The notes beneath the pieces were generated by a model, which was not told where the DNA came from, made no database searches, and saw only the letters and a list, made by a program, of their open reading frames with translations. DNA of 64,000 nt from Pseudanabaena sp. Chao 1811 (lineage in GTDB: Bacteria > Cyanobacteriota > Cyanobacteriia > Pseudanabaenales > Pseudanabaenaceae): positions 4,636,501-4,700,500 of the forward strand of contig NZ_CP101416.1 of NCBI RefSeq assembly GCF_027942295.1. Reading direction: 5' to 3'. The translations under genes were made by a program, and so were the position numbers. Positions 1 through 64,000 of this stretch are shown here, in pieces; positions within the stretch are counted from its first letter, which is position 1; every line of letters begins with the position of its first letter.

Positions 1-714
1 AGGAACTTTCACCCTTGCAAAGTTTTCTTCCCCCGTTTCGCGATCGCGTACTAGCACCACTAAATTGAGACTGAGATTGGAGATATAGGGGAAGGGATGG
101 GCAGGATCAACCGCTAATGGTGTAAGTACTGGAAATAGCTTTTCCCGAAAATAGGTGGTGAGATAGTGTTGATGCTTCTTATCAATATTTTTATAATCCA
201 GAAGTTTCACACCATGTTTGTGTAGTTCTGGACGCAATGTATTCTCAAAAAACTCATGCTGCATCGTTACCAATGGTACTAGCGCATCACGAATCGCTAG
301 CAACTGTTTGTCGGGTTTCAATCCATCATCGGTAATAATATCGAGCTGTTCTGCAAATTTCTTCTTGACTCCTGCGACTCTAACCATAAAAAATTCATCA
401 AGGTTAGTGCTAAAAATGGCGCAGAACTTAGCTCTTTCTAGCAATGGGGTACGTGAGTCAACCCCTTCATGTAAAACTCTCTTATTAAAGGCGATCCAAC
501 TTAATTCACGGTTGAAAAAATATAGCGATCGATCAATTGTCTTTTCAGGTCTTTTGTTAATTGGTTGATTAATTGATTGCTCTAGTTCTAATAGAACTTT
601 ATTTGCCTCTCCAACACTCTCTAGATGCGGCAATACCTCTACTGGCAAATCAACGGGTATTTCCACATCAGCTTCTAAATTTTTCTTAGATAAATCTCTT
701 TTAGGCTTAGTCAT
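1..714 (-). CDS. ppk1: Polyphosphate kinase, N-terminal part (runs off window)
   Basis: The first 238 codons of polyphosphate kinase 1, which polymerises the gamma-phosphate of ATP into polyphosphate; the gene continues beyond base 1. After a charged leader of about 55 residues the protein shows the Ppk1 N-domain opening SLYFFNRELSWIAFNKRVL, then LDEFFMVRVAG and a segment around FPYISNLSLNLVVLVRDR. The catalytic domains with the phosphorylated histidine lie outside the window. The ATG at 714 is chosen because the next in-frame methionine is already inside the conserved domain. No partner gene such as ppx is visible. Confidence 0.93.
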   Translation of the reverse strand, partial: MTKPKRDLSKKNLEADVEIPVDLPVEVLPHLESVGEANKVLLELEQSINQPINKRPEKTIDRSLYFFNRELSWIAFNKRVLHEGVDSRTPLLERAKFCAIFSTNLDEFFMVRVAGVKKKFAEQLDIITDDGLKPDKQLLAIRDALVPLVTMQHEFFENTLRPELHKHGVKLLDYKNIDKKHQHYLTTYFREKLFPVLTPLAVDPAHPFPYISNLSLNLVVLVRDRETGEENFARVKVP

Positions 715-1076
715 AGCAACAAGTGTTTATTTTCTAATAACTAGATTACAGATATATCGAATGTTACTGTGTGAGGATAAACACTTACCTAAAGTCAGGA
801 AGAAAAGGCTTACAAAATAAATTCTTACTTCATATAACAATCCTAAACGGTTTATGGAAGTGCACCCTGACTGAGGGAGGACACTTCCACAAACCCAAAA
901 ATCTACAAATGATTGAGGACTGCTATATTAACACTTAATCTCAGCGCTCTGCGATTGAATACAGAAGCAGGTATTTTGCAGTAGGACAAAGCCACACCAT
1001 AAAAAATCGGTTCTTTTTCTACTGTATGTCTCTAAAGTAACAACAATAAGCAAGTAGTCAACCATAAGTAAACTTA

Positions 1077-1129
1077 AAACCCATATTTCTGTACCGCCTG
1101 CGTAGCGGGCGGTACAGAAATATGGGTTT
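1077..1129. repeat. 22-bp-arm palindrome, TAAGTAG-end family
   Basis: Arms 1077-1098 and 1108-1129 are exact reverse complements around a 9-base loop. The outer ends (AAGTAGTCAACCATAA near 1051, and its partner ending GAGCTACTTA near 1155) resemble the ends of the elements at 38.3 and 44.7 kb, although the central stem sequence is different. Confidence 0.75.
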
Positions 1130-1187
1130 CGCTTATAACTATGCCGAGCTACTTAATATTAGCTTTGGTTAAGCTTACAAATTCCTT

Positions 1188-1238
1188 AAAGCCCTAGATC
1201 AAAACTCTTGAATAGCAAGAGTTTTGATCTAGGGCTTT
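1188..1238. repeat. 23-bp-arm perfect palindrome
   Basis: Arms 1188-1210 and 1216-1238 are exact reverse complements around a 5-base loop. A smaller hairpin follows at 1243-1263. It lies 70 bases past the stop of the glutathione peroxidase gene and could contribute to its termination, but there is no long U-run. Confidence 0.75.
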
Positions 1239-1307
1239 AAGAGAGGTTTTGTGTAACAAAACCTTTCCTAAAAATTGTTTCAAGTTATGCCGAACTCGCG
1301 TTAAGTC

Positions 1308-1784
1308 TTATTTACTTAACAAAGATTCAATGTCTTGACGTAACCCAGCATCCTCAGGAGCAACGCTAGAAGGATAATACTTCACGACTTTACCTTCTTT
1401 ATCGACAAGAAACTTATTGAAGTTCCATTGCACCTGACTACCCGTGGTTTCGGTTAAGTATTTATACGCATCGGTCATGTCAGCGCCTTTCACCTTCACT
1501 TTGCTAAACATATCAAAGGTGACATCGTAGGTGAGAGAGCAGAAGCTCTTGATTTCTGATTCAGTACCAGGTTCTTGTGCGCCAAAGTCATTGCTAGGAA
1601 ATCCCAAAATCTCAAAACCTTGATCTTTGTATTCACGATAAAGAGATTCTAGACCCTTGTATTGCTTGGTATAGCCACATTTAGAAGCAACGTTAACTAC
1701 TAGAGCAACCTTGCCTTTGTATTTGGCGAGATCAACTGGTTGACCATCAATGTTAGTAATCTTGAAATCGTAAAGTGTAGACAT
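1308..1784 (-). CDS. Glutathione peroxidase family (thioredoxin-type) peroxidase
   Basis: A 158-residue protein of the usual length for non-selenium glutathione peroxidases, which reduce hydroperoxides. The peroxidatic cysteine is Cys36 (ASKCGYT), with Gln70 (FGAQEPG) and Trp120-Asn121 (WNFNKF) completing the catalytic tetrad. Cys82 (KSFCSLTYDV) sits where the resolving cysteine of thioredoxin-dependent members is found, so thioredoxin rather than glutathione is the likelier reductant. The usual FPCNQFG motif reads FPSNDFG here, losing a non-catalytic cysteine. No signal peptide, so cytosolic. The ATG at 1784 gives the family N-terminus. Confidence 0.93.
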   Translation of the reverse strand: MSTLYDFKITNIDGQPVDLAKYKGKVALVVNVASKCGYTKQYKGLESLYREYKDQGFEILGFPSNDFGAQEPGTESEIKSFCSLTYDVTFDMFSKVKVKGADMTDAYKYLTETTGSQVQWNFNKFLVDKEGKVVKYYPSSVAPEDAGLRQDIESLLSK

Positions 1785-1910
1785 ATTTTAAGGTTTTTAG
1801 TTTTTTTTTGAGGATAGGGTCTGAGTGTTTAAGTCTTAAGTATAAATGCTCAGATCGATTGGTGGTTGCTATAGTTGAAAAGATCCATTTAGCATTTTGC
1901 GGCGATTTGA

Positions 1911-2435
1911 ATGGCAAGTGTAATTATCCTGATTGGCGTACCTGCAAGTGGCAAGTCTAGCCTCGCTGAGCAGATGTTGCGTACTTCTAATCAGACTGCT
2001 AGTCAAAATAGTAGTAGCCTCACCTATGGACAAACTCAACTCATCAGTCCCGATCGCATTCGTGCTTCACTTTATGGATCAGCCGATATACAGGGAGATT
2101 GGACAGAAATTTGGACAGAGGTACAACAGTCATTTGCAAATGCTGCCAAATCGCAACAATCTGTAATATATGATGCCACAAACTATAAGCGAGAATATCG
2201 CAAAAATGTTATTTCCCTCGCCAAAGAGCATGGATTTAAACCAATTACAGGACTTTGGTTAAATGTCCCTCTCTGGATTTGTTTATCACGTAACGATAAT
2301 CGCGATCGCCAAGTCCCTGACGATATCATCATTGAAATGCATCGCACTCTCTCCTATAGCCCACCAAGCCTCAGCGAAGGTTTTGACCGCATCCTCTTTC
2401 GTGATGAAAAATCAGACAATGAGTGGATTGATTAA
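1911..2435 (+). CDS. P-loop ATPase / predicted kinase
   Basis: A 174-residue P-loop protein of the predicted nucleotide or polynucleotide kinase type. Walker A is GVPASGKSS at residues 9-17, followed by SPDRIRASLYG and a strand with VIYDATNYKREYR, a pattern seen in the kinase domain of T4 polynucleotide kinase-like proteins. A lid-like arginine stretch follows (LSRNDNRDRQVPD). The substrate is not known. It is a lone gene closed by a strong hairpin terminator at 2439-2479. Confidence 0.75.
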   Translation: MASVIILIGVPASGKSSLAEQMLRTSNQTASQNSSSLTYGQTQLISPDRIRASLYGSADIQGDWTEIWTEVQQSFANAAKSQQSVIYDATNYKREYRKNVISLAKEHGFKPITGLWLNVPLWICLSRNDNRDRQVPDDIIIEMHRTLSYSPPSLSEGFDRILFRDEKSDNEWID

Positions 2436-2438
2436 AAT

Positions 2439-2479
2439 AGTTTTTTATTTCCCCGCCAAAGGCGGGGAAATAAAAAACT
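2439..2479 (+). terminator. Rho-independent terminator after the P-loop kinase
   Basis: Nineteen-base arms around an AAA loop, GC-rich at the tip (CCCCGCC/GGCGGGG) and flanked by A-run and T-run tracts. It starts 4 bases past the stop codon and would work in both directions. Confidence 0.85.
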
Positions 2480-2597
2480 ATGTAATGTAAGTCTAATATT
2501 GTGCTTTTCAAGACATAAAAAATAATTTGTCTTTGTCTATTTCTCGTTTTGTGCTAGCTTAAATAGACGCAATCTCTAAGGGGTATAATAGGTTAAA

Positions 2598-2813
2598 ATG
2601 GCTAAGCGCCGCAATCAGAAAAAAGAAAAAGCTCTTCGCAACCAAGCGTATGCGCGTAAGTTTCGCAAGCGCACCCCTATGGGTCGCTTTGGACGTAGAA
2701 GACCAATGGGCAGCTATAACGATCCTGAAGATTCTGAATCCAATGGAGCTGCTGATACAGGTGCAGCCGATACTGGCGCTGCCGACACTGGCGCTGGAAT
2801 TGGTAAGTTCTAG
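2598..2813 (+). CDS. Small basic protein with Ala-Asp-Thr-Gly repeats
   Basis: A 71-residue protein of unknown function. The first 37 residues are strongly basic (AKRRNQKKEKALRNQAYARK and later RFGRRR), as in nucleic-acid- or ribosome-associated peptides. The rest is acidic and contains three consecutive AADTG repeats before GIGKF. The repeats use different synonymous codons, so they look maintained rather than recently slipped. It lies 41 bases upstream of tsaB on the same strand. ATG follows AATAGGTTAAA, a weak ribosome site. Confidence 0.6.
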   Translation: MAKRRNQKKEKALRNQAYARKFRKRTPMGRFGRRRPMGSYNDPEDSESNGAADTGAADTGAADTGAGIGKF

Positions 2814-2854
2814 ACTGTGAATTCTGGTGATCACTTCCCAGTATTCTATAGATC

Positions 2855-3310
2855 ATGACCACAAGTTTCGCCCTTGCATTACATACGACAACGACAAAAT
2901 TAGAGCTTGCGATCGCTGAAATTAATCAAAATTCAGATCGCAATTCTCAAATTTATACCATCCACAAACAACAGTCATGGGAACTAGGCAGAGAATTATC
3001 TGTACAATTACATGGCTGTTTAAATATGTTTGTGGGTGATATCCCATGGAGTGATTTTGCTTTTTTAGCGATCGCCACTGGCATTGGCAGTTTCACTGGC
3101 ACAAGGATTGGCATTGTCGTGGCAAGAACCCTCGGCGAACAGCTAAATATCCCTGTGTATGGCATTAATTGCGAGGAAATTATTGCCCGATCGCAGCAGT
3201 TTCAACCAAACCTATCTTTAGGTGAAAGTTTACTTGCGATCGCCTATGACCAATGGCAGGACGGAATTTATCCATCTTGGCAAAATGCTTTGCCACTTTA
3301 TGAAGCCTAA
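2855..3310 (+). CDS. tsaB: TsaB-like tRNA threonylcarbamoyladenosine protein, short form
   Basis: A 151-residue homologue of TsaB, the TsaD partner in synthesis of the t6A37 modification of ANN-decoding tRNAs. The N-terminal ASKHA lobe is clear: ALALHTTTTKLELAI, then GIGSFTGTRIGIVVARTLGE, the signature helix region. TsaB proteins usually have about 200-230 residues; this one stops shortly after LLAIAYDQWQDGIYPSW, where the family has a DAR..E.Y-like motif, so most of the C-terminal lobe is absent. An inverted repeat (CCATCTTGG at 3271, CCAAGATGG at 3313) straddles the stop codon. It may be a naturally short form or a truncation. Confidence 0.82.
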   Translation: MTTSFALALHTTTTKLELAIAEINQNSDRNSQIYTIHKQQSWELGRELSVQLHGCLNMFVGDIPWSDFAFLAIATGIGSFTGTRIGIVVARTLGEQLNIPVYGINCEEIIARSQQFQPNLSLGESLLAIAYDQWQDGIYPSWQNALPLYEA

Positions 3311-3331
3311 TTTCCAAGATGGCTTCGTCCC

Positions 3332-3377
3332 AACACAAAAAGAGAGTCGCGTTGTAACACGACTCTCTTTTTGTGTT
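3332..3377 (+). terminator. Terminator after tsaB
   Basis: Perfect 18-base arms (3332-3349 and 3360-3377) with an A-rich outer left arm and CTTTTTGTGTT on the right, starting 22 bases past the stop codon. Confidence 0.85.
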
Positions 3378-3386
3378 CTATACAAT

Positions 3387-3427
3387 AAATCAACAGAAGC
3401 GGCACTTCGTGCCGCTTCTGTTGATTT
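3387..3427. repeat. Perfect 18-bp-arm hairpin
   Basis: Arms around the loop CTTCG, stem tip CGGCA/TGCCG, immediately after the tsaB terminator. It is a palindromic repeat or a second terminator. Confidence 0.65.
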
Positions 3428-3438
3428 AAGTTTTATGA

Positions 3439-3578
3439 CCTAACGCAAGTTCGGGATAATTTGTAATGGACTTTGAGAGAGGGTTTGCCCTCTCTCAAAG
3501 CCCAAAAGTAAAAGCCTTGCTACGCAAGGCTTTTACTTTTGGGCTTTTAAAATTTGCTAGCTTAACCCGAACTGACGT
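3439..3578. repeat. MITE-like element with two consecutive hairpins (copy 1)
   Basis: About 140 bp bounded by GTTCGGGATAATTT on the left and TTAACCCGAACTGAC on the right, which are imperfect inverted repeats. Inside are two perfect hairpins, one containing CTTTGAGAGAGGG and the next containing CCCAAAAGTAAAAGCC. A second copy is at 16498-16636 and a half copy in opposite orientation at 30178-30248. No coding capacity, consistent with a non-autonomous transposable element. Confidence 0.8.
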
Positions 3579-3792
3579 GACCTAAGCAAAACTTTCACTG
3601 TTATAGAGAACCTTCTATTTTTAAGGCGGTTAGTACACTTACGTTTTGGTATTTCAAAGTGCTAAAATTACGATGCTGAAAGTATATATAAAGTTGAATT
3701 TTCTCAACTAACGATCGCTCGTTACAATTGCAGGGAATCCTTTTATTACCTAGGCAAATACATCTAGGACGGTAGTTATTCCAGCTTGACCT

Positions 3793-4053
3793 ATGCTTCA
3801 AGACGCGATCGCCATTCGTCATTATCAAAAAATTACTGACTCACTCGTTGAAATGTCCGAACGAGGCTATCGTTCGACGGACGAAATGAGACTCTTTTTA
3901 GACGGTTACTTATCGGCTCTGCGCGTTACTAATGCGGTAGAAGTTCATAATATTCATCGTCTCGAAGAGGAAGTAATCCGCTTTCTATATGATTCCTCTA
4001 ATTTTGAATCTCCCTACGAGTTTGAGATGGAGGTAGAACGGGGTGAAAGGTAA
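3793..4053 (+). CDS. Small conserved cyanobacterial protein (DUF6761-like)
   Basis: An 86-residue protein resembling a small cyanobacterial family I associate with DUF6761 from the pattern MLQDAIAIRHYQKITDSL, RGYRSTDEMRLFLDGYLSAL and IHRLEEEVIRFLYDSSNFE. Function unknown; mostly helical, no membrane segment or signal. The last 40 bases overlap the 3' end of rsmG on the opposite strand, so the two genes converge and share coding sequence. Confidence is good that the gene is real and moderate for the family name. Confidence 0.75.
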   Translation: MLQDAIAIRHYQKITDSLVEMSERGYRSTDEMRLFLDGYLSALRVTNAVEVHNIHRLEEEVIRFLYDSSNFESPYEFEMEVERGER

Positions 4054-4697
4054 ACACTATGTCGGATACCCGCGGTAAGAGGGGTTTGAAAACGATCTTG
4101 CTTAACCACTTGTAATTCTTGTTCTTGACAAAACAAGTCAATTTGCTCGCTCTCTTCGGGTAGCCATTGACCTCGATAGAGAATTGCTGTGCCACTCCTT
4201 TTAAGGAATGGCAGACAATAACTAGCGCAAATATCTGGCTTGCCCACAGCGCGGACAACCGCTAAGTCATATTTCTTGCTATAGCCAGAGGTTTGGTTAA
4301 GCTCTTCAACACGACCTGCTAGAGAGATCGCATTAGATAATTGCAAATCTTGAATGGTTTGCTGCACAAAGGCAACCTTTTTTTGTTTGCTATCGACTAG
4401 GGTGACTTGCCATGAAGGCTTAGCGATCGCGATCGGTAGTCCGGGGAATCCTGCACCCGTGCCAATATCAATTAGTTTTATATTTTCGCGATCCCAATAG
4501 GCAAGAACGCCACGCAATGAGTCCCATAGATGCTTTTCCCAAAAATCATCGGGGGCAATGATTCGCGTCAGGTTTTGCTTACTATTCCCCTCCAGAACTA
4601 GTTCATAAAGCTTTTCAAATTGGGCAAGCTGCTCTGGATTGGGCAACCAGTTGAGGGTAGATTGCCATTGTTCAAACAAGTGGGAAAAGTGGGGCAT
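4014..4697 (-). CDS. rsmG: 16S rRNA (guanine(527)-N(7))-methyltransferase RsmG
   Basis: A SAM-dependent methyltransferase that modifies G527 of 16S rRNA. The binding motif DIGTGAGFPGLPIAI is clear, preceded by NLTRI..PDDFWEKHLWDSL, which is typical of RsmG/GidB, and followed by VTLVDSKQKKVAFVQ and RAVGKPD. The ATG at 4697 (MPHFSHLFEQW) is preferred to ATG 4706 or TTG 4724 because it fits the usual N-terminus; no strong ribosome site separates them. The 3' end overlaps the convergent small gene by 40 bases. Confidence 0.92.
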   Translation of the reverse strand: MPHFSHLFEQWQSTLNWLPNPEQLAQFEKLYELVLEGNSKQNLTRIIAPDDFWEKHLWDSLRGVLAYWDRENIKLIDIGTGAGFPGLPIAIAKPSWQVTLVDSKQKKVAFVQQTIQDLQLSNAISLAGRVEELNQTSGYSKKYDLAVVRAVGKPDICASYCLPFLKRSGTAILYRGQWLPEESEQIDLFCQEQELQVVKQDRFQTPLTAGIRHSVYLSPRSTSISNS

Positions 4698-4724
4698 AAA
4701 AAACATCAAGTAGAAACGGCGCAA

Positions 4725-5208
4725 AGCGCGATCTCTACTTTACTAGCGATTTGACAGATTTAGAAGAAACGTCCTTCAGGAAAAGCAAGAAGCGATTTTT
4801 TGTAGCGAGGCTAAGCCTCGCTACAAAAAATTTGGTTACTTATTTCAATCGCAGAATCCTAATACCACAATTAAAAATGGCGCAGCCATTTTGGTAGTGC
4901 TAAATAGGAAAGGATGGACAGAGCTTCGCGCCGCCCATCCTTTCCTATTTAGGACTAACGCCATTTTTAGTTTTGAAAAATCTTGCTGGGTTTGTTTTTT
5001 ACTTCACAAAAGTGCTGTCACCCTTTCGTGAATTGGTATAAGTCCATAGATGTTTGTCGAATTTTGACATTAGAGGATAAGATCAAACAAACATTAAGAT
5101 TCATGTAGCATTACTAAGCAATTTATGTTTGGATAGGCGTATAAAGCGCTTTCACTCAGCATCTTCATGCTACCGATATAACAAAAAGATATAAAAGGTA
5201 AAATTTAA
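4725..5208. repeat. Gene-free spacer with two palindromic repeats
   Basis: Between rsmG and the Psb34-like gene. It holds a 16-bp-arm hairpin at 4796-4830 (TGTAGCGAGGC/GCCTCGCTACA) and a longer interrupted palindrome at about 4875-4975 whose outer arms are AAAAATGGCG/CGCCATTTTT and inner arms CTAAATAGGAAAGGATGG and complement. The last 200 bases should contain the promoter of the Psb34-like gene; no confident motif is visible. Confidence 0.6.
4796..4830. repeat. Hairpin of the 'TGTRGC..GGC' covarying family (copy 1)
   Basis: Stem TTTTTTGTAGCGAGGC with exact complement around a TAA loop. Related copies at 25172-25204, 39313-39367 and 41434-41466 have different but still fully paired stems. 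Confidence 0.8.
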
Positions 5209-5451
5209 ATGGCAGAACCAACTAAAACCCGCACCGCATTTACTAAAGACGAGCGTGGAATTTTAAATAATTGGGCGATCGAACCCAAGATGTATTTTGA
5301 TGACAAAGTCGATAAGAAAGCTGAGGAAAAAGGCAAGGAGCAAGGTGAAGCTACAAAATATGCTGAACTCCTAAAGGGACGCTTGCCAATGATTGGGATT
5401 ACCTTGCTCGTTTTGGTAATGATTGGGGCTACTTTACTCGCCATTGCCTAG
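5209..5451 (+). CDS. Psb34/ssl1498-family photosystem assembly protein
   Basis: An 80-residue single-span membrane protein. The signature GILNNWAIEPKMYFDD matches the ssl1498 family, whose Synechocystis member was identified as Psb34, a small PSII assembly-intermediate protein related to Hlips. A charged linker (KKAEEKGKEQGEATKYAE) precedes one hydrophobic helix, residues about 59-79. The N-terminus before the signature and the linker make it longer than the minimal family form as I recall it. Likely thylakoid membrane. Assignment rests on the motif only. Confidence 0.75.
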   Translation: MAEPTKTRTAFTKDERGILNNWAIEPKMYFDDKVDKKAEEKGKEQGEATKYAELLKGRLPMIGITLLVLVMIGATLLAIA

Positions 5452-5536
5452 GTTGCTACTGGTAAAGAATTTTTACAAATTATCGGTTTCTAAAAATGGG
5501 GGCAAAGCCAAGCTTTGCTCCTAGAATTATAGTTTT

Positions 5537-6037
5537 ATGACAGTTCCCCAAGACCCAATCCAGTTTTTAACATTAGCCGAAGCCCATGCGATCGACGGAG
5601 CGCTTCTGTCAACGATGGAAAAATTTATGACCCGCATCACAATTTCTTCGATGCGGATCATCACCAAAATTGCTCAAGAGCTTAGTGTTCATGCAGAAAC
5701 TCTTTCAGCACAACAAATTGTGCAATGGATTGAGCATGATTCGCAGATTCGGAAAGAGCAAGGTGAAGATGCTGCCTTTCTCAAATGGTCTTCCCCCCAT
5801 CCTGATCTAGATTTTGAAGATACTAGACAGGATGAAGTGACCCCAGCCAAGCTTTCCAGCCATGAGAAATTTTTAACTCGTATGGTGATTTCGGCAATGC
5901 AAGCATTAACTGCGATCGCTAAAGACTACAGTGTTCATCTCGAAGATTTGACCGCAGAGCAAGTAATTACTTGGGTAGAGCGTGATGCTAAAGTCAAGCG
6001 TGAACAGGGTATCGAGGCATCATTTCTATCTTGGTAA
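5537..6037 (+). CDS. Unknown protein built of two tandem 60-residue repeats
   Basis: A 166-residue protein not recognised beyond its architecture. Residues about 25-84 and 107-166 are an internal duplication: each begins EKF(M/L)TR(I/M), continues with ISxM and a run ending (L/Y)SVH, then (L/Q)xAxQ(I/V)(V/I)xW(I/V)E(H/R)D and closes with REQGxxAxFL(K/S)W. Predicted helical, soluble, no signal. It starts 85 bases after the Psb34-like gene on the same strand, so co-transcription is possible. Confidence 0.65.
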   Translation: MTVPQDPIQFLTLAEAHAIDGALLSTMEKFMTRITISSMRIITKIAQELSVHAETLSAQQIVQWIEHDSQIRKEQGEDAAFLKWSSPHPDLDFEDTRQDEVTPAKLSSHEKFLTRMVISAMQALTAIAKDYSVHLEDLTAEQVITWVERDAKVKREQGIEASFLSW

Positions 6038-6053
6038 ATCTCTTGTAAATTCT

Positions 6054-6653
6054 TTAGTGTCTAGCAAAACTCAGAAGATTAAACAAATTATTGACGGATA
6101 TTTGCCAGCCTTTTAAGACTTCTGGCACAGGCAAAAGATCTTCACCTCGGTGACTATTAAAGCGATCGCCTTGAAAGCTAAGTACGGTTCTTTCTTGAGG
6201 GGCAATAAGCCAGCCTAGTTTTGTACCATTTTGTTTTGTGCCATGTTTAAGAGCAAAGCTGATTTTATCGATGACATCAATCGGTGACTGATCAGGCGAC
6301 AGAATTTCAATGAGCCAGTCTGGTGGGATTTCAATTCTATTAACAATTTCACCATTAGCATCAAGGGGAATATGCTCCCACTCAAATACAGCGATATCAG
6401 GAACAATGGATCTTCCTGCAAAGGTGCAGCGCAGTTCAGGAAAGGCAAAAACGATTTGCTCAGGTTCACCACGTTGATTAATCGTAGCAACTAGTTTTCC
6501 CTGCAATGTGCTGTGTTGTCCCTGCGGCATTGGTTTCTGAGTAATATTTCCTTTGATATATTCACTAGCTGGCTCAGTTTCAGGAAGCACTAAAAAATCT
6601 TCCAGTGAAATAAGACTAGGTTGTGATGGTTTTGGTTGAGTAGTAGCTAGCAT
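6054..6653 (-). CDS. Uma2 family (DUF820) putative endonuclease
   Basis: A 199-residue member of the Uma2 family, a PD-(D/E)XK nuclease-like fold hugely expanded in cyanobacteria, with no settled biological role. Visible family landmarks are LISLEDFLVLPE, ASEYIKGNITQKP, the catalytic-type strand RSIVPDIAVF and PPDWLIEILSPDQ. It lies 16 bases downstream of the phosphoribosyltransferase on the same strand and could share its transcript. The Uma2 genes at 18.0 and 22.5 kb are divergent in sequence. Confidence 0.85.
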   Translation of the reverse strand: MLATTQPKPSQPSLISLEDFLVLPETEPASEYIKGNITQKPMPQGQHSTLQGKLVATINQRGEPEQIVFAFPELRCTFAGRSIVPDIAVFEWEHIPLDANGEIVNRIEIPPDWLIEILSPDQSPIDVIDKISFALKHGTKQNGTKLGWLIAPQERTVLSFQGDRFNSHRGEDLLPVPEVLKGWQISVNNLFNLLSFARH

Positions 6654-6669
6654 AAAAATATTCCTAAAA

Positions 6670-7179
6670 TTAACTACTAATTAACGCCAAGTCGCTAGGA
6701 TGCATCTTTTCATATTTCTCAAAGGGCTGATGAATCCAAGGATTGTCGGATAAAAAGTCGATGTAATAATCGGGCTTAGCTATAGAACAAGCCTTGAACC
6801 AAAGCACCGCCGATCGCACTTCGGTAATTGCAAATTCTGGATGTTGCTTGAGCCATTCGAGAATTTGTGCCAACGTGACACCTGAATCCACCAAATCATC
6901 CACTAGCAAGATCCGCTTGCCGAGCGTATCCGTAGTCATGGTGATGCTATGGGCAATTTTTAAATCACCACGTTCTTGAAAATTTTTACCTCCATAGGAA
7001 GAAGTCGAGAGAATAGCTAAAGGTTTGTCAAAAATGCGCGACAGGATATCCCCAATGCGTAAGCCGCCCCTAGCCAGACAGAGAATTTGGTCAAACTCCC
7101 ATTGCGAATGATAAATTTGAGCTGCCAGTCCTTCGATTTTGGCGTAATATTCGTCCCAAGAAACATATAGATCAGACAT
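6670..7179 (-). CDS. Phosphoribosyltransferase (purine type)
   Basis: A 169-residue type I phosphoribosyltransferase. The PRPP-binding motif ILLVDDLVDSGVTL is intact, with the upstream loop LCLARGGLRIGDILSR and the C-terminal PDYYIDFLSDNPWIHQPFE that resembles xanthine/hypoxanthine enzymes, pointing to purine salvage. Substrate preference cannot be read from the sequence. ATG at 7179; expressed with or ahead of the Uma2 gene downstream. Confidence 0.85.
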   Translation of the reverse strand: MSDLYVSWDEYYAKIEGLAAQIYHSQWEFDQILCLARGGLRIGDILSRIFDKPLAILSTSSYGGKNFQERGDLKIAHSITMTTDTLGKRILLVDDLVDSGVTLAQILEWLKQHPEFAITEVRSAVLWFKACSIAKPDYYIDFLSDNPWIHQPFEKYEKMHPSDLALISS

Positions 7180-7322
7180 AGTGGCAGCTTTAACAAGTAA
7201 ATTTCAAGCAAATATCCAAATTTTGCTGTGTGCTTATAGTATCAATTAGTACATTCAATTGGACTTGTCCAAAAGTAGGGACTAGACTAGAGGAAGAAAA
7301 AATGAGATAGGGAGACAAAAGC

Positions 7323-9071
7323 GTGGTAGCTGTTACTGAGATTCCATCTATTGGCAACATTTTAGAGAAGCCTATTGAGCGTCGCCTAACCGTGCAGGTT
7401 TCGGAAATTGCGGCTGACACTACTACCATTCGATCGCTAGATTGGGATCGCGATCGCTTTGATATTGAGTTTGGCTTGCAAAATGGGACAACTTATAACT
7501 CCTATATCATTCGTGGCGAAAAATTAGCCCTAGTCGATACATCACACGCTAAGTTTCGCGAACTATACCTTAAAACCCTCAAGGAACAAATAGATCCCTC
7601 TCAGATTGATTACCTAGTCATCAGTCATACAGAGCCAGATCATAGCGGACTAGTAAAGGAAATTTTAGAACTCGCACCCAATGTCACCGTAGTAGCGACA
7701 AAGGTTGCATTGCAATTTTTGGGTGAGTTGATTAACCGACCTTTTAAACAGCAAGTTGTCAAAAATGGCGATCAAGTAGATCTCGGTAAAGGGCACATTT
7801 TACAGTTTGTGAATGCGCCAAACTTGCATTGGCCCGACACGATGATGACCTTTGACCATGCCACCTCGATTTTATATACCTGCGATATTTTTGGAATGCA
7901 CTATTGCAGTGAGGCAACCTACGACGAGGACTTGCAAAAGATTACGCCCGACTATCGCTTTTACTATGAATGCTTGATGGCTCCCAATGCGCGATCAGTC
8001 ATCTCGGCAATGAAGCGGATGGATGAGTTGCCTCAGGCGGAAATCGTCGCTAATGGGCATGGTCCTCTGCTGCGCTACAACGTTAAGGAATTGACTGAAA
8101 ACTATCGCCAATGGAGTCAAGCCCAAACCAAGGGCGAAACTAACGTTGTGGTTTGCTATGTGTCCGACTATGGCTATTGCGATCGCCTATCGCAAGCGAT
8201 CGCCCGTGGGATCGCCAAAACAGGTGTCGCCGTGGAAATGGCGGATCTCAAGGCGATTGATTTGCAGGAATTGCGGGAACTAGTGGGTCATGCTTCGGGC
8301 TTAGTGGTATGCACACCGCCAGCATCCAATAGTCGAGTAGAAACGGCGATCGGCGCAATCTTGGCAGCAGCAACCGAAAAGCAAGTAATTGGGTTGTATG
8401 AGCCGCACGGGAATGAAGATTCCTCCATTGATTTGTTGAATAATAGATTTAAGGATCTAGGGGTAGTGACAGCTTTTCCTGCGATTCGCGTCCGAGAAAA
8501 TCCCAATGAAGCGATATATCAGACCTGTGATGAGGCGGGAACTGACTTAGGGCAGTTGCTCACTCGTAAGCAAAATATCAAACAACTCAAGGCGATCGAT
8601 GCTGATCTCGATAAAGCTTTGGGCCGTTTAGCGGGTGGTTTATATATTATTTCCGCCGCCAAGGGTGGTGCTCGGAGTGCGATGTTAGCCTCTTGGGTCG
8701 CGCAGGCAAGCTTCAAGCCCCTTGGATTTACCGTTGCGGTGGCAAAGGATCGGGCGATCGAGTCATTTATGCAAGTAGGCGATCGCTTTGTCTTGAATGT
8801 GCTCGAAGATGGCAACTATTCCAAACTGATGCAACATTTCCTCAAGCGATTTGCTCCTGGGGCAGATCGCTTCGAGGGTGTGAAAACGCAAATATCTAGC
8901 TCTGGCGCACCGATTCTCACAGAGGCTCTTGCCTTTATGGAATGTGAAGTAATGAGTCGGATGGAATGTGCTGATCACTGGATTATCTATGCGATCGCTG
9001 AAGAAGGTCGTGTTTCTAAACCCGATGCGCTTACCGCCGCCCACCATCGCAAAATTGGCAACCATTATTAA
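7323..9071 (+). CDS. flv3: Flavodiiron protein, Flv3 type
   Basis: A 582-residue cyanobacterial flavodiiron protein with three domains: a metallo-beta-lactamase-like diiron domain (about 1-265), a flavodoxin-like FMN domain (about 275-420) and a C-terminal flavin-reductase domain (about 430-582). Diiron ligands are canonical: HTEPDHSG, NLHWPD, CDIFGMHYC and NGHGPLL, as in Flv3 rather than Flv1, whose ligands are substituted. Such proteins reduce O2 to water with electrons from photosystem I. No flv1 partner is in the window; Flv4 also has canonical ligands, so the exact paralogue is inferred. GTG start at 7323, after AGGGAGA. Confidence 0.85.
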   Translation: MVAVTEIPSIGNILEKPIERRLTVQVSEIAADTTTIRSLDWDRDRFDIEFGLQNGTTYNSYIIRGEKLALVDTSHAKFRELYLKTLKEQIDPSQIDYLVISHTEPDHSGLVKEILELAPNVTVVATKVALQFLGELINRPFKQQVVKNGDQVDLGKGHILQFVNAPNLHWPDTMMTFDHATSILYTCDIFGMHYCSEATYDEDLQKITPDYRFYYECLMAPNARSVISAMKRMDELPQAEIVANGHGPLLRYNVKELTENYRQWSQAQTKGETNVVVCYVSDYGYCDRLSQAIARGIAKTGVAVEMADLKAIDLQELRELVGHASGLVVCTPPASNSRVETAIGAILAAATEKQVIGLYEPHGNEDSSIDLLNNRFKDLGVVTAFPAIRVRENPNEAIYQTCDEAGTDLGQLLTRKQNIKQLKAIDADLDKALGRLAGGLYIISAAKGGARSAMLASWVAQASFKPLGFTVAVAKDRAIESFMQVGDRFVLNVLEDGNYSKLMQHFLKRFAPGADRFEGVKTQISSSGAPILTEALAFMECEVMSRMECADHWIIYAIAEEGRVSKPDALTAAHHRKIGNHY

Positions 9072-9102
9072 AAAGAAAGGGCGGTAAGCGCCCTTTCTTT
9101 TT
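9070..9102 (+). terminator. Terminator after flv3
   Basis: Stem AAAAAGAAAGGGCG with exact complement, GTAA-type loop, ending in a T-run and overlapping the flv3 stop codon. Confidence 0.88.
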
Positions 9103-9165
9103 ATTGGCAATAAAGGGTAAAATATCTGTAAAAATAGCTACAATTTCACAACCAAACTCTCGTTT

Positions 9166-9207
9166 TTGGGAGTAAAATGTCAAGAATCTATGACATTTTA
9201 CTCCCAA
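9166..9207. promoter_or_regulatory. 17-bp-arm hairpin just upstream of the HPP gene
   Basis: Arms 9166-9182 and 9191-9207 are exact complements. It ends 19 bases before the ATG at 9227, so depending on the transcription start it could sit in the leader, or it may be a palindromic repeat. Confidence 0.5.
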
Positions 9208-9226
9208 TTTTTATTTGTTTTTGTTC

Positions 9227-9784
9227 ATGTTGAATTTTCAAAAAGCGCGATCAAAGTGGCAAAGTTATTGGTTCAAACTCTTCGGTAGATGGCAATCCTG
9301 TCCCCTCACCTGTCCGATTGATCGCCCGCATCATAAACATGTTGTTTGGAGTTGGTTGGGAAGTTGTATTGCGATCGCCATGACTGCCTATCTCTCAACA
9401 GTCACGAACTCACCTTTGATCATGGCTCCCTTTGGCGCAACGAGTGTCCTAATTTTTGGTGTTCCTGAAAGTCCCTTAGCCCAACCGCGCAATGTTATTG
9501 GAGGCAATCTCTTATCAGCACTGATTGCCTTAACAATTTTGCACCTGTTTGGCTCTTCTCCTTGGACAATGGGTTTAGCCGTAGCAACAGCGATCGCTGC
9601 CATGCAAATTACCCATACTGTACATCCGCCATCGGGAGCCGTTGCTCTTGTGGTGATGATGACTAAACCCGATTGGCAGTTTTTGGTGACACCAACCTTT
9701 GAAGGATCAGTAATTTTGGTGCTATGTGCGGTTATTTTTAATAATCTTGCAGAAGAGCGTACTTATCCCAAACACTGGCTATAA
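9227..9784 (+). CDS. HPP family integral membrane protein
   Basis: A 185-residue membrane protein of the HPP family, named for the motif seen here as THTVHPPSGAVAL. Four or five hydrophobic segments are visible, with MAPFGATSVLIFGVPESPLA in the middle. Some cyanobacterial and chloroplast HPP proteins have been linked to nitrite transport, so that role is possible but unproven here. ATG at 9227 is preferred over the TTG at 9215 because the sequence between is only MFLF and lies in the hairpin tail. Confidence 0.83.
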   Translation: MLNFQKARSKWQSYWFKLFGRWQSCPLTCPIDRPHHKHVVWSWLGSCIAIAMTAYLSTVTNSPLIMAPFGATSVLIFGVPESPLAQPRNVIGGNLLSALIALTILHLFGSSPWTMGLAVATAIAAMQITHTVHPPSGAVALVVMMTKPDWQFLVTPTFEGSVILVLCAVIFNNLAEERTYPKHWL

Positions 9785-9797
9785 AGAAAGGCATTCG

Positions 9798-9916
9798 TAC
9801 TTGACACCGAGCAAATTTTCACCCCCCTCATTCCCCCCTTGAAAGGTGGGGAAGCATAAATTCTCCCCCTTGAAAGGGGGAGTTAGAGGGGGTAAAGATT
9901 TTTGGTGTATCAAGTA
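9798..9916. repeat. MITE-like element with TACTTGAYACC ends
   Basis: Left end TACTTGACACC (9798-9808) and right end GGTGTATCAAGTA (9904-9916) are imperfect inverted repeats. The interior carries CTCCCCCTTGAAAGGGGGAG, a 20-base palindrome, and a related CCCCCCTTGAAAGGTGGGG. No coding capacity. Confidence 0.6.
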
Positions 9917-9961
9917 TTTGATGCCATCCAAAATGACAAAAATCACTAAGTACATTCTTAT

Positions 9962-9992
9962 AAAAAAGGAGGCGCAAAGCGCCTCCCTTTTT
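9962..9992 (-). terminator. Terminator after uppS
   Basis: Stem AAAAAAGGAGGCG with complement and a short loop, adjoining the uppS stop codon at 9992; closes the lysA-cdaA-uppS run. Confidence 0.85.
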
Positions 9993-10735
9993 TATACTTT
10001 GCCAAAACGGCGATCGCGCTCTTGATAATCCATCAATGCTCGGTGAAATTCACGACGATCAAAATCTGGCCAAAGAGTATTGGTGAAATACATCTCGGTA
10101 TATGCCATTTGCCAGAGCAAGAAATTACTTAATCGCATCTCGCCACTAGTGCGAATGAGCAGATCAGGATTATGGGTTCCCGCAGTATAGAGATGCTGCT
10201 CAAACAGGTTCTCATCAATATCTTCAGGCTTGATTTCCCCTGATTGGGTAGCTTCAGCGATTTGGCGACAGACTTTCACGATCTCACGACGACTACCATA
10301 ATTAATCGCTACCGTAAAATGAATCGCTTGATTATTTGCCGTAGCAATTTGCGATCGCTCGATTTCCGCACGCAAGGAATTGGAAAGAGAATCCAGATCA
10401 CCAACAAAGGAAATCCGCACCCCTTCACTGCACATTTCGTCTAATTCACGACGCAACATCCGCTCAAACAAAACCATCAAGAAATCAACTTCCTGTGCAG
10501 GTCTACTCCAATTTTCCGTAGAAAAAGCGTAGACCGTCAGCGCATCAATTCCCCAGTCTTTGCAACAGCGTAGCAAGTCCTTGAGCGCATCAACCCCCTG
10601 TCTATGCCCCGCAATTCTGGGCATTCCTTTCTGCTTTGCCCAACGACCATTCCCGTCCATAATTACGGCAACATGTTTAGGCAATCGCTGACGATCTAGA
10701 TCTGGTGGCAAAGTTTGCAATAGCTTAGCAGTCAT
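9992..10735 (-). CDS. uppS: Isoprenyl transferase / undecaprenyl diphosphate synthase
   Basis: A 247-residue cis-prenyltransferase making the long-chain prenyl diphosphate used as lipid carrier for peptidoglycan and other glycans. Motifs: [15 protein letters not shown] with the catalytic Asp, [10 protein letters not shown], and [19 protein letters not shown]. The start at 10735 is fixed by an ATGA overlap with the end of cdaA, which implies translational coupling; a longer reading would add 20 residues overlapping cdaA. Last gene of the lysA-cdaA-uppS run. Confidence 0.96.
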
Positions 10736-11622
10736 TTCTTTTCTGACGATTTTCGACTTACCATATTTTTGATATTCACACTTGACCAGAGCCAATTAAA
10801 CTTGGGCACTGTTCTTCCTAAAGGAGTCGGACGATAATTACCGAGTTTAGTTTCTAATATTTCTCGGAGCCGACTACTAGCGAGAGGACGATCTAATATG
10901 CCATTTTCTGCGATCGCGATCGAACCTGTTTCTTCAGAAACTACAACACAAAAACAATTTCTGACGCGATCGGTAATGCCCATAGCGGCTCGGTGTCTTG
11001 TGCCAATTTCCCGTGAAGCGGCCCGATCAGAAATAGGCAAAATCACGCCTGCCGCTACAATCCGATCTTCACGAATCAGGATTGCCCCGTCATGTAAAAG
11101 TGTTGATGTTTGAAAAATGGTATGTAGTAGCTCTTTGGATAACAAGGCATTGAGTCTGACACCAGGCACAGAAAAATCGCGATCATCAATCGGTTCACCA
11201 GTCTCAATAATCATTAAGGCACCTGTTCGATTTTGAGATAGCTCAATGACCGCCTCAATAATTTCCTCAATTACTGAATCAGCTTCTACAGGCGAACGCC
11301 GACTGGTGGCTGGTTGAAATAGGGAGAGTAAATCCCCACGTCCCAAACGTTCGAGAAACCGCCGCAGTTCTGGCTGCAAAATCACTGCCATCGCTACAGC
11401 GGAACCAATTAATAATTTATCAAGAACAAAATTCAGCAATCGTAAACCAAGGCGATCGCTAACAACACTAGCAATCAGTAAAAAGATAATGCCCCGCACC
11501 ATCAACAAAGTGCGGCGATCGTTGCTGAGGGACAGCATGAGGTAGATCAATCCAAACAATGCAAGGATATCGATCGCCCTCATGATGAATGCAATTGAGT
11601 TGATATTGGCAAACCACTGCAT
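10732..11622 (-). CDS. cdaA: Diadenylate cyclase CdaA
   Basis: A 296-residue membrane-bound diadenylate cyclase that makes the second messenger c-di-AMP from two ATP. Three hydrophobic segments in the first about 90 residues precede the DAC domain, whose catalytic DGA motif is [10 protein letters not shown] and whose RHR motif is [10 protein letters not shown]. Located between lysA (57 bases upstream) and uppS (4-base overlap). In cyanobacteria c-di-AMP is tied to osmotic, potassium and nitrogen balance; its placement with two cell-wall precursor genes suggests coordination with envelope synthesis. Confidence 0.96.
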
Positions 11623-11679
11623 TCATAACCCTCTCATTCACAACTAATTTCGCAACTCACTTGGCAACGCATTTCGTGA

Positions 11680-13098
11680 CTACTTGCGTAGTCTCTCTGG
11701 CAAACAATCTTGACGTAATAGATCCTCACGAGTTTCACGTTTAATGATCAAACTAGAGTCACCACCTTGGACAACTACTGCCGCAGGCTTGGGTAGACGG
11801 TTGTAATTGGAAGCCATGCTGTAGTTGTAAGCACCAGTTCCAAATACAACTAGAGTATCGCCTGCCTTGGTTTCAGGTAATTGAATATCTTTAATCAAAA
11901 TATCACCTGATTCGCAATGCTTACCTGCGATCGTCACAGTTTGCGATAGGGGAGCGCTCATCTGATTTGCCACCACAGCACGATATTTAGACTGATAGGT
12001 AATCGGACGAGGATTGTCAGACATACCACCATCAATGGTCACGTAGGTGCGAATATCAGGCACAGTCTTGCTACCACCGATGGTGTAAGCAGTCGCGCAG
12101 GTTGCACCAACTAGCGATCGCCCTGGTTCACAGAGTAATTTAGGCAAGGCTAAACCTGCGGTAACAAAAGCTTCAGTCACACCTGCACTAACAGCTTTGA
12201 TCCATTCTTCAATGCTAGGGGGATCATCGGACTCGACATAACGAATACCTAAGCCACCACCGATATTTAGCTCTGAGAATTGCAAGCCATATTTTTCGCC
12301 AGCGAGTTTAAACCACTGCACCATCACACCGCCGATATCTTGGTGAGGCTGCAATTCAAAAATCTGGGAACCAATATGGGCATGAATACCAATGCAGTTC
12401 AGATTTGAACCTGCAACAAAGGCAAATACAGCCTCAATTTCATTGGGGTCAAACCCAAACTTACTATCAATATGCCCTGTCTGAATATATTCGTGGGTAT
12501 GACATTCAATGCCAGGGGTCAAGCGCAACATGATCCTTGGGGCTGTAAAGGCGACCGAGAGCGCTTGCTCTTTGGCAAGACTGGCTAGAGTCTTTAGCTC
12601 ATGCCAATTGTCCACTACAATTGTGCAGCCAACCTCTAGGGCATAGCTCAGTTCATCTAGGGATTTATTGTTGCCATGAAAATAAATCAAACTAGGTGAA
12701 ACACCCGCACGCACTGCCGTCAGGATTTCCCCTGCGGAAACCACATCAATACCTAAGCTTTCCGAGGCAACGATCGCACAAACGGCAAGGCAACTCCAAG
12801 CTTTAGAAGCATATAAAACTTGAGAGGCTCCTTGATAATGTTTGACCAAAGCATCGCGATATTGCTGACAAGCAGTTCGCAAACTTACTTCATCCAAAAT
12901 ATACAGTGGTGAACCATATTGCTGGACTAATTCCACCACATCACAACCACCAATTTCTAAGTGATCATCGGCATTAACTACAGCCGTTAGTGGTAACAGT
13001 TGTTGATTGGGCGACAAGCTATTTAAACTCGTAGCATTATCCTGTGGTGAATTCGTCGCAACAGCCTCTTGTCTAAGACTATTTAAAACAGTAGTCAT
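11680..13098 (-). CDS. lysA: Diaminopimelate decarboxylase
   Basis: A 472-residue PLP enzyme converting meso-diaminopimelate to lysine. Landmarks: LYASKAW with the PLP-binding lysine, GIHAHIGSQIF, GGGLGIRY, LCEPGRSLVG and VFGTGAYNYSMASNYN. The N-terminal 40 residues are a Ser/Asn/Gln-rich extension. First gene of the lysA-cdaA-uppS run. ATG at 13098. Confidence 0.96.
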   Translation of the reverse strand: MTTVLNSLRQEAVATNSPQDNATSLNSLSPNQQLLPLTAVVNADDHLEIGGCDVVELVQQYGSPLYILDEVSLRTACQQYRDALVKHYQGASQVLYASKAWSCLAVCAIVASESLGIDVVSAGEILTAVRAGVSPSLIYFHGNNKSLDELSYALEVGCTIVVDNWHELKTLASLAKEQALSVAFTAPRIMLRLTPGIECHTHEYIQTGHIDSKFGFDPNEIEAVFAFVAGSNLNCIGIHAHIGSQIFELQPHQDIGGVMVQWFKLAGEKYGLQFSELNIGGGLGIRYVESDDPPSIEEWIKAVSAGVTEAFVTAGLALPKLLCEPGRSLVGATCATAYTIGGSKTVPDIRTYVTIDGGMSDNPRPITYQSKYRAVVANQMSAPLSQTVTIAGKHCESGDILIKDIQLPETKAGDTLVVFGTGAYNYSMASNYNRLPKPAAVVVQGGDSSLIIKRETREDLLRQDCLPERLRK

Positions 13099-13205
13099 GA
13101 AGTACCAATAATTTGTTGTAAATCTTTATCTAATACCTATTATAAAAAATAGCGGCATTTTTATTTTATAAAATACCGTCGGGCGCTTTGTGGCTCATGA
13201 ATATT

Positions 13206-13727
13206 TTAATTTTCAATTTTTTCAAGATTTAGCGATCGCTGTAATTCTGCAATTTCATCTTTATGGGCGCGCACTTTTAGTCTGGCTTCAGGCAAAAGTT
13301 GCAAGCTAACTTTATGCTCACGGGGAACTCCACGCCAATAAAACACACCTGCGATCGGTGATGCAATTGTCAACCACAACCAGAGATTCTCTAAATCGGG
13401 AATTAAAATACCTAGTACTAGACCTAGACAAATCAAACCAATAGCCGCCAAGATTGTCAAAAATATTGCTAAGAAAACACTTGGTCTGACTTGACCCAGC
13501 AAAATGGCAATATCCCGTTCTGGATCAATCTCCACAACCTTATAAGCCCTTTGCTGGAAATGATCGCGGACTTGCATTAACAGGCGATCGTCCGTAAGTT
13601 TATCAACATTAAAAAGAGCCTCGGTAGTGCGATCGCGAATCGAACCACGTAAAAAAGAAATTAGACCCAAAAATAACAGAATTGTTAAGAGGAGCGTGGA
13701 ATATATTGTAGGAATAGTTGCAGGCAT
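13206..13727 (-). CDS. Cofactor assembly of complex C protein, CCB2/CCB4 type
   Basis: A 173-residue membrane protein resembling the cyanobacterial CCB2/CCB4 family, needed in chloroplasts for covalent attachment of heme c-n (ci) to cytochrome b6. Two hydrophobic regions (about 8-26 and a helical hairpin about 82-128) flank a soluble segment QVRDHFQQRAYKVVEID; the C-terminus is VSLQLLPEARLKVRAHKDEI. Identified by overall pattern, not a catalytic motif. It lies upstream of lysA on the same strand but 107 bases apart. Confidence 0.72.
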   Translation of the reverse strand: MPATIPTIYSTLLLTILLFLGLISFLRGSIRDRTTEALFNVDKLTDDRLLMQVRDHFQQRAYKVVEIDPERDIAILLGQVRPSVFLAIFLTILAAIGLICLGLVLGILIPDLENLWLWLTIASPIAGVFYWRGVPREHKVSLQLLPEARLKVRAHKDEIAELQRSLNLEKIEN

Positions 13728-14243
13728 TCGGACTGAAATTTTATAGGTTTGGGTACAATCTGTTAACTGTTTTGGTGATCAGTACCTTGGCATAATTAAA
13801 AACCAGATCTAAAACCCACGGCGCAGGTTTTAGGGCTTTATATTTAACTTAAGCCTACTTACTTAGTGCTTTGCCAATGAATCCATAGGCATTTGCAAAA
13901 CGAAACAATCAACGACAGCAAAGGTTAAGCAGGCTTCATTTTAGCTACAGCAAAATAAAACACGCTATAACTGCTTATTATAAGTAGCAAATCTAAAAAT
14001 TCATAAGCATTAGCATCTTTAAATTTGATAGACAGTGCTTTGATCTGATACTTTGATTTGATCTCAAATCGAGATTTTGCTGTAAATCCCTAATTAGTTA
14101 TAAGATCTGTAGCCAAATAATAAACTTCCTACAATTCTTAAACATATCCAAACCCTTCTTGATTGCTATATGTTCTTAGTTTTGATATAAAGATTAGCGG
14201 TTCAGCCTGTGATGATTTAGAGCTACTTAGGTAAAATAAAACG
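13728..14243. other. 516 bp spacer without recognisable gene
   Basis: AT-rich region between divergent ccb and wzc genes; promoters for both must be here. A weak interrupted palindrome around 13800-13850 (TAAAACC..GGTTTTA) is the only structure seen. No coding frame, tRNA or strong terminator. Confidence 0.6.
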
Positions 14244-16460
14244 ATGACTGAATATCCTAAAGCGAACTATGCAGGCAAGTACATCGATGATTCGTTTAAA
14301 CTTGCCAAATTTTTCCGAGTATTACGCAAACGTTGGATGGTCATCGTAGCCGTTTCTGTCACTGTATTTGCTGGAAACACTTACTACACATTTACCAGAA
14401 CCCCTCAATACCGTTCAAGTGCTTCTCTGCTGATCAATAACTCCACGATCGCAGTATCTGATATCCAAGTCCCCGGTTTACCAGGCACCTCATTAATTAA
14501 CCTGGGCACAGAGATTGGCATCCTCCGAAGTCGCCCTTTGATTGAAGTTGCCGTCGCTAAATTACAGCAATCTGCATCAAGCAATGCTTCTAAAGATATA
14601 GATGCTGCCACGATCATGAAGTGGTTAGAGATTCGCCCCGAAAAAGATGCGTTGATCCTACGTTTGACCTATACGGACAGCAATCCCAAACGAGCGCGGG
14701 AAGTTCTCAATGCCCTATCGGAAACTTATGTCGAATATAGCTTAAAGGATCGCCGTACAAAATCTAGTACTGCCATTAAATTTATTCAAGGTAAGTTGCC
14801 TCAAGTCAAACAACAACTTGATAAATCGGCGCTCGCAGTTACGCAATTTCGCAAAAATTACAATATCGTCGATCCTGAAGTCTACGCTGCTGCGGTTTTC
14901 AAAATGCGCGAAGCTTTAGAGGCTCAAGCTCAAGAATTACAAATCAAAATTGCCCAATATCAGCAGCAATATACAGCTCTCAGTCGTCAAGTTGGGAAAT
15001 CACCAGATGCCGCGATCGGTGGCGCAATCCTCCAACAAGATATTCCCTATCAGTCCCTAGTAAAGCAATTCCAAGAAGCTGAAACTAACTATTTCTTAGA
15101 GCGCACTAGATTTCGCGAAGATTATCCTACAGTCAAAGCTCTCAAGGACCGTCGTGATGAACTCTACAAATTATTAGAAACTCGCGCTCAGTCCGTAGTT
15201 GGGCTTAAAGGTAGTGCAAACATTGCTAATGAACCAAATAGCCCCATTCAACAAACTCTAGCGACTCAGCTATTTGAAGCCCAGACAAGCCTTGCAGTTA
15301 GTCAAGCCCAGTTAGAAAGTATTAGAAGCGCTCAGGCTGAGGTTGCTAAAGCTTTTTCGCAGATTCCCCAAATTCAGCAAAAGTATATAGAAATCCAAAG
15401 ACAACTGGCTCTGGATACATCTACTTACAACAAGTTAACTGAAAAGCTCGAAGAATTAAGGATTTCAGAAGCTCAAGAGATTTCCTCATGGCGAGTTTTA
15501 GAACCACCCCTAATTCCCATAAAACCATCATCACCAGATATTGAGAAAAGCTTGATTATTGGAGCTTTGGGAGGTGTGGTACTAGGGATATTATTTGCTT
15601 TAATTCTCAATCGCCTTGATCAACGTATTCGTGAAGTGGAAGAAGTCAAGGAAATCATCGATATTCCTCTGCTTGCTTCAATTCCCATGACCGAAGTTGC
15701 TTCTTTGGGAGCGATGTTAAGTCAGGGCATTTTGCCAACCAGCAGCTACTATGCTTTTAAGGAAGCTTTGAGTTCGCTGGCCTTAAACCTGCGCTATTTA
15801 GGTACAGATAACACGATGAAAGTGATTGCTTTCACTTCGTCAGTACCATCTGAGGGCAAGAGTACTCTTACTTATAACCTATCTACTATTCTGGCTGCTC
15901 TGGGATATAAAGTTCTCCTAGTAGATGCTGATATGCGGAAGCCCACAGTACATAAGCTAACAAATCTAAGTAATAAATCTGGTTTATCCACTGCGTTAGC
16001 TACCCCAAATCCTTGGCAAGATCTGGTGCAGGTTGCTGATGAAAAGGGCAACTTACATGTTTTGACATCGGGTTCACTGCCACCAAATCCGATGTTGTTG
16101 CTAGAGTCTACGAAGATGACAGCACTTTTGCAGGAGTGGAGACAAGCCTATGACTATGTTTTAGTAGATACTCCTCCCGTAATTGGGATAACTGATGCTC
16201 AATGTTTAACTTCTAAGGTTGATACCTTTATTCTAGTCGCCGCGATTAATCGCTCTACTAGAGGTGGTATCGCGAGAGCCTTGGAGATTTTATCGACAGC
16301 AAGGGCAAATGTGTCTGGTTTATTGATTAATATGATTGGTTCTTCAGATAGTGAATACCATTATGGATATTACGATCAGTATTACCTCAATCCCAAAGGT
16401 AGTGAAGAAGAAATTGAACCAGATTCAGAAGTAACAGCAATTGAAATTGCTAAACCATAG
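14244..16460 (+). CDS. wzc: Wzc-type polysaccharide co-polymerase with BY-kinase domain
   Basis: A 738-residue inner-membrane protein controlling export and chain length of Wzy-dependent exopolysaccharide. Order: N-terminal Wzz segment with first membrane helix (about 32-51), long coiled-coil periplasmic region, second helix (about 433-455), then a cytoplasmic tyrosine autokinase with Walker A (SSVPSEGKSTLT), Walker A' (VLLVDADMRKPT) and Walker B (YVLVDTPPV). The tail has a tyrosine cluster (HYGYYDQYYLNP), the usual autophosphorylation site. No wza, wzx, wzy or glycosyltransferase gene is adjacent, so it is an orphan here. Confidence 0.92.
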   Translation: MTEYPKANYAGKYIDDSFKLAKFFRVLRKRWMVIVAVSVTVFAGNTYYTFTRTPQYRSSASLLINNSTIAVSDIQVPGLPGTSLINLGTEIGILRSRPLIEVAVAKLQQSASSNASKDIDAATIMKWLEIRPEKDALILRLTYTDSNPKRAREVLNALSETYVEYSLKDRRTKSSTAIKFIQGKLPQVKQQLDKSALAVTQFRKNYNIVDPEVYAAAVFKMREALEAQAQELQIKIAQYQQQYTALSRQVGKSPDAAIGGAILQQDIPYQSLVKQFQEAETNYFLERTRFREDYPTVKALKDRRDELYKLLETRAQSVVGLKGSANIANEPNSPIQQTLATQLFEAQTSLAVSQAQLESIRSAQAEVAKAFSQIPQIQQKYIEIQRQLALDTSTYNKLTEKLEELRISEAQEISSWRVLEPPLIPIKPSSPDIEKSLIIGALGGVVLGILFALILNRLDQRIREVEEVKEIIDIPLLASIPMTEVASLGAMLSQGILPTSSYYAFKEALSSLALNLRYLGTDNTMKVIAFTSSVPSEGKSTLTYNLSTILAALGYKVLLVDADMRKPTVHKLTNLSNKSGLSTALATPNPWQDLVQVADEKGNLHVLTSGSLPPNPMLLLESTKMTALLQEWRQAYDYVLVDTPPVIGITDAQCLTSKVDTFILVAAINRSTRGGIARALEILSTARANVSGLLINMIGSSDSEYHYGYYDQYYLNPKGSEEEIEPDSEVTAIEIAKP

Positions 16461-16499
16461 ATATGAAAGGAGCGCTTCGCGCTCCTTTCATATCTATGG
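16455..16499 (+). terminator. Terminator/palindrome at the end of wzc
   Basis: Twenty-one-base perfect arms (16455-16475 and 16479-16499) around a TTC loop; the left arm begins inside the last codons of wzc, so the stop codon TAG lies within the stem. It abuts the MITE copy that follows. Confidence 0.75.
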
Positions 16500-16636
16500 T
16501 TCGGGATAATTTGAAACGGGCTTTGAGAGAGGGTTTGCTATGCAAACCCTCTCTCAAAGCCCAAAAGTAAAAGCCTTGCCTAGCAATGCTTTTACTTTTG
16601 GGCTTTTTAAATTTGCCACCTTAACCCAAACTGACA
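16498..16636. repeat. MITE-like element with two consecutive hairpins (copy 2)
   Basis: Starts GGTTCGGGATAATTTGAA and ends TTAACCCAAACTGACA. Two internal hairpins repeat those of copy 1 (CTTTGAGAGAGGG and CCCAAAAGTAAAAGCC arms). The first hairpin loop has grown to a longer stem (GGGTTTGCTATGCAAACCC), and the second has one mismatch. Its right end touches the cobO remnant at 16637. Confidence 0.8.
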
Positions 16637-16705
16637 TTAAATATCTACACCACGTTTGAGATCTACACCTTTTTCGGCGTAATGTTTGGGACAGACCATT
16701 TCCGA
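16637..16705 (-). pseudogene. Remnant of a second cobO 3' end (22 codons plus stop)
   Basis: Read on the minus strand it gives SEMVCPKHYAEKGVDLKRGV then DI and a TAA stop, nearly identical to the last residues of the intact gene (SEMVCHKHYAEKGVDLKRGV then DF). Differences include synonymous third-position changes, so it diverged for some time while coding, or derives from a diverged copy. The rest of this copy is missing: upstream it runs straight into the terminator of the intact gene. It is a leftover of a tandem duplication. Confidence 0.82.
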
Positions 16706-16738
16706 ATAAAAAGGCGGTGCAATGCACCGCTTTTTTAT
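16706..16738 (-). terminator. Terminator after the cobalamin adenosyltransferase gene
   Basis: Stem AAAAAGGCGGTGCA with complement ending in a T-run, 3 bases past the stop codon at 16742; symmetrical, so it could act both ways. Confidence 0.85.
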
Positions 16739-16741
16739 TTT

Positions 16742-17875
16742 TTAAAAGTCTACGCCACGTTTAAGATCGACACCTTTTTCGGCGTAATGTTTGTGGCAGA
16801 CCATTTCTGAATGGACTGACGCGAGATCGAAGTAGGCGGGGTTGTTTAGGCAGCGTCCTGTGATGATTACTTCCGTATCACGAGATTTTTTAAGTAGCGC
16901 TTGGCAGATTGGCTCTACGGGTAATAGATCGAGATCGACGGTAGGATTGAGTTCATCAAGAATGATCGTTTTATACAACCCTGATGCGATCGCAGCTTGA
17001 GCAATTTCCCAACCACGTTGCGCTTCGATGCAGTCGATTTCCTGCTGTTGACCACGCCAAACGATCGCATCACGTCCACAGCGCTGATGATCAATCACAT
17101 GGGGATAGCCACGTTTGAGCGCTGCGATCGCTGCATCTTCGGTGTAGCCCGCTCCACCCTTGAGCCATTGCATAATCAGAACTCGGTGGGATAAATCGCG
17201 ACTGATGCCCGTACCGATCGCTTTTAGAGATCTTCCTAATGCTGAGGTACTTTTCCCTTTACCTGCGCCTGTATAAATCTCAATGCCTGTGACATCATAT
17301 TTCTCGGCATGGGCATCATCGTGCGATCTCATTTCCGAGTGCAGATCGGCGATATCAATTAATGCTTGGGGTGCACCGCGTCCTGTGCAGATTACTTCGA
17401 GGTGGGGTGGTTTATTTTTTAAATCTTTAACAACGAGATCGGCAGGAATTAAGCCTAAATCGAGTACGGGATTAATTTCATCTAAAACTACGACAGAATA
17501 AAGTCCTGATGCCATTGCGCCTTTAGCGATCGCCCAACCGCGTTCGGCTTCTTGGCGATCGAAGGGGGTGACATGTTCAGCATCAAAAAATTCGGCGCGT
17601 CCAGTGCGAACATGATCGATTAAGTGGGGAAATCCCTGTTGTAATGCAGAAATTGCGGCATCTTCAGAATATTCACGCTCGGAGCCTTTGAGAAAGCGCA
17701 ATAGTAAAATCCTTGTGCCAAATGGTGAGTTATCAGACATGCCTAAGCCCAGCGATCGCAGGACTACGCCGAGAGCCGCCTGTGATTTACCTTTGCCAGT
17801 TCCGTCATAAACATGGATTTGTCCGATCTCACGTTCGGGACGCACCTGTGCGGTCATGATGCCAATCGCTGCCAT
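16742..17875 (-). CDS. cobO: Two-domain cob(I)alamin adenosyltransferase
   Basis: A 377-residue protein made of two consecutive CobA/CobO/BtuR-type domains of about 180 residues; the family normally has one. Domain 1 has P-loop YDGTGKGKSQAALG and VVLDEINPVLDLG; domain 2 has YTGAGKGKSTSALG and IILDELNPTVDLD. The enzyme transfers adenosyl from ATP to corrin cobalt. Both P-loops look intact, so neither half is obviously dead. Start at ATG 17875 has AAGAGA about 10 bases upstream; ATG 17857 is the alternative. A remnant of another copy follows the gene. Confidence 0.88.
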   Translation of the reverse strand: MAAIGIMTAQVRPEREIGQIHVYDGTGKGKSQAALGVVLRSLGLGMSDNSPFGTRILLLRFLKGSEREYSEDAAISALQQGFPHLIDHVRTGRAEFFDAEHVTPFDRQEAERGWAIAKGAMASGLYSVVVLDEINPVLDLGLIPADLVVKDLKNKPPHLEVICTGRGAPQALIDIADLHSEMRSHDDAHAEKYDVTGIEIYTGAGKGKSTSALGRSLKAIGTGISRDLSHRVLIMQWLKGGAGYTEDAAIAALKRGYPHVIDHQRCGRDAIVWRGQQQEIDCIEAQRGWEIAQAAIASGLYKTIILDELNPTVDLDLLPVEPICQALLKKSRDTEVIITGRCLNNPAYFDLASVHSEMVCHKHYAEKGVDLKRGVDF

Positions 17876-17927
17876 GTATTTACTTAGTCTCTTTTCACAA
17901 CGCAATACAATAGTATAGCAACCCTTC

Positions 17928-17964
17928 CAAGACAAGAGTGGCGGCGGCGCTGCCTCTTGTCTTG
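17928..17964. repeat. Inverted repeat between divergent cobO and Uma2
   Basis: CAAGACAAGAG (17928-17938) and CTCTTGTCTTG (17954-17964) flank a GGCGGCGGCGCTGC centre. It lies in the shared 132 bp promoter region, so it could be an operator or a palindromic repeat. Confidence 0.45.
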
Positions 17965-18007
17965 TATAGTACAATCCGAATAGCTAGGATACTTCTGGGA
18001 TTAGCTA

Positions 18008-18715
18008 ATGCTACAAATAGATCTCAAACATCTGCCCACCAGCGACGAATTACCTGATTCCGATGATACGCCTGTGGATAACGAAGACCAGAATTTTGTA
18101 CCGAATTTACTATTGTTCTTGTTGGAATATATTTGGAAAAGTCGCGATGATTGGTACTTTGGTGTGGATATGGGGATCTATCACACCACTGGCGTAAGTC
18201 CTAGAGTTCCTGTAGTTCCCGATGGATTTTTGAGCTTGGGAGTGGAACGTCGTAAAAATGGTGGATCACGCAGCAGTTATGTGATGTGGGAAGAAGAAGA
18301 TACTGCACCGATTTTGGCTTTAGAAGTTGTATCCCATACCTATGGCGATGAATATGAAAAGAAGTTGGATATTTATCGCCAACTAGGTATCAAATATTAT
18401 GTGATTTACAATCCTCAATTCTGGCGGCGCGATGGACATTTGCCTTTTGAGGTTTATACATTAGTTGATGGTGATTACCAATTACAAATTGGTGAACCTC
18501 TATGGATGCCAGAAATCGGCTTAGGGATTGGACGTTGTGTTTTGCCAAGCGATCGCTTGAGTCGTGAAGTTTTAAGCTGGTTTGATCAAAAAGGCGATCG
18601 CTATCTTACAGCGGAGGAACAAGTTGATTTAGAAAGACAACGGGCTATTGAGTCACAGAAACAGGTGGATTTGTTAATGGCAAAGTTGCGATCGCTTGGT
18701 ATATCTGAAGAGTAG
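18008..18715 (+). CDS. Uma2 family (DUF820) putative endonuclease
   Basis: A 235-residue Uma2-type protein of the larger cyanobacterial subfamily. Landmarks: PVVPDGFLSLGVERRK with the catalytic-type Asp, APILALEVVSHTYGDEYEKK with the E-x-K-like strand, YRQLGIKYYVIYNP and a C-terminal coiled coil rich in Gln/Glu (EEQVDLERQRAIESQKQ). Role unknown. Single gene; ATG at 18008. Confidence 0.87.
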   Translation: MLQIDLKHLPTSDELPDSDDTPVDNEDQNFVPNLLLFLLEYIWKSRDDWYFGVDMGIYHTTGVSPRVPVVPDGFLSLGVERRKNGGSRSSYVMWEEEDTAPILALEVVSHTYGDEYEKKLDIYRQLGIKYYVIYNPQFWRRDGHLPFEVYTLVDGDYQLQIGEPLWMPEIGLGIGRCVLPSDRLSREVLSWFDQKGDRYLTAEEQVDLERQRAIESQKQVDLLMAKLRSLGISEE

Positions 18716-18938
18716 AAGCCCACACTGAAATCGCGATCGCACGAAATAAATTCATTTAGCTACAGCCAAAAGTTCATTTAGCTTATTTTTTAGATCTGGG
18801 GATGTTCTTAAGGAACTGTAGAGTTCGTCTGCGTAAAATTATATTTAGAAATTTATATTTAAAGATTCGCCAGCTTGTGCTGATGAATGCTAATATTTCT
18901 ATTAGTCACGACAAACAAGACAAAAGTAGCTTTTTGTC

Positions 18939-19210
18939 TTGACAAAAATTATTGTTGTGTTTTATTTAACCCTATCTACGCTAAAAGCGAGGATGACAGT
19001 ATATTGAGAAAGGAACACGCATTGCGGGGCATTAGTATTGTTGCATCAATACTAGTACCCTTCGCGAGTCTTGAAGCTAGTTTTCAAACCGCCAAACACG
19101 AGACTGGAAGCGATGTTACATACCAAATGGTAATATCTCTAAAGACAACCTCAAAACGTTAGTTCAGAGACTTAAGCAAGTAGGTGCTACCAACATCTGC
19201 TTGCTTTTTT
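18939..19210 (+). ncRNA. Candidate structured small RNA of about 240 nt
   Basis: Inside a 652 bp gene-free stretch. A TTGACA box (18939-18944) is followed 17-18 bases later by a weak -10 (TTATTT/TATTTA), and a Rho-independent terminator lies at 19174-19210. Between them is an 8-bp perfect hairpin TAGTATTG-loop-CAATACTA near 19030-19052, enclosed by GCGGGG and CCCTTCGC, which could extend the stem. No good reading frame with a ribosome site. It could be 6S-like or another small RNA; I could not match it to a known family. Confidence 0.4.
19174..19210 (+). terminator. Rho-independent terminator with no gene in front
   Basis: Stem AAGCAAG/CTTGCTT extended by GGTG/CATC, followed by TTTTTTATTT. 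The nearest upstream gene ends 460 bases before, so the terminated transcript is probably the candidate RNA. Confidence 0.7.
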
Positions 19211-19367
19211 ATTTAACTTAGTTAACGTATTGCTATCGTATTGGTTACATACCAATATGTCAAGAGTAGATTTTCTTCTTACTGATTTCTGATTGCGTCA
19301 AAGCGTTGCTGAGAGAGTATTTCCATCTTTTACTTCATTTCACTCTGACCTTAGTAGCAGCCTAAAT

Positions 19368-19715
19368 TCATACTTTATACCCAAGCGTAAACAAAACAAC
19401 ACTTTCTAAATCAGCGATCATCCCTGAATCTAACTGTCCCAACCTTTTAATCAATCGAGTTTTATCAAGGACTCGAAGCTGATGACAGAGTGCCACTGAA
19501 TCTTGACTTAAGCCACCTTGATCACTAGGGATTAACAAACAAGTTGGCAGAGCTGCCCGTCGTAAGTTAGTTGTGAGGGGAATTGTGATGATAGTGCTAG
19601 TGAATTTAGAGATTGTGTTTTCTTGAAAAATGATAATTGGACGAGTGCCAGCTTGCTCTGAGCCTTGAGTTGGATCGAGAGTTGCTAACCATATTTCACC
19701 ACGAACCACTTTCAT
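19368..19715 (-). CDS. MazF/PemK-family endoribonuclease toxin
   Basis: A 115-residue protein of the MazF/PemK fold: VVRGEIWLATLDPTQGSEQA, GTRPIIIFQENTIS, TIITIPLTTNLRR and the C-terminal half QDSVALCHQLRVLDKTRLIKRLG. Conserved MazF positions (RG(E/D)(I/V)W, PRP-like TRPIII, QDSVA) are present, so it should cleave RNA when free of its antitoxin. ATG at 19715 is preferred to GTG at 19727. It overlaps the upstream antitoxin gene by 20 bases, the classic layout of a toxin-antitoxin operon. Confidence 0.9.
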   Translation of the reverse strand: MKVVRGEIWLATLDPTQGSEQAGTRPIIIFQENTISKFTSTIITIPLTTNLRRAALPTCLLIPSDQGGLSQDSVALCHQLRVLDKTRLIKRLGQLDSGMIADLESVVLFTLGYKV

Positions 19716-19950
19716 TTTTGTCCTCACTGTTCAAGAGTTCAGCATACTCAGAAATCCCTACTTCAGCCAGTTCTCGATCTTCCTGAGCAAATTCTTGATA
19801 GAGGTTAGCAAACTGACTAATATCGGCTGTCGGCTGACTAAATCTCGTTTGAAACTTGATAAAAGCAATAAAATCTGCAACTTGCTTTAGCTGTTGATCA
19901 TTAAATTGGTCTAACTCTTGTTTAAGGTATTCCTTAGTGATTACTGTCAT
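19696..19950 (-). CDS. Antitoxin partner of the MazF-like toxin
   Basis: An 84-residue acidic, helical protein (TKEYLKQELDQFNDQQLKQV, then FIAFIKFQTRF, then a flexible acidic tail AQEDRELAEVGISEYAELLN). It resembles the short antitoxins, often annotated near DUF2281, that precede MazF-type toxins in cyanobacteria. Assignment is mainly by position. Its 5' end overlaps the end of a possible small gene upstream by 17 bases. Confidence 0.8.
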   Translation of the reverse strand: MTVITKEYLKQELDQFNDQQLKQVADFIAFIKFQTRFSQPTADISQFANLYQEFAQEDRELAEVGISEYAELLNSEDKNESGSW

Positions 19951-20101
19951 TGCTAAACACCTCGCAAATTCTCATCACAACTTCTCGCTCAATTATAAAA
20001 GAATATAGTTTTCCGTTGTGGCTAATGCCAAAGACAAGATAATCTGCGGATTGGGTATAGGGGTTACATGGGCGAAAATCTTTGTATAAGGCATAATTAA
20101 T
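19934..20101 (-). CDS. Possible small third gene of the toxin-antitoxin unit, start unclear
   Basis: A 55-codon frame reading INYALYKDFRPCNPYTQSAD, then YLVFGISHNGKLYSFIIERE and a tail overlapping the antitoxin start by 17 bases, which suggests coupling. No ATG, GTG or TTG lies at a sensible place; an ATT at 20101 has GAGG 8 bases upstream (20110-20113), so a rare ATT start is possible. Otherwise the gene has lost its 5' end. The frame continues open to 20257 but that part is antisense to another gene. Not recognised. Confidence 0.35.
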   Translation of the reverse strand: MNYALYKDFRPCNPYTQSADYLVFGISHNGKLYSFIIEREVVMRICEVFSNDSNH

Positions 20102-20140
20102 CTGTATTACCTCACATCTCTGGCAATCCTCTCGAAATTT

Positions 20141-20821
20141 ATGGCAAAAAAATTGGCGATCGCTATAGCTGCATTTTTGTATTTTGGTATTAGCGCAGCA
20201 GCCTATGGCGATACCAAAATGGCACGGCGAGCTAAGGACATCGAAATCGATCGCCAAGTGATCGAAAGTAGCCCTGTATTACGCCGCTGGCTAGAGAAGC
20301 CCCCCGATCTTTTAGACGATATTTATAACGTGCCGAGCTTTGATAAAAAACTGAAGCTAGGGATTACATCACGGAATAACTCACTGGGGATTGAGGCAGG
20401 ATTTGAAGATATGTTTGTGGGGCAATCGCCCTTAACCGTGAATGGTAGCTACCAGACCGAGTTTAGCGGTCGCGAAAGCGAGCTACAGGCAAATTTCCGT
20501 TACTATATCTTGCCCCTAGGTTCCTATTGGAACATAGCGCCAATAGTCGGTTATCGCCAGTTTAATCAACTAGATCGTCCGCAAATTTCAGGGCTAGATG
20601 TGGGCTTGCAAGGAGTCTTGATATTATCGCCCCATAGCTCAGACCTGCGATTAAGCCATACCTTTACCTCTCCTAGTGGCGATCTAGAGATGAGTACAAC
20701 GACGCTCTCCAGTAGTTATGCAATTACGAATAATTTACGGCTCGGTACAAAAATTGAATGGCGGCGATCGCCTTTAATTTATGACAGTCGGGTTGGCTTT
20801 TTATTAGAGCTGGCACTTTAA
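20141..20821 (+). CDS. Exported, probably beta-rich envelope protein
   Basis: A 226-residue protein of unknown function. Residues 1-23 form a signal peptide (KKLAIAIAAFLYFGISAAAYG). After a charged segment come alternating strands with the polar/hydrophobic rhythm and aromatic ends of outer-membrane beta proteins (LQANFRYYILPLGSYWNIAP, LRLGTKIEWRR, final LLELAL). I infer an outer-membrane or periplasmic location. It is closed by a strong terminator. Confidence 0.65.
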   Translation: MAKKLAIAIAAFLYFGISAAAYGDTKMARRAKDIEIDRQVIESSPVLRRWLEKPPDLLDDIYNVPSFDKKLKLGITSRNNSLGIEAGFEDMFVGQSPLTVNGSYQTEFSGRESELQANFRYYILPLGSYWNIAPIVGYRQFNQLDRPQISGLDVGLQGVLILSPHSSDLRLSHTFTSPSGDLEMSTTTLSSSYAITNNLRLGTKIEWRRSPLIYDSRVGFLLELAL

Positions 20822-20826
20822 GCAGT

Positions 20827-20861
20827 AAACAGGTTGTTGCAAAGCAACAACCTGTTTTTTT
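20827..20861. terminator. Bidirectional terminator between convergent genes
   Basis: Stem AAACAGGTTGTTGC with exact complement, AAA loop and T-run; it serves the exported-protein gene and adjoins the stop of the Hsp70-like gene. Confidence 0.85.
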
Positions 20862-22491
20862 AATGCAATTTTGCGGCAGGATAATCGGTTAATAGTTGGC
20901 GTTGCGTGAGTAGATCGATCGCTGTAACCAATAACTCGCGATTTTCACTAATGCTAAATAAAACCTTGAGGCGATCGCAGTCAGGCTGACCGAGAGGATC
21001 GAGTATGGCGATCGCCTGTGGGATACCTTCCCCATTAACATCGGCTTGTAAGGGTTGAAAATTCTCTTTCTCTTTTTGGTTAAACTGCATCACGATGCGA
21101 TCGCCATCAAAGCTAATCTCAGCAGCACCCTTGGGACGACTTTCGAGTTCGCCAATGGTGAGGGCAATTTCGGACTGATCGGGGTGAGTGGCTCTAAGTA
21201 CTAACTCAATGGGACGACGGGTGGGATAGACCTGACCTCTCCGAAATAGGGGCTGATATTTCCATTGTTCCGTAGTCCGATCCCAATGACGAATCGCATA
21301 GGAATGGAATAGATAGTCCTGCACACTTACACCCTGACTAAGTAGCAATGCCCCGTGAGCGATCGCTTCAAAGGGTTTGTGGCTATAGACTTTTCCCATC
21401 GTGAAATAGGATTCAACAAAGGTACGCACTGAGGGAATGAGGGTACAACCACCGACTAAGAGAATATGCTTGATATCACCTTTGAGAACTCCTTTATTAA
21501 AAGCACGGTTAATTAATTCATCGATCGCTAATTGCAGAATTCGATAAAAACCTTTGCGATCGAGTAACTGTTCTAGCTGTTGGCGAGTATAGCTAATCTC
21601 AAGTGCTGATTGAGAATTGATATCAAAAAATATTTCGGAAGCAGTTTCTGTTTCCGAGAGCTGGATTTTAATCCGTTCCATTAATAACTTCAGAATACTA
21701 GAACTCCTTAATCCATCACTATTGGCAATATCTTCACGACTATCTAAATAATCCTGAACTAGCCACTGATCGATATCTTCACCACCCAGCGTATAACCAG
21801 TTTTGGCGATCGCTTCGGCTTTATGTTCCGTCCATTGACTACGATTAACCCCAATCTGATCGCCCCATTTCACCACATTGTCACTCTTGGGCAAACGTAC
21901 CAGTGACAAATCCAAGGTTCCACCCCCAAAATCAATCACTAGTACCAATGCACTAGGGGAGATCGCCTCATAGCCCAATGCTGCTGCTGTTGGTTCGTCA
22001 ATAATCCGAATACGCGGTACTTCTAAGGTCGGTAAATTTGAAGCGAATATTTCTACACTACATTCCTCTAGCCAGCGGAGATATTTCTCGTAAGCTTGGA
22101 CAGGAGCCGTCAAAATTACTTCCGATGGAAAGATTTGTTGCGATCGCAATTTATTGAGGAGTTCCCGCAAGAACTGATTGCCGACCCATTCTGGAGTTAC
22201 CTTTACATCATCAAGCCTAGGACTATAGCCAACATTTGCCACCAATCGCCGCTTGATTTGATTAAACAATCGTGGTTGAGGACGATCTTTTCCCCTATCG
22301 ATTACATATTGACCAATCTCTACAATTTCCTCTTGAGCGTTCTGAACATAGAGCAGTGATGGCACAAGGGCATTTAAAGGTGCTGGACGATTGAGATTTT
22401 CAAAATTTAAAGTTTCAGGTTGATTAGTAGCGATATTCCATCGAGCAATTACCGTATTACTACTACCAAAATCAATGGCGATCGCATTCAT
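20860..22491 (-). CDS. Hsp70-family protein (DnaK-like ATPase)
   Basis: A 543-residue actin-fold ATPase. Phosphate-1 loop AIDFGSSNTVIARWN, phosphate-2 VIDFGGGTLDLSLV, adenosine loop ILLVGGCTLIPSVRTF and an insert IDEPTAAALGYEA are all clear. The C-terminal about 150 residues are short and beta-rich, not a complete DnaK substrate-binding domain, as in several cyanobacterial Hsp70-like proteins. Its start codon overlaps the stop of the upstream Uma2 gene (ATGA), so the two are co-translated. Confidence 0.88.
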   Translation of the reverse strand: MNAIAIDFGSSNTVIARWNIATNQPETLNFENLNRPAPLNALVPSLLYVQNAQEEIVEIGQYVIDRGKDRPQPRLFNQIKRRLVANVGYSPRLDDVKVTPEWVGNQFLRELLNKLRSQQIFPSEVILTAPVQAYEKYLRWLEECSVEIFASNLPTLEVPRIRIIDEPTAAALGYEAISPSALVLVIDFGGGTLDLSLVRLPKSDNVVKWGDQIGVNRSQWTEHKAEAIAKTGYTLGGEDIDQWLVQDYLDSREDIANSDGLRSSSILKLLMERIKIQLSETETASEIFFDINSQSALEISYTRQQLEQLLDRKGFYRILQLAIDELINRAFNKGVLKGDIKHILLVGGCTLIPSVRTFVESYFTMGKVYSHKPFEAIAHGALLLSQGVSVQDYLFHSYAIRHWDRTTEQWKYQPLFRRGQVYPTRRPIELVLRATHPDQSEIALTIGELESRPKGAAEISFDGDRIVMQFNQKEKENFQPLQADVNGEGIPQAIAILDPLGQPDCDRLKVLFSISENRELLVTAIDLLTQRQLLTDYPAAKLH

Positions 22492-23063
22492 AAAGATTCC
22501 GTAAAACTAACATCTTCGTACAGATCCGCAAACTTGCCTTCAAAATTAATGCTAGCTAGTCGGAAAATTTCTTGCTCTTCGGAATATGTTGCTAAAAACC
22601 AGCGTCCTGCTTCTTTCCGAAAACAATCAAGGCGTTGACGTTTGGTATTAACTAAAACATATTCTTCTAGGCTTTCTAATTGTTGATAATCAGCGAATTT
22701 ATCACCACGGTCAAAGCCCTCAGTAGATTTTGAGAGAACTTCGATAATTAGCTTAGGAAAGCTTTTGTGATTTGGAGTTTGAGTATCTCTGGGATCGCAA
22801 GTTACCATAACATCAGGATAATAAAAGCGATTTAATGAGTCTATCCGTGCTTTCATATCGGACATGTAGACTCGACAATTAGAACCGCGTAAGTGACTGC
22901 GAATTACAAAAGCCATATTTAAAGCGATCGTCACATGGGGATCGTTGGCTCCCGCCATTGCATAAACATATCCATCGATATATTCATGTTTGATATCGCT
23001 GTTTTCCTCCATTTCGAGATATTCTTCTGGAGTTATATAATTAAATTGCGGATTGGCAATCAT
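22488..23063 (-). CDS. Uma2 family (DUF820) putative endonuclease
   Basis: A 191-residue Uma2 protein: NYITPEEYLEMEENSDIKHE, YIDGYVYAMAG, NRFYYPDVMVTCD with the catalytic-type Asp, PKLIIEVLSKSTEGFDR and YQQLESLEEYVLVNTKRQRL. Every family landmark is present, so it is likely intact. It is translationally coupled to the Hsp70-like gene by a 4-base overlap. Confidence 0.92.
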   Translation of the reverse strand: MIANPQFNYITPEEYLEMEENSDIKHEYIDGYVYAMAGANDPHVTIALNMAFVIRSHLRGSNCRVYMSDMKARIDSLNRFYYPDVMVTCDPRDTQTPNHKSFPKLIIEVLSKSTEGFDRGDKFADYQQLESLEEYVLVNTKRQRLDCFRKEAGRWFLATYSEEQEIFRLASINFEGKFADLYEDVSFTESL

Positions 23064-23147
23064 AATTTATTGGGGACGCAAATAAGAAATTCCTTTCGCA
23101 AGAAAGGTTAGACAATCGCTAACCCCTCCTCCAAATTACAAATAGAT

Positions 23148-23714
23148 TTACTTCTTCTTAAAGAATGGCAAAGCTCCCTTGAGCAATTCCATTACACTCT
23201 TATCCTCTAAATTATTGGACTGTTCTTCATCTACAGGATATTTAAAATCTAAGAGTAGAACGATGCGAGTTTGTGTGCCGCGATTCCATGCCTCATGCTC
23301 GGTGGTGTCGTCAAATACGAAGGTCTTCCCCTCTTCCCAGCCGCGTGTCTCATCGCCAACTCTCAGCCCACATCCTTCACAACCGACTAAGCCCAAATGA
23401 CAACGTAGCACTCCATCAGGATAGCCAGTATGGGGCTTGATATGGGTTCCGGGCTTGAGGGAGGAAAAACCTGCGGTGACGAGATGCGGAATTTGTTCGA
23501 CAAGTTTGGTGGTTTCGGGACAGAGTTGGCAATTTTTATCTAGCTTCATGCCAAAGGCGTACAAACCAAAAATATCCCAGCCATCTTGATAGAGGTGCTT
23601 TTCTGGCCATTCCACAAAACTGCGATCGCTGAGTTGTTCGAGTTCGCGGCGCACAGTCAGCCAATTGTCTTCTAAAATATTGGTAAAAGGAAAATCTTGA
23701 GAATTTTTATACAT
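23148..23714 (-). CDS. Aspartyl/asparaginyl beta-hydroxylase-domain protein
   Basis: A 188-residue 2-oxoglutarate/Fe(II) dioxygenase-type protein. The two iron-binding histidines are in HIKPHTGYPDG and FDDTTEHEAWNRG, followed by the 2-oxoglutarate arginine in TRIVLLLDFKYP. A cysteine-rich insert (LVGCEGCGLRVGD) lies between. Such small bacterial proteins hydroxylate proteins or natural-product side chains; the substrate here is unknown. It sits 18 bases downstream of ccs1 on the same strand. Confidence 0.88.
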   Translation of the reverse strand: MYKNSQDFPFTNILEDNWLTVRRELEQLSDRSFVEWPEKHLYQDGWDIFGLYAFGMKLDKNCQLCPETTKLVEQIPHLVTAGFSSLKPGTHIKPHTGYPDGVLRCHLGLVGCEGCGLRVGDETRGWEEGKTFVFDDTTEHEAWNRGTQTRIVLLLDFKYPVDEEQSNNLEDKSVMELLKGALPFFKKK

Positions 23715-23732
23715 AAGTTTATTTAACTGTAA

Positions 23733-25091
23733 TTAGGCAGCAACTCCAGAAGCGATCGCCTGACTATCAACCACACTCGTAACATCGACTAATTCTGCCT
23801 CAAAACTGACTTGGGCACGATTGGTTTTGCCTCCGACATAAAGGCGATCGCCAACCTGCAAAGCCCATACCTGTGAATGACTGATATAGCTCATCACTAC
23901 ACCCAACATCAACAGTCCAAATCCTGCGTAAACAATGGGAATTCCGGGGTCAGCTTTAATTTGTAAGCCTGTGCTACCGATCGCTTCTTTTAACGTAAAG
24001 GTAACACCATTAACTTCTGCTTTACCATTAGTTCGCACTGTAGTGAGCAGATTTCCTTGCTCGTCATAAATCAAGAAAGTACCTTGCAAGTCTGGTGTAA
24101 TCAGTGTCACTCCTGCACTGAGATCAGGCTTAGTAGGAATCCATGTTCCCCAAACTTGTCGCCCACCGTTTTGAGATTCTAATTTATTGACAGGTAATTG
24201 CAGAACAGGACTATTATTGAGCGTAAATTTGATGGCGTGAATATCCCAGTTTGCTTGATAGAAGCTGACTCCCTTATATTTCAAGGGCTTGTTCACATGG
24301 ATCGTTTGGCGATCAACTTCTTTGCCATCTTTATCGAGAACCGATAAATCGGAATAGAACTGATCAATTCTTCCTGTCGGTGTGTAATCAATCCAAAAGC
24401 GATTAACCCGCACTGACCAATCCTTGGGAACTTGGGAAGCCGACCACATCCCTGCTTCCGTAATATTTTTTACTTGAAATGTCTCGCCACTGGGAACCAT
24501 TTCCTGTGCGATGAAGCCTGTCATCGAACCCCAGATCGAGCCAATTAAAACCAATAACATACTGGCATGAACGACGATGGGACCAATTCTGCCAACAAGT
24601 CCTTTACGGGCATAAAGGCGATCGTCAGCTTGATATACCTTGTAATTTTTAGACTGTAATGACTGTGCTAACTGGGTGAGATTGCCGCCGACAATTTCCG
24701 TGGCAAGGGGCAGTTTCGCAAAACTTTGGGGCTTAGTGTAGTAAAACCAACGTTTAGAAGCCTTAAGGATTGGCAATTGACGATTGAAAGTGCAAGCAGT
24801 AAGGCTTGTGCCAAACAAAATCAGTAAAGTGAGAAACCACCAGCTACCGTAAACATGTTCTAGTCCGATCGCCAAAATCACTTTGTACGACAAGAAACCA
24901 AATAGGGCAGGATGTTCAGGATAATTTTCGCGATAGAAATCAAGGGTTTGCCCCTGCTCAATCACCGTGCCAAGGATGCTAAACAGGGCAATTAATAATA
25001 AAAGGGCGATCGCTACCTTGAGATTGGCAAGGACTGCCACGACCTGATGTCGCCAAATTTGGTTTGCCTGAAATCGGAGTTGTTGAAACAC
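23733..25091 (-). CDS. ccs1: Cytochrome c biogenesis protein Ccs1 (ResB-like)
   Basis: A 452-residue membrane protein of the System II cytochrome c maturation complex, which delivers heme to apocytochromes in the thylakoid lumen. N-terminal helices (about 20-40 and 80-100), [20 protein letters not shown], a large lumenal domain with [20 protein letters not shown], and a last helix near 390 are typical ResB features. GTG start at 25091. The CcsA partner is not in the window. Confidence 0.94.
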
Positions 25092-25171
25092 GTCACGTCA
25101 ATGATTACTACTTCTAGACTAGATCTTAGCTCATATGTTTATCTTGACCTTCGTTAAGGGTTAAAAGTCAA

Positions 25172-25204
25172 TTTTTGTAGCACGGCAAAGCCGTGCTACA
25201 AAAA
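25172..25204. repeat. Hairpin of the 'TGTRGC..GGC' covarying family (copy 2)
   Basis: Stem TTTTTGTAGCACGGC with exact complement around AAA, followed by TCGGTTCTT, the conserved flank of the family. Located between divergent ccs1 and the phosphate-binding protein gene. Confidence 0.8.
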
Positions 25205-25264
25205 ATCGGTTCTTTATTTAAATTCACGCTAAAGTTATGCCAGATATCTAGGTATTTAAAATTT

Positions 25265-26239
25265 ATGTCACAGGGCAAAGAAACTACAGTTTTAGTTCTG
25301 TCATTACTGGTCACAGCAGGGATTGCTGGTGGTGGCTATTGGTTCTTCTCGCAGCAGAGTAAACCAACTCAATCTCCCACTTCGACAGCCACACCTGAAG
25401 CAACATCTCCTACAGCGACTAAAACCAGTGCGCCAGCTCCAACTAGCTTAAATTTTGATACATCTTTGCCCAATCCCAATGTTTTGGAAATTGACGGCAG
25501 CACCACGATGGTGACGTTAATTAAAGAACTGCGGACTGCCTATAGCCAAGTTAATCCGAATATCCCCACCACATTTGGATTGCCTGATGGTAAACCCAAT
25601 GGCTCTAGTCAAGGTTTGCAAAATCTGATAAGTGGCTCGATCTCGATCGCTGCAACCTCACGCCCCCTCAAAGCCACTGAAGCCCAAGCAGGTGTCCAAC
25701 TAGTACCGATCGCTAAAGATGCGATCGCGGTAGTGGTGAGCATTAACAATCCCTTTAAAGGCAATTTAACCAAGGATCAAGTCCGCGATATTTATCAGGG
25801 CAAAATCACTAATTGGTCACAAGTTGGTGGCACAAATCAACCAATCAAAGTAATTAATCGCGCAACCACAAGCGGCACTAGAGAAGCTTTTCAAGATATC
25901 GTCCTACTCGGTCAAAGCTTTCCTGCTGATAGTCCTAACTTCATTACTTGGAAACAGGATGAAACGACAGCAATTTTGCGAGATTTAGGTGACAATGGCA
26001 TTAGTTACGCCACAGTCTCTCAAGTGGAAAAGCAGGAAATAGTCAGAATTGTGCCAATTGATGGCATCAATGCCACTGATATCGCTGCGATTAAATCTGG
26101 TAAGTATCCGATTAGTCGTAGTTTGTTTTTAGGAGCCAAGAAAACAACTAGCCCCGTTGTTAAGCACTTTATCGAGTTTGCCCTTTCGCCTCAAGGTCAG
26201 CAGATTGTCCAAAAATTAGGATTCATTCCTATGCAATAA
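25265..26239 (+). CDS. PstS-like phosphate-binding protein, membrane-anchored
   Basis: A 324-residue substrate-binding protein. A membrane helix (residues about 9-30) anchors it, followed by a Thr/Pro/Ala-rich linker and a PBP-like domain with LEIDGSTTMVTLIKELRTAY, the motif INRATTSGTREAFQDIVL that binds phosphate in PstS, and FIEFALSPQGQQIVQKLGF. No pstCAB genes are nearby, so it is an orphan. ATG 25265 is chosen because an upstream reading from 25193 would run through the palindromic repeat. Confidence 0.87.
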   Translation: MSQGKETTVLVLSLLVTAGIAGGGYWFFSQQSKPTQSPTSTATPEATSPTATKTSAPAPTSLNFDTSLPNPNVLEIDGSTTMVTLIKELRTAYSQVNPNIPTTFGLPDGKPNGSSQGLQNLISGSISIAATSRPLKATEAQAGVQLVPIAKDAIAVVVSINNPFKGNLTKDQVRDIYQGKITNWSQVGGTNQPIKVINRATTSGTREAFQDIVLLGQSFPADSPNFITWKQDETTAILRDLGDNGISYATVSQVEKQEIVRIVPIDGINATDIAAIKSGKYPISRSLFLGAKKTTSPVVKHFIEFALSPQGQQIVQKLGFIPMQ

Positions 26240-26268
26240 AAAAAGGGATGCAATGCATCCCTTTTTTT
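26238..26268. terminator. Terminator after the PstS-like gene
   Basis: Stem AAAAAAAGGGATGCA with complement and T-run, starting at the stop codon and lying between convergent genes. Confidence 0.87.
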
Positions 26269-26282
26269 ATGAGTTGATAATT

Positions 26283-27182
26283 TTATTTACGCTCGCCTGT
26301 ATAACCTGATAAATCGGCTAGCTCATCTAAAGAGCGATCGCCTGAAACCATCTTGCCATTAATTTCCCAAGTGGGATAACCCTTAATGCCCTTGTCTATA
26401 CATAATTGCGTTTGGGGCTTTTCGCCTTTGGGATCGCATTCAATGTAAGGAATTAGTTTCTGAGCGTCGCCGAACCTTTTTTTCTGATCCAAACAATGCG
26501 GACACCAATATGCGCCATACATCTTGGCATTGGTGGCATTTAAGTGCTGGGCAAGCCTTCCAGCAAAAGAGTTACTTTGCACAGCAAGTTTACTCTGGCT
26601 AGCATAGACACCAACAGTACCTGTCAATGTGATAATTGCCACGATCGCACCAGTGAAGAATAACTGCCCCACATCTTTCCAAGAGTTGCCAAATACTGTC
26701 AGCAACCAAATTAAAGCCATGTTTGTCGCGGAGGTGACACAGTAAAGGCAGAACTGTGGTTGCCCGTTAATGCTGTCAACTTTACCTGAGGCAAGTAGAT
26801 ACATTAAGTAACCACTAAACACAAATGTTGATGACGACACCATAAACATCAAGAAATTGGCAACTTCCTTGATTTTGGCTTGCTCCTTAGGATCGTCGCG
26901 CTTTAGCAACATTGGCACTCCAGCCAGAAGCCCCAGAGTCAGATAGCCTAAAGCTCCAAAAATCGTGAGGGGAATACCAAAGATTTTGGCATATTCACTA
27001 CTTAGTACTAGGTCACAACCACTGCCTTGAACATCACAAAGAGCAACTTTTTGCCCAAAGAAGTGTGTGACGGTTAAATAGGTTGTAAGCGAAAAGCCAA
27101 ATATAGCGATCGCAATGATCGCAGGGTGCGACCATCGATGCAACCAAGGCTCAGATCGTTTTCGCGTATTCGTTCCAGACAA
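26283..27182 (-). CDS. Vitamin K epoxide reductase-thioredoxin fusion
   Basis: A 299-residue oxidative-folding enzyme. Residues about 18-205 are a four- to five-helix VKOR domain with the loop cysteines in CDVQGSGC and the active pair CLYC; residues about 220-299 are a thioredoxin-like domain with YWCPHC and a further Cys pair (ECDPKG, LCIDKG). Cyanobacterial and plant homologues form disulfides in lumenal proteins, including PSII subunits. The start is TTG at 27182, supported by AGGTAGG 6 bases upstream. Confidence 0.93.
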   Translation of the reverse strand: MSGTNTRKRSEPWLHRWSHPAIIAIAIFGFSLTTYLTVTHFFGQKVALCDVQGSGCDLVLSSEYAKIFGIPLTIFGALGYLTLGLLAGVPMLLKRDDPKEQAKIKEVANFLMFMVSSSTFVFSGYLMYLLASGKVDSINGQPQFCLYCVTSATNMALIWLLTVFGNSWKDVGQLFFTGAIVAIITLTGTVGVYASQSKLAVQSNSFAGRLAQHLNATNAKMYGAYWCPHCLDQKKRFGDAQKLIPYIECDPKGEKPQTQLCIDKGIKGYPTWEINGKMVSGDRSLDELADLSGYTGERK

Positions 27183-27271
27183 TTTGTACCTACCTGCTAA
27201 TAGCCCCGTTGAAAATCACAGCGCATATTGCACCATGATTTCCAAATTATAAGATTTTATTCAATCTACTT

Positions 27272-28135
27272 TTATCCAATCGAAACTGTTGGCGATCGCA
27301 ATATTTGCTCTTCAGCCAGATTTTTTTTGCGATTAGCAATATCCAAACGGACAGCATCAACAAAACGGCTAACCCGAATCGGATCGATCGCCTGTTGAAT
27401 CTGACCATTTCGCTTGAGAGAACTGGAAACAATAACACCATCAGCATATTGCATCAGTTGCGGCACATTATCCCATGTTGCGCCAGAGCCAACAAATAGC
27501 GGCGTGTCACCACAGGCAAGCTTTGCTTCCTTAAGATCCTCAGCTGTGGGTGGATTGCCTGTTGCCCATCCCGATAGGATCACGGCATCGGCAAGTCCGC
27601 GATGAATCGTATCGTGAACCGCCGCGGTAATTTGGGGCACAGAAATGGGTTGAGCGTGCTTGACCAAAACATCGGCAAAGATTTTCACATCTGTACCGAG
27701 TTCGCGGCGATAACGCAGCAGTTGATAAGCATCACCTTCGATAATGCCTTGATCGGTTGCCATTACGCCCATGAGGACATTGACACGGATAAACTGAGCG
27801 CCTACACAGGAGGCGATCGCCATCGCGCTATGACCGTCATTCCTCAAAACGTTAATGCCCACGGGGATACCCACCATCTGTTTGACACGATGCACAACCA
27901 GACTCATGGCACTAACCACCGCAGGATCAACACGATCTTTGGTAAAGGGAGCGTCAAAAAAATTCTCTACGATAATTCCTTGGACTCCGCCTGCGGCAAG
28001 GGCAGTAGCTTCTTGTTCGGCTCGATCAATGACCTCTTTAAGGCTGCTCCCCCAACGCGGTGAAGTAGGCAATGGTAAAAGATGAATGACCCCTATTACG
28101 GGTTTTGGTGTATCAAATAAACTAATTAAATCCAC
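27272..28135 (-). CDS. btpA: Photosystem I biogenesis protein BtpA
   Basis: A 287-residue TIM-barrel-like protein of the BtpA family, a thylakoid-associated factor needed for photosystem I reaction-centre accumulation. Landmarks: PVIGVIHLLPLPTSPRWG, IIVENFFDAPF, GINVLRNDGHSAMAIA, FIRVNVLMG, ILSGWATGNPP and GVIVSSSLK. Start is GTG at 28135, matching the family N-terminus; an ATG 2 bases earlier is in another frame. Confidence 0.94.
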   Translation of the reverse strand: MDLISLFDTPKPVIGVIHLLPLPTSPRWGSSLKEVIDRAEQEATALAAGGVQGIIVENFFDAPFTKDRVDPAVVSAMSLVVHRVKQMVGIPVGINVLRNDGHSAMAIASCVGAQFIRVNVLMGVMATDQGIIEGDAYQLLRYRRELGTDVKIFADVLVKHAQPISVPQITAAVHDTIHRGLADAVILSGWATGNPPTAEDLKEAKLACGDTPLFVGSGATWDNVPQLMQYADGVIVSSSLKRNGQIQQAIDPIRVSRFVDAVRLDIANRKKNLAEEQILRSPTVSIG

Positions 28136-28305
28136 ATGCGTGATGTTTATAAAAATTTGGGTAAAAAGCTCAGTTACTAGCTTTTAATTTAACTCGATTA
28201 TGAGTGCATAATTTTATCGTGAATTCGATCCCGTCATTTCAATTTCTGGCGATAATACAGAAAATGAGTTTTAGCGATCGCGCCAATAGCAAAGGAGCAA
28301 AATAA

Positions 28306-28758
28306 ATGACTCAAGCAATTGCACCACCATTGACCCTGTACGAGCGCGATCTTGATCTGTGGTTAGAGACTGTGATCACCCAATTAAAAGCAGGTGACTT
28401 TCACAATCTTGATGTCGAAAATTTAATAGAGGAGTTAGAGGGCTTGTCAGGCAGTAACAAACGTGAGATTGAGAGCAGACTCAAAAGATTAATCGAACAT
28501 ATCCTGAAACGATGCTATGTCGATATGCCTGAATGTTATCGCGGCTGGCTGTTAACAATATTCGAGCAACGAGATGAACTAAAATCATTGCTCAGACAGT
28601 CCCCTAGCCTCAAGCGTCACTTTTTGAAAATGTTTGATGATTGTTTTGAAACTTCTTTAAAGCGGCTCAAGATTGAATATCCTGATTACCAATTCCCCGA
28701 TACATGGCAATTTGGGCGAGATATCGACACAATGATCAATGTTGATTTTTGGGAATAA
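28306..28758 (+). CDS. DUF29 family protein
   Basis: A 150-residue helical protein of the DUF29 family, abundant in cyanobacteria and without known function. Typical features: LYERDLDLWLETVITQLKAG near the N-terminus, then NLIEELEGLSGSNKREIESR, HILKRCY and a C-terminal ..YPDYQFPDTWQFGRDID. Preceded by AGGAG 7 bases before the ATG. Single gene. Confidence 0.9.
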   Translation: MTQAIAPPLTLYERDLDLWLETVITQLKAGDFHNLDVENLIEELEGLSGSNKREIESRLKRLIEHILKRCYVDMPECYRGWLLTIFEQRDELKSLLRQSPSLKRHFLKMFDDCFETSLKRLKIEYPDYQFPDTWQFGRDIDTMINVDFWE

Positions 28759-28808
28759 CTATTACGCTTGACTCGATAGATCCTATAACGCACGCGCATA
28801 CAGGGTTT

Positions 28809-28845
28809 TAATATGAGTGGTGGCGCTTAGCGCCGCCACTTAATA
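28809..28845 (+). terminator. Hairpin between DUF29 and the LpxB-like gene
   Basis: AATATGAGTGGTGGCGCT and an imperfect complement around TTAG. It may be the DUF29 terminator or a palindromic repeat; there is no long T-run. Confidence 0.5.
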
Positions 28846-28891
28846 TTTATATTTTGGGTTTATGATTGGGAAGAAAAATCGGTAATTATTC

Positions 28892-30148
28892 ATGCTCTCC
28901 ACTCCTCTTGTCACAGATATTTCTACGGATATCCTGATCCTGTCCAATGGACCAGGGGAGCTGACTACATGGGTATATCCTTTTTTGAAAGCTTTGGAAA
29001 GCGCGTGGCGATCGCCCGATGATGCCGCAAAAACTCGGATCTCGATCGCCATTGCCCCTTGTCAAAATGCTAGTGGACAGGAAGCGCAACTCGCCAAAAG
29101 TTTTCCCAATATCAATCGCGTCTTGCCGCAGGAACAGTTTTTTGATTTTCTCCTGTGGGGCAGAACTCCTGATTGGCCATGGGCAAAGCAGGGCATTGTC
29201 GTATTTCTGGGAGGGGATCAGTTTTTTGCCTTAGCGATCGCTAAACGACTGGGCTACAAAACTCTAATCTATGCCGAGTGGGAGGCAAGATGGTATCACT
29301 GGGTGGATTTTTTTGCAGTGCGAAATGAGGCGATCGCCACTAAAATTCCTAGCTCATTTCGACACAAAGCACAGGTAATTGGGGACTTAATGGTGGATCG
29401 CCTAGATTCCCAGCCGCAATCAGAATCGCTCTCCCAGAAGCGCATTTGTTTTATGCCAGGATCAAAGGGACACAAACTGAAGATTGGTGTGCCTCTAGTT
29501 GTGGCGATCGCCGATATTTTGCACCAAAAGTATCCTGACATTGAACTAGCGATCGCCCTTGCGCCTACGACGACACCCGAAATTTTAGCGACCTATGCCC
29601 AGTTCAGTTTTCCGACCGCAGATAGTGAGGGATCGACGGCAAACTTGGTCGATAGCAACTTATTAACCACAAAGGGAACAACCATCAAGATTCATCGTGA
29701 ATTCCCTGCCCATGCTCTCATCAAGAGTAGTCAACTATGCGTTACTACCGTTGGCGCAAATACTGCGGAGCTTGCCTCGCTTCATCAACCGATGATCGTC
29801 CTTTTGCCAACAAATTTTGCGGATATAAAGGTTGGTTGGGATGGAATATTGGGATTATTGGCAACTGCGCCAATACTAGGTAAGGTACTAGCCAAATTAA
29901 TTAATTCCACCCTGATTTCTCAAATTCAGAAAAAAGGTCAATTACTAGCTTGGCCGAACATCTGGGCAGGTGAAGTGATCGTGCCAGAACTTTTAGGAGA
30001 ACTTACGCCCACCCAAGTTACGGAGCAAATTTTGTTTTATCTGGATCATCCTGAAGAACTAGAGAAAATGCGCGATCGCTTAAAACAAGTCTGCGGAGAA
30101 GCAGGTGCAGCCAGTAAACTCGCCGCAATGGTCATCAACGCAATATAA
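28892..30148 (+). CDS. Lipid-A-disaccharide synthase-like glycosyltransferase
   Basis: A 418-residue protein related to LpxB but distinct from the true lpxB at 40.2 kb. Landmarks: ILILSNGPGELTTWVYPFL at the N-terminus, VFLGGDQFFALAIAKRLGY, ICFMPGSKGHKL in the position of the LpxB nucleotide-binding core, VTTVGANTAELASL and a C-terminal helix bundle. Cyanobacteria commonly carry such a paralogue with unknown acceptor. ATG at 28892. Confidence 0.83.
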   Translation: MLSTPLVTDISTDILILSNGPGELTTWVYPFLKALESAWRSPDDAAKTRISIAIAPCQNASGQEAQLAKSFPNINRVLPQEQFFDFLLWGRTPDWPWAKQGIVVFLGGDQFFALAIAKRLGYKTLIYAEWEARWYHWVDFFAVRNEAIATKIPSSFRHKAQVIGDLMVDRLDSQPQSESLSQKRICFMPGSKGHKLKIGVPLVVAIADILHQKYPDIELAIALAPTTTPEILATYAQFSFPTADSEGSTANLVDSNLLTTKGTTIKIHREFPAHALIKSSQLCVTTVGANTAELASLHQPMIVLLPTNFADIKVGWDGILGLLATAPILGKVLAKLINSTLISQIQKKGQLLAWPNIWAGEVIVPELLGELTPTQVTEQILFYLDHPEELEKMRDRLKQVCGEAGAASKLAAMVINAI

Positions 30149-30175
30149 AAGCCTCGCAATGCGAGGCTTTTATAT
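30143..30175 (+). terminator. Terminator after the LpxB-like gene
   Basis: ATATAAAAGCCTCGC with exact complement around AAT, starting inside the stop codon region. Confidence 0.82.
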
Positions 30176-30177
30176 TT

Positions 30178-30248
30178 GCACTTTGAGAGAGGGTTTGCTA
30201 CGCAAACCCTCTCTCAAAGACCGTTTTAAATTATCCCGAACTCGCGTT
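30178..30248. repeat. Half copy of the two-hairpin MITE, reverse orientation
   Basis: Contains the CTTTGAGAGAGGG hairpin with a GCTACGC-type loop and ends TTTAAATTATCCCGAAC, the complement of the left end of the copies at 3.4 and 16.5 kb. The second hairpin is missing. Confidence 0.75.
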
Positions 30249-30251
30249 AAC

Positions 30252-30282
30252 AAAAAAGAGTTCGCAATGCGAACTCTTTTTA
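30252..30282 (-). terminator. Terminator after msrA
   Basis: AAAAAGAGTTCGCA with complement around a short loop, T-run on both sides, 5 bases from the msrA stop. Confidence 0.82.
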
Positions 30283-30286
30283 CAAT

Positions 30287-30940
30287 TTAAGCGACTGTGG
30301 CAGCAGGGTAGCAAACATTTGTACCACCTAAACCACAATAGCCATTGGGATTTTTAGCAAGATATTGCTGATGATAGCCCTCAGCATAATAAAACTCGCC
30401 TACATCGCGAATTTCGGTAGTAATACCTTGCTTCATTCCCGAAGCCTTCAGGGCATCTTGATATACTTCTCGCGAATCCTCCGCTAACTTGCGTTGGACA
30501 TCGTTGTATACATAAATGCCTGAGCGATATTGAGTACCATGATCATTGCCCTGACGCATCCCCTGAGTGGGATTATGGGACTCCCAAAAGACTTTTAGCA
30601 AATCGGAGTAGCTAATTACCTTGGGATCGTACACAACTAGGACAACTTCATTGTGGCCAGTCATGCCAGAGCAAACCTCTTCGTAGGTAGGGTTAGGTGT
30701 TAAGCCTGCGGCATAACCGACAGCCGTTACATAAATACCCTTTTGTTGCCAGAAGCGACGTTCTGCCCCCCAAAAACAACCGAGTCCAAACACCGCCGTC
30801 TCCATCCCTTCAGGGAAAGGTGGTTTCAGTGAATTGCCATTCACAAAATGATGGGATGCCGTAGGAATAGCTGTAGTTCTACCAGAAAGAGCATCCGCCG
30901 CAGTTGGAAGTGTTGATTTTTTACCAAGTCCAAATAACAT
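30287..30940 (-). CDS. msrA: Peptide-methionine (S)-S-oxide reductase
   Basis: A 217-residue MsrA. Catalytic Cys55 is in [13 protein letters not shown]; also present are [30 protein letters not shown] and the pair of C-terminal cysteines ([13 protein letters not shown]) that recycle the active site through thioredoxin. It repairs the S-epimer of methionine sulfoxide. Start at ATG 30940 gives the usual cyanobacterial N-terminus; GTG 30949 is an alternative. Lone gene with its own terminator. Confidence 0.95.
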
Positions 30941-31111
30941 AATGCTCACTAAAAAAGTTAAAAATATTTAGCATTCGCATAAGAGGTATACCCCTCATTT
31001 GGTGCTGAATTGTTATATGAAAAAGTTCTAATAGTTAAACTGACATCCAGCGATCGCTGATATGCACAGATATAGATCTTGTAAAGATCCTCTTTATGCA
31101 TTTATCTCATA

Positions 31112-31134
31112 AAAAACTAGGGGCATCAGCCCCT
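31112..31134 (-). terminator. Terminator after the DUF1816 gene
   Basis: AGGGGC/GCCCCT stem; on the minus strand it is followed by AGTTTTTTAT. Confidence 0.75.
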
Positions 31135-31157
31135 GAATTCATTCATCAATTTAGTGA

Positions 31158-31454
31158 CTACAGAGTCTGACCGCTAAATGCAGGAAAACGGTCGAACTTA
31201 AAATCCAGTGAGTCGTCATAAATAGTCAGCTTTTCAGGCTTACAGCGTTTAACTGATACTGCCAAACCTTTCGAGCCTTCTGATTCCAAATCTTCTATAT
31301 AGCCGATTTTTGCAGTCTCAGCTTCAGATTCATCAATGAAAGGACCAAAGTAATAGGTGCAACGTGGTGAATCGGTGACAATTTCGACCCACACAGCCAA
31401 ACCAAACGTTTCGAGAACTGAGGTAAAGATATTCTTAAACAAATTACCACCCAT
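31158..31454 (-). CDS. DUF1816 domain protein
   Basis: A 98-residue protein of the DUF1816 family, specific to cyanobacteria and related to CpcD-type linker folds. Landmarks: AVWVEIVTDSPRCTYYFGPF, ESEAETAKIGYIEDLESEG and VSVKRCKPEKLTIYDD. Function unknown; a phycobilisome link is suggested only by family resemblance. ATG at 31454. Confidence 0.88.
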   Translation of the reverse strand: MGGNLFKNIFTSVLETFGLAVWVEIVTDSPRCTYYFGPFIDESEAETAKIGYIEDLESEGSKGLAVSVKRCKPEKLTIYDDSLDFKFDRFPAFSGQTL

Positions 31455-31602
31455 GAGTTTACATAGCTAAAGTGAATGGTTTAGGTGAATGAGAAAGACT
31501 TAAATTCAAGGCGGTTTCTACCTTAACTTAATATAACTTAAAAAAGCAGTGCTTCAATTTAAATCTTTCCCTCCATATGTTTATATAACTTAAAACATGA
31601 CT

Positions 31603-33084
31603 TCAAGACAAATTGTTCAGGTTTAACGTATTGACCCAACGTTGTCTAAAAATCTCGTACAGAGCCATTCCAGTCGCCACCGATGCGTTTAAACTTTCTA
31701 CTTTTCCATCTAAAGGTATAGATACGAGGAAGTCGCAATTTTTCTGAATAGAAAGACTCAATCCTTCTCCTTCTGCACCAATTACTAAGGCGATCGCTCC
31801 AGTAAACTTGGCTTTGTGAATGGCATCACCTGCGCTTGCGACAGTTCCATAAACCCAGAAACCAGCTTCCTTAATTTTCTCAAGGGCACGATTGAGATTG
31901 ACCACACGGGCAACGGGCAAGATTTCTAATGTACCTGCGGCAACTTTAGCGACAGTGGCAGTAATGCCTGCGGCACGACGTTGAGGAATCACGAGAGCTT
32001 GTGCGCCAAGGGCAGCAGCACTACGAATAATTGCGCCCAAGTTATGGGGATCAGTGATGCCATCAGCAATCACAATCACAGGGTTAGCAGATTTCTCTTT
32101 TGCCTTCACAATCAATTCATCAAGATCCGCATATTCATAGGCAGAAACTTGAACTGCGATCCCTTGATGTCTGCCATTTTCAGTAATCCGATCAAGGCGG
32201 GTATTGTCCACTTCATCAACTACAGCTCCTCCTGATTTTGCTTCATCAATGAGGGGCAAGAAGTCAGCAGAGTAGCGTAGTCTGGGTGTGACCCAAATAC
32301 GGTTAATGCTGCGATCGCTATTTAGTACTGCTTCAACGGCATGACGACCATAGACAATATCAGGATTTGCTTCAGCTTGGCTGGGTGGCACAATCGCTAG
32401 CTCGCCATCGGGATCGAAGTTGCGCCCAACGGGTGGGAGAGAGCGTCTTTCAAAGTTGGGAACCGCTGGGCGATCGCCAAAATTGCGATCGCGATCAAAT
32501 TTGCGGTCAGGACGATCACCAAAATTGCGATCGCGATCAGAGCGATCAAATTTACGGTCAGGGCGATCACCGAAATCGCGATTGCCACGATCAGAGCGCT
32601 CAGGGCGATCCCGATCAAACTTGCGATCGCCAAATTTCTTATCACCGAATTTTTTATCGCCGAACTTCTTTTCAGCAAACTTGTCCCCAATCTTTTTGGC
32701 GATCGGCTTGTCAAACTTGCGATCGAACCTAGGTTCAGATGCATCTGCTCGTCTCTCAAAACTCTTTTCGGGACGACGATCTGCATATTTGTCTGAATAC
32801 TTGTCAGATTTGCCTGAATACTTAGAATCAGAGCGGCTATCTGAGCGCTTATCAAAGCTTCTATCTGAGGATTTGTAAGGTTTATCAAAGGACTTGTCAG
32901 AGGCTCGGTCTGGACGCTTATCCGAGCGCTTATCAGCATATTTGTCTGAATATTTACCAGCACGGCTGTCAGTACGCTTGTCCGAATATTTATCGAAAGA
33001 CTTTTCTGGACGACTCTCGAAATTTCTATCTACGTCTCTATCGGACTTTTTCTTCTTCGATTTCAGTTTGGGTTGCGATGTCAT
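31603..33084 (-). CDS. rlmB: RlmB-type 23S rRNA 2'-O-methyltransferase with long disordered arm
   Basis: A 493-residue SpoU/TrmH-family enzyme. The C-terminal about 255 residues are a complete SPOUT enzyme: [15 protein letters not shown] (substrate domain), then [30 protein letters not shown] and [18 protein letters not shown], the three SPOUT motifs. The first about 235 residues are low complexity, made of Lys/Arg/Asp/Ser/Phe repeats such as SDKYSDK and [12 protein letters not shown], probably a disordered RNA-binding arm. The start codon overlaps the stop of mrnC (ATGA), so both rRNA genes are translated together. Confidence 0.93.
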
Positions 33085-33473
33085 GGCGATGGGGGATCGA
33101 TGTGGCTAAGTAGCTGAGTAAAAATTTGGTCGAGGCGATCGCGATCAGTTAAGTAAAGATAACCAATCAGCACCTCAAATCCTGTTGCCTTTTGATAAAT
33201 ACTAGGATCGACTTTACGTGGAACAGATCCCGCAGCGTTGCGTCCGCGTCTTACGAGATCGGACTCAAATTCTGTAAGATCAAGTTTTTCAAGAAGTTTG
33301 GCTTGTTGCTCTGCTCTAACTTGACTGACTACAAGTTGGTGATATTGCTTAGCAGTGCGTGGCGGGAGTAAGTAATGCAATCGCATCTGCGTTTCATAGA
33401 TAGCGTCTCCAATATAGGCTAGAGCAGAAGCTGGAATCTCAGCGATATTGTCAATGGTTAGGCTAAGAGACAT
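33081..33473 (-). CDS. mrnC: Mini-ribonuclease III
   Basis: A 130-residue RNase III domain without the double-stranded-RNA-binding domain, as in MrnC, which trims the ends of 23S rRNA precursors. Catalytic-site signature [11 protein letters not shown] near residue 18 and [13 protein letters not shown] are clear, along with [13 protein letters not shown]. It immediately precedes rlmB (4-base overlap), a functionally coherent rRNA maturation pair. ATG at 33473. Confidence 0.94.
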
Positions 33474-33898
33474 TACAGAATAATGCCGTTACACGATAGT
33501 TAGTTTGCTTAAGTTACGTTTAGACAAAAATGTTTAGATACTGACTTAGATACTTAACATTTACATTTATTTTAGACACTGATGGGCAAGCAATGCTTGC
33601 CCATCAGTGTTGATAAATTTTGTCTTACTTACATCATAAGTTGATTCTGCCTAAATCGGCACAATCTCAAGACAATAGATTTAGATAGAGGTTTTTATTC
33701 TTCGGTGAAATAACACTAGCAAGCCTATTGAATCCTGTAGTCTGATTTCACCATATATATAAAAACAAGAAGATTTGCCCCGTTTAATCTCCCCAAAGGT
33801 CTAGCACGAAATTTTGTTCAATTTTTTTGCTCGACTCAAGTATTAAATTTTTACGTCGAGTTTTATCTCGATATATCTAGCTGGTGATTGACTTTAGA
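33474..33898. other. 425 bp spacer upstream of mrnC with one strong palindrome
   Basis: No gene seen. A perfect 17-bp-arm hairpin lies at 33576-33610 (ACACTGATGGGCAAGCA and complement). The remainder is AT-rich and should contain the mrnC-rlmB promoter; the STAS gene on the same strand ends at its right edge. Confidence 0.6.
33576..33610. repeat. 17-bp-arm perfect palindrome
   Basis: Arms 33576-33592 and 33594-33610, one-base loop. It may terminate the STAS transcript, although it lies almost 290 bases past its stop. Confidence 0.7.
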
Positions 33899-34288
33899 CT
33901 AGTCCTTTTTGGGTTGATCAATTTTTGCCAGAGCTTCATCGATTGAGGTCTGGAGCGACAGGAATTGGTCTAAGCGAACTAGTTTGACAGTTTGAGTAAC
34001 TCTAGGATTGGTAATAATCTGAAGAGTACCATTCAGTCCCTGAGTTTTTTTTGCCATTTGCACCAAAACCCCAAGACCAGAGCTATCGACAAAATCAATG
34101 GTTGACAGATCTAAAATCACGTTAGAAGGACCATCCTCAACGCATTTGCCAATTACCTTTTTAAAGGCTGGCTCAGAGAAAGCGTCGAGAAGACCTGTGA
34201 GGCGGATCAATTGATAGGTGTCCTTGACTTCGCGGCTGCCTCGTAAACTCACAGTCAGGGTTAGCGGTTCAGGAATAATGACCTCCAA
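33899..34288 (-). CDS. STAS-domain anti-sigma-factor antagonist
   Basis: A 129-residue STAS protein. The phosphorylatable serine region is VILDLSTIDFVDSSGLGVLV, preceded by TYQLIRLTGLLDAFSE and followed by LQIITNPRVTQTVKLVRLD. Such proteins relay partner-switching signals; no kinase or phosphatase partner is nearby. Start appears to be TTG at 34288, because no ATG or GTG gives a full domain; an AAGG lies about 14 bases upstream. Confidence 0.87.
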   Translation of the reverse strand: MEVIIPEPLTLTVSLRGSREVKDTYQLIRLTGLLDAFSEPAFKKVIGKCVEDGPSNVILDLSTIDFVDSSGLGVLVQMAKKTQGLNGTLQIITNPRVTQTVKLVRLDQFLSLQTSIDEALAKIDQPKKD

Positions 34289-34434
34289 GCGGTGCGAACG
34301 TACCTTAATTTGCGGGTATATTGTATTTGCTTTCTCGGCACTTGTCCAGAAAATTTGTTAAATTACCCCATCGTTAGCATTAGCTGGTTTAGTTTTATAA
34401 TTGGGATTCTGCCCAATAACCCATCAGATTGTTT

Positions 34435-35895
34435 ATGTCATCGATCGCCCAAATTCGGCAAACCTTAATCAATAAAGAGCGATCAGCAACTGAAATTGCT
34501 CAAGAGTTTTTAGATCGCATTGATCGGCTAGAACCGAAATTACATAGTTTTGTCACTGTTACTCCCGAAGTGGCGATCGCCCAAGCAAAGGTCATTGATG
34601 CCGCGATCGCCGCAGGTGAAACCTTGCCAGCACTGGCAGGTGTCCCCCTTGGCATGAAAGACAATATGTGCGTCAAAGGGATGCCTACCACCTGTGGCTC
34701 CAATATGCTCAGAAATTTTGTACCACCCTATGAAGCAACGATTACGGCAAAATTGCGCGAAGCTGGAGCCGTGATGGTTGGTAAAACCAACCTCGATGAG
34801 TTTGCAATGGGTAGCTCTACAGAAAATTCAGCGATCGCCCAGACTACGAATCCTTGGAATACGGACTATGTTCCGGGAGGATCGTCAGGTGGCTCGGCAG
34901 CAGCAGTTTCTAGCGGTGAATGTGTCATTGCTACAGGTTCCGATACGGGTGGCTCGATTCGTCAACCTGCTTCCTATTGTGGTGTGGTAGGACTAAAGCC
35001 TACCTATGGACTAGTTTCCAGATTTGGGTTAGTTGCCTTTGCTTCATCCCTCGATCAAATTGGACCTTTTGCTAACACCGTTGAAGATGCAGCAATTTTC
35101 TTGGGCGCGATCGCAGGTTATGACCCTAAGGATTCAACAAGCATTAAGACAGAGATTCCTGACTATGCAGCTTTATTAACCCCTGATTTGACTCAATCCC
35201 TCAAGGGCAAAAAAGTTGGAGTGATTACCGAAACCTTCGGCGAAGGTTTAGATAGTGAAGTAGAAGCTGCGGTCAGAAAAGCGATCGCCCATTTCGAGAG
35301 CATGGGTGCAGAGGTCTACGAAATTTCCTGTCCGCGTTTCCGTTATGGATTGCCCACCTATTACATCATTGCTCCATCAGAGGCATCAGCAAACCTCGCT
35401 CGTTATGATGGCGTAAAGTATGGCTTGCGGGATGAAAATGCCGATAATTTGCTGAGTATGTATGAAAATACTCGCGAACAAGGCTTTGGGGCAGAGGTCA
35501 AGCGACGGATCATGATTGGGACATATGTATTGTCCGCAGGTTATTACGATGCCTATTACCTGAAGGCGCAGAAAGTCAGAACTTTGATTGTGCAAGACTT
35601 CCAAAAAGCCTTTGAAAAAGTTGATGTTTTAGTCTGCCCCACAGCTCCGACTACCGCTTTCCAAGCTGGCAGTAAAACTGAAGATCCCCTTGGGATGTAT
35701 CTATCGGATTTGATGACTATTCCTGTCAACCTTGCGGGACTACCTGGAATTAGCATTCCCTGCGGGTTTGACTCTAAAGGTTTACCCATCGGTCTCCAGT
35801 TAGTTGCTAATGTCTTGCGAGAAGACGTGTTGCTGCAAGTTGCCTACGCCTATGAGCAATCAACGGAATGGCACAAGCGCCAACCTACGCTATAA
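34435..35895 (+). CDS. gatA: Glutamyl-tRNA(Gln) amidotransferase subunit A
   Basis: A 486-residue amidase of the GatCAB complex, which converts Glu-tRNA(Gln) to Gln-tRNA(Gln). The Ser-cisSer-Lys triad is visible: [10 protein letters not shown] with the lysine, then [16 protein letters not shown] and [16 protein letters not shown]. The C-terminus has [12 protein letters not shown] and [17 protein letters not shown] 34435 is preferred over TTG 34429, which adds only two residues. gatB and gatC are not in the window. Confidence 0.97.
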
Positions 35896-35929
35896 ACAAA
35901 AAAGCCTTGCAGAGCAAGGCTTTTTTGTT
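35895..35929. terminator. Bidirectional terminator between gatA and the HtrA-like gene
   Basis: AACAAAAAAGCCTTGC with exact complement around AGA and T-run, at the gatA stop codon. Confidence 0.87.
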
Positions 35930-35934
35930 GGGAT

Positions 35935-37395
35935 TTATCGCAACTTTTTCACAATAAGTTGATAAGCTCCTCTACCTGTGCGATCGAACGCATTGACTAT
36001 CGTTTTATAGGTTCCTGTGAAAGGTAGTTCAACGGTCATAGAGGCATTATTACGGCTAGGTAAGCCATTGTTTTCCTTTAAAACTTTGCTATTTGGGGCA
36101 AATAGAACTAAATAAGGATGAAAATCAGCGCTAATTAGCTCAATTTTCACAACTTGCCCTGCTCGTCCATTAAAACTAAAGGTGTCGAAAAGACTGCCAT
36201 CCCTAGCTAAAACACGACTTTGAGAGCCTAAAATGCCATTTTTTTGCAAAAGCACTTCGCGATCGCCTGTTGCATCTGCGGTGAAGTTATTGCTCAAACG
36301 TCCTGAGATTGTAAAGGAGCCAGCTTCCCCGACTTCGTAGGAATTAGCATAGAGCGTATATCTGCCTGTGCTAGGTAAGGTAATAGCAAGACGAGCATTT
36401 TTACCGCCACCGCCATCATCATCTTCTGCAATCTTGCGCCCTTTCGGATCAAATAACACTAAATAGGGATCGATACCATTACCGCGCATCTCGATCACCA
36501 CCGATTGACCTGCTTGACCTTGAAATTGATAAGCTTTGTAATAGCTACCATCGGGCAAGGTTTTGTCATTGGCATTGAGAGTGGCAGCGATCGCATTGCC
36601 ATCAAGGGTCAAGGTACTGGGACTTGGCAGACTAGCTGTGGAATTATTCGTAATCGTGCCTTGGCGGACAGCCGCAATAAATTGATTCACGGTATCTGCT
36701 TCGATCGCTAGTCCAATACCGCTATTAGTAGAGTTAGGTGTAAAAATTGCGGTATTTACGCCCACCAGTTCACCACGACTATTGAGCAAAGGACCTCCCG
36801 AATTTCCAGGATTGAGGGCAGCATCGGTTTGTAATAATTTGCGATCGCGATCGATACGGCTGATGATGCCTGTGGTGAGTGTCCCCGCAAAGCGCCCAAA
36901 GGGATTCCCAATCGCAAAAGCTCGCTGCCCCACTTGAATACCACTGGAAGTCGCGATCGGAATTGTCGGTAAACTGGTCGTCACGCCCTCTAGCTTAATC
37001 AAGGCAAGATCTGGATTGCGGGTGCTAGCTATCACGACACCACGAAATCGACGCTTATCGCTGAGGACAACATTGACTGTAGTGACACCCCGCACAACAT
37101 GGGCATTGGTCAAAATCAACCCCGTAGGATCAATGATTGAGCCACTGCCACTACCACTTTGAGATTGGATAGATACAACCGCAGGACTAGCTAATTTATA
37201 AACGCGAATATTCGTATCTTCATCGGATTGGGCATGAACTGGGGTGGATGCAACGAAAGGAAGGGTTGCGATCGCACTCATACCAATGCTAAGCAAAAAA
37301 CTAGAGGCAAGCAAATTCACAAAGCTTGTTTTGATGCTCTTGTTGATCCCCTTTTTTATCTCTTTTTCCACAACGCCATCCTCAAACACAGTCAT
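35935..37395 (-). CDS. HtrA-like serine protease with two PPC domains
   Basis: A 486-residue exported protease. N-terminal hydrophobic segment about 25-55 ends at PVHAQS, a signal-peptidase-type site. The trypsin-like domain shows the triad: ILTNAHVV (His), NPDLALIKLEG (Asp) and LNPGNSGGPLLN (Ser). Instead of PDZ domains the C-terminal half carries two pre-peptidase C-terminal (PPC) domains, each with a (G/D)xYLVLF(D/A)P-like core and a TGxYxxxxN closing strand. Probably periplasmic quality control or maturation. Confidence 0.9.
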   Translation of the reverse strand: MTVFEDGVVEKEIKKGINKSIKTSFVNLLASSFLLSIGMSAIATLPFVASTPVHAQSDEDTNIRVYKLASPAVVSIQSQSGSGSGSIIDPTGLILTNAHVVRGVTTVNVVLSDKRRFRGVVIASTRNPDLALIKLEGVTTSLPTIPIATSSGIQVGQRAFAIGNPFGRFAGTLTTGIISRIDRDRKLLQTDAALNPGNSGGPLLNSRGELVGVNTAIFTPNSTNSGIGLAIEADTVNQFIAAVRQGTITNNSTASLPSPSTLTLDGNAIAATLNANDKTLPDGSYYKAYQFQGQAGQSVVIEMRGNGIDPYLVLFDPKGRKIAEDDDGGGGKNARLAITLPSTGRYTLYANSYEVGEAGSFTISGRLSNNFTADATGDREVLLQKNGILGSQSRVLARDGSLFDTFSFNGRAGQVVKIELISADFHPYLVLFAPNSKVLKENNGLPSRNNASMTVELPFTGTYKTIVNAFDRTGRGAYQLIVKKLR

Positions 37396-37403
37396 TTTTT
37401 ATC

Positions 37404-37581
37404 TATAGCAGTTTTCAAATGAGCATATAGCGCTTTGGGTTGTGTTCCCGCCTTCGGCGGGGACACAACCCTCTACTTCACTAGATTGGTATACGCTATA
37501 TGCTCATTTAAAAACAAAAAATTAATCTCGGTAAGGTTTTTGCTCTTTCATTTTGCTGACGGCAAATTGAAAACTGCTATA
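37404..37581. repeat. 178 bp MITE-like element with TATAGCAGTTTTCAA ends
   Basis: Left end TATAGCAGTTTTCAAATGA and right end TTGAAAACTGCTATA are inverted repeats of at least 15 bases. An internal region holds GGTTGTGTTCCCGCC with its complement and GCATATAGCG with its complement. A shorter copy with the same ends lies at 60462-60566, and ATTGCTATAG near 37723 looks like a solo end. Confidence 0.82.
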
Positions 37582-37750
37582 ACACCAATGTAGACCATCT
37601 ACTACAGCTTCTTGTTTCCAAAATCTATACTGCCTTACCAATTGTGAAAATATTTAGTATGTGCAGATTTTTGGGTTTATGGAAGCGTGAAGGGTTACGC
37701 TTCCATAAAACATTTAAAATTGCTATAGCTATATCAGATGTAGAAATCCT

Positions 37751-38275
37751 ATGGAAAGTCAGAAGATCAGAGCTCTACAAAATATCTTCAGTTCTAGACT
37801 AGATACCTTGAGTCATCTCTTAGATGTAGCGGAGAGTCATTTCGGAGAGAGTATAGGGTCTCTATTGCAGCAACGTATAGCACCTGATATGTTTCCTTTC
37901 GGTACACAGATTGCATTTACCTGCAACCAGCCCCGTAACTTTGCATTGTGGTGCTTAGGACAGGCGGAAAGCAACCTCAACCCGAATGTAGACTCTTTAG
38001 CTGAAGCTCATGGTCATATTGCATCGACTCAAGAACTGCTGAAGAGTATCAATGTTGCTGATGTAAAACTTTCAGAGATAAAGCGCATTGATTTTGGACA
38101 AGGGTTGTATGCGGAAGTCCTTGGACTCATTTATGTAGATGATTTTCTGATGCCAAACTTTTATTTCCACATGACGACGGCCTATGACATTATGCGGATG
38201 GCAGGAGCACCAATCGGCAAGCGCGATTTTATGAAGCATTTCTTGCCCTTCGTAAAACATCAGGATAATGGATAA
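37751..38275 (+). CDS. DUF1993 family protein
   Basis: A 174-residue helical protein of the DUF1993 family, which has a DinB-like four-helix bundle. Landmarks: SSRLDTLSHLLDVAESHFG, APDMFPFGTQI, and the closing NFYFHMTTAYDIMRMAGAPI with GKRDFM. Function unknown. Single gene flanked by two families of palindromic repeats. Confidence 0.88.
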   Translation: MESQKIRALQNIFSSRLDTLSHLLDVAESHFGESIGSLLQQRIAPDMFPFGTQIAFTCNQPRNFALWCLGQAESNLNPNVDSLAEAHGHIASTQELLKSINVADVKLSEIKRIDFGQGLYAEVLGLIYVDDFLMPNFYFHMTTAYDIMRMAGAPIGKRDFMKHFLPFVKHQDNG

Positions 38276-38279
38276 GTAG

Positions 38280-38385
38280 CTATGCATAATTAAAAAATAG
38301 AACCAAAAGCTGTGGCGCACGCTGCGCGTGCGCCACAGCTTTTAGGTTTTTATATTTAATTGCGCCCAACTACTTAGTTAATCAC
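38280..38385. repeat. Palindromic element, TAAGTAG-end family (copy 2)
   Basis: Centre hairpin 38305-38343 with arms AAAAGCTGTGGCGCAC and complement. Outer ends are TAAGTAGCTATGCATAATTA on the left and its imperfect complement ending CCCAACTACTTA on the right. The copy at 44.7 kb is in the opposite orientation. Confidence 0.78.
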
Positions 38386-38394
38386 TGAAATAGT

Positions 38395-39186
38395 CTACAG
38401 TCCCCAATATTTCACCCTGTCTGTCAGCCAGCTATTTTTGCGCCATTTCTCCACAATAGCAAAGACCCGATCGCGAAAATCTAAATGTTGTATTCCACGC
38501 GGTAAAGCGATCGCTAAACTATGAACGGCTAAAGGTTGACCAATGATCGCGTAGTCAGGATGCTCTTTTAGCCATTGAGTGAGACTGCTACGATCACCCA
38601 CAAAAGCTTTAACTTTGCCCGATTGCAAAGCATCTAAACCATCTTGATAGGAACTAGCTCCAATAATTGCTGCCTTAGGAAATTGTGATTGAATCACAGC
38701 GATCGCTGCCGAATTTTTGAGAACGGCGATCGCTATCGGTTGTCGCAGTTCTTGGATGGAGAGGTCACGCTGAGCGATCGCAATGGTGCTGTCGGTGTAG
38801 TATGGCAACGAGAAATCAACTAGGCGTGAACGATTATTTGTGACCGTAATTTGGGCGATCGCTAAATCCACTTGATTATTTTGTAATGCGGACAGGCGAT
38901 CGCGATTTTTTAATGGCACAAGCTCTATGGGAAGATTTAGCTCCTTGGCTAATTCACGGGCAATGTCAATTTCTAACCCTGATAAATTGCCATCGCGATC
39001 GCGAAATCCTAAGGGTGGCAGATTATCTTTGACCCCAATCAATAACTTGCCGCGCTTTTGAATTTTATCAATGGTATTGATTTCTGGAGTGATTTCCGAA
39101 GCAATCACCATATTTGCCCTGTTTAGAGGCAGCAAAAATATGGCGATCGTGACTAATACCCCAATATTCCTCTGCGCTTTCCTCAC
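38395..39186 (-). CDS. Family 3 extracellular solute-binding protein (amino-acid type)
   Basis: A 263-residue periplasmic binding protein. The signal sequence (about 10-29, GVLVTIAIFLLPLNRANMVI) is followed by GKLLIGVKDNLPPLGFRDRD, GNLSGLEIDIARELAKEL, VDLAIAQITVTNNRSRLVDF and SLPYYTDS, the classic amino-acid-binding core. No permease or ATPase gene adjoins. GTG start at 39186. Ligand unknown. Confidence 0.87.
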   Translation of the reverse strand: MRKAQRNIGVLVTIAIFLLPLNRANMVIASEITPEINTIDKIQKRGKLLIGVKDNLPPLGFRDRDGNLSGLEIDIARELAKELNLPIELVPLKNRDRLSALQNNQVDLAIAQITVTNNRSRLVDFSLPYYTDSTIAIAQRDLSIQELRQPIAIAVLKNSAAIAVIQSQFPKAAIIGASSYQDGLDALQSGKVKAFVGDRSSLTQWLKEHPDYAIIGQPLAVHSLAIALPRGIQHLDFRDRVFAIVEKWRKNSWLTDRVKYWGL

Positions 39187-39312
39187 AGAAGCTTCTCCTC
39201 AAAAAATCCAAAAAAATTTGGTCAAATCTGTCGTTTTTAAACACTTGACCAAGATAACTTATTTTAGGTGACATTTAGGTGACAAAAAAGCTTAAGGGTT
39301 CTGCGATTTAAC

Positions 39313-39367
39313 AAGGAACCGATTTTTTGTGGTGCGGCAAAGCCGCACCACAAAAAATCGGTTCCTT
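39313..39367. repeat. 26-bp-arm member of the 'TGTRGC..GGC' covarying family (copy 3)
   Basis: Arms 39313-39338 and 39342-39367 are perfect complements, so here both copies of the AAGGAACCGATTTT flank are paired. The central stem TGTGGTGCGGC differs from other copies but keeps full pairing. Confidence 0.85.
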
Positions 39368-39385
39368 ATTTTCCTGCGCGTCCCT

Positions 39386-39424
39386 AAACAAAAAAGCTCA
39401 GCTAATAGCCGAGCTTTTTTGTTT
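39386..39424 (-). terminator. Terminator of the rpmI-rplT operon
   Basis: AAACAAAAAAGCTC and GAGCTTTTTTGTTT around AGCTAATAGCC, about 60 bases past the rplT stop. Confidence 0.82.
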
Positions 39425-39484
39425 AATTTTTTTATTCAACTAAGAGGATAAACACTCTACCGCTCTGCGGTGTGAGTACATTCT

Positions 39485-39838
39485 CTAAGCAAGAGACTTG
39501 GCTTTATCGACAATCGCCGTAAATGCCTGAGGATCAAGGATCGCAATTTGCGAAAGCATCTTACGATTGATATCGATGTTTGCTTTCTTCAGTAGACCAG
39601 CAAATTTGCTATAGCTCAGACCTTGTTGGCGAGCCGCAGCATTAATGCGGGTAATCCAAAGACTACGGAAATCGCGCTTCTTCTTGCGGCGATCGCGGTA
39701 GGCGTTACGAAGAGCTTTCATTACCTGCTGGTTAGCAGTGCGGAACAGCTTAGAGTGCGATCCGCGAAAGCCTTTGGCTAATTTTAATACCTTATTGCGG
39801 CGCTTTCTAGCTACGTTACCGCGTTTTACTCTCGTCAT
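39485..39838 (-). CDS. rplT: 50S ribosomal protein L20
   Basis: A 117-residue L20, the expected length: [60 protein letters not shown]. It binds 23S rRNA and nucleates early 50S assembly. It follows rpmI by 71 bases in the usual order; infC is not present upstream. Confidence 0.98.
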
Positions 39839-39909
39839 GGCTTCGTTATTATCGTGATTTGTTTTTTATTTAATTTTTTACAGGATGCTTAGCACCCTGT
39901 AAAAACCTC

Positions 39910-40107
39910 TTAGGCGTAAGGCATCATTGCGCTTACTCTGTCATTATCAGTTTCGTCAACTATAGCCATTTGACCCAATCTGCTCTTACGGGCAGTGGAC
40001 TTATGCTCTAGTAGGTGGTTGCGACCAGCGTGGCGGCGAGCAAACTTGCCGCTACCCGTCACCTTGAATCGCTTGGCGGCAGATTTACGAGTTTTGAGCT
40101 TAGGCAC
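39910..40107 (-). CDS. rpmI: 50S ribosomal protein L35
   Basis: A 65-residue L35: [40 protein letters not shown]. Start is GTG at 40107, which gives the canonical N-terminus. First gene of the rpmI-rplT operon; its promoter must lie in the 119 bases shared with divergent lpxB. Confidence 0.97.
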
Positions 40108-40226
40108 TTCTTTCTAGTCCAAATTTTTGACCTTTACGAGTGTACCATAATGAAATGCGATATGTTGCACTTTAGATTGAAATTTGAAGTGAAATAATAT
40201 GGCACAAACTACTTTTACAATTCAAT

Positions 40227-41408
40227 ATGGAATCTAGCTCAGAAATTAAAATGAAACGCCGCATATTTATCAGTACAGGCGAAGTGTCAGGCGACTGGCA
40301 TGGGGCGATTTTAATTGAAGCATTACAAGAACGGGCTGCCCTTAAAGGGATTGAGCTAGAGATTATTGGACTGGGTGGCGATCGCATGGAAGCTGTGGGC
40401 GCAAAGCTACTTGGTAATACTGTGGGTATTGGTTCAATTGGTGCTGTTGAGGCTATACCGTACATTTTGCCAACGATTCGGCTACAGGAAAATGCCAAGA
40501 AATCCTTAAAAAATTCGCCACCCGATGTTGCCGTCCTGATTGATTACATGATGCCCAATCAAGGTATGGGTTACTTTGCCAAGCGCGTGCTAAATGTACC
40601 TGTAATTTATTACATCGCACCCCAAGAATGGGTCTGGTCTTTTAATGACAAAAACACCAAGGCGATCGCTGCTTTTACTGACAAATTGCTAGCGATTTTC
40701 CCCCAAGAGGCAGTTTATTACGAAAAGCAAGGGACAAATGTGCAATGGGTCGGACATCCCTTTGTAGATTTGATGGCAAAAATTCCCGATCGCATGGCTT
40801 CTCGGAAACTGTTAGGTATCGCTGATGATGATTTGGTCGTGACTTTATTGCCAGCATCTCGTACCCAAGAACTCCGATCAGTCATGCCCATCATTCTGAA
40901 GGCTGCCAAAATTATCCAAACCAAGTTACCCCACGTCAAATTTTGGTTGCCGCTATCCCTAGAGCGTTATCGCCCCGAAGTTGAGAAGTTACTCAAGGAA
41001 TATGACATTAATGCCACAATTATTTCAGGACAATCTCAAGTAGCCATCAGTGCTGCCGATTTGGTACTGAGTAAATCGGGAACGGTGAACTTAGAGACAG
41101 CTTTGCTGAATGTACCGCAGGTGATTTTATATCGAGTTAGTGCGATTACGGCTTGGATTGCCCGTTACATTGTTAAGCTGCAATTGCCATTCATTTCGCC
41201 AGTCAATTTGGTAAATATGGAATCAGTTGTCCCTGAATTTGTTCAAAATGATGCCATTCCTGAAGCGATCGCGGAGAGTGGCTTAGAGTTGCTAACTAAT
41301 CCACAGGCGAGGCAGACTATGCTTGATGGCTATACAAGAGTAAGGTCAAGCTTAGGCGAACAAGGCGCTATTAACCGTGTAGCTGACGCAATTATTGATT
41401 ATTTGTAA
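40227..41408 (+). CDS. lpxB: Lipid-A-disaccharide synthase
   Basis: A 393-residue LpxB, which joins UDP-diacylglucosamine and lipid X into the lipid A disaccharide. Landmarks: ISTGEVSGDWHGAILIEAL, GIGSIGAVEAIPYILPTI, YYIAPQEWVWS, VTLLPASRTQELRSVMP and LSKSGTVNLETALL. Cyanobacterial lipopolysaccharide is unusual, but LpxB is widely kept. ATG 40227 is used; ATG 40251 is possible and loses 8 residues. Confidence 0.95.
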   Translation: MESSSEIKMKRRIFISTGEVSGDWHGAILIEALQERAALKGIELEIIGLGGDRMEAVGAKLLGNTVGIGSIGAVEAIPYILPTIRLQENAKKSLKNSPPDVAVLIDYMMPNQGMGYFAKRVLNVPVIYYIAPQEWVWSFNDKNTKAIAAFTDKLLAIFPQEAVYYEKQGTNVQWVGHPFVDLMAKIPDRMASRKLLGIADDDLVVTLLPASRTQELRSVMPIILKAAKIIQTKLPHVKFWLPLSLERYRPEVEKLLKEYDINATIISGQSQVAISAADLVLSKSGTVNLETALLNVPQVILYRVSAITAWIARYIVKLQLPFISPVNLVNMESVVPEFVQNDAIPEAIAESGLELLTNPQARQTMLDGYTRVRSSLGEQGAINRVADAIIDYL

Positions 41409-41433
41409 ACAAGCACCTATCTATAGGACATAA

Positions 41434-41466
41434 TTTTTGTGGCACGGCTTCGCCGTGCCACAAAAA
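41434..41466. repeat. Hairpin of the 'TGTRGC..GGC' covarying family (copy 4)
   Basis: Stem TTTTTGTGGCACGGC with exact complement around TTC. It lies between convergent lpxB and the response-regulator gene and may terminate both. Confidence 0.8.
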
Positions 41467-41498
41467 ATCTAAATCACAGAACCCTAAGCAGTTACAAA

Positions 41499-43265
41499 CT
41501 ATAGGCGTTTGCCATCGGTAATAAAGGTACAGAACCTATCAAAGGGGAGTGGGCGACTGTAGTAATAGCCTTGAATGCTATCACAACCTAAATCTTGCAG
41601 AACTTTGAGTTCACCTTGAGTTTCTACACCCTCAGCAACGGTCTTGAAGTCAAGACTCTTTGCCATCGTGATAATGGCTTTGGCGATCGCCCGATTTTGA
41701 GCATCAGTATCAATATGCTGCACAAAGCAGCGATCGATTTTGAGAGTATCTAAGGGAAACTTCTTGATATAGGCTAACGAGGAGAATCCTGTACCAAAAT
41801 CATCAATGGATAGCTTTACACCAATCGCTTTTAATTCCATCAACTTAGCTAAACTAGCATCAATGTTATGGACAACTGTAGTTTCTGTAATCTCTAGTTC
41901 TAAATACTGAGGATCGAAAGAGGTTTCTTCCAAAATATCTAAGATGCGTTTATTGAGATTCTGTTGTTGAAATTGTCTTCCCGAAAGATTTACAGACACT
42001 TTGAGTGAGGGAACATTTAAATTTTGGAGATCCGTTCCAGCATTTTGAATGGCATTGTGGTAGATCAACTTTTGAGCTGCTTTTACCTGTTGACATGCAG
42101 TTTTGAGAACCCATTCACCAATTTCAATAATAGAACCATTGCTCTCAGCGATCGGGATGAACTTCATTGGAGAAACAGTCCCTTCAGAGGAGTGATTCCA
42201 ACGAATGAGGGACTCCGACCCAAACATCTCTCCTGTGGCAATATTTACCTGAGGCTGATAGTGAAGTTCAAATTCTTGATTATCAAGAGCATGGTGTAAG
42301 TCTGTCTGTAATTCTAAGCTTAGCGGCATCCTAATTTGCGCTTCATCAAAAAACTGATAACAATTACCACCCCGACGCTTAGCTTCTTGCAAGGCCAGAT
42401 TAGCTCGCTGCATGATCCCATTGGCATCTTTGGGATAGAGAGAAATACCAATGCTCGCAGTGACATACACCTCAGTCATTCCCACAACAAATGGTGTAGC
42501 AAAAGATTCCAATAAAGATTTAGCAACATTATCAGCTTCTGCTTTGGGATTAGATGTTGATAGGATGATCGCGAATTCATCTCCACTGAGACGACAAATC
42601 GTATCATCTTCGTGAACTGTATCGATAATGCGTTGTGCAATTACTTGCAGAAGGATATCCCCAAATTCTTCTCCCCTTGAATCATTAATCATCGCAAAGC
42701 GATCAATATCGATAAGCAGAATGGGAATCGGAGATAACGGTAAAGTCTCGGCAATTACCTTGTCCAAATGCTCTCTTAAAGCTAGTCGATTAGGAAGTTG
42801 AGTCAAGGTGTCAAAGTACAGGAGACGGTCTAACTGTTCTTGGGCAATATTTTGAGCAATATTTTGGGCAACTTCTTGATAATGTTGATCGACTTTCGCT
42901 TTTTTACTAAGCTGAGCTGAGATCGCTTCTAGTAATTCCTCACGATTCAATGGTTTAGTGAGATAATCATCAGCCCCTTTTAACATACCTTGGCGTAAAT
43001 CTTGGCGATCAGCTAAGGAAGTTAAAAAGATAAAGGGAATTATTGTCAGTCTTGGATCTTGACGAATTTCCGCCAAAAGATCATAGCCATCCATTTCAGG
43101 CATTTGCACATCAGATAAAATTAAATCTGGTGTTTGCTGCTTGGCAAGCTCCAATCCCTCCCGTCCATTTGCTGCGGAAATAACACGATATTTTGACAGT
43201 TCAAGAATGTCACAAATGTTATCTCGAATATCATCATCATCTTCTATAACTAGTAAGGCATACAT
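41499..43265 (-). CDS. Response regulator with GGDEF and EAL domains
   Basis: A 588-residue c-di-GMP signalling protein. An N-terminal receiver (about 1-125) has the acidic pocket EDDDD, phospho-acceptor in LILSDVQMPEMDGYD and the lysine in DYLTKPLNREE. The GGDEF domain has the site RLSGDEFAIIL (SGDEF instead of GGDEF), and the EAL domain has SESLIRWNH (ESL instead of EAL) but intact IDDFGTGFSSLAYI and VAEGVET. Phosphodiesterase activity looks plausible, cyclase activity less sure. ATG 43265 is chosen for its AGAGG ribosome site; a TTG or similar start upstream adds 16 unlikely residues. Confidence 0.93.
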   Translation of the reverse strand: MYALLVIEDDDDIRDNICDILELSKYRVISAANGREGLELAKQQTPDLILSDVQMPEMDGYDLLAEIRQDPRLTIIPFIFLTSLADRQDLRQGMLKGADDYLTKPLNREELLEAISAQLSKKAKVDQHYQEVAQNIAQNIAQEQLDRLLYFDTLTQLPNRLALREHLDKVIAETLPLSPIPILLIDIDRFAMINDSRGEEFGDILLQVIAQRIIDTVHEDDTICRLSGDEFAIILSTSNPKAEADNVAKSLLESFATPFVVGMTEVYVTASIGISLYPKDANGIMQRANLALQEAKRRGGNCYQFFDEAQIRMPLSLELQTDLHHALDNQEFELHYQPQVNIATGEMFGSESLIRWNHSSEGTVSPMKFIPIAESNGSIIEIGEWVLKTACQQVKAAQKLIYHNAIQNAGTDLQNLNVPSLKVSVNLSGRQFQQQNLNKRILDILEETSFDPQYLELEITETTVVHNIDASLAKLMELKAIGVKLSIDDFGTGFSSLAYIKKFPLDTLKIDRCFVQHIDTDAQNRAIAKAIITMAKSLDFKTVAEGVETQGELKVLQDLGCDSIQGYYYSRPLPFDRFCTFITDGKRL

Positions 43266-43313
43266 TTTGTGTAACCTCTGTAACATTCCATGTATTTTAT
43301 GAGCTTTACTCAA

Positions 43314-43719
43314 CTAATGAGTCTATAATTTTAGCTTTCCAGAGTGGCAACGACAACTTAGAAGCTACGATACCTAACATTTTAGAAGCATACCGCACTT
43401 TCTAATACTTGCTAATCATACTCCTTTTCTATTTTAAAGTTGGTAAGAGGAATATATCTCAATAAATTTAAGACTGTGAATAACTTTCATTCATTACAGA
43501 AAGAGATTCAAGAAAACTTACAGCTTATTTAAAAATCCTTATATTTAGCTATAATATCGATCCAGATTAACAACTTTTATATGTAAAAAATTAGGATAAT
43601 TTACGCAATTTATTGACCAGTTTTTGAATATCTGTAGAATATTTTAGTTTCAATAATTCGTCCTATAATCAATATTTTTATAACCGAGTTTACAATAAAT
43701 AAAAACTAAAATTTTATAG
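43314..43719. other. About 400 bp AT-rich spacer, nothing recognised
   Basis: Upstream of the response-regulator gene. Very AT-rich with no credible frame, hairpin or RNA gene; presumably promoter DNA. Confidence 0.55.
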
Positions 43720-44139
43720 TTATTTCTTAGGGAATAAAACGTTAGTAATATGACCAGGCATTATATCTATACCTAATGAAGATTTAACAAGATAAACAAT
43801 TAAAATTGTTACTGAGCTGATCAGGAGACTCATAGCAATAATCAATAAAATTGCCACAATGATATTAGCAATTTTGGTGATTCCATTAACTTGATATTGC
43901 CTTTGTTGTTTACGAATATCTCTACCGATCAATAAAACAACAAAATAGCGAGCAAAAACTAGATCGATAATAAAGCGTAAATCAATCAACTTTGGTGCAG
44001 GTCGAGGAATAGCAGTATTGATTACTGATTTTATATTTTCTCTTTCTTCCTCACTTAGTTTGTCTAGAATACCAATAGGAATTTGATGCATGTAGTAGTT
44101 AGCATCCCTATCGTTATAATTTCTAATAGGTCTATCCAT
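43720..44139 (-). CDS. Small membrane protein of unknown function
   Basis: A 139-residue protein: a polar N-terminal part (MDRPIRNYNDRDANYYMHQI, DKLSEEEREN, PAPKLIDLRFIIDLVFARYF) and one or two hydrophobic helices (about 93-128). Not recognised, though the N-terminal pattern looks conserved. The start is uncertain: ATG 44139 is preferred over TTG 44202, which would overlap the upstream gene by 29 bases. It probably forms a pair with the membrane protein gene upstream. Confidence 0.6.
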   Translation of the reverse strand: MDRPIRNYNDRDANYYMHQIPIGILDKLSEEERENIKSVINTAIPRPAPKLIDLRFIIDLVFARYFVVLLIGRDIRKQQRQYQVNGITKIANIIVAILLIIAMSLLISSVTILIVYLVKSSLGIDIMPGHITNVLFPKK

Positions 44140-44173
44140 AAAACAATTATTAACTAATCTGATTAAATTTGTA

Positions 44174-44611
44174 TTAAAGCCATTGGTATATACTCCAACC
44201 AAGTATCATTGCTGCCCAGACAATTACTACTAATCCATATTTAGATTGGTTTTTAGTTAGCCCTAATTTTGACATTCTCTGGTTAGCAAACCCTAACAAA
44301 AAAACTATGCTAATGGCTATTGTCCAAGATAAAAGTAACCATAGAGCAGTAGTTGGTCCATCAGTTTGTATAAGTTTAGAGGGCTTTGCCCATATAAATA
44401 CACTAGCCCAAAACCATACAGATAGCCAAGCGATCGCCAAACTAATTGAAGAGCTGCCTGTTTGTACTAACCTCAGTGTAACTAGATAGTTGCCTAGCCA
44501 AATCAACTGGTTCGCGTTATAGGCAGCAAGGAGAACCCCCCCAGATAGACATCCTAAGAATAAAATAATTAAATAAATAATTGCATCATAAGCTATAGGT
44601 TTCATCTTCAT
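44174..44611 (-). CDS. Four-helix membrane protein of unknown function
   Basis: A 145-residue integral membrane protein with four hydrophobic stretches (near IIYLIILFLGCLSGGVLLAA, LAIAWLSVWFWASVFIW, LLLSWTIAISIVFLLGF and LVVIVWAAMILGWSIY). No motif. It lies 34 bases upstream of the other small membrane protein gene. ATG 44611 is preferred; TTG 44626 and ATG 44605 are alternatives. Confidence 0.6.
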   Translation of the reverse strand: MKMKPIAYDAIIYLIILFLGCLSGGVLLAAYNANQLIWLGNYLVTLRLVQTGSSSISLAIAWLSVWFWASVFIWAKPSKLIQTDGPTTALWLLLSWTIAISIVFLLGFANQRMSKLGLTKNQSKYGLVVIVWAAMILGWSIYQWL

Positions 44612-44711
44612 AGTTTCAAAATACAAAGCAAAAAATATCTGCTTGAAATAGGAGCTTATAGAATCTTAAAACATAAAATATACATATCTCTTTAATCTAA
44701 GCATAAACACA

Positions 44712-44802
44712 GATAAGTAGCTGGACACAATTAAATATAAACCCTAAAAGCTGTGGCGCAAGCTGCGCGTGCGCCACAGCTTTTGGTTCTATTTTTTCTT
44801 AT
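44712..44802. repeat. Palindromic element, TAAGTAG-end family (copy 3, inverted)
   Basis: Left end TAAGTAGCTGGACACAATTA matches the complement of the right end of the copy at 38.3 kb. The hairpin AAAAGCTGTGGCGCAAGC/GCGTGCGCCACAGCTTTT has one mismatch. Confidence 0.78.
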
Positions 44803-44871
44803 AGAAATCCTCAATGAACGTGAGTTCGGTATAAGTCAGTTGCACTGTACTTCTCACAGTGCAATGGCAAG

Positions 44872-44907
44872 AAAAAGCAAGAATCGGTAATCGATTCTTG
44901 CTTTTTT
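44872..44907 (-). terminator. Terminator-like hairpin after the epimerase gene
   Basis: AAAAAGCAAGAATCG and CGATTCTTGCTTTTTT. A second hairpin TTGCACTGTA..CAGTGCAA lies at 44840-44864. It is about 85 bases past the epimerase stop at 44994. Confidence 0.7.
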
Positions 44908-44993
44908 CCACTTATAAAACTACGGATAGTATACCCAAAGAGAGTTGTGGCAATTTGTAACAGAATTCTCTTTAATTTTCTAAATTGCTTTAT

Positions 44994-45935
44994 CTATCTC
45001 AAGATTTGTTCATCTGTTGAAAAATCGATGTCAGCTTGATGACGATTTGATGGGAGATAGTCCTGCTCGAAGGAAGTTTTTAAGCCAGATAATAGATCGT
45101 AATTGGGCTGCCAGTTGAGATCTTGGGTTGCCTTGGTGACGGAGGCAAAGAAATGTTGGAGACGGAAAGGAAATGCTTTCTTTTTGCCAAAGTCAAAATC
45201 CTTAGGATTGTAATAGACAAAATTCAATGAGCTAGGATCTTTGCCTGCGGCGATCGCACATTGTTTGGCAAGTCCGATAAAGGTAACATAGCGCGTATCG
45301 GAAATATTGTAAATTTCGCCGATCGCTTTTTGATTGCCTAGGACTGCTGCCATAGCACTAGCAAGATCTGCAACATGACCAAGCTGGGTAATAAACTTGC
45401 CATTGCCGGGGATCGGAATCGGGAGATCGCGCACAATGCGATCAAAGAACCAAGCTTCTACATCGTTGTAGTTTCTGGGGCCATAAATGTAAGTGGGGCG
45501 AATGGAAGTATAGGGAAAGCCAGATTCGGCACGGACTTGTTGCAAATATGATTCTGTATCGAGCTTGCCCTTGTGACGACTCTTGGGATCAACGGCATCG
45601 GTTTCGTGGTAGGGCAGGATGTCACTATCAAGATAGACACCTGCCGAACTCATATAGACAAAATGCTGGAGGCGATCGCGAAAAATTTCGACGAGGGGCT
45701 GGGTATCGCTAAGTTCACGCCCATTGTTATCAAAAATTGCCTCGAAGGATTCGCCACTAAGTTTGTCGCGTAGTTGTTGGGGATCAGTGCGATCGCCAAT
45801 AATTGTGCGGAGTCCTGCAACGGGTGAAGGCTTTTTACCACGGTTAAAGAGGGTTACTTCATGTCCTTGATCAACCAACAATTTGACCAGTGACACACCA
45901 ATAAATCTTGTGCCACCCATTACTAAAATTTTCAT
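44994..45935 (-). CDS. NAD-dependent epimerase/dehydratase, CSP41-like
   Basis: A 313-residue atypical short-chain dehydrogenase. The Rossmann motif is MGGTRFIGVSLVKLLVDQGH, a variant of GxxGxxG (GGTRFIG) typical of the CSP41/RNA-binding branch. It also has HFVYMSSAGVYLDSD and PTYIYGPRNYND. Plant CSP41 proteins bind RNA and support chloroplast transcription; cyanobacterial function is open. ATG at 45935. Confidence 0.83.
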   Translation of the reverse strand: MKILVMGGTRFIGVSLVKLLVDQGHEVTLFNRGKKPSPVAGLRTIIGDRTDPQQLRDKLSGESFEAIFDNNGRELSDTQPLVEIFRDRLQHFVYMSSAGVYLDSDILPYHETDAVDPKSRHKGKLDTESYLQQVRAESGFPYTSIRPTYIYGPRNYNDVEAWFFDRIVRDLPIPIPGNGKFITQLGHVADLASAMAAVLGNQKAIGEIYNISDTRYVTFIGLAKQCAIAAGKDPSSLNFVYYNPKDFDFGKKKAFPFRLQHFFASVTKATQDLNWQPNYDLLSGLKTSFEQDYLPSNRHQADIDFSTDEQILR

Positions 45936-46266
45936 TTTTGAATTAATTTAATTAGTTTTCTTGAAATTTACTAAATTCAGAATATAGCGTTTTGTGCTGT
46001 AGATTCTGCTAAGTCCATCTGCTTAATGAACTCTAAGAAGCGGATTCGTCCACTTCGCGGGCAAATTTTAATTGTGACTGCCTAGTAGGCTGTTGGAATT
46101 AAATGTAGGATGGGTTAGCGATCGCGTAACCCATCATCTTTAACTAATGGATGCGTTACGTTGCACTAACGCATCCTACAAATAATTAAGCCTAGCGACT
46201 TACTTATGGGGATAGTATTAAATAGCGATGCGTTAGATCTCTATTTTTAGATAAGCACTAGGAATT
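45936..46266. other. 331 bp divergent promoter region with a small hairpin repeat
   Basis: Between the epimerase and amidase genes. Around 46102-46181 there are GGATGGGTTAGCG..CGTAACCCATC and GGATGCGTTACG..CTAACGCATCC, two adjacent inverted repeats of a kind common in cyanobacteria. No gene. Confidence 0.6.
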
Positions 46267-48096
46267 ATGCGGCGACAGATAGGAATTTTTCTAATTGGGA
46301 TGTTGAGCTTTTTTATTGCTACCGCAACAAGCGCCCAAAACTTTATCCCACCCACACAACTACATCTCACCTATCCGCCGTTACAACATACCACCACCGA
46401 CGATCGCCTATTTTTTATTGGTACTGCCCCCAAGGATGGTCAGGTCAGTATTAACGGCAAGGTGATATCACGGAGTAACGCAGGGCATTTCGCCCCAAGT
46501 TTGCCGCTTCGGATTGGTGAAAATATTTTTCAGCTCAAGTACACCAATCCTACGGGCGATCGCAATAGTGACAAGGAAATCACAGTGAAGGTTGTGCGGG
46601 AATCAAGAATTACCTTACCGCCCAAGGACATAGGCTTTATCGGAAATTCTCTATTCCCTGCTGTCAATATTGCGCGACAGCCCAATGAAAGAATTTGCTT
46701 TGATGCGATCGCCACACCTAATGCCCAAGTTGTCGCTAGAATTGGCGATCGCGAAATTCCTCTCTTACCTCGCCGCCGTAATATTCAACTACCCCCGAAT
46801 TCATCGGTACTAACAGGGAATAACGCAGCTAGTGCCGAATCGCCTTCAGGTTATTTCCGTGGCTGCGCTACCTTTGAAACGCCTAGCCAACTTGGTCAGC
46901 CTGAATATGAAATGCGCCTAGGCGATCGCATTGTTAAACAAAAAGCGCAAGGCTCCGTCGAAATTCTCTCGCCGAAAAAACTCCAGATTGCCGAAATTAC
47001 GGCAACTGCGGATGCCAGAACTGGTGCAAGTACTGACTTTTCGCGCCTTACTCCCTTACCCCAAGGCGTTAAAGCTCTAGTCACAGGCAAACAGGGGGAA
47101 TGGCTGCGGCTCGATTATGGTGGCTGGGTGAGAGAACGCTTTGTGAAAGTATTTGATACTGACACACAGCCGCGATCGCTAGTGCGCGGAATTAGTACAA
47201 GGATAGCGATCGATAAATACGATCCGCAGAATATTTGGACAGAGATCGTTGTTCCCCTGGAATGCAACGTCCCGATTTCTGTCAGTCAAGGCGATCGCAC
47301 CTTTACATTGACTCTATATAACGTCACGTCTCAAACTGACACTATTTCCATTGTCCCCGAATCCATCATCAATAAATTGGAATGGTTGCAGTCTGATCCT
47401 GATAAAGTCACCTATACAATTGGCCTCAAACCAAAACAGCAATGGGGTTATAAGGTTCGTTATCAAGGTACAAATCTGATTGTTTCTCTCAAGCATCCAC
47501 CAGTTCTCTCTACTGCAAATAAAGAACCTCAACCTCTCAATGGCATGAAAATCCTCTTAGATGCAGGACATGGTGGTAATGAAGACTTAGGCTCACGAGG
47601 TCCAACGGGATATCCTGAAAAGGATGTCACCCTGATTGTTTCCAAACTCCTGCAAGAGGAATTGCAAAATCGTGGGGCGAAGGTAGTAATGACTCGTACC
47701 GATGATATTGATCTAGATTTAGCCCCCAGAGTTGCCAAAATCGAACAGGAGGAACCAACGGTCTCCATCAGCCTGCATTACAATGCCTTGCCCGATAATG
47801 GTGATGCGATTAATACATCAGGAATTGGGGCTTTTTGGTACAATCCACAGTCTCAGGACTTCGCTAAGTTTATCCATAACTATGTTTCCCAAAAGCTGCA
47901 TCGCCGTGAATATGGCGTTTACTGGAATAACTTAGCATTAGTTCGTTCTACGGTTACACCAGCAGTACTTCTAGAATTAGGTTTTATGATCAATCCCGAT
48001 GAATTTGAATGGATTATCGATCCGCAGCAGCAAAAGTTGCTTGCCAAAACCCTTGCTGATGGTATTACCGAATGGATGCTGAATGCTGCTAACTAA
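46267..48096 (+). CDS. N-acetylmuramoyl-L-alanine amidase (Amidase_3) with SH3-like domain
   Basis: A 609-residue exported cell-wall hydrolase. Signal peptide 1-23 (FLIGMLSFFIATATSA). A central SH3b-like segment (ADARTGASTDFSRLTPLP..WLRLDYGGWV) is followed by a beta region that resembles AMIN, then the zinc amidase: LLDAGHGGNEDLG (His), PEKDVTL (Glu), SISLHYNAL (His) and VLLELGFMIN (catalytic Glu). It cleaves the stem peptide from MurNAc, needed for cell separation and septal channels. Its last 14 bases overlap the next gene. Confidence 0.92.
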   Translation: MRRQIGIFLIGMLSFFIATATSAQNFIPPTQLHLTYPPLQHTTTDDRLFFIGTAPKDGQVSINGKVISRSNAGHFAPSLPLRIGENIFQLKYTNPTGDRNSDKEITVKVVRESRITLPPKDIGFIGNSLFPAVNIARQPNERICFDAIATPNAQVVARIGDREIPLLPRRRNIQLPPNSSVLTGNNAASAESPSGYFRGCATFETPSQLGQPEYEMRLGDRIVKQKAQGSVEILSPKKLQIAEITATADARTGASTDFSRLTPLPQGVKALVTGKQGEWLRLDYGGWVRERFVKVFDTDTQPRSLVRGISTRIAIDKYDPQNIWTEIVVPLECNVPISVSQGDRTFTLTLYNVTSQTDTISIVPESIINKLEWLQSDPDKVTYTIGLKPKQQWGYKVRYQGTNLIVSLKHPPVLSTANKEPQPLNGMKILLDAGHGGNEDLGSRGPTGYPEKDVTLIVSKLLQEELQNRGAKVVMTRTDDIDLDLAPRVAKIEQEEPTVSISLHYNALPDNGDAINTSGIGAFWYNPQSQDFAKFIHNYVSQKLHRREYGVYWNNLALVRSTVTPAVLLELGFMINPDEFEWIIDPQQQKLLAKTLADGITEWMLNAAN

Positions 48097-49039
48097 TCCT
48101 GATGACTTCTGGTCTATCTTCCATTTTGGTGATCTGATCAATGCATATATTCCTTTGCTTCTATGGACAGGGGTTGGTTTATTAATTTCCCGATTCGCGC
48201 CAATCAATACTTCTAAATTTCTTGGAGTTGGTCTCTATTGGATAGGAGTCCCATTACAACTATTTGTCCTTGCTAGACATACGCAGTTTTCGGATACACC
48301 CTACATTCCCTATGTGGCGATCGCCGCTTTAGTGCTTAGTTGGCTACTAGCCCTCATCGGTTGGCAATTTGCCAAGCAGGAACATAGCGATCGCTCTAGT
48401 TTGGGCAGCTTCATTTTGGCGACGATGCTTGGTAATACGGGCTTTGTGGGCTTGACGCTGACTAATTCCCTTGCGAGTTCTAGCTATGCCGATTGGGCGG
48501 TTTTGTATAGCATTGCTAGTAATGTGGCGGGAAATTATGGGATTGCCGTATTTATTGCTAGCTATTTTGGGAAGAGCGAGGTCAAGCCACCTTGGTGGAA
48601 ATTGTTGCTCGATGTAGCCACGGTTCCAAGTCTATGGGCTTTTGCGATCGGCTGGTATACTCGCCCCATTGGTTTACCCGCAGCGATCGAGTCGGGGCTA
48701 GATGCTGGAGTATGGGTGACGATCGCCTTTGCATTGTCTCTCGTCGGTTTACGCCTTGGCAAAATCGAGAAATGGGAAAGCCTCAAACCTGCGGCGATCG
48801 CCGCTTTTTTGCGAGTGGCGATCGTGCCTTTAGCGATCGGTTTAGGCTCGACTGCTTTTGGCTTAAGACATGATCCGCGTTTAATCCTCACCCTGATGTC
48901 AGGAACCCCTACAGGGCTATCGGTATTAATTCTGGCGGAAGTCTATAACCTTGATCGCGATTTGCTAATTAGCACGATCGCCTTCTCCTTCATTGGTTTA
49001 TTTTTAATGCTACCGATTTGGATCATCTTTTTTGGTTAA
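48083..49039 (+). CDS. AEC family (auxin efflux carrier-like) transporter
   Basis: A 318-residue membrane protein with about ten hydrophobic helices. Landmarks of the family: the Asn-rich GNTGFVGLTLTNSL and the late PTGLSVLILAEVYNLD segment. Bacterial members export or import small organic acids; the substrate is unknown. It starts in the last codons of the amidase gene in another frame (14-base overlap), so they are an operon. The 3' end overlaps the convergent cyclase gene by 4 bases. Confidence 0.88.
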   Translation: MLLTNPDDFWSIFHFGDLINAYIPLLLWTGVGLLISRFAPINTSKFLGVGLYWIGVPLQLFVLARHTQFSDTPYIPYVAIAALVLSWLLALIGWQFAKQEHSDRSSLGSFILATMLGNTGFVGLTLTNSLASSSYADWAVLYSIASNVAGNYGIAVFIASYFGKSEVKPPWWKLLLDVATVPSLWAFAIGWYTRPIGLPAAIESGLDAGVWVTIAFALSLVGLRLGKIEKWESLKPAAIAAFLRVAIVPLAIGLGSTAFGLRHDPRLILTLMSGTPTGLSVLILAEVYNLDRDLLISTIAFSFIGLFLMLPIWIIFFG

Positions 49040-50496
49040 TTGGCGATCGCTACAAAACAAGCTCTGCCCCTAGATTTGGCTGCATATAGTCCTTGATCGG
49101 CTATTTGAATGAGATCATTGACAGTGGTTTCATATTGAGGAATACAAGCACAAATACCCGCGCTGACTGTCACATAGGGACTAGCCTGTGAGTAGGCGTG
49201 AGGAATCTTTAAATCAGCGATCGCCTTGAGAGTAATTCCCACAAGTTTTTCGGCATCAGTCAAATTGGCTTCGGGTAGTAACAGTACAAATTCTTCGCCC
49301 CCATACCTTGCTGCCATATCAGTTTTGCGCTTAGCCATGTTGTTAATCGTATGGGCAACCACTTGAAGACAATGATCGCCCGCCAGATGCCCATAATGAT
49401 CGTTATAGCTTTTGAAATAATCGACATCAAACAGAATCAATGCAAGGGAATGCTTATGGCGATAGGCGCGTCCTAATTCTCTATCGATCGCAATATTGAA
49501 GGCTCGACGATTAGGGATTTCGGTTAAGCTGTCGATATAGGATAGTGTTTCTAATTGTTGATTCAACTCCAAAATTTCTGCTTGGGCAAGTCGCAGTGCT
49601 TGTAACTGCTCATAGGATCTAGACGCTAACCACACAGCGATCGCAATTACAATTGAGAAGATTCCTCCAAAAATCAAAATACCTTCAGCAACAAAATTGG
49701 AAGTGGTAATCCCATATCTGGTCATCACATACAACTGCGAAGAATAAAGTGCTTGCCAAAGACAAATCGTAATCGTAAAACCTAAAACAATGAGACTCAG
49801 GGGTAAAAATAGAATTGGCAATTTTTGCTTAATCTGCAAACTTAAATAGCGAGCTTCGAGCATCAGCATCAGCCCAGTCGCCATAAAGCCAACGGAAGTA
49901 TGGAGCGCCATCTTTGTGAGTTTTCCCCACCCATAGGCTGTTTCCACATGGGACAAATATCCCAAAAAAGCAACACTACCTAACCCCATTGTTAAGGCTC
50001 CCAATACACTCCCAACCAAATATTGGTTGAGGTTAATATTTTTGACTGACATGACTAAGAGCGAAATGCCACTGAGCAGGAATGCCAGAGCAGTATTAGG
50101 AGCCATACGTCCGGGTTGTGAAGTGTCAGTGACGATGTAATGTTCCATAAACAATTCATCAATATAGAAATTCACTCCTAAAATTTGTTGGGTTAGGGTT
50201 AAACCACCCAGCAATACCAACAATATCCCGATATACAGGGATACTTTCCTATATTGATTATTTAGTCCCATGAGTGCAAGACTAGCACCAATAAAACCCA
50301 ACGATGTATTAAATTGCATGGGTACAAATCGGGGATTGAGCTGAATTAATTGATGTGAGCCTGTATACCAACCAAACATCACCGTTAATCCCAGTACCAG
50401 TAAAAGACCTGCACCGAAATTGACACAAAATCTCAAGGAAATATATTTACGCATCGTTGGTGATGATTTAGTAAATAGAGCGATCAGTCCGCTCAT
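49036..50496 (-). CDS. Membrane-bound diguanylate cyclase
   Basis: A 486-residue protein with eight or so N-terminal membrane helices (about 20-290), a short coiled coil (ALRLAQAEILELNQQLETLS) and a GGDEF domain with an intact active site AARYGGEEFVLLLP and SLALILFDVDYFKSYNDHYG. It therefore should make c-di-GMP from two GTP. Membrane module resembles MASE-type sensors. No I-site RxxD is obvious at the expected place. ATG at 50496. Confidence 0.93.
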   Translation of the reverse strand: MSGLIALFTKSSPTMRKYISLRFCVNFGAGLLLVLGLTVMFGWYTGSHQLIQLNPRFVPMQFNTSLGFIGASLALMGLNNQYRKVSLYIGILLVLLGGLTLTQQILGVNFYIDELFMEHYIVTDTSQPGRMAPNTALAFLLSGISLLVMSVKNINLNQYLVGSVLGALTMGLGSVAFLGYLSHVETAYGWGKLTKMALHTSVGFMATGLMLMLEARYLSLQIKQKLPILFLPLSLIVLGFTITICLWQALYSSQLYVMTRYGITTSNFVAEGILIFGGIFSIVIAIAVWLASRSYEQLQALRLAQAEILELNQQLETLSYIDSLTEIPNRRAFNIAIDRELGRAYRHKHSLALILFDVDYFKSYNDHYGHLAGDHCLQVVAHTINNMAKRKTDMAARYGGEEFVLLLPEANLTDAEKLVGITLKAIADLKIPHAYSQASPYVTVSAGICACIPQYETTVNDLIQIADQGLYAAKSRGRACFVAIAN

Positions 50497-50510
50497 TTTT
50501 AATTGTTTTT

Positions 50511-50549
50511 CAAATAGAAAAGACGTGCATAGCGCGTCTTTTCTATTTG
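50511..50549 (-). terminator. Terminator after mnmG
   Basis: CAAATAGAAAAGACG and exact complement around GTGCATAGCGC-type loop, 4 bases from the mnmG stop at 50553. Confidence 0.78.
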
Positions 50550-50552
50550 CTT

Positions 50553-52484
50553 CTATTTTGTTTTGCTGGCAAGGCGATGTTGAATCTCTAGATAAACAAG
50601 TAAGGCATTAACATCCGCAGGGTTTACACCACCAATGCGACTTGCTTGTCCAATCGTCATGGGTCGAATTTTACTGAGCTTTTCTCTTGATTCTTTAGAA
50701 AGAGTCTCGATCGCATTGTAATCAATATCTGGTGGCAGCTTGCGATCGCTATGTTTGGCAACTTCCTCAATCTGATGCTCTTGACGCTGGATATAGCCGA
50801 CATACTTTACTTCAATTTCGGCGGCAAGACGTTCAAAGCGATTCAAATTGTCATCGGCTAAGCCATAGTGAATTAACTCCGCATAGTTAAACTTAGGACG
50901 ACGCAATAGGTCAGAGAGGGTAATTGCCCCACGAATTACTTCACCAGTCTCAGCAGTAATCCTTTGACCGAGTTCATCCTTTTCCTTGACGCGAGTTTCA
51001 TTGAGACGTTGCACTTCCGCATGGACACGCTCTTGCTTGTCACAGAACATTTGCCAACGGCGATCATCGACTAGTCCGATTTCACGACCGATGGGTGTCA
51101 GGCGGCGATCGGCATTGTCTGATCGCAAAATCAAGCGATATTCAGAACGGCTCGTCAACATCCGATAGGGTTCGCGCAATTCCTTTGTACATAGATCGTC
51201 GATGAGCGTACCGATATAGCTACTGGCGCGAGGCAATACCACCATCTCTTTCCCTTTCGCATAGAGAGCAGCATTCATCCCTGCAATGAGTCCTTGTGCG
51301 GCAGCTTCTTCATAACCCGTAGTTCCATTAATCTGACCCGCACAAAATAGCCCTTCAATCAATTTGGTCATCAAAGTGGGATAACACTGTGTCGCAGGAA
51401 TATAGTCATATTCCACCGCATAGGCTGCACGGAGCATCTGACAATTCTCTAATCCGGGGAGAGTCCGCAACATTTGCAGTTGAATATTTTCAGGCATTCC
51501 CGTGGAGAATCCTTGAATATACAGCTCAGGAATAGTCCTCCCTTCGGGTTCGATAAAAATCTGATGGCTCTCTTTATCCGCAAAACGGACAATCTTATCT
51601 TCGATGCTGGGACAGTAGCGGGGGCCCTTAGCATCGATGAAACCTCCATACACAGGCGTAAGATGCAGATTTTCGCGAATGATGCGATGGGTTTCCGCAG
51701 TGGTGCGCGTTAAATAGCAGTTCATCTGCTCCCGTTCCACCCATGCCGAAGGATCAAAACTAAACCAGTTCTGTTCTTCATCCGATGGCTGAACTTCCAT
51801 TTTGCTATAGTCTACACTGCGGCGATCGACTCGCGCAGGTGTTCCCGTTTTTAAGCGATCGGTGACAAAGCCCAAGGCATTCAGGGTTTCAGTAAGTCCT
51901 GTGACTGCAAATTCGCCTGCCCGGCCTGCGGACATAGAGCGATTTCCCACCCAGATCTTGCCATTGAGAAATGTACCTGTCGTTAAAATGACTGCTTTAC
52001 AGCCATAGCCGACACCAAATTGAGTTTCAACACCATAAATCCCTTGATTGGCATCTAATAAAACATTAATGACCGTTCCCTCACGCACCGAGAGATTTGG
52101 TTCATTTTCTACCACCTGCTTCATTTCGGCGGCATATTCGCGCTTATCGGTCTGCGCTCGCAAAGCCCATACTGCGGGACCCCGCGAACTATTGAGAATT
52201 CTTTTTTGTAAATAGGTGCGATCGGTGATTTTGCCAATTTCGCCACCGAGGGCATCGACTTCATGGACGAGTTGTGATTTAGCAGGGCCCCCAACGGCGG
52301 GATTACAGGGTTGCCATGCAATGCGATCGAGGTTGAGGGTGAGGAGTAAAGTCTTGCATCCCATTCTCGCTGAAGCAAGGGCAGCTTCACAACCTGCATG
52401 ACCTGCACCAACGACGACGACTTCAAATTCGTCTAGAAACTGGACTTGATTAGCTAAATTAATCGAATTCTTTATCTCGCTCAT
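50553..52484 (-). CDS. mnmG: tRNA uridine 5-carboxymethylaminomethyl modification enzyme
   Basis: A 643-residue MnmG/GidA, the FAD protein that with MnmE modifies U34 of several tRNAs. FAD motif [60 protein letters not shown] and the C-terminal [12 protein letters not shown].. [20 protein letters not shown] are present. Usual length. It is downstream of pilT on the same strand, 139 bases away. Confidence 0.98.
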
Positions 52485-52541
52485 TGCCTGACAGACCTGA
52501 CCAACAAAACATTATTCTAGCCTAAAACCCCTAAATATACG

Positions 52542-52572
52542 ATGAAGCACCGTGCTTTGCACAGTGCTTCAT
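52542..52572 (-). terminator. Hairpin between pilT and mnmG
   Basis: ATGAAGCACCGTG.. CACAGTGCTTCAT, no strong U-run. A second weak inverted repeat, TGTGCTA..TTAGCACA, is at 52578-52604. A partial terminator is possible. Confidence 0.5.
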
Positions 52573-52623
52573 AGGGTTGTGCTATCCGTTACGTGGTTAG
52601 CACAAGAGCTATCTACATCAAAG

Positions 52624-54120
52624 CTACATACGACCACGCAACATTTGCGCCATTTCGTTGGGCTTCGGCGAGTTCTCTACGGCAGTTTCTTCCGTAATGC
52701 GTCCATCCTCATAGAGCTTATAGAGAGACTGGTTCATATTGACCATTCCCTCATAGGTACATTTAGGAATGATTGCCTCAATCTCGTCTACTTCACCACG
52801 TTTGATATAGTCACGCACCGCATCGGTATTGATCATGATTTCATGAACAGCTGCACGCTTGCCATCGGTAGTTCGTACCAGCGACTGAGCAATAACACCC
52901 ACCAAGGATTCCGCCACCTGAATTCGCATTGGTCCCTGTTGTTCAGGTTCATAGAGATTCAGAATCCGCTCAATGGTTTTAACTGCGCTATTAGTGTGCA
53001 GCGTTCCGAATACTAAGTGACCAGTTTGTGCAGCTTTCAGTGCTGTGTTCACAGTTTCTTTGTCGCGCATTTCCCCAATCAGAATGATATCGGGATCTTC
53101 ACGCAAAGCTGCCTTGAGTGCATTATCGAACTTGAGAGTATGAATACCTACTTCCCGTTGTTTGATCAGCGCTTTTTTACTTTGGTGGACAAATTCAATG
53201 GGGTCTTCGATGGAAATTAAGTGCTTCTGCATTTCCGTATTGATGAAGTCCACCATTGCCGCTAGGGTCGTAGACTTCCCTGAACCAGTAGGACCTGTGA
53301 CAAGGATCAAACCCTTATGGGTGTAACAAAGTTCACGGAATACCTCAGGTAAACCAAGTTGATCGATGGACAGAATCTTGAGGGGGATCAGTCGCAAAAC
53401 CATTGCAGATCCCCGTAACGAATCAAAGACATTAATCCGACAACGGGCAAAGTCGTACTGGGTTGCACCATCAAATTCTAAGGTGTCGCGAAATTGCTGG
53501 ATTTGTTTATCATCCATAATTTCGGTCAGCCATGTATCAAAGGTTTGCTTGTCGGGAACGGGATATTGCTCCTGTGTCACCATCAAGCCACGACTCCGAA
53601 AACGTACTGGTTCATTTACACCAGCATGAATATCGGAGCATCCTTGCTCATAAGCATCCTTGACAATTTGAGCAAGGGTGGGTTGCCCTGAACTACGCTG
53701 TAAAATCGCTGGTACACCTAGATTTGGTAGGTTGGGAGGTGGACCTGGCCGAATTGGAGGGCGGGGGTTAGGAGGAGGGGGAACGCTTGTAATCTGGGTA
53801 TCTGTGGGGATTGCCATTTGGGCTTGGCGTGCTGCTGCTGCCACCTGAGCTTGCTTTGCTTGTAGTTGAGCCTGTTGTAGTTGAGCTTGCTGTGCAGCCT
53901 GCTGTTGAGCGGGATTTGGAACTGCACGCACTTGACCAGCAGCTCCTTGAGCAGTGGGAGCAACACGCTGCTGAGCTGCGGGATTAGGAGGTATTTGAGG
54001 ATTGTTGGGAGGAGCGACACGCTGCTGGGCGGGTGGTGGTGCGGCGGGATTACGTGGCTGTTGTGGTACACCACCCCCAGAGGAAGGTGGCGGTACGGGA
54101 GGCATCCCAGATTGCGTCAT
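52624..54120 (-). CDS. pilT: Type IV pilus retraction ATPase PilT with Pro/Gln-rich arm
   Basis: A 498-residue PilT-family ATPase that powers pilus retraction. From about residue 145 it has VKDAYEQGCSDIHAGVNEPV, Walker A VTGPTGSGKSTTLAAMV, Asp box SIEDPIEFVHQSKKALIKQR, Walker B DPDIILIGEMRDKET and LVFGTLHTNSAVKTIERIL. The first about 140 residues are Pro/Gln/Ala-rich low complexity (QQAAQQAQLQQAQLQAKQAQ), an extension that standard PilT lacks. Which cyanobacterial PilT paralogue this is cannot be decided here. Confidence 0.93.
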   Translation of the reverse strand: MTQSGMPPVPPPSSGGGVPQQPRNPAAPPPAQQRVAPPNNPQIPPNPAAQQRVAPTAQGAAGQVRAVPNPAQQQAAQQAQLQQAQLQAKQAQVAAAARQAQMAIPTDTQITSVPPPPNPRPPIRPGPPPNLPNLGVPAILQRSSGQPTLAQIVKDAYEQGCSDIHAGVNEPVRFRSRGLMVTQEQYPVPDKQTFDTWLTEIMDDKQIQQFRDTLEFDGATQYDFARCRINVFDSLRGSAMVLRLIPLKILSIDQLGLPEVFRELCYTHKGLILVTGPTGSGKSTTLAAMVDFINTEMQKHLISIEDPIEFVHQSKKALIKQREVGIHTLKFDNALKAALREDPDIILIGEMRDKETVNTALKAAQTGHLVFGTLHTNSAVKTIERILNLYEPEQQGPMRIQVAESLVGVIAQSLVRTTDGKRAAVHEIMINTDAVRDYIKRGEVDEIEAIIPKCTYEGMVNMNQSLYKLYEDGRITEETAVENSPKPNEMAQMLRGRM

Positions 54121-54277
54121 AGTTGAACCTCGTTCTTAAACATTTTGGTTAGGCAGCAGGCTTAGTAATGAGAGTTTTGCTAGTCAAATTGTGCGATTTG
54201 ACCTAAAAATAACCAATCCTGTTACCTCATAGGCTAAAAATATATTAGCTGTTGTAAATACTATCCTCAAATAATTA

Positions 54278-55123
54278 ATGAATATTCTTAGTGCCCTGCG
54301 ATCAAAACCGAGCGCAGAAAGCAAAAAAGCTTCTAAGCAAGCAGCCCCTAAGCAAACTAAAGGTATTGAAATCAAGTCGCAACGTGAGTTGGACTATATG
54401 CGTGAATCATCTCGCATTGTCGCTACGGTACTTAAGGAGATTTCCCAAATCATTGCCCCCGGTATGACGACGATGGATCTCGATGCTTATGCCGAGAAAC
54501 GTATTCGGGAAATGGGTGCTGTCCCTAGTTTTAAAGGATATTGCGGTTTTCCTGCCAGCATTTGCTCTAGTATCAATCACGAAGTCGTTCATGGTATTCC
54601 TAACGCCAAAAAGGTAATTAAGCTAGGTGATCTGGTCAAGATCGATACTGGTGCTTTTAAAAATGGGTTTCATGGAGATTCTTGCATCACGGTGGGTGTA
54701 GGCACAATTAGCGAAAAGGCAGCTAAGTTGATGCGCGTAGCTGAGGAAGCACTATATAAGGGTATTGAGCAGGTCAAACCCGGTAACTGTATGCTCGATT
54801 TGGCTGGGGCGATCGAGGATCATGTCAAGGCTAATGGTTTTGCGATCGTTGAAGACTTTACGGGACATGGTGTTGGTCGGAATCTCCATGAAGAGCCATC
54901 GGTATTTAATTTCCGTACCCATCAATTGCCTAATGTGCGTTTTCGTCCGGGGATGACCTTAGCGATCGAGCCAATTTTGAATGCGGGAACCAAACGAGTC
55001 AGGATTTTGGCTGATAAGTGGACGGCTGTAACGGTGGACAATCAGCTTTCGGCTCAGTTTGAACATACGGTTTTGGTGACTGAGACTGGCTATGAAATTT
55101 TTACCGATCGCAACAAAATCTAA
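54278..55123 (+). CDS. map: Type I methionine aminopeptidase
   Basis: A 281-residue enzyme removing initiator methionine. Metal ligands: [16 protein letters not shown] (two Asp), [12 protein letters not shown] (His), LAIEPIL (Glu) and FEHTVLV (Glu). A 35-residue Lys/Ala-rich N-terminal extension precedes the core, as in some cyanobacterial paralogues. Divergent from pilT with a 157-base gap. Confidence 0.96.
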
Positions 55124-55177
55124 ACCATTTCCAAGGCGCTGCAACGCAGCGTTTTGGGATTAGTAAAACTCAAGATT

Positions 55178-55855
55178 ATGCAGAATATTTTTTTAGCAGG
55201 TTCGAGTCGCGGCGTTGGGCGAGAAGTTGCCAAGCTTTTGCTGGAAAATGAACCACCATCGGTAAATTTAACTGTCCTTTTACGCAATCCGACCTATGCG
55301 GTGGAGCTAGAAGCTCTAGGGGCAAAGGTTGTCTTTGGTGATGCGCTCAATGCTGCGGAACTAGAAGCGGCGATCGCGAAAGCAGGAGATGTCGATATCG
55401 TGATTACGACGATGGGTGGTCTGCCTAGCGATCGCGGCGAAAGAGCAGATTGTGAAGGCAATAAAAATCTGATCGATCTAGCTGTGAAGGCAGGAGTTCA
55501 GAAATTTATTCTCGTTTCTTCGATTGGTAGTGGCAATAGTGTGGTTGCCTTAGCGCCGCAGGTTTTAGCAACCTTAGGGGCAATTCTCAAGGAAAAGGAA
55601 AAGGCGGAGCAGCATCTCGTGGCAAGTGGCTTGACCTACACGATTATTCGTCCAGGAGGGCTAAAATCGGAGCCAGCGACGGGTAATGCTGTGCTTACGG
55701 AAGATCCTACGATATCGGGGATTATTCACCGTGCGGATGTTGCTAAGCTGGTCTGCAAATGTGTAAATTCAGAGAAAACGAATCATAAAGTTTTTTCAGC
55801 GATCGATCGCAATATGCTCTTTAAGCCAGTAGAGTTTGAGACGTTCAATTTTTAA
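55178..55855 (+). CDS. NAD(P)H-binding atypical SDR protein
   Basis: A 225-residue Rossmann-fold protein: FLAGSSRGVGREVAKLLLEN, VVFGDALNAAELEAAI, IVITTMGG, FILVSSIGSGNS and YTIIRPGGLKSE. It belongs to the NmrA/Tic62-like branch, whose members are NAD(P)-binding regulators or reductases, often without a full catalytic tetrad. Substrate unknown. ATG 55178 is used; the upstream TTG 55154 adds eight residues inside a palindrome tail. 55 bases after map, possible operon. Confidence 0.83.
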   Translation: MQNIFLAGSSRGVGREVAKLLLENEPPSVNLTVLLRNPTYAVELEALGAKVVFGDALNAAELEAAIAKAGDVDIVITTMGGLPSDRGERADCEGNKNLIDLAVKAGVQKFILVSSIGSGNSVVALAPQVLATLGAILKEKEKAEQHLVASGLTYTIIRPGGLKSEPATGNAVLTEDPTISGIIHRADVAKLVCKCVNSEKTNHKVFSAIDRNMLFKPVEFETFNF

Positions 55856-55904
55856 GCTAATAGAGTGAGCTTGCTCGCTTTGTTAAAAATACAGTGAGGC
55901 AGCC

Positions 55905-57059
55905 ATGCAGGAATATATTGTCCAAGCTGGAGACACACTTTCTAATATAGCTAGGCGATTTTTGGGCACAAATGGAGATTGGCGCGAGATTGCAAGGATT
56001 AATAACATTACGAATCCTGCAAGTTTGCAAATTGGTCAGCGCTTACTGATTCCTAATCCTGCTACACCACCGATCGCCCAAAATCCTGAAGTGGCGATGG
56101 TGCGAAATACCTTGCAGGGAGTTTATCCGCACAATAAGATTGCGATTTCCTTTACGACGGTAGGCAGTGATCTGATCGCAAATTTGCTCAATACTGGTCA
56201 GCAGGAGCGATTTGCCAAAACTAAGGATCTGGGACTGTATCGGTTCGGCATTTTTAAGCTGCGTGATTTCATTATCTATGGCTCTGGGTTGCTGCAACAG
56301 TTGCAAATGAGTCCCTCAGAAATCAATGTGATGTTGGTAACGTCTGCTAATGAAGGAAGTCTCGATGCCATTAATACTTGGGACAATCAATATTTGAGTT
56401 TTGGTATCTTTCAATGGACATTAGGCTCCGCAGGACAAGCTGGTGAGTTACCTGCTTTGTTGAGTAATTTAAAAAGACGGTATCCTACGGAGTTTCAGTA
56501 TTATTTTGGACAGTTTGGCGTAGATACCATATCAATGGATGGCGTGACGGGTTGGCTTTCCCTCAATGGCAAACAACTTGTTAACGCTGCGGATAAAAAC
56601 ATTATGCGTCAACCGATTTGGGCATTACGTTTTGCGATCGCAGGTATGGATGCGTTAGTGCAGTCAGTCCAAGTTCTCCATGCAATTTCTCGACTCGATC
56701 AGTTCTATTTTCGACCCTCCCAGACGTTGCAGGGATTTGCGCTTTCGCAGTTACTCACCTCCGAGTTTGCCGCTGCTCTGTTACTTGATCACCATGTCAA
56801 TCGCCCTAGTCATGTGATTGGTTGTGTGGCGGATGCGATCGCGCGATCGGGGTTAACGGCTGCTCAGATTGCTCAAGGTTCTGGCGATAATGAGGCTTTA
56901 ATCATTCAAAATTATTTGATTTTGCGTGAAACCTATGGTGGAGCAAATGCGATGACCAAATCACGGGAACGTGCTGAGTCAATTAGAAAGGCGATCTCCA
57001 CTGGCAATCTCTCACCGCAAAGGTTTTCGTTCCGTTCTAATCGCCAAGTAAGAGTTTAA
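55905..57059 (+). CDS. LysM protein with lysozyme-like C-terminal region
   Basis: A 384-residue protein. Residues 1-51 are a full LysM peptidoglycan-binding motif (YIVQAGDTLSNIARRFLG, IARINNI, LQIGQRLLIPNP). The remaining about 320 residues are unrecognised but contain TSANEGSLDAINTWDNQYLS followed by FGIFQWTLG, a Glu-Gly and SxGIFQW pattern reminiscent of soluble lytic or lysozyme-like folds in phage and contractile-injection systems. No signal peptide. Probably a wall-binding hydrolase, but the catalytic part is inference. It ends next to the integron region. Confidence 0.65.
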   Translation: MQEYIVQAGDTLSNIARRFLGTNGDWREIARINNITNPASLQIGQRLLIPNPATPPIAQNPEVAMVRNTLQGVYPHNKIAISFTTVGSDLIANLLNTGQQERFAKTKDLGLYRFGIFKLRDFIIYGSGLLQQLQMSPSEINVMLVTSANEGSLDAINTWDNQYLSFGIFQWTLGSAGQAGELPALLSNLKRRYPTEFQYYFGQFGVDTISMDGVTGWLSLNGKQLVNAADKNIMRQPIWALRFAIAGMDALVQSVQVLHAISRLDQFYFRPSQTLQGFALSQLLTSEFAAALLLDHHVNRPSHVIGCVADAIARSGLTAAQIAQGSGDNEALIIQNYLILRETYGGANAMTKSRERAESIRKAISTGNLSPQRFSFRSNRQVRV

Positions 57060-57164
57060 GCTCTTAGCCTACAATTTATTGCAAAGCTAAACTTCTCAAA
57101 CACACTTTTACATTGGATTAACTCGCTCTACGCGATCGGCGATCAGACTGCTTAGGAAATTTTA

Positions 57165-57234
57165 GCCTAACGACTCAAATCAGCGACTCAGCACCAACGG
57201 CTCTCAATTGTCCGCTGCATTTGAATTGTTGGGC
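57165..57234 (-). repeat. attC recombination site of an integron cassette
   Basis: Read on the minus strand this 70 bp site starts with R'' GCCCAAC and ends with R' GTTAGGC, which fit the RYYYAAC and GTTRRRY consensus. Behind R'' comes AATTCAAATGCAGCG, and before R' its near complement CGCTGATTTGAGTC, giving L''/L' pairing with one unpaired G in the L'' arm: the extrahelical base that directs bottom-strand recognition. The site lies 23 bases past the stop of the last gene of the unit, in the normal cassette orientation. This is the key evidence for a genuine integron. Confidence 0.85.
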
Positions 57235-57257
57235 ATACGATCACAAGGTAGATACAG

Positions 57258-58190
57258 CTATTGCTGCTTAGATATACTGTTGATACGAAGTGCCATTGCG
57301 GCAGCCATCATGATAACAAGTGTTGTATGGTAACAAGCAAGAAACTTACGCCGCTGTGGTGAGTCTTTGTCAGTGTATAAGAAAGTTCCTGCTCCATCTG
57401 GCCCAGTAACAGAGCCATCTTCACATTGATTTTCAAGCACAGCAACCAATGGATGTTCAAAAGAGCTGCAAAAGCCGCTACCAACACAGCTCCAAATCAT
57501 AGCGAGTTCCCCTGCAACATCATTGTTGCAATCAGAAATAAAGACATTAGTCCAATACGGAATCCATATTCTTAAATAGGAGATAATACGCTGACTTCGA
57601 AGCGGACGAAACCCAAAATCCGATAGATAAAAAACTTCATGGGTGATTGCGTATGCAACTTCTGCAGATACAACCCATGGTTCTGGACATGCTTCGACGT
57701 AGAGACTAGCACGCCAAGTAGTTGGTCGTTTAGACAAACCAAGCTGCCACAAATTGTAATAGAGCGCAAGATGGGACCAAGGTTGCAGTGGCAACACTTT
57801 TGCCATGTCAGATTGAGATAACATTTTGAGGACGGCATGCAACCTCTTCGAGCGGTATCCGAGTTTGTACAAAGATGCATAGAACGCACAGCAGGGAAGA
57901 AAGTCGTTTCTTGCCAGTAGAAGGTGAGTTAAGTACTGACCATGATCGCACTCCTGCCACATCCATTTAGCTATCTCATCGAGTATAGGCAGTTGAACTC
58001 CACATCGCTTGAGGAGCCAAACGGTAAGTGCCAGCTCTGAAATTGGTTTTATTCGTGTAATATCTTGCTCGGAAGATACTACCTGTCGTCCACGATTGAT
58101 CGAAAACTCCTGCAATTGGCTGCTAACCCATGCCAACCCAAGCAACAAACTCCTTTTTAGGAACGAATCAAACACTAGGGAATCGTTCAT
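57258..58190 (-). CDS. DUF6895-like protein, third gene of the integron cassette
   Basis: A 310-residue helical protein. Segments such as EVAYAITHEVFYLSDFGFRP and the closing CEDGSVTGPDGAG with FLACYHTTLVIMMAAAMAL resemble the DUF6895 family of actinobacteria, and the helical pattern suggests an alpha/alpha toroid-like fold. Function unknown. Start at ATG 58190 makes an ATGA overlap with the stop of the preceding gene; a longer reading adds 14 residues. No HIP1 octamer occurs in it, unlike neighbouring chromosomal genes. The attC site follows directly. Confidence 0.75.
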   Translation of the reverse strand: MNDSLVFDSFLKRSLLLGLAWVSSQLQEFSINRGRQVVSSEQDITRIKPISELALTVWLLKRCGVQLPILDEIAKWMWQECDHGQYLTHLLLARNDFLPCCAFYASLYKLGYRSKRLHAVLKMLSQSDMAKVLPLQPWSHLALYYNLWQLGLSKRPTTWRASLYVEACPEPWVVSAEVAYAITHEVFYLSDFGFRPLRSQRIISYLRIWIPYWTNVFISDCNNDVAGELAMIWSCVGSGFCSSFEHPLVAVLENQCEDGSVTGPDGAGTFLYTDKDSPQRRKFLACYHTTLVIMMAAAMALRINSISKQQ

Positions 58191-58747
58191 TTCACTTGAA
58201 GCACTGTTCTCTCCCATTCCAAATCTATGCACCTTGAAAGCTTCGATAGAGTTTCCAAAACAATTTTAGTTTGGCGGAGTAGTTGCGCTGCCGAACTAGT
58301 CCAAGAACCTGATCTCATAAATTTTGAAAGGACAAACTGCCAGCGCAAAATATCAACAGATGATAGCGTTTTTGCTGCATCAGATAGCGCATACATACAT
58401 TCAACAGCACCGCATGTAAACTCGAACCCACATAGGTTAAGGCGCGAAGCAAGAAATGAGCCAAGCTCTGTGGGAAAAACTTCGATCTGCATGCCATGTT
58501 CCTCTGTAACAAGCAGCAACTCAAAGTACTGAATACAACTAGACGGTGCAACTAAGCTAATATCACAATCAATAACTTTGGCTTGCCCAATTCGCCTAGC
58601 CAGAATCATTGAATCAATTTCTATCTCAAGCTTCCGAAGTTCGGAGTTAGACGACAGGAGTTGCTTGGACGACAGGAGTTGCTTAAAAATTCTTTTTGAA
58701 GGATCTTTCCTGCTTGATCCTATACATCTGCGGGTAACCATAGGCAT
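58187..58747 (-). CDS. Unknown protein, second gene of the integron cassette
   Basis: A 186-residue protein not recognised. N-terminal Arg/Lys-rich part, then an exact 18-base direct repeat (58650-58667 and 58668-58684 region) encoding QLLSSK and QLLSSN, then a mixed alpha/beta region (IGQAKVIDCDISLVAPSSCI, LLLVTEEHGMQIEVFPTELG) and a helical C-terminus. It starts 3 bases after the stop of the first gene and overlaps the third by 4 bases, so the three are one translational unit. Confidence 0.68.
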   Translation of the reverse strand: MPMVTRRCIGSSRKDPSKRIFKQLLSSKQLLSSNSELRKLEIEIDSMILARRIGQAKVIDCDISLVAPSSCIQYFELLLVTEEHGMQIEVFPTELGSFLASRLNLCGFEFTCGAVECMYALSDAAKTLSSVDILRWQFVLSKFMRSGSWTSSAAQLLRQTKIVLETLSKLSRCIDLEWERTVLQVK

Positions 58748-58750
58748 CTT

Positions 58751-59143
58751 CTAGGATGGTAAATTATTCAACCTAGCTGGCAATGCCTCCAGCTTTACAC
58801 AGTGCAAGCAGAAATCACATACAGTTGCGACGAGTTCTCCTCGTGTGCCTAGCCGAACACCAAGCTCTCGAATGCTTTCAAACTCATCAGTGGTTAAATA
58901 TTGACTCGCAGGACCATTCATACCTCTCTCTTGACTGTGGCGATGCTCCTCATCCGTAACGACCAAAACTGGATTTTGACTAAAAAGCTTTAGAACAGTT
59001 CTTCGCTGTTCCTCAGTCATCGGTACTCTATCTAGATCAAAGTTAATGAAAACACTATCTTCGTTACCAAGAGCGACATAGTGAGAAACCTTGGAACGAA
59101 GAGCAGACCGAAGCTGAACTTTTTCAGACATATTGTCATTCAT
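58751..59143 (-). CDS. Unknown protein, first gene of the integron cassette
   Basis: A 130-residue protein not recognised. It contains SVFINFDLDRVPMTEEQRRT, a middle ELGVRLGTRGELVATVCDFC with a CDFCLHC cysteine cluster, and ends LEALPARLNNLPS. The cluster could bind metal or form disulfides. Start at ATG 59143 is supported by GTGAGG 7 bases upstream; GTG 59155 is an alternative. It is closest to the integrase-side candidate attI core (59188-59194). Confidence 0.65.
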   Translation of the reverse strand: MNDNMSEKVQLRSALRSKVSHYVALGNEDSVFINFDLDRVPMTEEQRRTVLKLFSQNPVLVVTDEEHRHSQERGMNGPASQYLTTDEFESIRELGVRLGTRGELVATVCDFCLHCVKLEALPARLNNLPS

Positions 59144-59187
59144 GGGAAACCTCACTTAGATATAACCATTTATCTGAAATCATACTC

Positions 59188-59440
59188 ACCTAACGAAACC
59201 TGGTCAGATCAGTTAACAGAAATTGATGTTACGCCCTCTACGTTAAGAAAGTATGCCTAACTATGTATTAGACGGAAAATTTCTGTCTAATCTGACTATA
59301 GGGGATATAGGCTGAAAGTCAAATTTCTGTCTATATCCCCTATAAGGGACGTTATGCAGAAAAATTCTGTCTATTTACCTTATAAGGGATGTTATACAGA
59401 AAAATTCTGCCTAATCACCTAAATGGCGTGTTAGCCCGAC
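59188..59440 (-). other. Candidate attI region with near-40-bp direct repeats
   Basis: Between the integrase start and the first cassette gene. On the minus strand two cores fit GTTRRRY: GTTAGGC (59255-59261) and GTTAGGT (59188-59194); the latter is 45 bases before the first cassette ATG, typical for a cassette junction. Four direct repeats carry TTCTGYCTA at 59281, 59325, 59365 and 59405 (spacing 44, 40, 40) and GTTATGC/GTTATAC-like boxes at about 59350 and 59390, reminiscent of the weak integrase-binding repeats of attI1. Exact boundaries are uncertain. Confidence 0.55.
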
Positions 59441-59483
59441 GATATCATGTATTATTTAGGCTAGTTGCTTCATTATTTCATTT

Positions 59484-60455
59484 ATGCAAACTGAGCTACA
59501 ACCTCGGAAATTGCTAGATAGAGTCAGGGATCGCATACGGATTAAGCATTATTCCTCCCGCACCGAAGAAACCTATGTGCAGTGGATCAGACGGTTTATT
59601 TTGTTTCACAACAAGCGGCATCCTAGCGAGATGGGCGGCGATGAAGTCAATGACTTTTTGACCCATTTGGCAGTCAATGAAAACGTTGCTGCATCAACGC
59701 AAAATCAAGCCTTGAGCGCTATTTTGTTTCTATATCGAGAAGTCTTAGAACTTGAGTTAGGTCTTAACCTTGATGCAGTAAGGGCAAAGCGTCCCCGTAA
59801 CTTACCGACAGTCTTAACTGTTGCAGAAATTTTAGAAATCTTAAATAATCTTACAGGTACTTATCAGATTATTGCTAAGTTACTATATGGTTCGGGATTA
59901 CGATTAAATGAGGCGCTACAACTGCGCGTGAAGGATCTGGACTTTGCTCAGCAACAAATAATTGTCCGTGATAGCAAAGGCATGGAAAGCCGAGTTACGA
60001 TGTTACCTCGCAATGTGATAGAACAACTTCAAGAACATTTACAAATTGTTAAACGTACTCATCAACAAGACCTAGCTAGAGGTTATGGTGAAGTGAATTT
60101 ACCATTTACTTTGAACGAAAAATATCCCAATGCATCAAAAGAATGGATTTGGCAATATGTATTTCCTTCTAGCACGATCGCTAAAGATCCCCATAGTGAA
60201 TTAATGTGCCGCTATCATATTCATGAAACTGGTATCCAAAAGGCATTAAAACAAGCTGTAAAGTCCGCCAAGATCGAAAAACGAGTTGGCTGTCATACCT
60301 TTCGTCACAGCTTTGCCACGCATTTGTTACAGAATGGCTATGACATTCGCACGGTGCAAGAATTACTGGGACACAAGGATGTGAAGACAACGATGATTTA
60401 CACCCATGTGCTAAATCGTGGTGGGAAAGATGTAATTAGCCCCCTCGATTTCTAA
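59484..60455 (+). CDS. intI: Integron integrase (IntI-type tyrosine recombinase)
   Basis: A 323-residue tyrosine recombinase of the integron class. Catalytic residues: Arg140 ([14 protein letters not shown]), Lys165 (DSKGMESR), His271-Arg274 ([10 protein letters not shown]), His297 (LLGHKD) and Tyr306 (MIYTHV). The IntI-specific insertion is present at about 205-232 ([20 protein letters not shown]), absent from XerC/D. The following [15 protein letters not shown] is a variant of the usual DPRSG..RRHH. Full length and intact, so probably active. It is divergent from the cassette genes, as in classical integrons, and a MITE-like element lies 7 bases past its stop. Confidence 0.95.
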
Positions 60456-60461
60456 AGGAAG

Positions 60462-60566
60462 TATAGCGGTTTTCAAATGAGTACACACTCATTTGAAAAC
60501 AAAAAATCAGTCCCATTAAGAGTTTTGAGTTTTCATTTTGCCTACGGCAAAATGAAAACCGCTATA
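60462..60566. repeat. 105 bp MITE-like element with TATAGCGGTTTTCAA ends (copy 2)
   Basis: Left end TATAGCGGTTTTCAAATGA and right end TGAAAACCGCTATA; an inner CATTTTGCC..GGCAAAATG hairpin is next to the right end. Same ends as the 178 bp element at 37404-37581. It starts 7 bases after the integrase stop codon. Confidence 0.82.
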
Positions 60567-60586
60567 GCGAAGTATTGCAATGACAG

Positions 60587-60615
60587 AAAAGGGAGCGCTA
60601 AGCGCTCCCTTTTCG
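60587..60615 (-). terminator. Terminator after ahcY
   Basis: AAAAGGGAGCGCT with complement around a 1-base loop and TTTT tail, 15 bases from the ahcY stop. Confidence 0.82.
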
Positions 60616-60629
60616 TTGACTTTATTGAT

Positions 60630-61961
<1,332 letters not shown>

Positions 61962-61971
61962 CTAATCCCCA

Positions 61972-62748
61972 TCACAGAGTTGCGGATCTTGCCCCTGCTT
62001 TTTTTAAGATGTCAATAATTTCGAGATGGCTTTTTTTAATGGCGATCGCTAAGGGTTTCGCAAAGCTATTACCAAAATTGACATCCGCACCATGTTTGAT
62101 CAGCAGACGGACAATATTTGTATATCCACGGCTAGCAGCATCATAAAGCGGCGTATATCCCTCCACATAATAGTTAGGGTTCATACCGCGTTCTAATAAA
62201 AATTGCACCACCTCAGCCCGATTTTCAGCGATCGCTTCATCAAGAGCCGTATATCCGCCATCGGCTGCCAGCTCCAGTTTGGCTCCTTTATTAACTAACA
62301 GTTTCACGATTTCCAGATGCCCCATAGCTGCGGCTGTAGATAAGGGAGTACCGCCAATATAGGTATATTTGGGATTGCCATTCACATTTGCCCCATAGGC
62401 AATTAATAGTTTGGCAATTTCCAGACTATTGTTCTCAGCCACAATTTGTAAAATAGCTCTACCGTTTAAGGCTTCTTCCTCATTTTTATCAAGAGTATTA
62501 GGATCAGCGTTTCGAGATAAAGCCAATTTAGCTAAATCCAAATCCTCATTCTTAACCGCTTCCAGTAGAATCGCATTCTGTGGAACGGAATAGACTGGGC
62601 TTGTTTGAGACTGCTTAGTTAAGGGTGAGTTTAGAGTCTGATTACTTTGCGTTTTCTGTAGACTGAGTTTCGGTAGAGCCTCAGCAGCTCTTGTGGAAAA
62701 TGTGGTAGCGATCACGATCGCTAGTAAGACCGAAGAAGTTGATTTCAT
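61972..62748 (-). CDS. Exported ankyrin-repeat protein
   Basis: A 258-residue protein. A signal-like hydrophobic N-terminus (VLLAIVIATTFSTRAAEA) leads to about five ankyrin repeats from residue 60 on (TPLSTAAAMGHLEIVKLLVN, TALDEAIAENRAEVVQFLLE, TPLYDAASRGYTNIVRLLIK). It is likely a periplasmic scaffold or binding protein; partner unknown. ATG 62748 is chosen; TTG 62754 adds two residues. 52 bases upstream of ahcY start, same strand. Confidence 0.88.
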   Translation of the reverse strand: MKSTSSVLLAIVIATTFSTRAAEALPKLSLQKTQSNQTLNSPLTKQSQTSPVYSVPQNAILLEAVKNEDLDLAKLALSRNADPNTLDKNEEEALNGRAILQIVAENNSLEIAKLLIAYGANVNGNPKYTYIGGTPLSTAAAMGHLEIVKLLVNKGAKLELAADGGYTALDEAIAENRAEVVQFLLERGMNPNYYVEGYTPLYDAASRGYTNIVRLLIKHGADVNFGNSFAKPLAIAIKKSHLEIIDILKKAGARSATL

Positions 62749-62873
62749 TATCAAAATGATGTTGATGCAAGTATTTTAAATTTAGCCTCTGAACAGGTAG
62801 TCGGCTAAAATAATTAAACTTAAAAACGATCATTATCACGTTTAAAACAAAGATTTAGAGAGGACTTCGAGAA

Positions 62874-63305
62874 ATGGCAAGATCGAAATCAAGATCAAAC
62901 TATGGATGGGTATATTCTCCTAAAAAAGAGCCAAGTCCTAAAATACCCGAAGCTCTGAAAAAATTAGTACAGGAGCGTTTTCAAGAAGTTATTGACAACG
63001 ATCTCAAACCTAATTGCATTCATCCGCCATCCCCCGAAGGCAAGCTCATGCACTTGGCAGATATTTTTGGCAAGTGGTATCGCAATTACTTTTACATTTG
63101 TGGAACCTATAAATATAAAAACCCCTTGACAGGTGAAGATTCTTCATCTGAGCACAAGTTTTCTCGATTTGAGTATATGGGAAGCGATCGCTTTAATGTT
63201 GCTTACATGCGCCACACAGAAAAGTTTTGGGAATTTATGCAAGATGTCACCCTAGAACAATGCCTTGAAGCATTGCAAACTCTACCGCATTTACGTCCGT
63301 TTTAG
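62874..63305 (+). CDS. Hypothetical protein with WYRNYFY motif
   Basis: A 143-residue protein of unknown function. The middle FGKWYRNYFYICGTYKYKNP and SRFEYMGSDRFNVAYMRHTE look like a conserved domain: an aromatic-rich, probably beta-containing core followed by the helix LEQCLEALQTLPHLRPF. Basic N-terminus (ARSKSRSNYGW). I do not recognise the family with confidence. ATG preceded by AGAGAGGA at about 13 bases. Confidence 0.65.
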   Translation: MARSKSRSNYGWVYSPKKEPSPKIPEALKKLVQERFQEVIDNDLKPNCIHPPSPEGKLMHLADIFGKWYRNYFYICGTYKYKNPLTGEDSSSEHKFSRFEYMGSDRFNVAYMRHTEKFWEFMQDVTLEQCLEALQTLPHLRPF

Positions 63306-63424
63306 TTTGCTTTCTCTCATAGTTGCCTGTTTCCGCCATCAAAGGTGAGGAAGGAAACAATCCTCTGTACCTCACTTGTTGGGAAAGCGCTATATACTTG
63401 GGAAATAATGTAGAACATAGTGAC

Positions 63425-64000
63425 ATGATCGAGCCGATTGGATATATCTTGGGAACCAAAGATGCGACCCCCCTTGAGTTTTGGGTGGCGGTAAGTGATG
63501 GCAAAGTCCTACGTCTGGATGATGTCGTGCAAGTAAAAACCGATCGCCCCGATAAAAAAGGTGTCGTCAACTTCTATGGTGTCGTCGATCATGTGCGAAC
63601 TATTCATGAAGGAACCCAATTTGATACGGATACATTTCTCGTTACCACTGGCAGTATGCCCGTAAATGTCTCCTATGCCGCCCATATCCAAGTCACCCGC
63701 ATCGAGCCAGAAGAATATTTACCACCACAACCTAGCGATGCCGTCTATTTAGCCGAAGATGAGAATCTTCGCTTTGCGCTGAATTTTGATGGCATGGAGC
63801 AGCGCATCTCCGCAGGAATTATGCGAAATGGTAGTCCCGCCTATTTGAATTACGAATTTATCGATGGCACAAAGGGCGCTCATGTTAATATTTCGGGCAT
63901 ATCAGGCGTAGCGACAAAGACTTCCTTTGCCCTGTTTATTCTCCATTCCATTTTCAATTCGGCAGCACTAGGTTCTAAGAGAGCGAATACGAAGGCGCTA
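63425..64000 (+). CDS. HerA-like ATPase, N-terminal part (runs off window)
   Basis: At least 192 residues, open to the window edge. The N-terminal half looks like a HAS-barrel (IGYILGTKDATPLEFWVAVS, VVNFYGVVDHVR), and HVNISGISGVATKTSFALFI occupies the place of the HerA/DUF87 Walker A loop. HerA-type hexameric ATPases pump DNA or take part in repair and defence, often with a NurA nuclease; the partner would lie outside the window. ATG at 63425. Confidence 0.72.
   Translation, partial: MIEPIGYILGTKDATPLEFWVAVSDGKVLRLDDVVQVKTDRPDKKGVVNFYGVVDHVRTIHEGTQFDTDTFLVTTGSMPVNVSYAAHIQVTRIEPEEYLPPQPSDAVYLAEDENLRFALNFDGMEQRISAGIMRNGSPAYLNYEFIDGTKGAHVNISGISGVATKTSFALFILHSIFNSAALGSKRANTKAL

Follow-up and report, generated by a model that had tools for sequence, protein, structure and literature searches.

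A 52-residue peptide gene beside cobO in Pseudanabaena: a possible type I toxin-antitoxin-like module, part of which occurs in two phage contigs

What is encoded around positions 18939-19210 of this window (the whole 64,000-nucleotide stretch of Pseudanabaena DNA that was analysed)? The initial annotation noted a TTGACA box, a stable hairpin and a strong terminator surrounding about 240 nt with no plausible gene, and proposed 6S RNA or another regulator. The signals themselves are real, but the RNA reading built on them is mostly wrong. Specifically, a search of the whole window against Rfam yields zero matches at the gathering score, and at E values up to 10 the local search gives only chance-level matches, none of them to 6S RNA (RF00013); 6S RNA and other Rfam families were accordingly rejected. 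The region resembles 6S RNA in size and differs in that an Rfam match is absent; the covariance model places the genome's own 6S RNA at G000:C1:836177-836364, with 62.9 bits, above the cut-off.

A short gene between a structured leader and a terminator

The claim that no plausible gene is present is contradicted by a constrained open reading frame on the forward strand (19004-19162), which runs from a TTG start to a TAG stop and specifies 52 residues. A Shine-Dalgarno-like GAGGA (18989-18993, forward strand) lies about 10 nt before the start codon, which is rather far. The counterpart in G018, a Pseudanabaena MAG (record JADBWK010000131.1), is 53 residues long, also begins with TTG and carries AAGGAGG about 10 nt from its start codon. 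The two peptides are 61% identical overall and 74% identical over the final 27 residues, which contain the conserved tail GSDVTYxxVISLKTTSKR-stop; the terminal ISLKTTSKR-stop is common to both.

The differences between the two genomes are distributed as in a coding sequence. Over 51 aligned codons (3 gapped columns of 54 were left out), codon positions 1, 2 and 3 differ 15, 14 and 27 times, and the whole frame gives dN 0.36 and dS 1.33 (dN/dS about 0.27); for comparison, dS in cobO is 0.79 for the same genome pair. When the substitutions are randomised, 32.0 amino-acid changes are expected for the whole frame, against 20 seen, and none of 20,000 randomisations is as low. Moreover, 83% of these randomisations acquire a stop codon, whereas both actual frames stay open. 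For the C-terminal part (dN 0.18, dS 0.82) the corresponding values are 6 changes against 12.1 expected (P 0.0002). Codon usage is poor for a gene, at the 2.4th percentile of in-frame windows and the 90th percentile of open out-of-frame windows. We consider it well supported by this comparison that 19004-19162 is a protein-coding gene. Conservation in related genomes, proposed earlier as a check on a structured RNA, is found in G018, where the feature held in common is the reading frame.

Upstream of the gene, the TTGACA box is indeed present at 18939-18944, but it does not serve as evidence of a promoter there: it has no -10 partner, no forward-strand promoter scoring at least 8/12 begins at that site, the box coincides in part with the 3' side of the leader hairpin, and it is not conserved in G018. 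A better candidate is TCGCCA-18-TAATAT with an extended -10 TGC (18867-18896, forward strand; 8/12), whose counterpart at the aligned place in G018 is TTGCCA-18-TAGTAT (9/12). Sites scoring 8/12 are common, with five on the forward strand within 700 bases here, so the argument for this one is the position that it shares with G018.

Near the predicted 5' end, a leader stem spans 18907-18959 on the forward strand, with a z score of -3.4 here and -3.3 in G018. This leader forms a two-storey stem. In its inner hairpin (18916-18941) nine consecutive pairs are kept in G018, followed by a mismatch; in two of the nine both bases have changed, and in one a single base; the outer stem forms in both genomes with its register shifted. 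At the other end, the strong intrinsic terminator is confirmed, with a stem at 19174-19206 followed by T's (z -4.6; 0/200 shuffles as good). The whole terminator spans 19174-19212 on the forward strand, and its stem is kept in G018, where manual re-registering aligns ten pairs, of which three have changed on one side only. The stretch 18980-19215 folds better than 200/200 shuffles (z -3.3). As for stable hairpins, two are found, the inner leader hairpin and another at about 19022-19067; the second is not conserved and was rejected as a conserved RNA element, with a z score of -4.7 here versus -0.4 in G018. The forward strand would read, in order, as a promoter, a structured leader, a TTG-started gene for a 52-residue peptide and a terminator, and its predicted transcript is best taken as an mRNA. 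The case shows that a short TTG-started gene can be mistaken for an intergenic RNA.

The peptide has no match to Pfam families at E values up to 1, HOK_GEF of the Hok family included, and none in PADLOC or PHROGs; two NCBIfam matches both fall far under their cut-offs. In both species a basic N-terminal start gives way to a hydrophobic stretch, despite differing letters, with a hydropathy peak over 15 residues of 2.1 here and 1.75 in G018. AlphaFold2, run with an alignment of two sequences, predicts a helix at residues 6-20 and strands at 22-34 and 37-49 (mean pLDDT 72.5); blocks of residues 21-50 score 82, 91 and 84, and residues 1-20 score 52-55. Because a hydrophobic N-terminal segment precedes a conserved 27-residue tail, we expect that the peptide is probably membrane-anchored or exported. 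Type I toxins are usually shorter than 60 residues and carry a hydrophobic segment, and this peptide, at 52 residues with its predicted helix at 6-20, has both properties. Two other product types were set aside. By eye, a proper lipobox of a lipoprotein is absent, and the precursor of a modified peptide is not favoured, since conservation is concentrated in the C-terminal part and no modification enzyme was seen when six adjacent ORFs were scanned.

A patchily distributed cassette with a candidate reverse promoter

Searches at the DNA level across 58 genomes, including the window's own, match only this genome and G018, at 83% over about 70 bases. The G018 match adjoins the same two-domain cobO gene. 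With the peptide as query, 2 of the 26 genomes of the genus match at E values up to 0.001 and 8 of 26 at E values up to 10. Several of the weak matches in other Pseudanabaena genomes were set aside: L014 is antisense to another gene, a 41% match in a frame of 758/759 residues (L007, L013) misses the GSDVTY core and is taken as chance, and L041 is a terminator. Class-wide, 2 of 388 genomes are positive, with no further chromosomal member beyond the window and G018, and a scan of GTDB r220 returns one locus, the G018 record. Two chromosomal copies, one of them from a MAG, are thus found, and plasmids and named phages yielded no copy.

The gene lies within a cassette of roughly 0.6 kb (18755-19331) that is common to G018 and absent from the other genomes of the genus. 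The alignment breaks on both sides, at approximate edges, and the flanking neighbours differ between the two genomes. Two relatives (G002, G011) have an empty site beside cobO without the cassette, and four (G021, G016, G008, G003) carry the cobO-Uma2 arrangement without it. Here the cassette adjoins a Uma2 gene and a gene pair made up of a MazF-like gene and a small partner (19696-19950, reverse strand), an antitoxin by position only, for which no Pfam family is found at cut-off. More broadly, the stretch beside cobO (about 17876-19960 of the window) is a variable spot in the genus, where Uma2 genes, MazF-like genes, the cassette and other material are exchanged between species.

The left edge of the cassette is a degraded gene, the remnant of an unrelated gene's 3' end (18757-18840, reverse strand) with the tail LKNKLNELLAVA; open frames with the same tail occur in three other genomes (G001, G006, G009). 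It was rejected as a live gene, since both here and in G018 it has no start codon and is preceded closely by an in-frame stop. Its divergence from G018 is nevertheless coding-like (dN 0.08, dS 0.67, at few sites).

On the far side of the terminator, and facing back into the gene in both genomes, lies a near-consensus candidate promoter, the reverse promoter: TTGACA-17-TACGAT here (19235-19263, reverse strand; 10/12) and TTGACA-18-TATGAT in G018 (11/12), about the same distance from the terminator. Sites as good occur somewhere in 3.9% (window) and 1.0% (G018) of shuffles of stretches of about 240 bases. This promoter predicts an antisense RNA that would cover the reading frame and the 3' UTR, placed at 18908-19228 on the reverse strand by combining the promoter with the terminator scan. 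As a guess, its 3' end would be formed by a minus-strand terminator-like hairpin at 18941-18916. The proposal of "another regulator" may therefore be half right for the opposite strand, given a promoter kept in both genomes.

A piece of the locus in phage contigs

Exactly the antisense-side half of the locus is also held by two phage contigs. A first viral scan with the window's peptide as query found no match, and the phage copies surfaced only when IMG/VR was scanned with a degenerate DNA pattern. That scan gave three matches, one to an unrelated protein and two (L076, a shorter record of the contig also taken as L079, and L077) that encode the exact G018 tail; both were confirmed in two later searches. 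Each contig carries 239 bp that are 99.6% identical to positions 1835-2073 of the G018 locus (L004), comprising codons 27-53 and part of codon 26, the stop codon, the terminator and the reverse promoter. With the whole G018 cassette as query, this piece is all that is found in either phage record, both of which are fragments; neither includes the sense promoter, the leader or the first 25 codons.

The contig that carries the piece matches a virion structural protein (PHROG, E 2.8e-19). When 15 kb of it are compared with the 26 genomes of the genus, with at most 11 candidates scored per genome, the piece is the only near-identical match; the remaining matches are at 68-74%, except for the 83% between the piece and the window's own genome. 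Elsewhere in L079, a 274-base patch (5860-6133) is 77% identical to Pseudanabaena phage PA-SR01 (MT234670.1 88345-88623), where no feature is annotated, and the first 7.7 kb otherwise have no PA-SR01 match. The patch is perhaps a conserved non-coding phage element.

The piece occupies an accessory slot, and all 11 other contigs reaching across this slot (11 of 11) have different content there. The slot is 22 nt in L084, L085 and L094, 54-98 nt including a hairpin in L086, L087, L088, L092 and L098, and about 1.0-2.0 kb with further ORFs in L090, L091 and L101. These 11 are not all independent, as L084 and L085 have almost identical sequences at this place; the count excludes L089 and L093, whose contigs stop short of spanning the slot, further loci on contigs already counted (L099, L102), and L083, L095, L096, L097 and L100. 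Just upstream of the slot region, L077 (5429-5953) and L088 (about 8372-8896) have an ORF of 175 residues that looks leucine-rich-repeat-like by eye and is absent from L079.

Two other explanations of the piece were weighed. Use as an attachment site appears less likely, with no integrase among the 16 phage ORFs scanned with PHROGs. An assembly chimera is unlikely, because both junctions recur in two contigs whose upstream genes differ, even if the samples may be related. A single acquisition event could explain both contigs, and the capture itself may have been passive.

Within the phage stretch 4700-5400 the best promoter is the reverse one (11/12), and a forward promoter was not found there; the number of promoter-like sites as such, 2, does not exceed the shuffled mean of 2.3. 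A minus-strand RNA from this promoter would run for about 213 nt before meeting, where the piece ends, a hairpin of roughly 15 pairs with T-rich sequence behind it. This hairpin has a long loop and is missing from the list of the terminator scan, which names another minus-strand site slightly further on (L076 4911-4897). Since the reverse promoter scores high, no forward promoter is found and a hairpin lies downstream, the antisense unit appears to be the only complete transcription unit that can be recognised in the phage.

A type I module and its rivals

We propose, at a probability of about 0.45, that the cassette is a module resembling type I toxin-antitoxin systems, complete with an antisense RNA. 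The reverse promoter beyond the terminator would drive an RNA across the 3' UTR and the gene, this RNA would pair with the mRNA, and the membrane peptide would thereby be kept off. Were the antisense RNA lost, as might happen when an infecting phage halts transcription in the host, the peptide would be made. The antisense half with its promoter, borne by a phage lineage in an accessory slot, would on this reading supply the antidote during infection. Of the elements of this proposal, the coding constraint, the conserved leader and terminator, the patchy cassette, the conserved reverse-promoter sequence and the piece in two phage contigs are observed, whereas both transcripts, the membrane location, toxicity, neutralisation and any benefit to the phage are inferred.

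Overlap on the 3' side is a familiar geometry of type I antisense RNAs, and BsrG/SR4 is one pair of this kind. TxpA/RatA is another, a type I system described as having an antisense RNA that overlaps the toxin mRNA (PMC12390103). The present locus resembles systems of this type, as they are outlined there, in its hydrophobic peptide of fewer than 60 residues and in an opposite-strand promoter whose predicted RNA would extend over the coding region and the 3' UTR; it differs in that the peptide has no counterpart among the families of Pfam, NCBIfam (at cut-off), PADLOC or PHROGs. According to the same source, type I systems were known only from Proteobacteria, Firmicutes and Tenericutes before a cyanobacterial candidate of 2025, MsoT1/MsoA1 of Microcystis aeruginosa, a small protein with an opposite-strand antitoxin RNA (PMC12390103). 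By its description, MsoT1 is set apart from the present peptide, with 63 residues and two predicted membrane helices there and 52 residues and one hydrophobic segment here (PMC12390103).

The main rival, which we regard as a substantial possibility, is a gene for a small exported or membrane protein that is non-toxic and has no antisense partner, perhaps one that is secreted or that serves the envelope as an accessory factor. On this view the reverse promoter would be a chance occurrence and the phage piece a passive product of recombination. Coding constraint and a hydrophobic N-terminus suit such a protein too, the most conserved part of the peptide is its tail rather than its hydrophobic segment, and promoter-like sites are common in sequence of this kind. 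Against it, the reverse promoter is kept in both genomes, and the phage piece retains that promoter while being devoid of the sense promoter and the first 25 codons.

For the phage, the main alternative is the open sense frame. In both contigs the captured frame runs on uninterrupted from a new ATG and hydrophobic beginning, to which chance or selection has joined it in phase, giving 39 residues. The captured tail could be translated from that ATG, perhaps interfering with the host peptide. We consider this improbable: the new ATG falls within a hairpin that, read on the forward strand, likewise finishes in a T-rich run, no forward promoter is found nearby, and by eye there is no good Shine-Dalgarno site.

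A forward transcript that acts as a regulatory RNA, with its reading frame incidental, would account for the stable folding, the conserved leader and terminator and the poor codon usage. It is improbable in view of the third-position bias and low dN/dS, the strongest internal hairpin not being conserved and Rfam giving no match. Least probable of all is a decaying, non-functional relic of a mobile cassette, which the neighbouring gene remnant, the patchy distribution and the codon usage might suggest, but which is at odds with a low dN/dS and with a start, stop and terminator kept at a divergence where cobO dS is about 0.79.

A fuller reading, which we regard as less likely than not, is that the cassette represents a new Pseudanabaena type I toxin-antitoxin family in phage defence, and that a phage lineage took the antisense antidote gene alone as an RNA-only counter-defence. 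A precedent is pseudo-ToxI, an RNA antitoxin sequence that phage PhiTE is described as carrying against ToxIN, where one escape mutant took sequence of the host locus by recombination (PMC3475682). The likeness is that the phage here bears 239 bp of a host-type locus, with a presumed antitoxin role; the difference is that pseudo-ToxI is type III, as described, its RNA binding the toxin protein, whereas the antisense RNA here would act on the toxin mRNA (PMC3475682). Under the counter-defence reading, the reverse promoter and 3' half in the accessory slot would be a type I counterpart of pseudo-ToxI. Among the titles and abstract openings of the open-licence papers that literature searches listed, none describes a phage-borne type I antitoxin as counter-defence. 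The place of type I systems in phage defence is itself debated, because the role of hok/Sok in T4 defence is reportedly re-evaluated in a paper of 2026 (PMC13047441). If the reading is true, an antisense-only phage copy would be a natural dissection of the module, revealing which of its parts acts as the antidote and that the module is of consequence in infected cells.

Follow-up and report, generated by a model that had tools for sequence, protein, structure and literature searches.

Integrons are best described in proteobacteria, as the initial annotation of this locus noted, but cyanobacteria have also been listed among their carriers (PMC2426708, 2008; PMC9668308) and a covariance model for cyanobacterial attC sites exists (PMC8352920). 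An integron in a cyanobacterium is thus not a surprise. Our literature search, which was partial in coverage, returned no paper describing a Pseudanabaena integron. The locus described here is a new example of the cyanobacterial integrons published since at least 2008, and leaves the list of phyla known to have integrons unchanged.

In the window (the whole 64-kb stretch of DNA that was analysed, from the single 4.73-Mb contig of genome G000), we identified the elements that define an integron, namely an IntI-family integrase, an attI site adjacent to intI and at least one attC site bounding a cassette (Table 1). The locus is almost certainly a small single-cassette integron residing in the Pseudanabaena chromosome. 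In the proposed mechanism, IntI would bind double-stranded attI beside its own gene together with the folded bottom strand of attC, cut the AAC/GTT core and join the two sites, so that circular cassettes would go in at attI and could be excised again. Here, one 2.1-kb cassette lies between attI (59262) and its own attC. We infer this choice of strand, as well as the expression of the cassette genes from a promoter lying toward intI.

Table 1. Features of the Pseudanabaena integron and its chromosomal flanks, in window positions.
Feature	Position	Strand	Length	Evidence
LysM-domain gene, chromosomal flank	55905-57059	+		PF01476; orthologues in 23/26 genomes of the genus
Chromosomal flank past attC (LysM gene 3' end and spacer)	56837-57164	+		joined directly to attI in G020
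attC	57165-57234	- (cassette orientation)	70 bp	covariance model, fold, likeness to Calothrix attC
Single gene cassette, three genes	57171-59261	-	2091 bp	attI and attC positions, exact cassette-free junction in G020
Cassette gene 3	57258-58232	-	324 aa	DUF6895, PF21836 (E 1.4e-51)
Cassette gene 2	58187-58747	-	186 aa	no family
Cassette gene 1	58751-59155 (alternative start 59143)	-	134 aa	no family; C-terminal ...CDFCLHCVKLEALP
attI core (simple site)	59256-59274	-		conserved in 12 related sites; similarity to relatives ends here
Remainder of attI region, iterated ~40-bp palindromic units	59275-59445	-		repeat search, fold, conservation
intI, integron integrase, intact	59484-60455	+	323 aa	TIGR02249, 2a3v match, tree
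ahcY, adenosylhomocysteinase, chromosomal flank	60630-61955	-		TIGR00936 (644.6 bits); 25/26 genomes of the genus

The locus shares with the superintegron of Vibrio cholerae (VchIntIA, 2a3v) the integrase family and its insertion, an attI site beside intI, and attC-bounded cassettes that read away from intI. It differs in having one cassette rather than a large array, and about half of the integrase residues are identical between the two. Like the class 1 and class 3 mobile integrons it has an intI gene divergent from the cassettes; unlike them, it is chromosomal, has no transposon or plasmid context and carries no resistance gene. Its IntI clade, chromosomal place and mixed gene content are those of the chromosomal integrons of cyanobacteria, from which it is set apart by its single three-gene cassette and by an attC that is 17 nt shorter. 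On a plasmid of Calothrix brevissima (AP018211.1:56410-68454, L197), an attI-like core is followed by a pentapeptide-repeat cassette with an attC. This attC belongs to the same family as that of the window and the attI core ahead of it is similar, but the Calothrix attC is 87 bp long with a full loop and the gene is a different one.

The initial annotation described a full-length recombinase with the catalytic residues and the IntI-specific insertion, and staked its reading on this protein being an IntI rather than a Xer protein; our analyses agree with it on both counts. The intI product scored 470.1 bits against the NCBIfam model integrase_gron (TIGR02249; cut-off 265), and 149 and 142 bits against the XerC and XerD models, below their cut-offs of 335 and 330. 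Its best PDB match was V. cholerae IntI4/VchIntIA (2a3v, E 1.5e-93). The six catalytic residues (R140, K165, H271, R274, H297 and Y306) are all present, and the IntI-specific insertion was found at residues 210-229 in a gap-free alignment. In a tree containing relatives, one class 3 IntI and Escherichia coli XerC and XerD, the protein sits among cyanobacterial IntI sequences, beside the G021 copy and apart from the E. coli proteins. Full-length copies of intI in eight relatives are 85-93% identical to the window gene, and the named relatives of the protein at 86-93% identity are mostly from Pseudanabaena. No cyanobacterial LexA box was found upstream of or near intI.

Two IntI subclades, about 75% identical to each other, occur in the genus. 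One intact intI of each subclade is present in G023 (C1:3533915 and 4478348) and likewise in G025, and the second-subclade intI of G012 also lies near ahcY, with a radA-like gene (identified by eye) in between. Right after the window intI is a 105-bp element (60462-60566) that is bounded by 14-bp inverted repeats (TATAGCGGTTTTCA) and has two hairpins within it. It matches another location in G021 over part of its length and resembles a small repeat element.

The attC site stands well clear of background under an attC covariance model. The initial annotation had reported a 70-bp site fitting RYYYAAC/GTTRRRY, with pairing boxes and an unpaired base, and had proposed that an attC model be used to check it. 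The site reads GCCCAAC...GTTAGGC on the minus strand. The fold of its bottom strand, which is the plus strand of the window, has an energy of -12.1 kcal/mol (z -2.5) and leaves one base of the 3' arm extra-helical. It is the sole site in the 64 kb that passed a scan for RYYYAAC/GTTRRRY plus pairing arms, and no site with a fold of -12 kcal/mol or lower turned up when the window was randomly resampled 30 times (first order). A covariance model was built from 28 attC sites from other genomes, with the window attC left out of training. This held-out model gave the window attC 31.8 bits (E 5.7e-6 over 64 kb) and the runner-up site 9.6 bits, as against 50-90 bits for most attC sites of the relatives. 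The covariance model was used for the relatives in place of the strict RYYYAAC/GTTRRRY scan, which overlooked most of their true attC sites. A search of Rfam gave no match; to our knowledge, Rfam holds no attC family.

In its loop and arm sequence the window attC is like the other cyanobacterial attC sites found here, and it is 91% identical over 45 bp to the attC on the Calothrix plasmid. Alignment indicates that it corresponds to a cyanobacterial-type attC of ~87 bp minus 17 nt of loop, which is why it is short. Being shortened and lower-scoring, it may recombine poorly. As there is a single cassette, the window integron has no array in which attC similarity within the locus could be seen.

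To locate the attI site, which the initial annotation merely implied, we compared the region with 12 related attI sites of the Pseudanabaena type, in which the core is nearly identical. On the minus strand the core consists of an L-like box (GTCTAAT), a spacer (ACATA) and an R box (GTTAGGC). The sequence past the GTT varies between genomes, leaving a conserved core of GTCTAATACATA followed by GTTRRRY, and blastn similarity of intI and attI to the relatives ends at 59252-59257. The crossover points fall between 59262 and 59261 at attI and at 57171/57170 on the attC side. The simple site of attI1 has the same layout, its L-like box being inverted and 5 nt away from GTTAGGC. The two sites differ in their repeats, which are direct in attI1 and palindromic units of ~40 bp in the window.

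Copies of the palindromic unit, with the pattern ATTAGAC..GAAA/TTTC..GTCTAAT, lie between intI and the attI core at 59277-59316, 59321-59360 and 59361-59400. The repeats are kept in the 12 related sites of the window's IntI subclade; they are not evident in the attI of G012, which belongs to the second subclade. The DNA from 59260 to 59400 is strongly self-complementary (fold z -6.95). We detected no compensatory changes in 31 pairs of the palindromes, and there is therefore no support for a folded attI beyond the symmetry of the sequence. The repeats could possibly be accessory integrase sites or an operator.

The comparison of sister genomes proposed in the initial annotation revealed that cassette content differs among them. 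The order ahcY, intI, cassettes, LysM gene is common to three genomes (G000, G020 and G021), and the flanks of G020 and G021 are 96.5% and 92% identical to those of the window. In G020, attI (GTTAGGC followed by TAAAATTTCC) runs directly into the flank, which is the predicted product of excision; the predicted cassette-free junction for the window is ...CATAGTTAGGC joined to TAAAATTTCC. When the attI side of the window and the sequence past attC were joined in silico, the product gave a 571-bp unbroken match to G020 (89.8% identity). In G021 this place is occupied by different genes beside an intact intI, the last attC being at 9226-9311 of L035, and in G023 the covariance model found 21 attC matches beside an intI of that genome. 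By sequence, then, the cassette-free junction of G020 and the other content of G021 mark the cassette as a mobile unit, and the integron, chromosomal and at a place common to relatives, is of the sedentary chromosomal kind. Other relatives have intI at other places, and therefore inheritance has not been purely by descent at one place. No pre-integron empty site was found, in that relatives without intI never showed ahcY adjoining the LysM gene.

That attI and attC sites have recombined recently in this lineage is well supported, because cassette content turns over among the sisters. The initial annotation had called the integron working or recently working; recent turnover is seen among the sisters, and present-day activity is what we infer. 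We consider it unlikely that the platform has stopped recombining, leaving the three genes fixed as passengers. The intI gene is truncated at the G020 locus and present as fragments in several other relatives, which would fit such a fossil, but the window intI is intact with all its catalytic residues and retains high identity to the full-length copies of the eight relatives. Similarly, the single cassette, its shortened attC, and the stray lone attC-like sites and intI scrap elsewhere in the genome are weighed against perfect core sites and a cassette content that varies between sisters with 92-96% identity in their flanks. The G020 junction itself may predate the truncation of its intI. With one integrase, one cassette, and relatives in which the site is empty or differently filled, the locus represents a clean, nearly complete natural experiment and a convenient system for testing integron activity in cyanobacteria.

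The cassette genes point away from intI, and the divergent genes that the initial annotation placed beside the recombinase were recovered as three minus-strand ORFs. One gene per cassette is generally the most common arrangement, but it is very improbable that the three genes represent two or three separate cassettes that were once divided by attC sites now lost to decay. Gene 3 overlaps gene 2 (58187-58232) and 3 bp separate gene 2 from gene 1, leaving no space for an attC; there is no inner match to the covariance model; and a 1.19-Mb plasmid of Cupriavidus oxalaticus carries the same three genes with their order unchanged. An 18-bp tandem duplication, in frame and with copies 94% identical, was observed within cassette gene 2 at 58647-58682.

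Over the aligned parts, the Cupriavidus homologues are 59% (gene 1), 40% (gene 2, 90 aa) and 54% (gene 3) identical to those of the single three-gene cassette. No cyanobacterial-type attC was found around the Cupriavidus copy. Among 292 cyanobacterial genomes, the DUF6895 protein had a match, a weak one, in one other genome. From these sequence comparisons the three-gene unit would appear to have arrived from outside, and the cassette ties a cyanobacterium to a betaproteobacterial plasmid, the shared unit having a DUF6895 gene among its three. Nothing exceeded the cut-off for genes 1 and 2 in Pfam and NCBIfam, and no relative of the DUF6895 protein was found among solved structures. According to its title, a 2026 paper (reference 371 of PMC13352647) identifies a DUF6895 protein as an epimerase in lasso-peptide modification. 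Guessing from this report, the three genes might form an operon for peptide modification that acts on the product of gene 1, a suggestion that we make tentatively and think somewhat less probable than its alternatives.

We give virtually no credence to a Xer-like or phage-type tyrosine recombinase lying by a fortuitous hairpin and an operon that has nothing to do with it: IntI and Xer have a catalytic domain in common and single hairpins do arise by chance, but this reading is refuted by the family score, the held-out attC model, the tree and the natural excision product in G020.

The arrays of both sisters that share the locus also contain a second, truncated copy of the LysM gene 3' end and spacer (L052:3690-4024 in G020 and L035:8511-8694 in G021). 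These copies start at the cassette crossover point, and an attC then follows. The chromosomal flank may be in the course of being made into cassettes in this lineage, with its palindromic iterated attI, although we regard this as doubtful. If true, the LysM-end copies and the iterated attI would be a natural record of cassette birth from ordinary chromosomal DNA.

Elsewhere in the window's genome, the covariance model identified four further attC-like sites. One of them (C1:954514; 25.8 bits) has a 90-bp scrap resembling intI ~0.5 kb away, at 955132, and the two (together C1:954514-955221, L207) are probably the remains of another integron in the same chromosome. The other three are lone sites at C1:1878619-1878707 (L208; 39.1 bits), C1:3369584-3369670 (L209; 34.9 bits) and C1:4717535-4717623 (L210; 24.7 bits), beside which no integrase was found. 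ORFs that look by eye like transposase genes are located near the first two of these lone sites.
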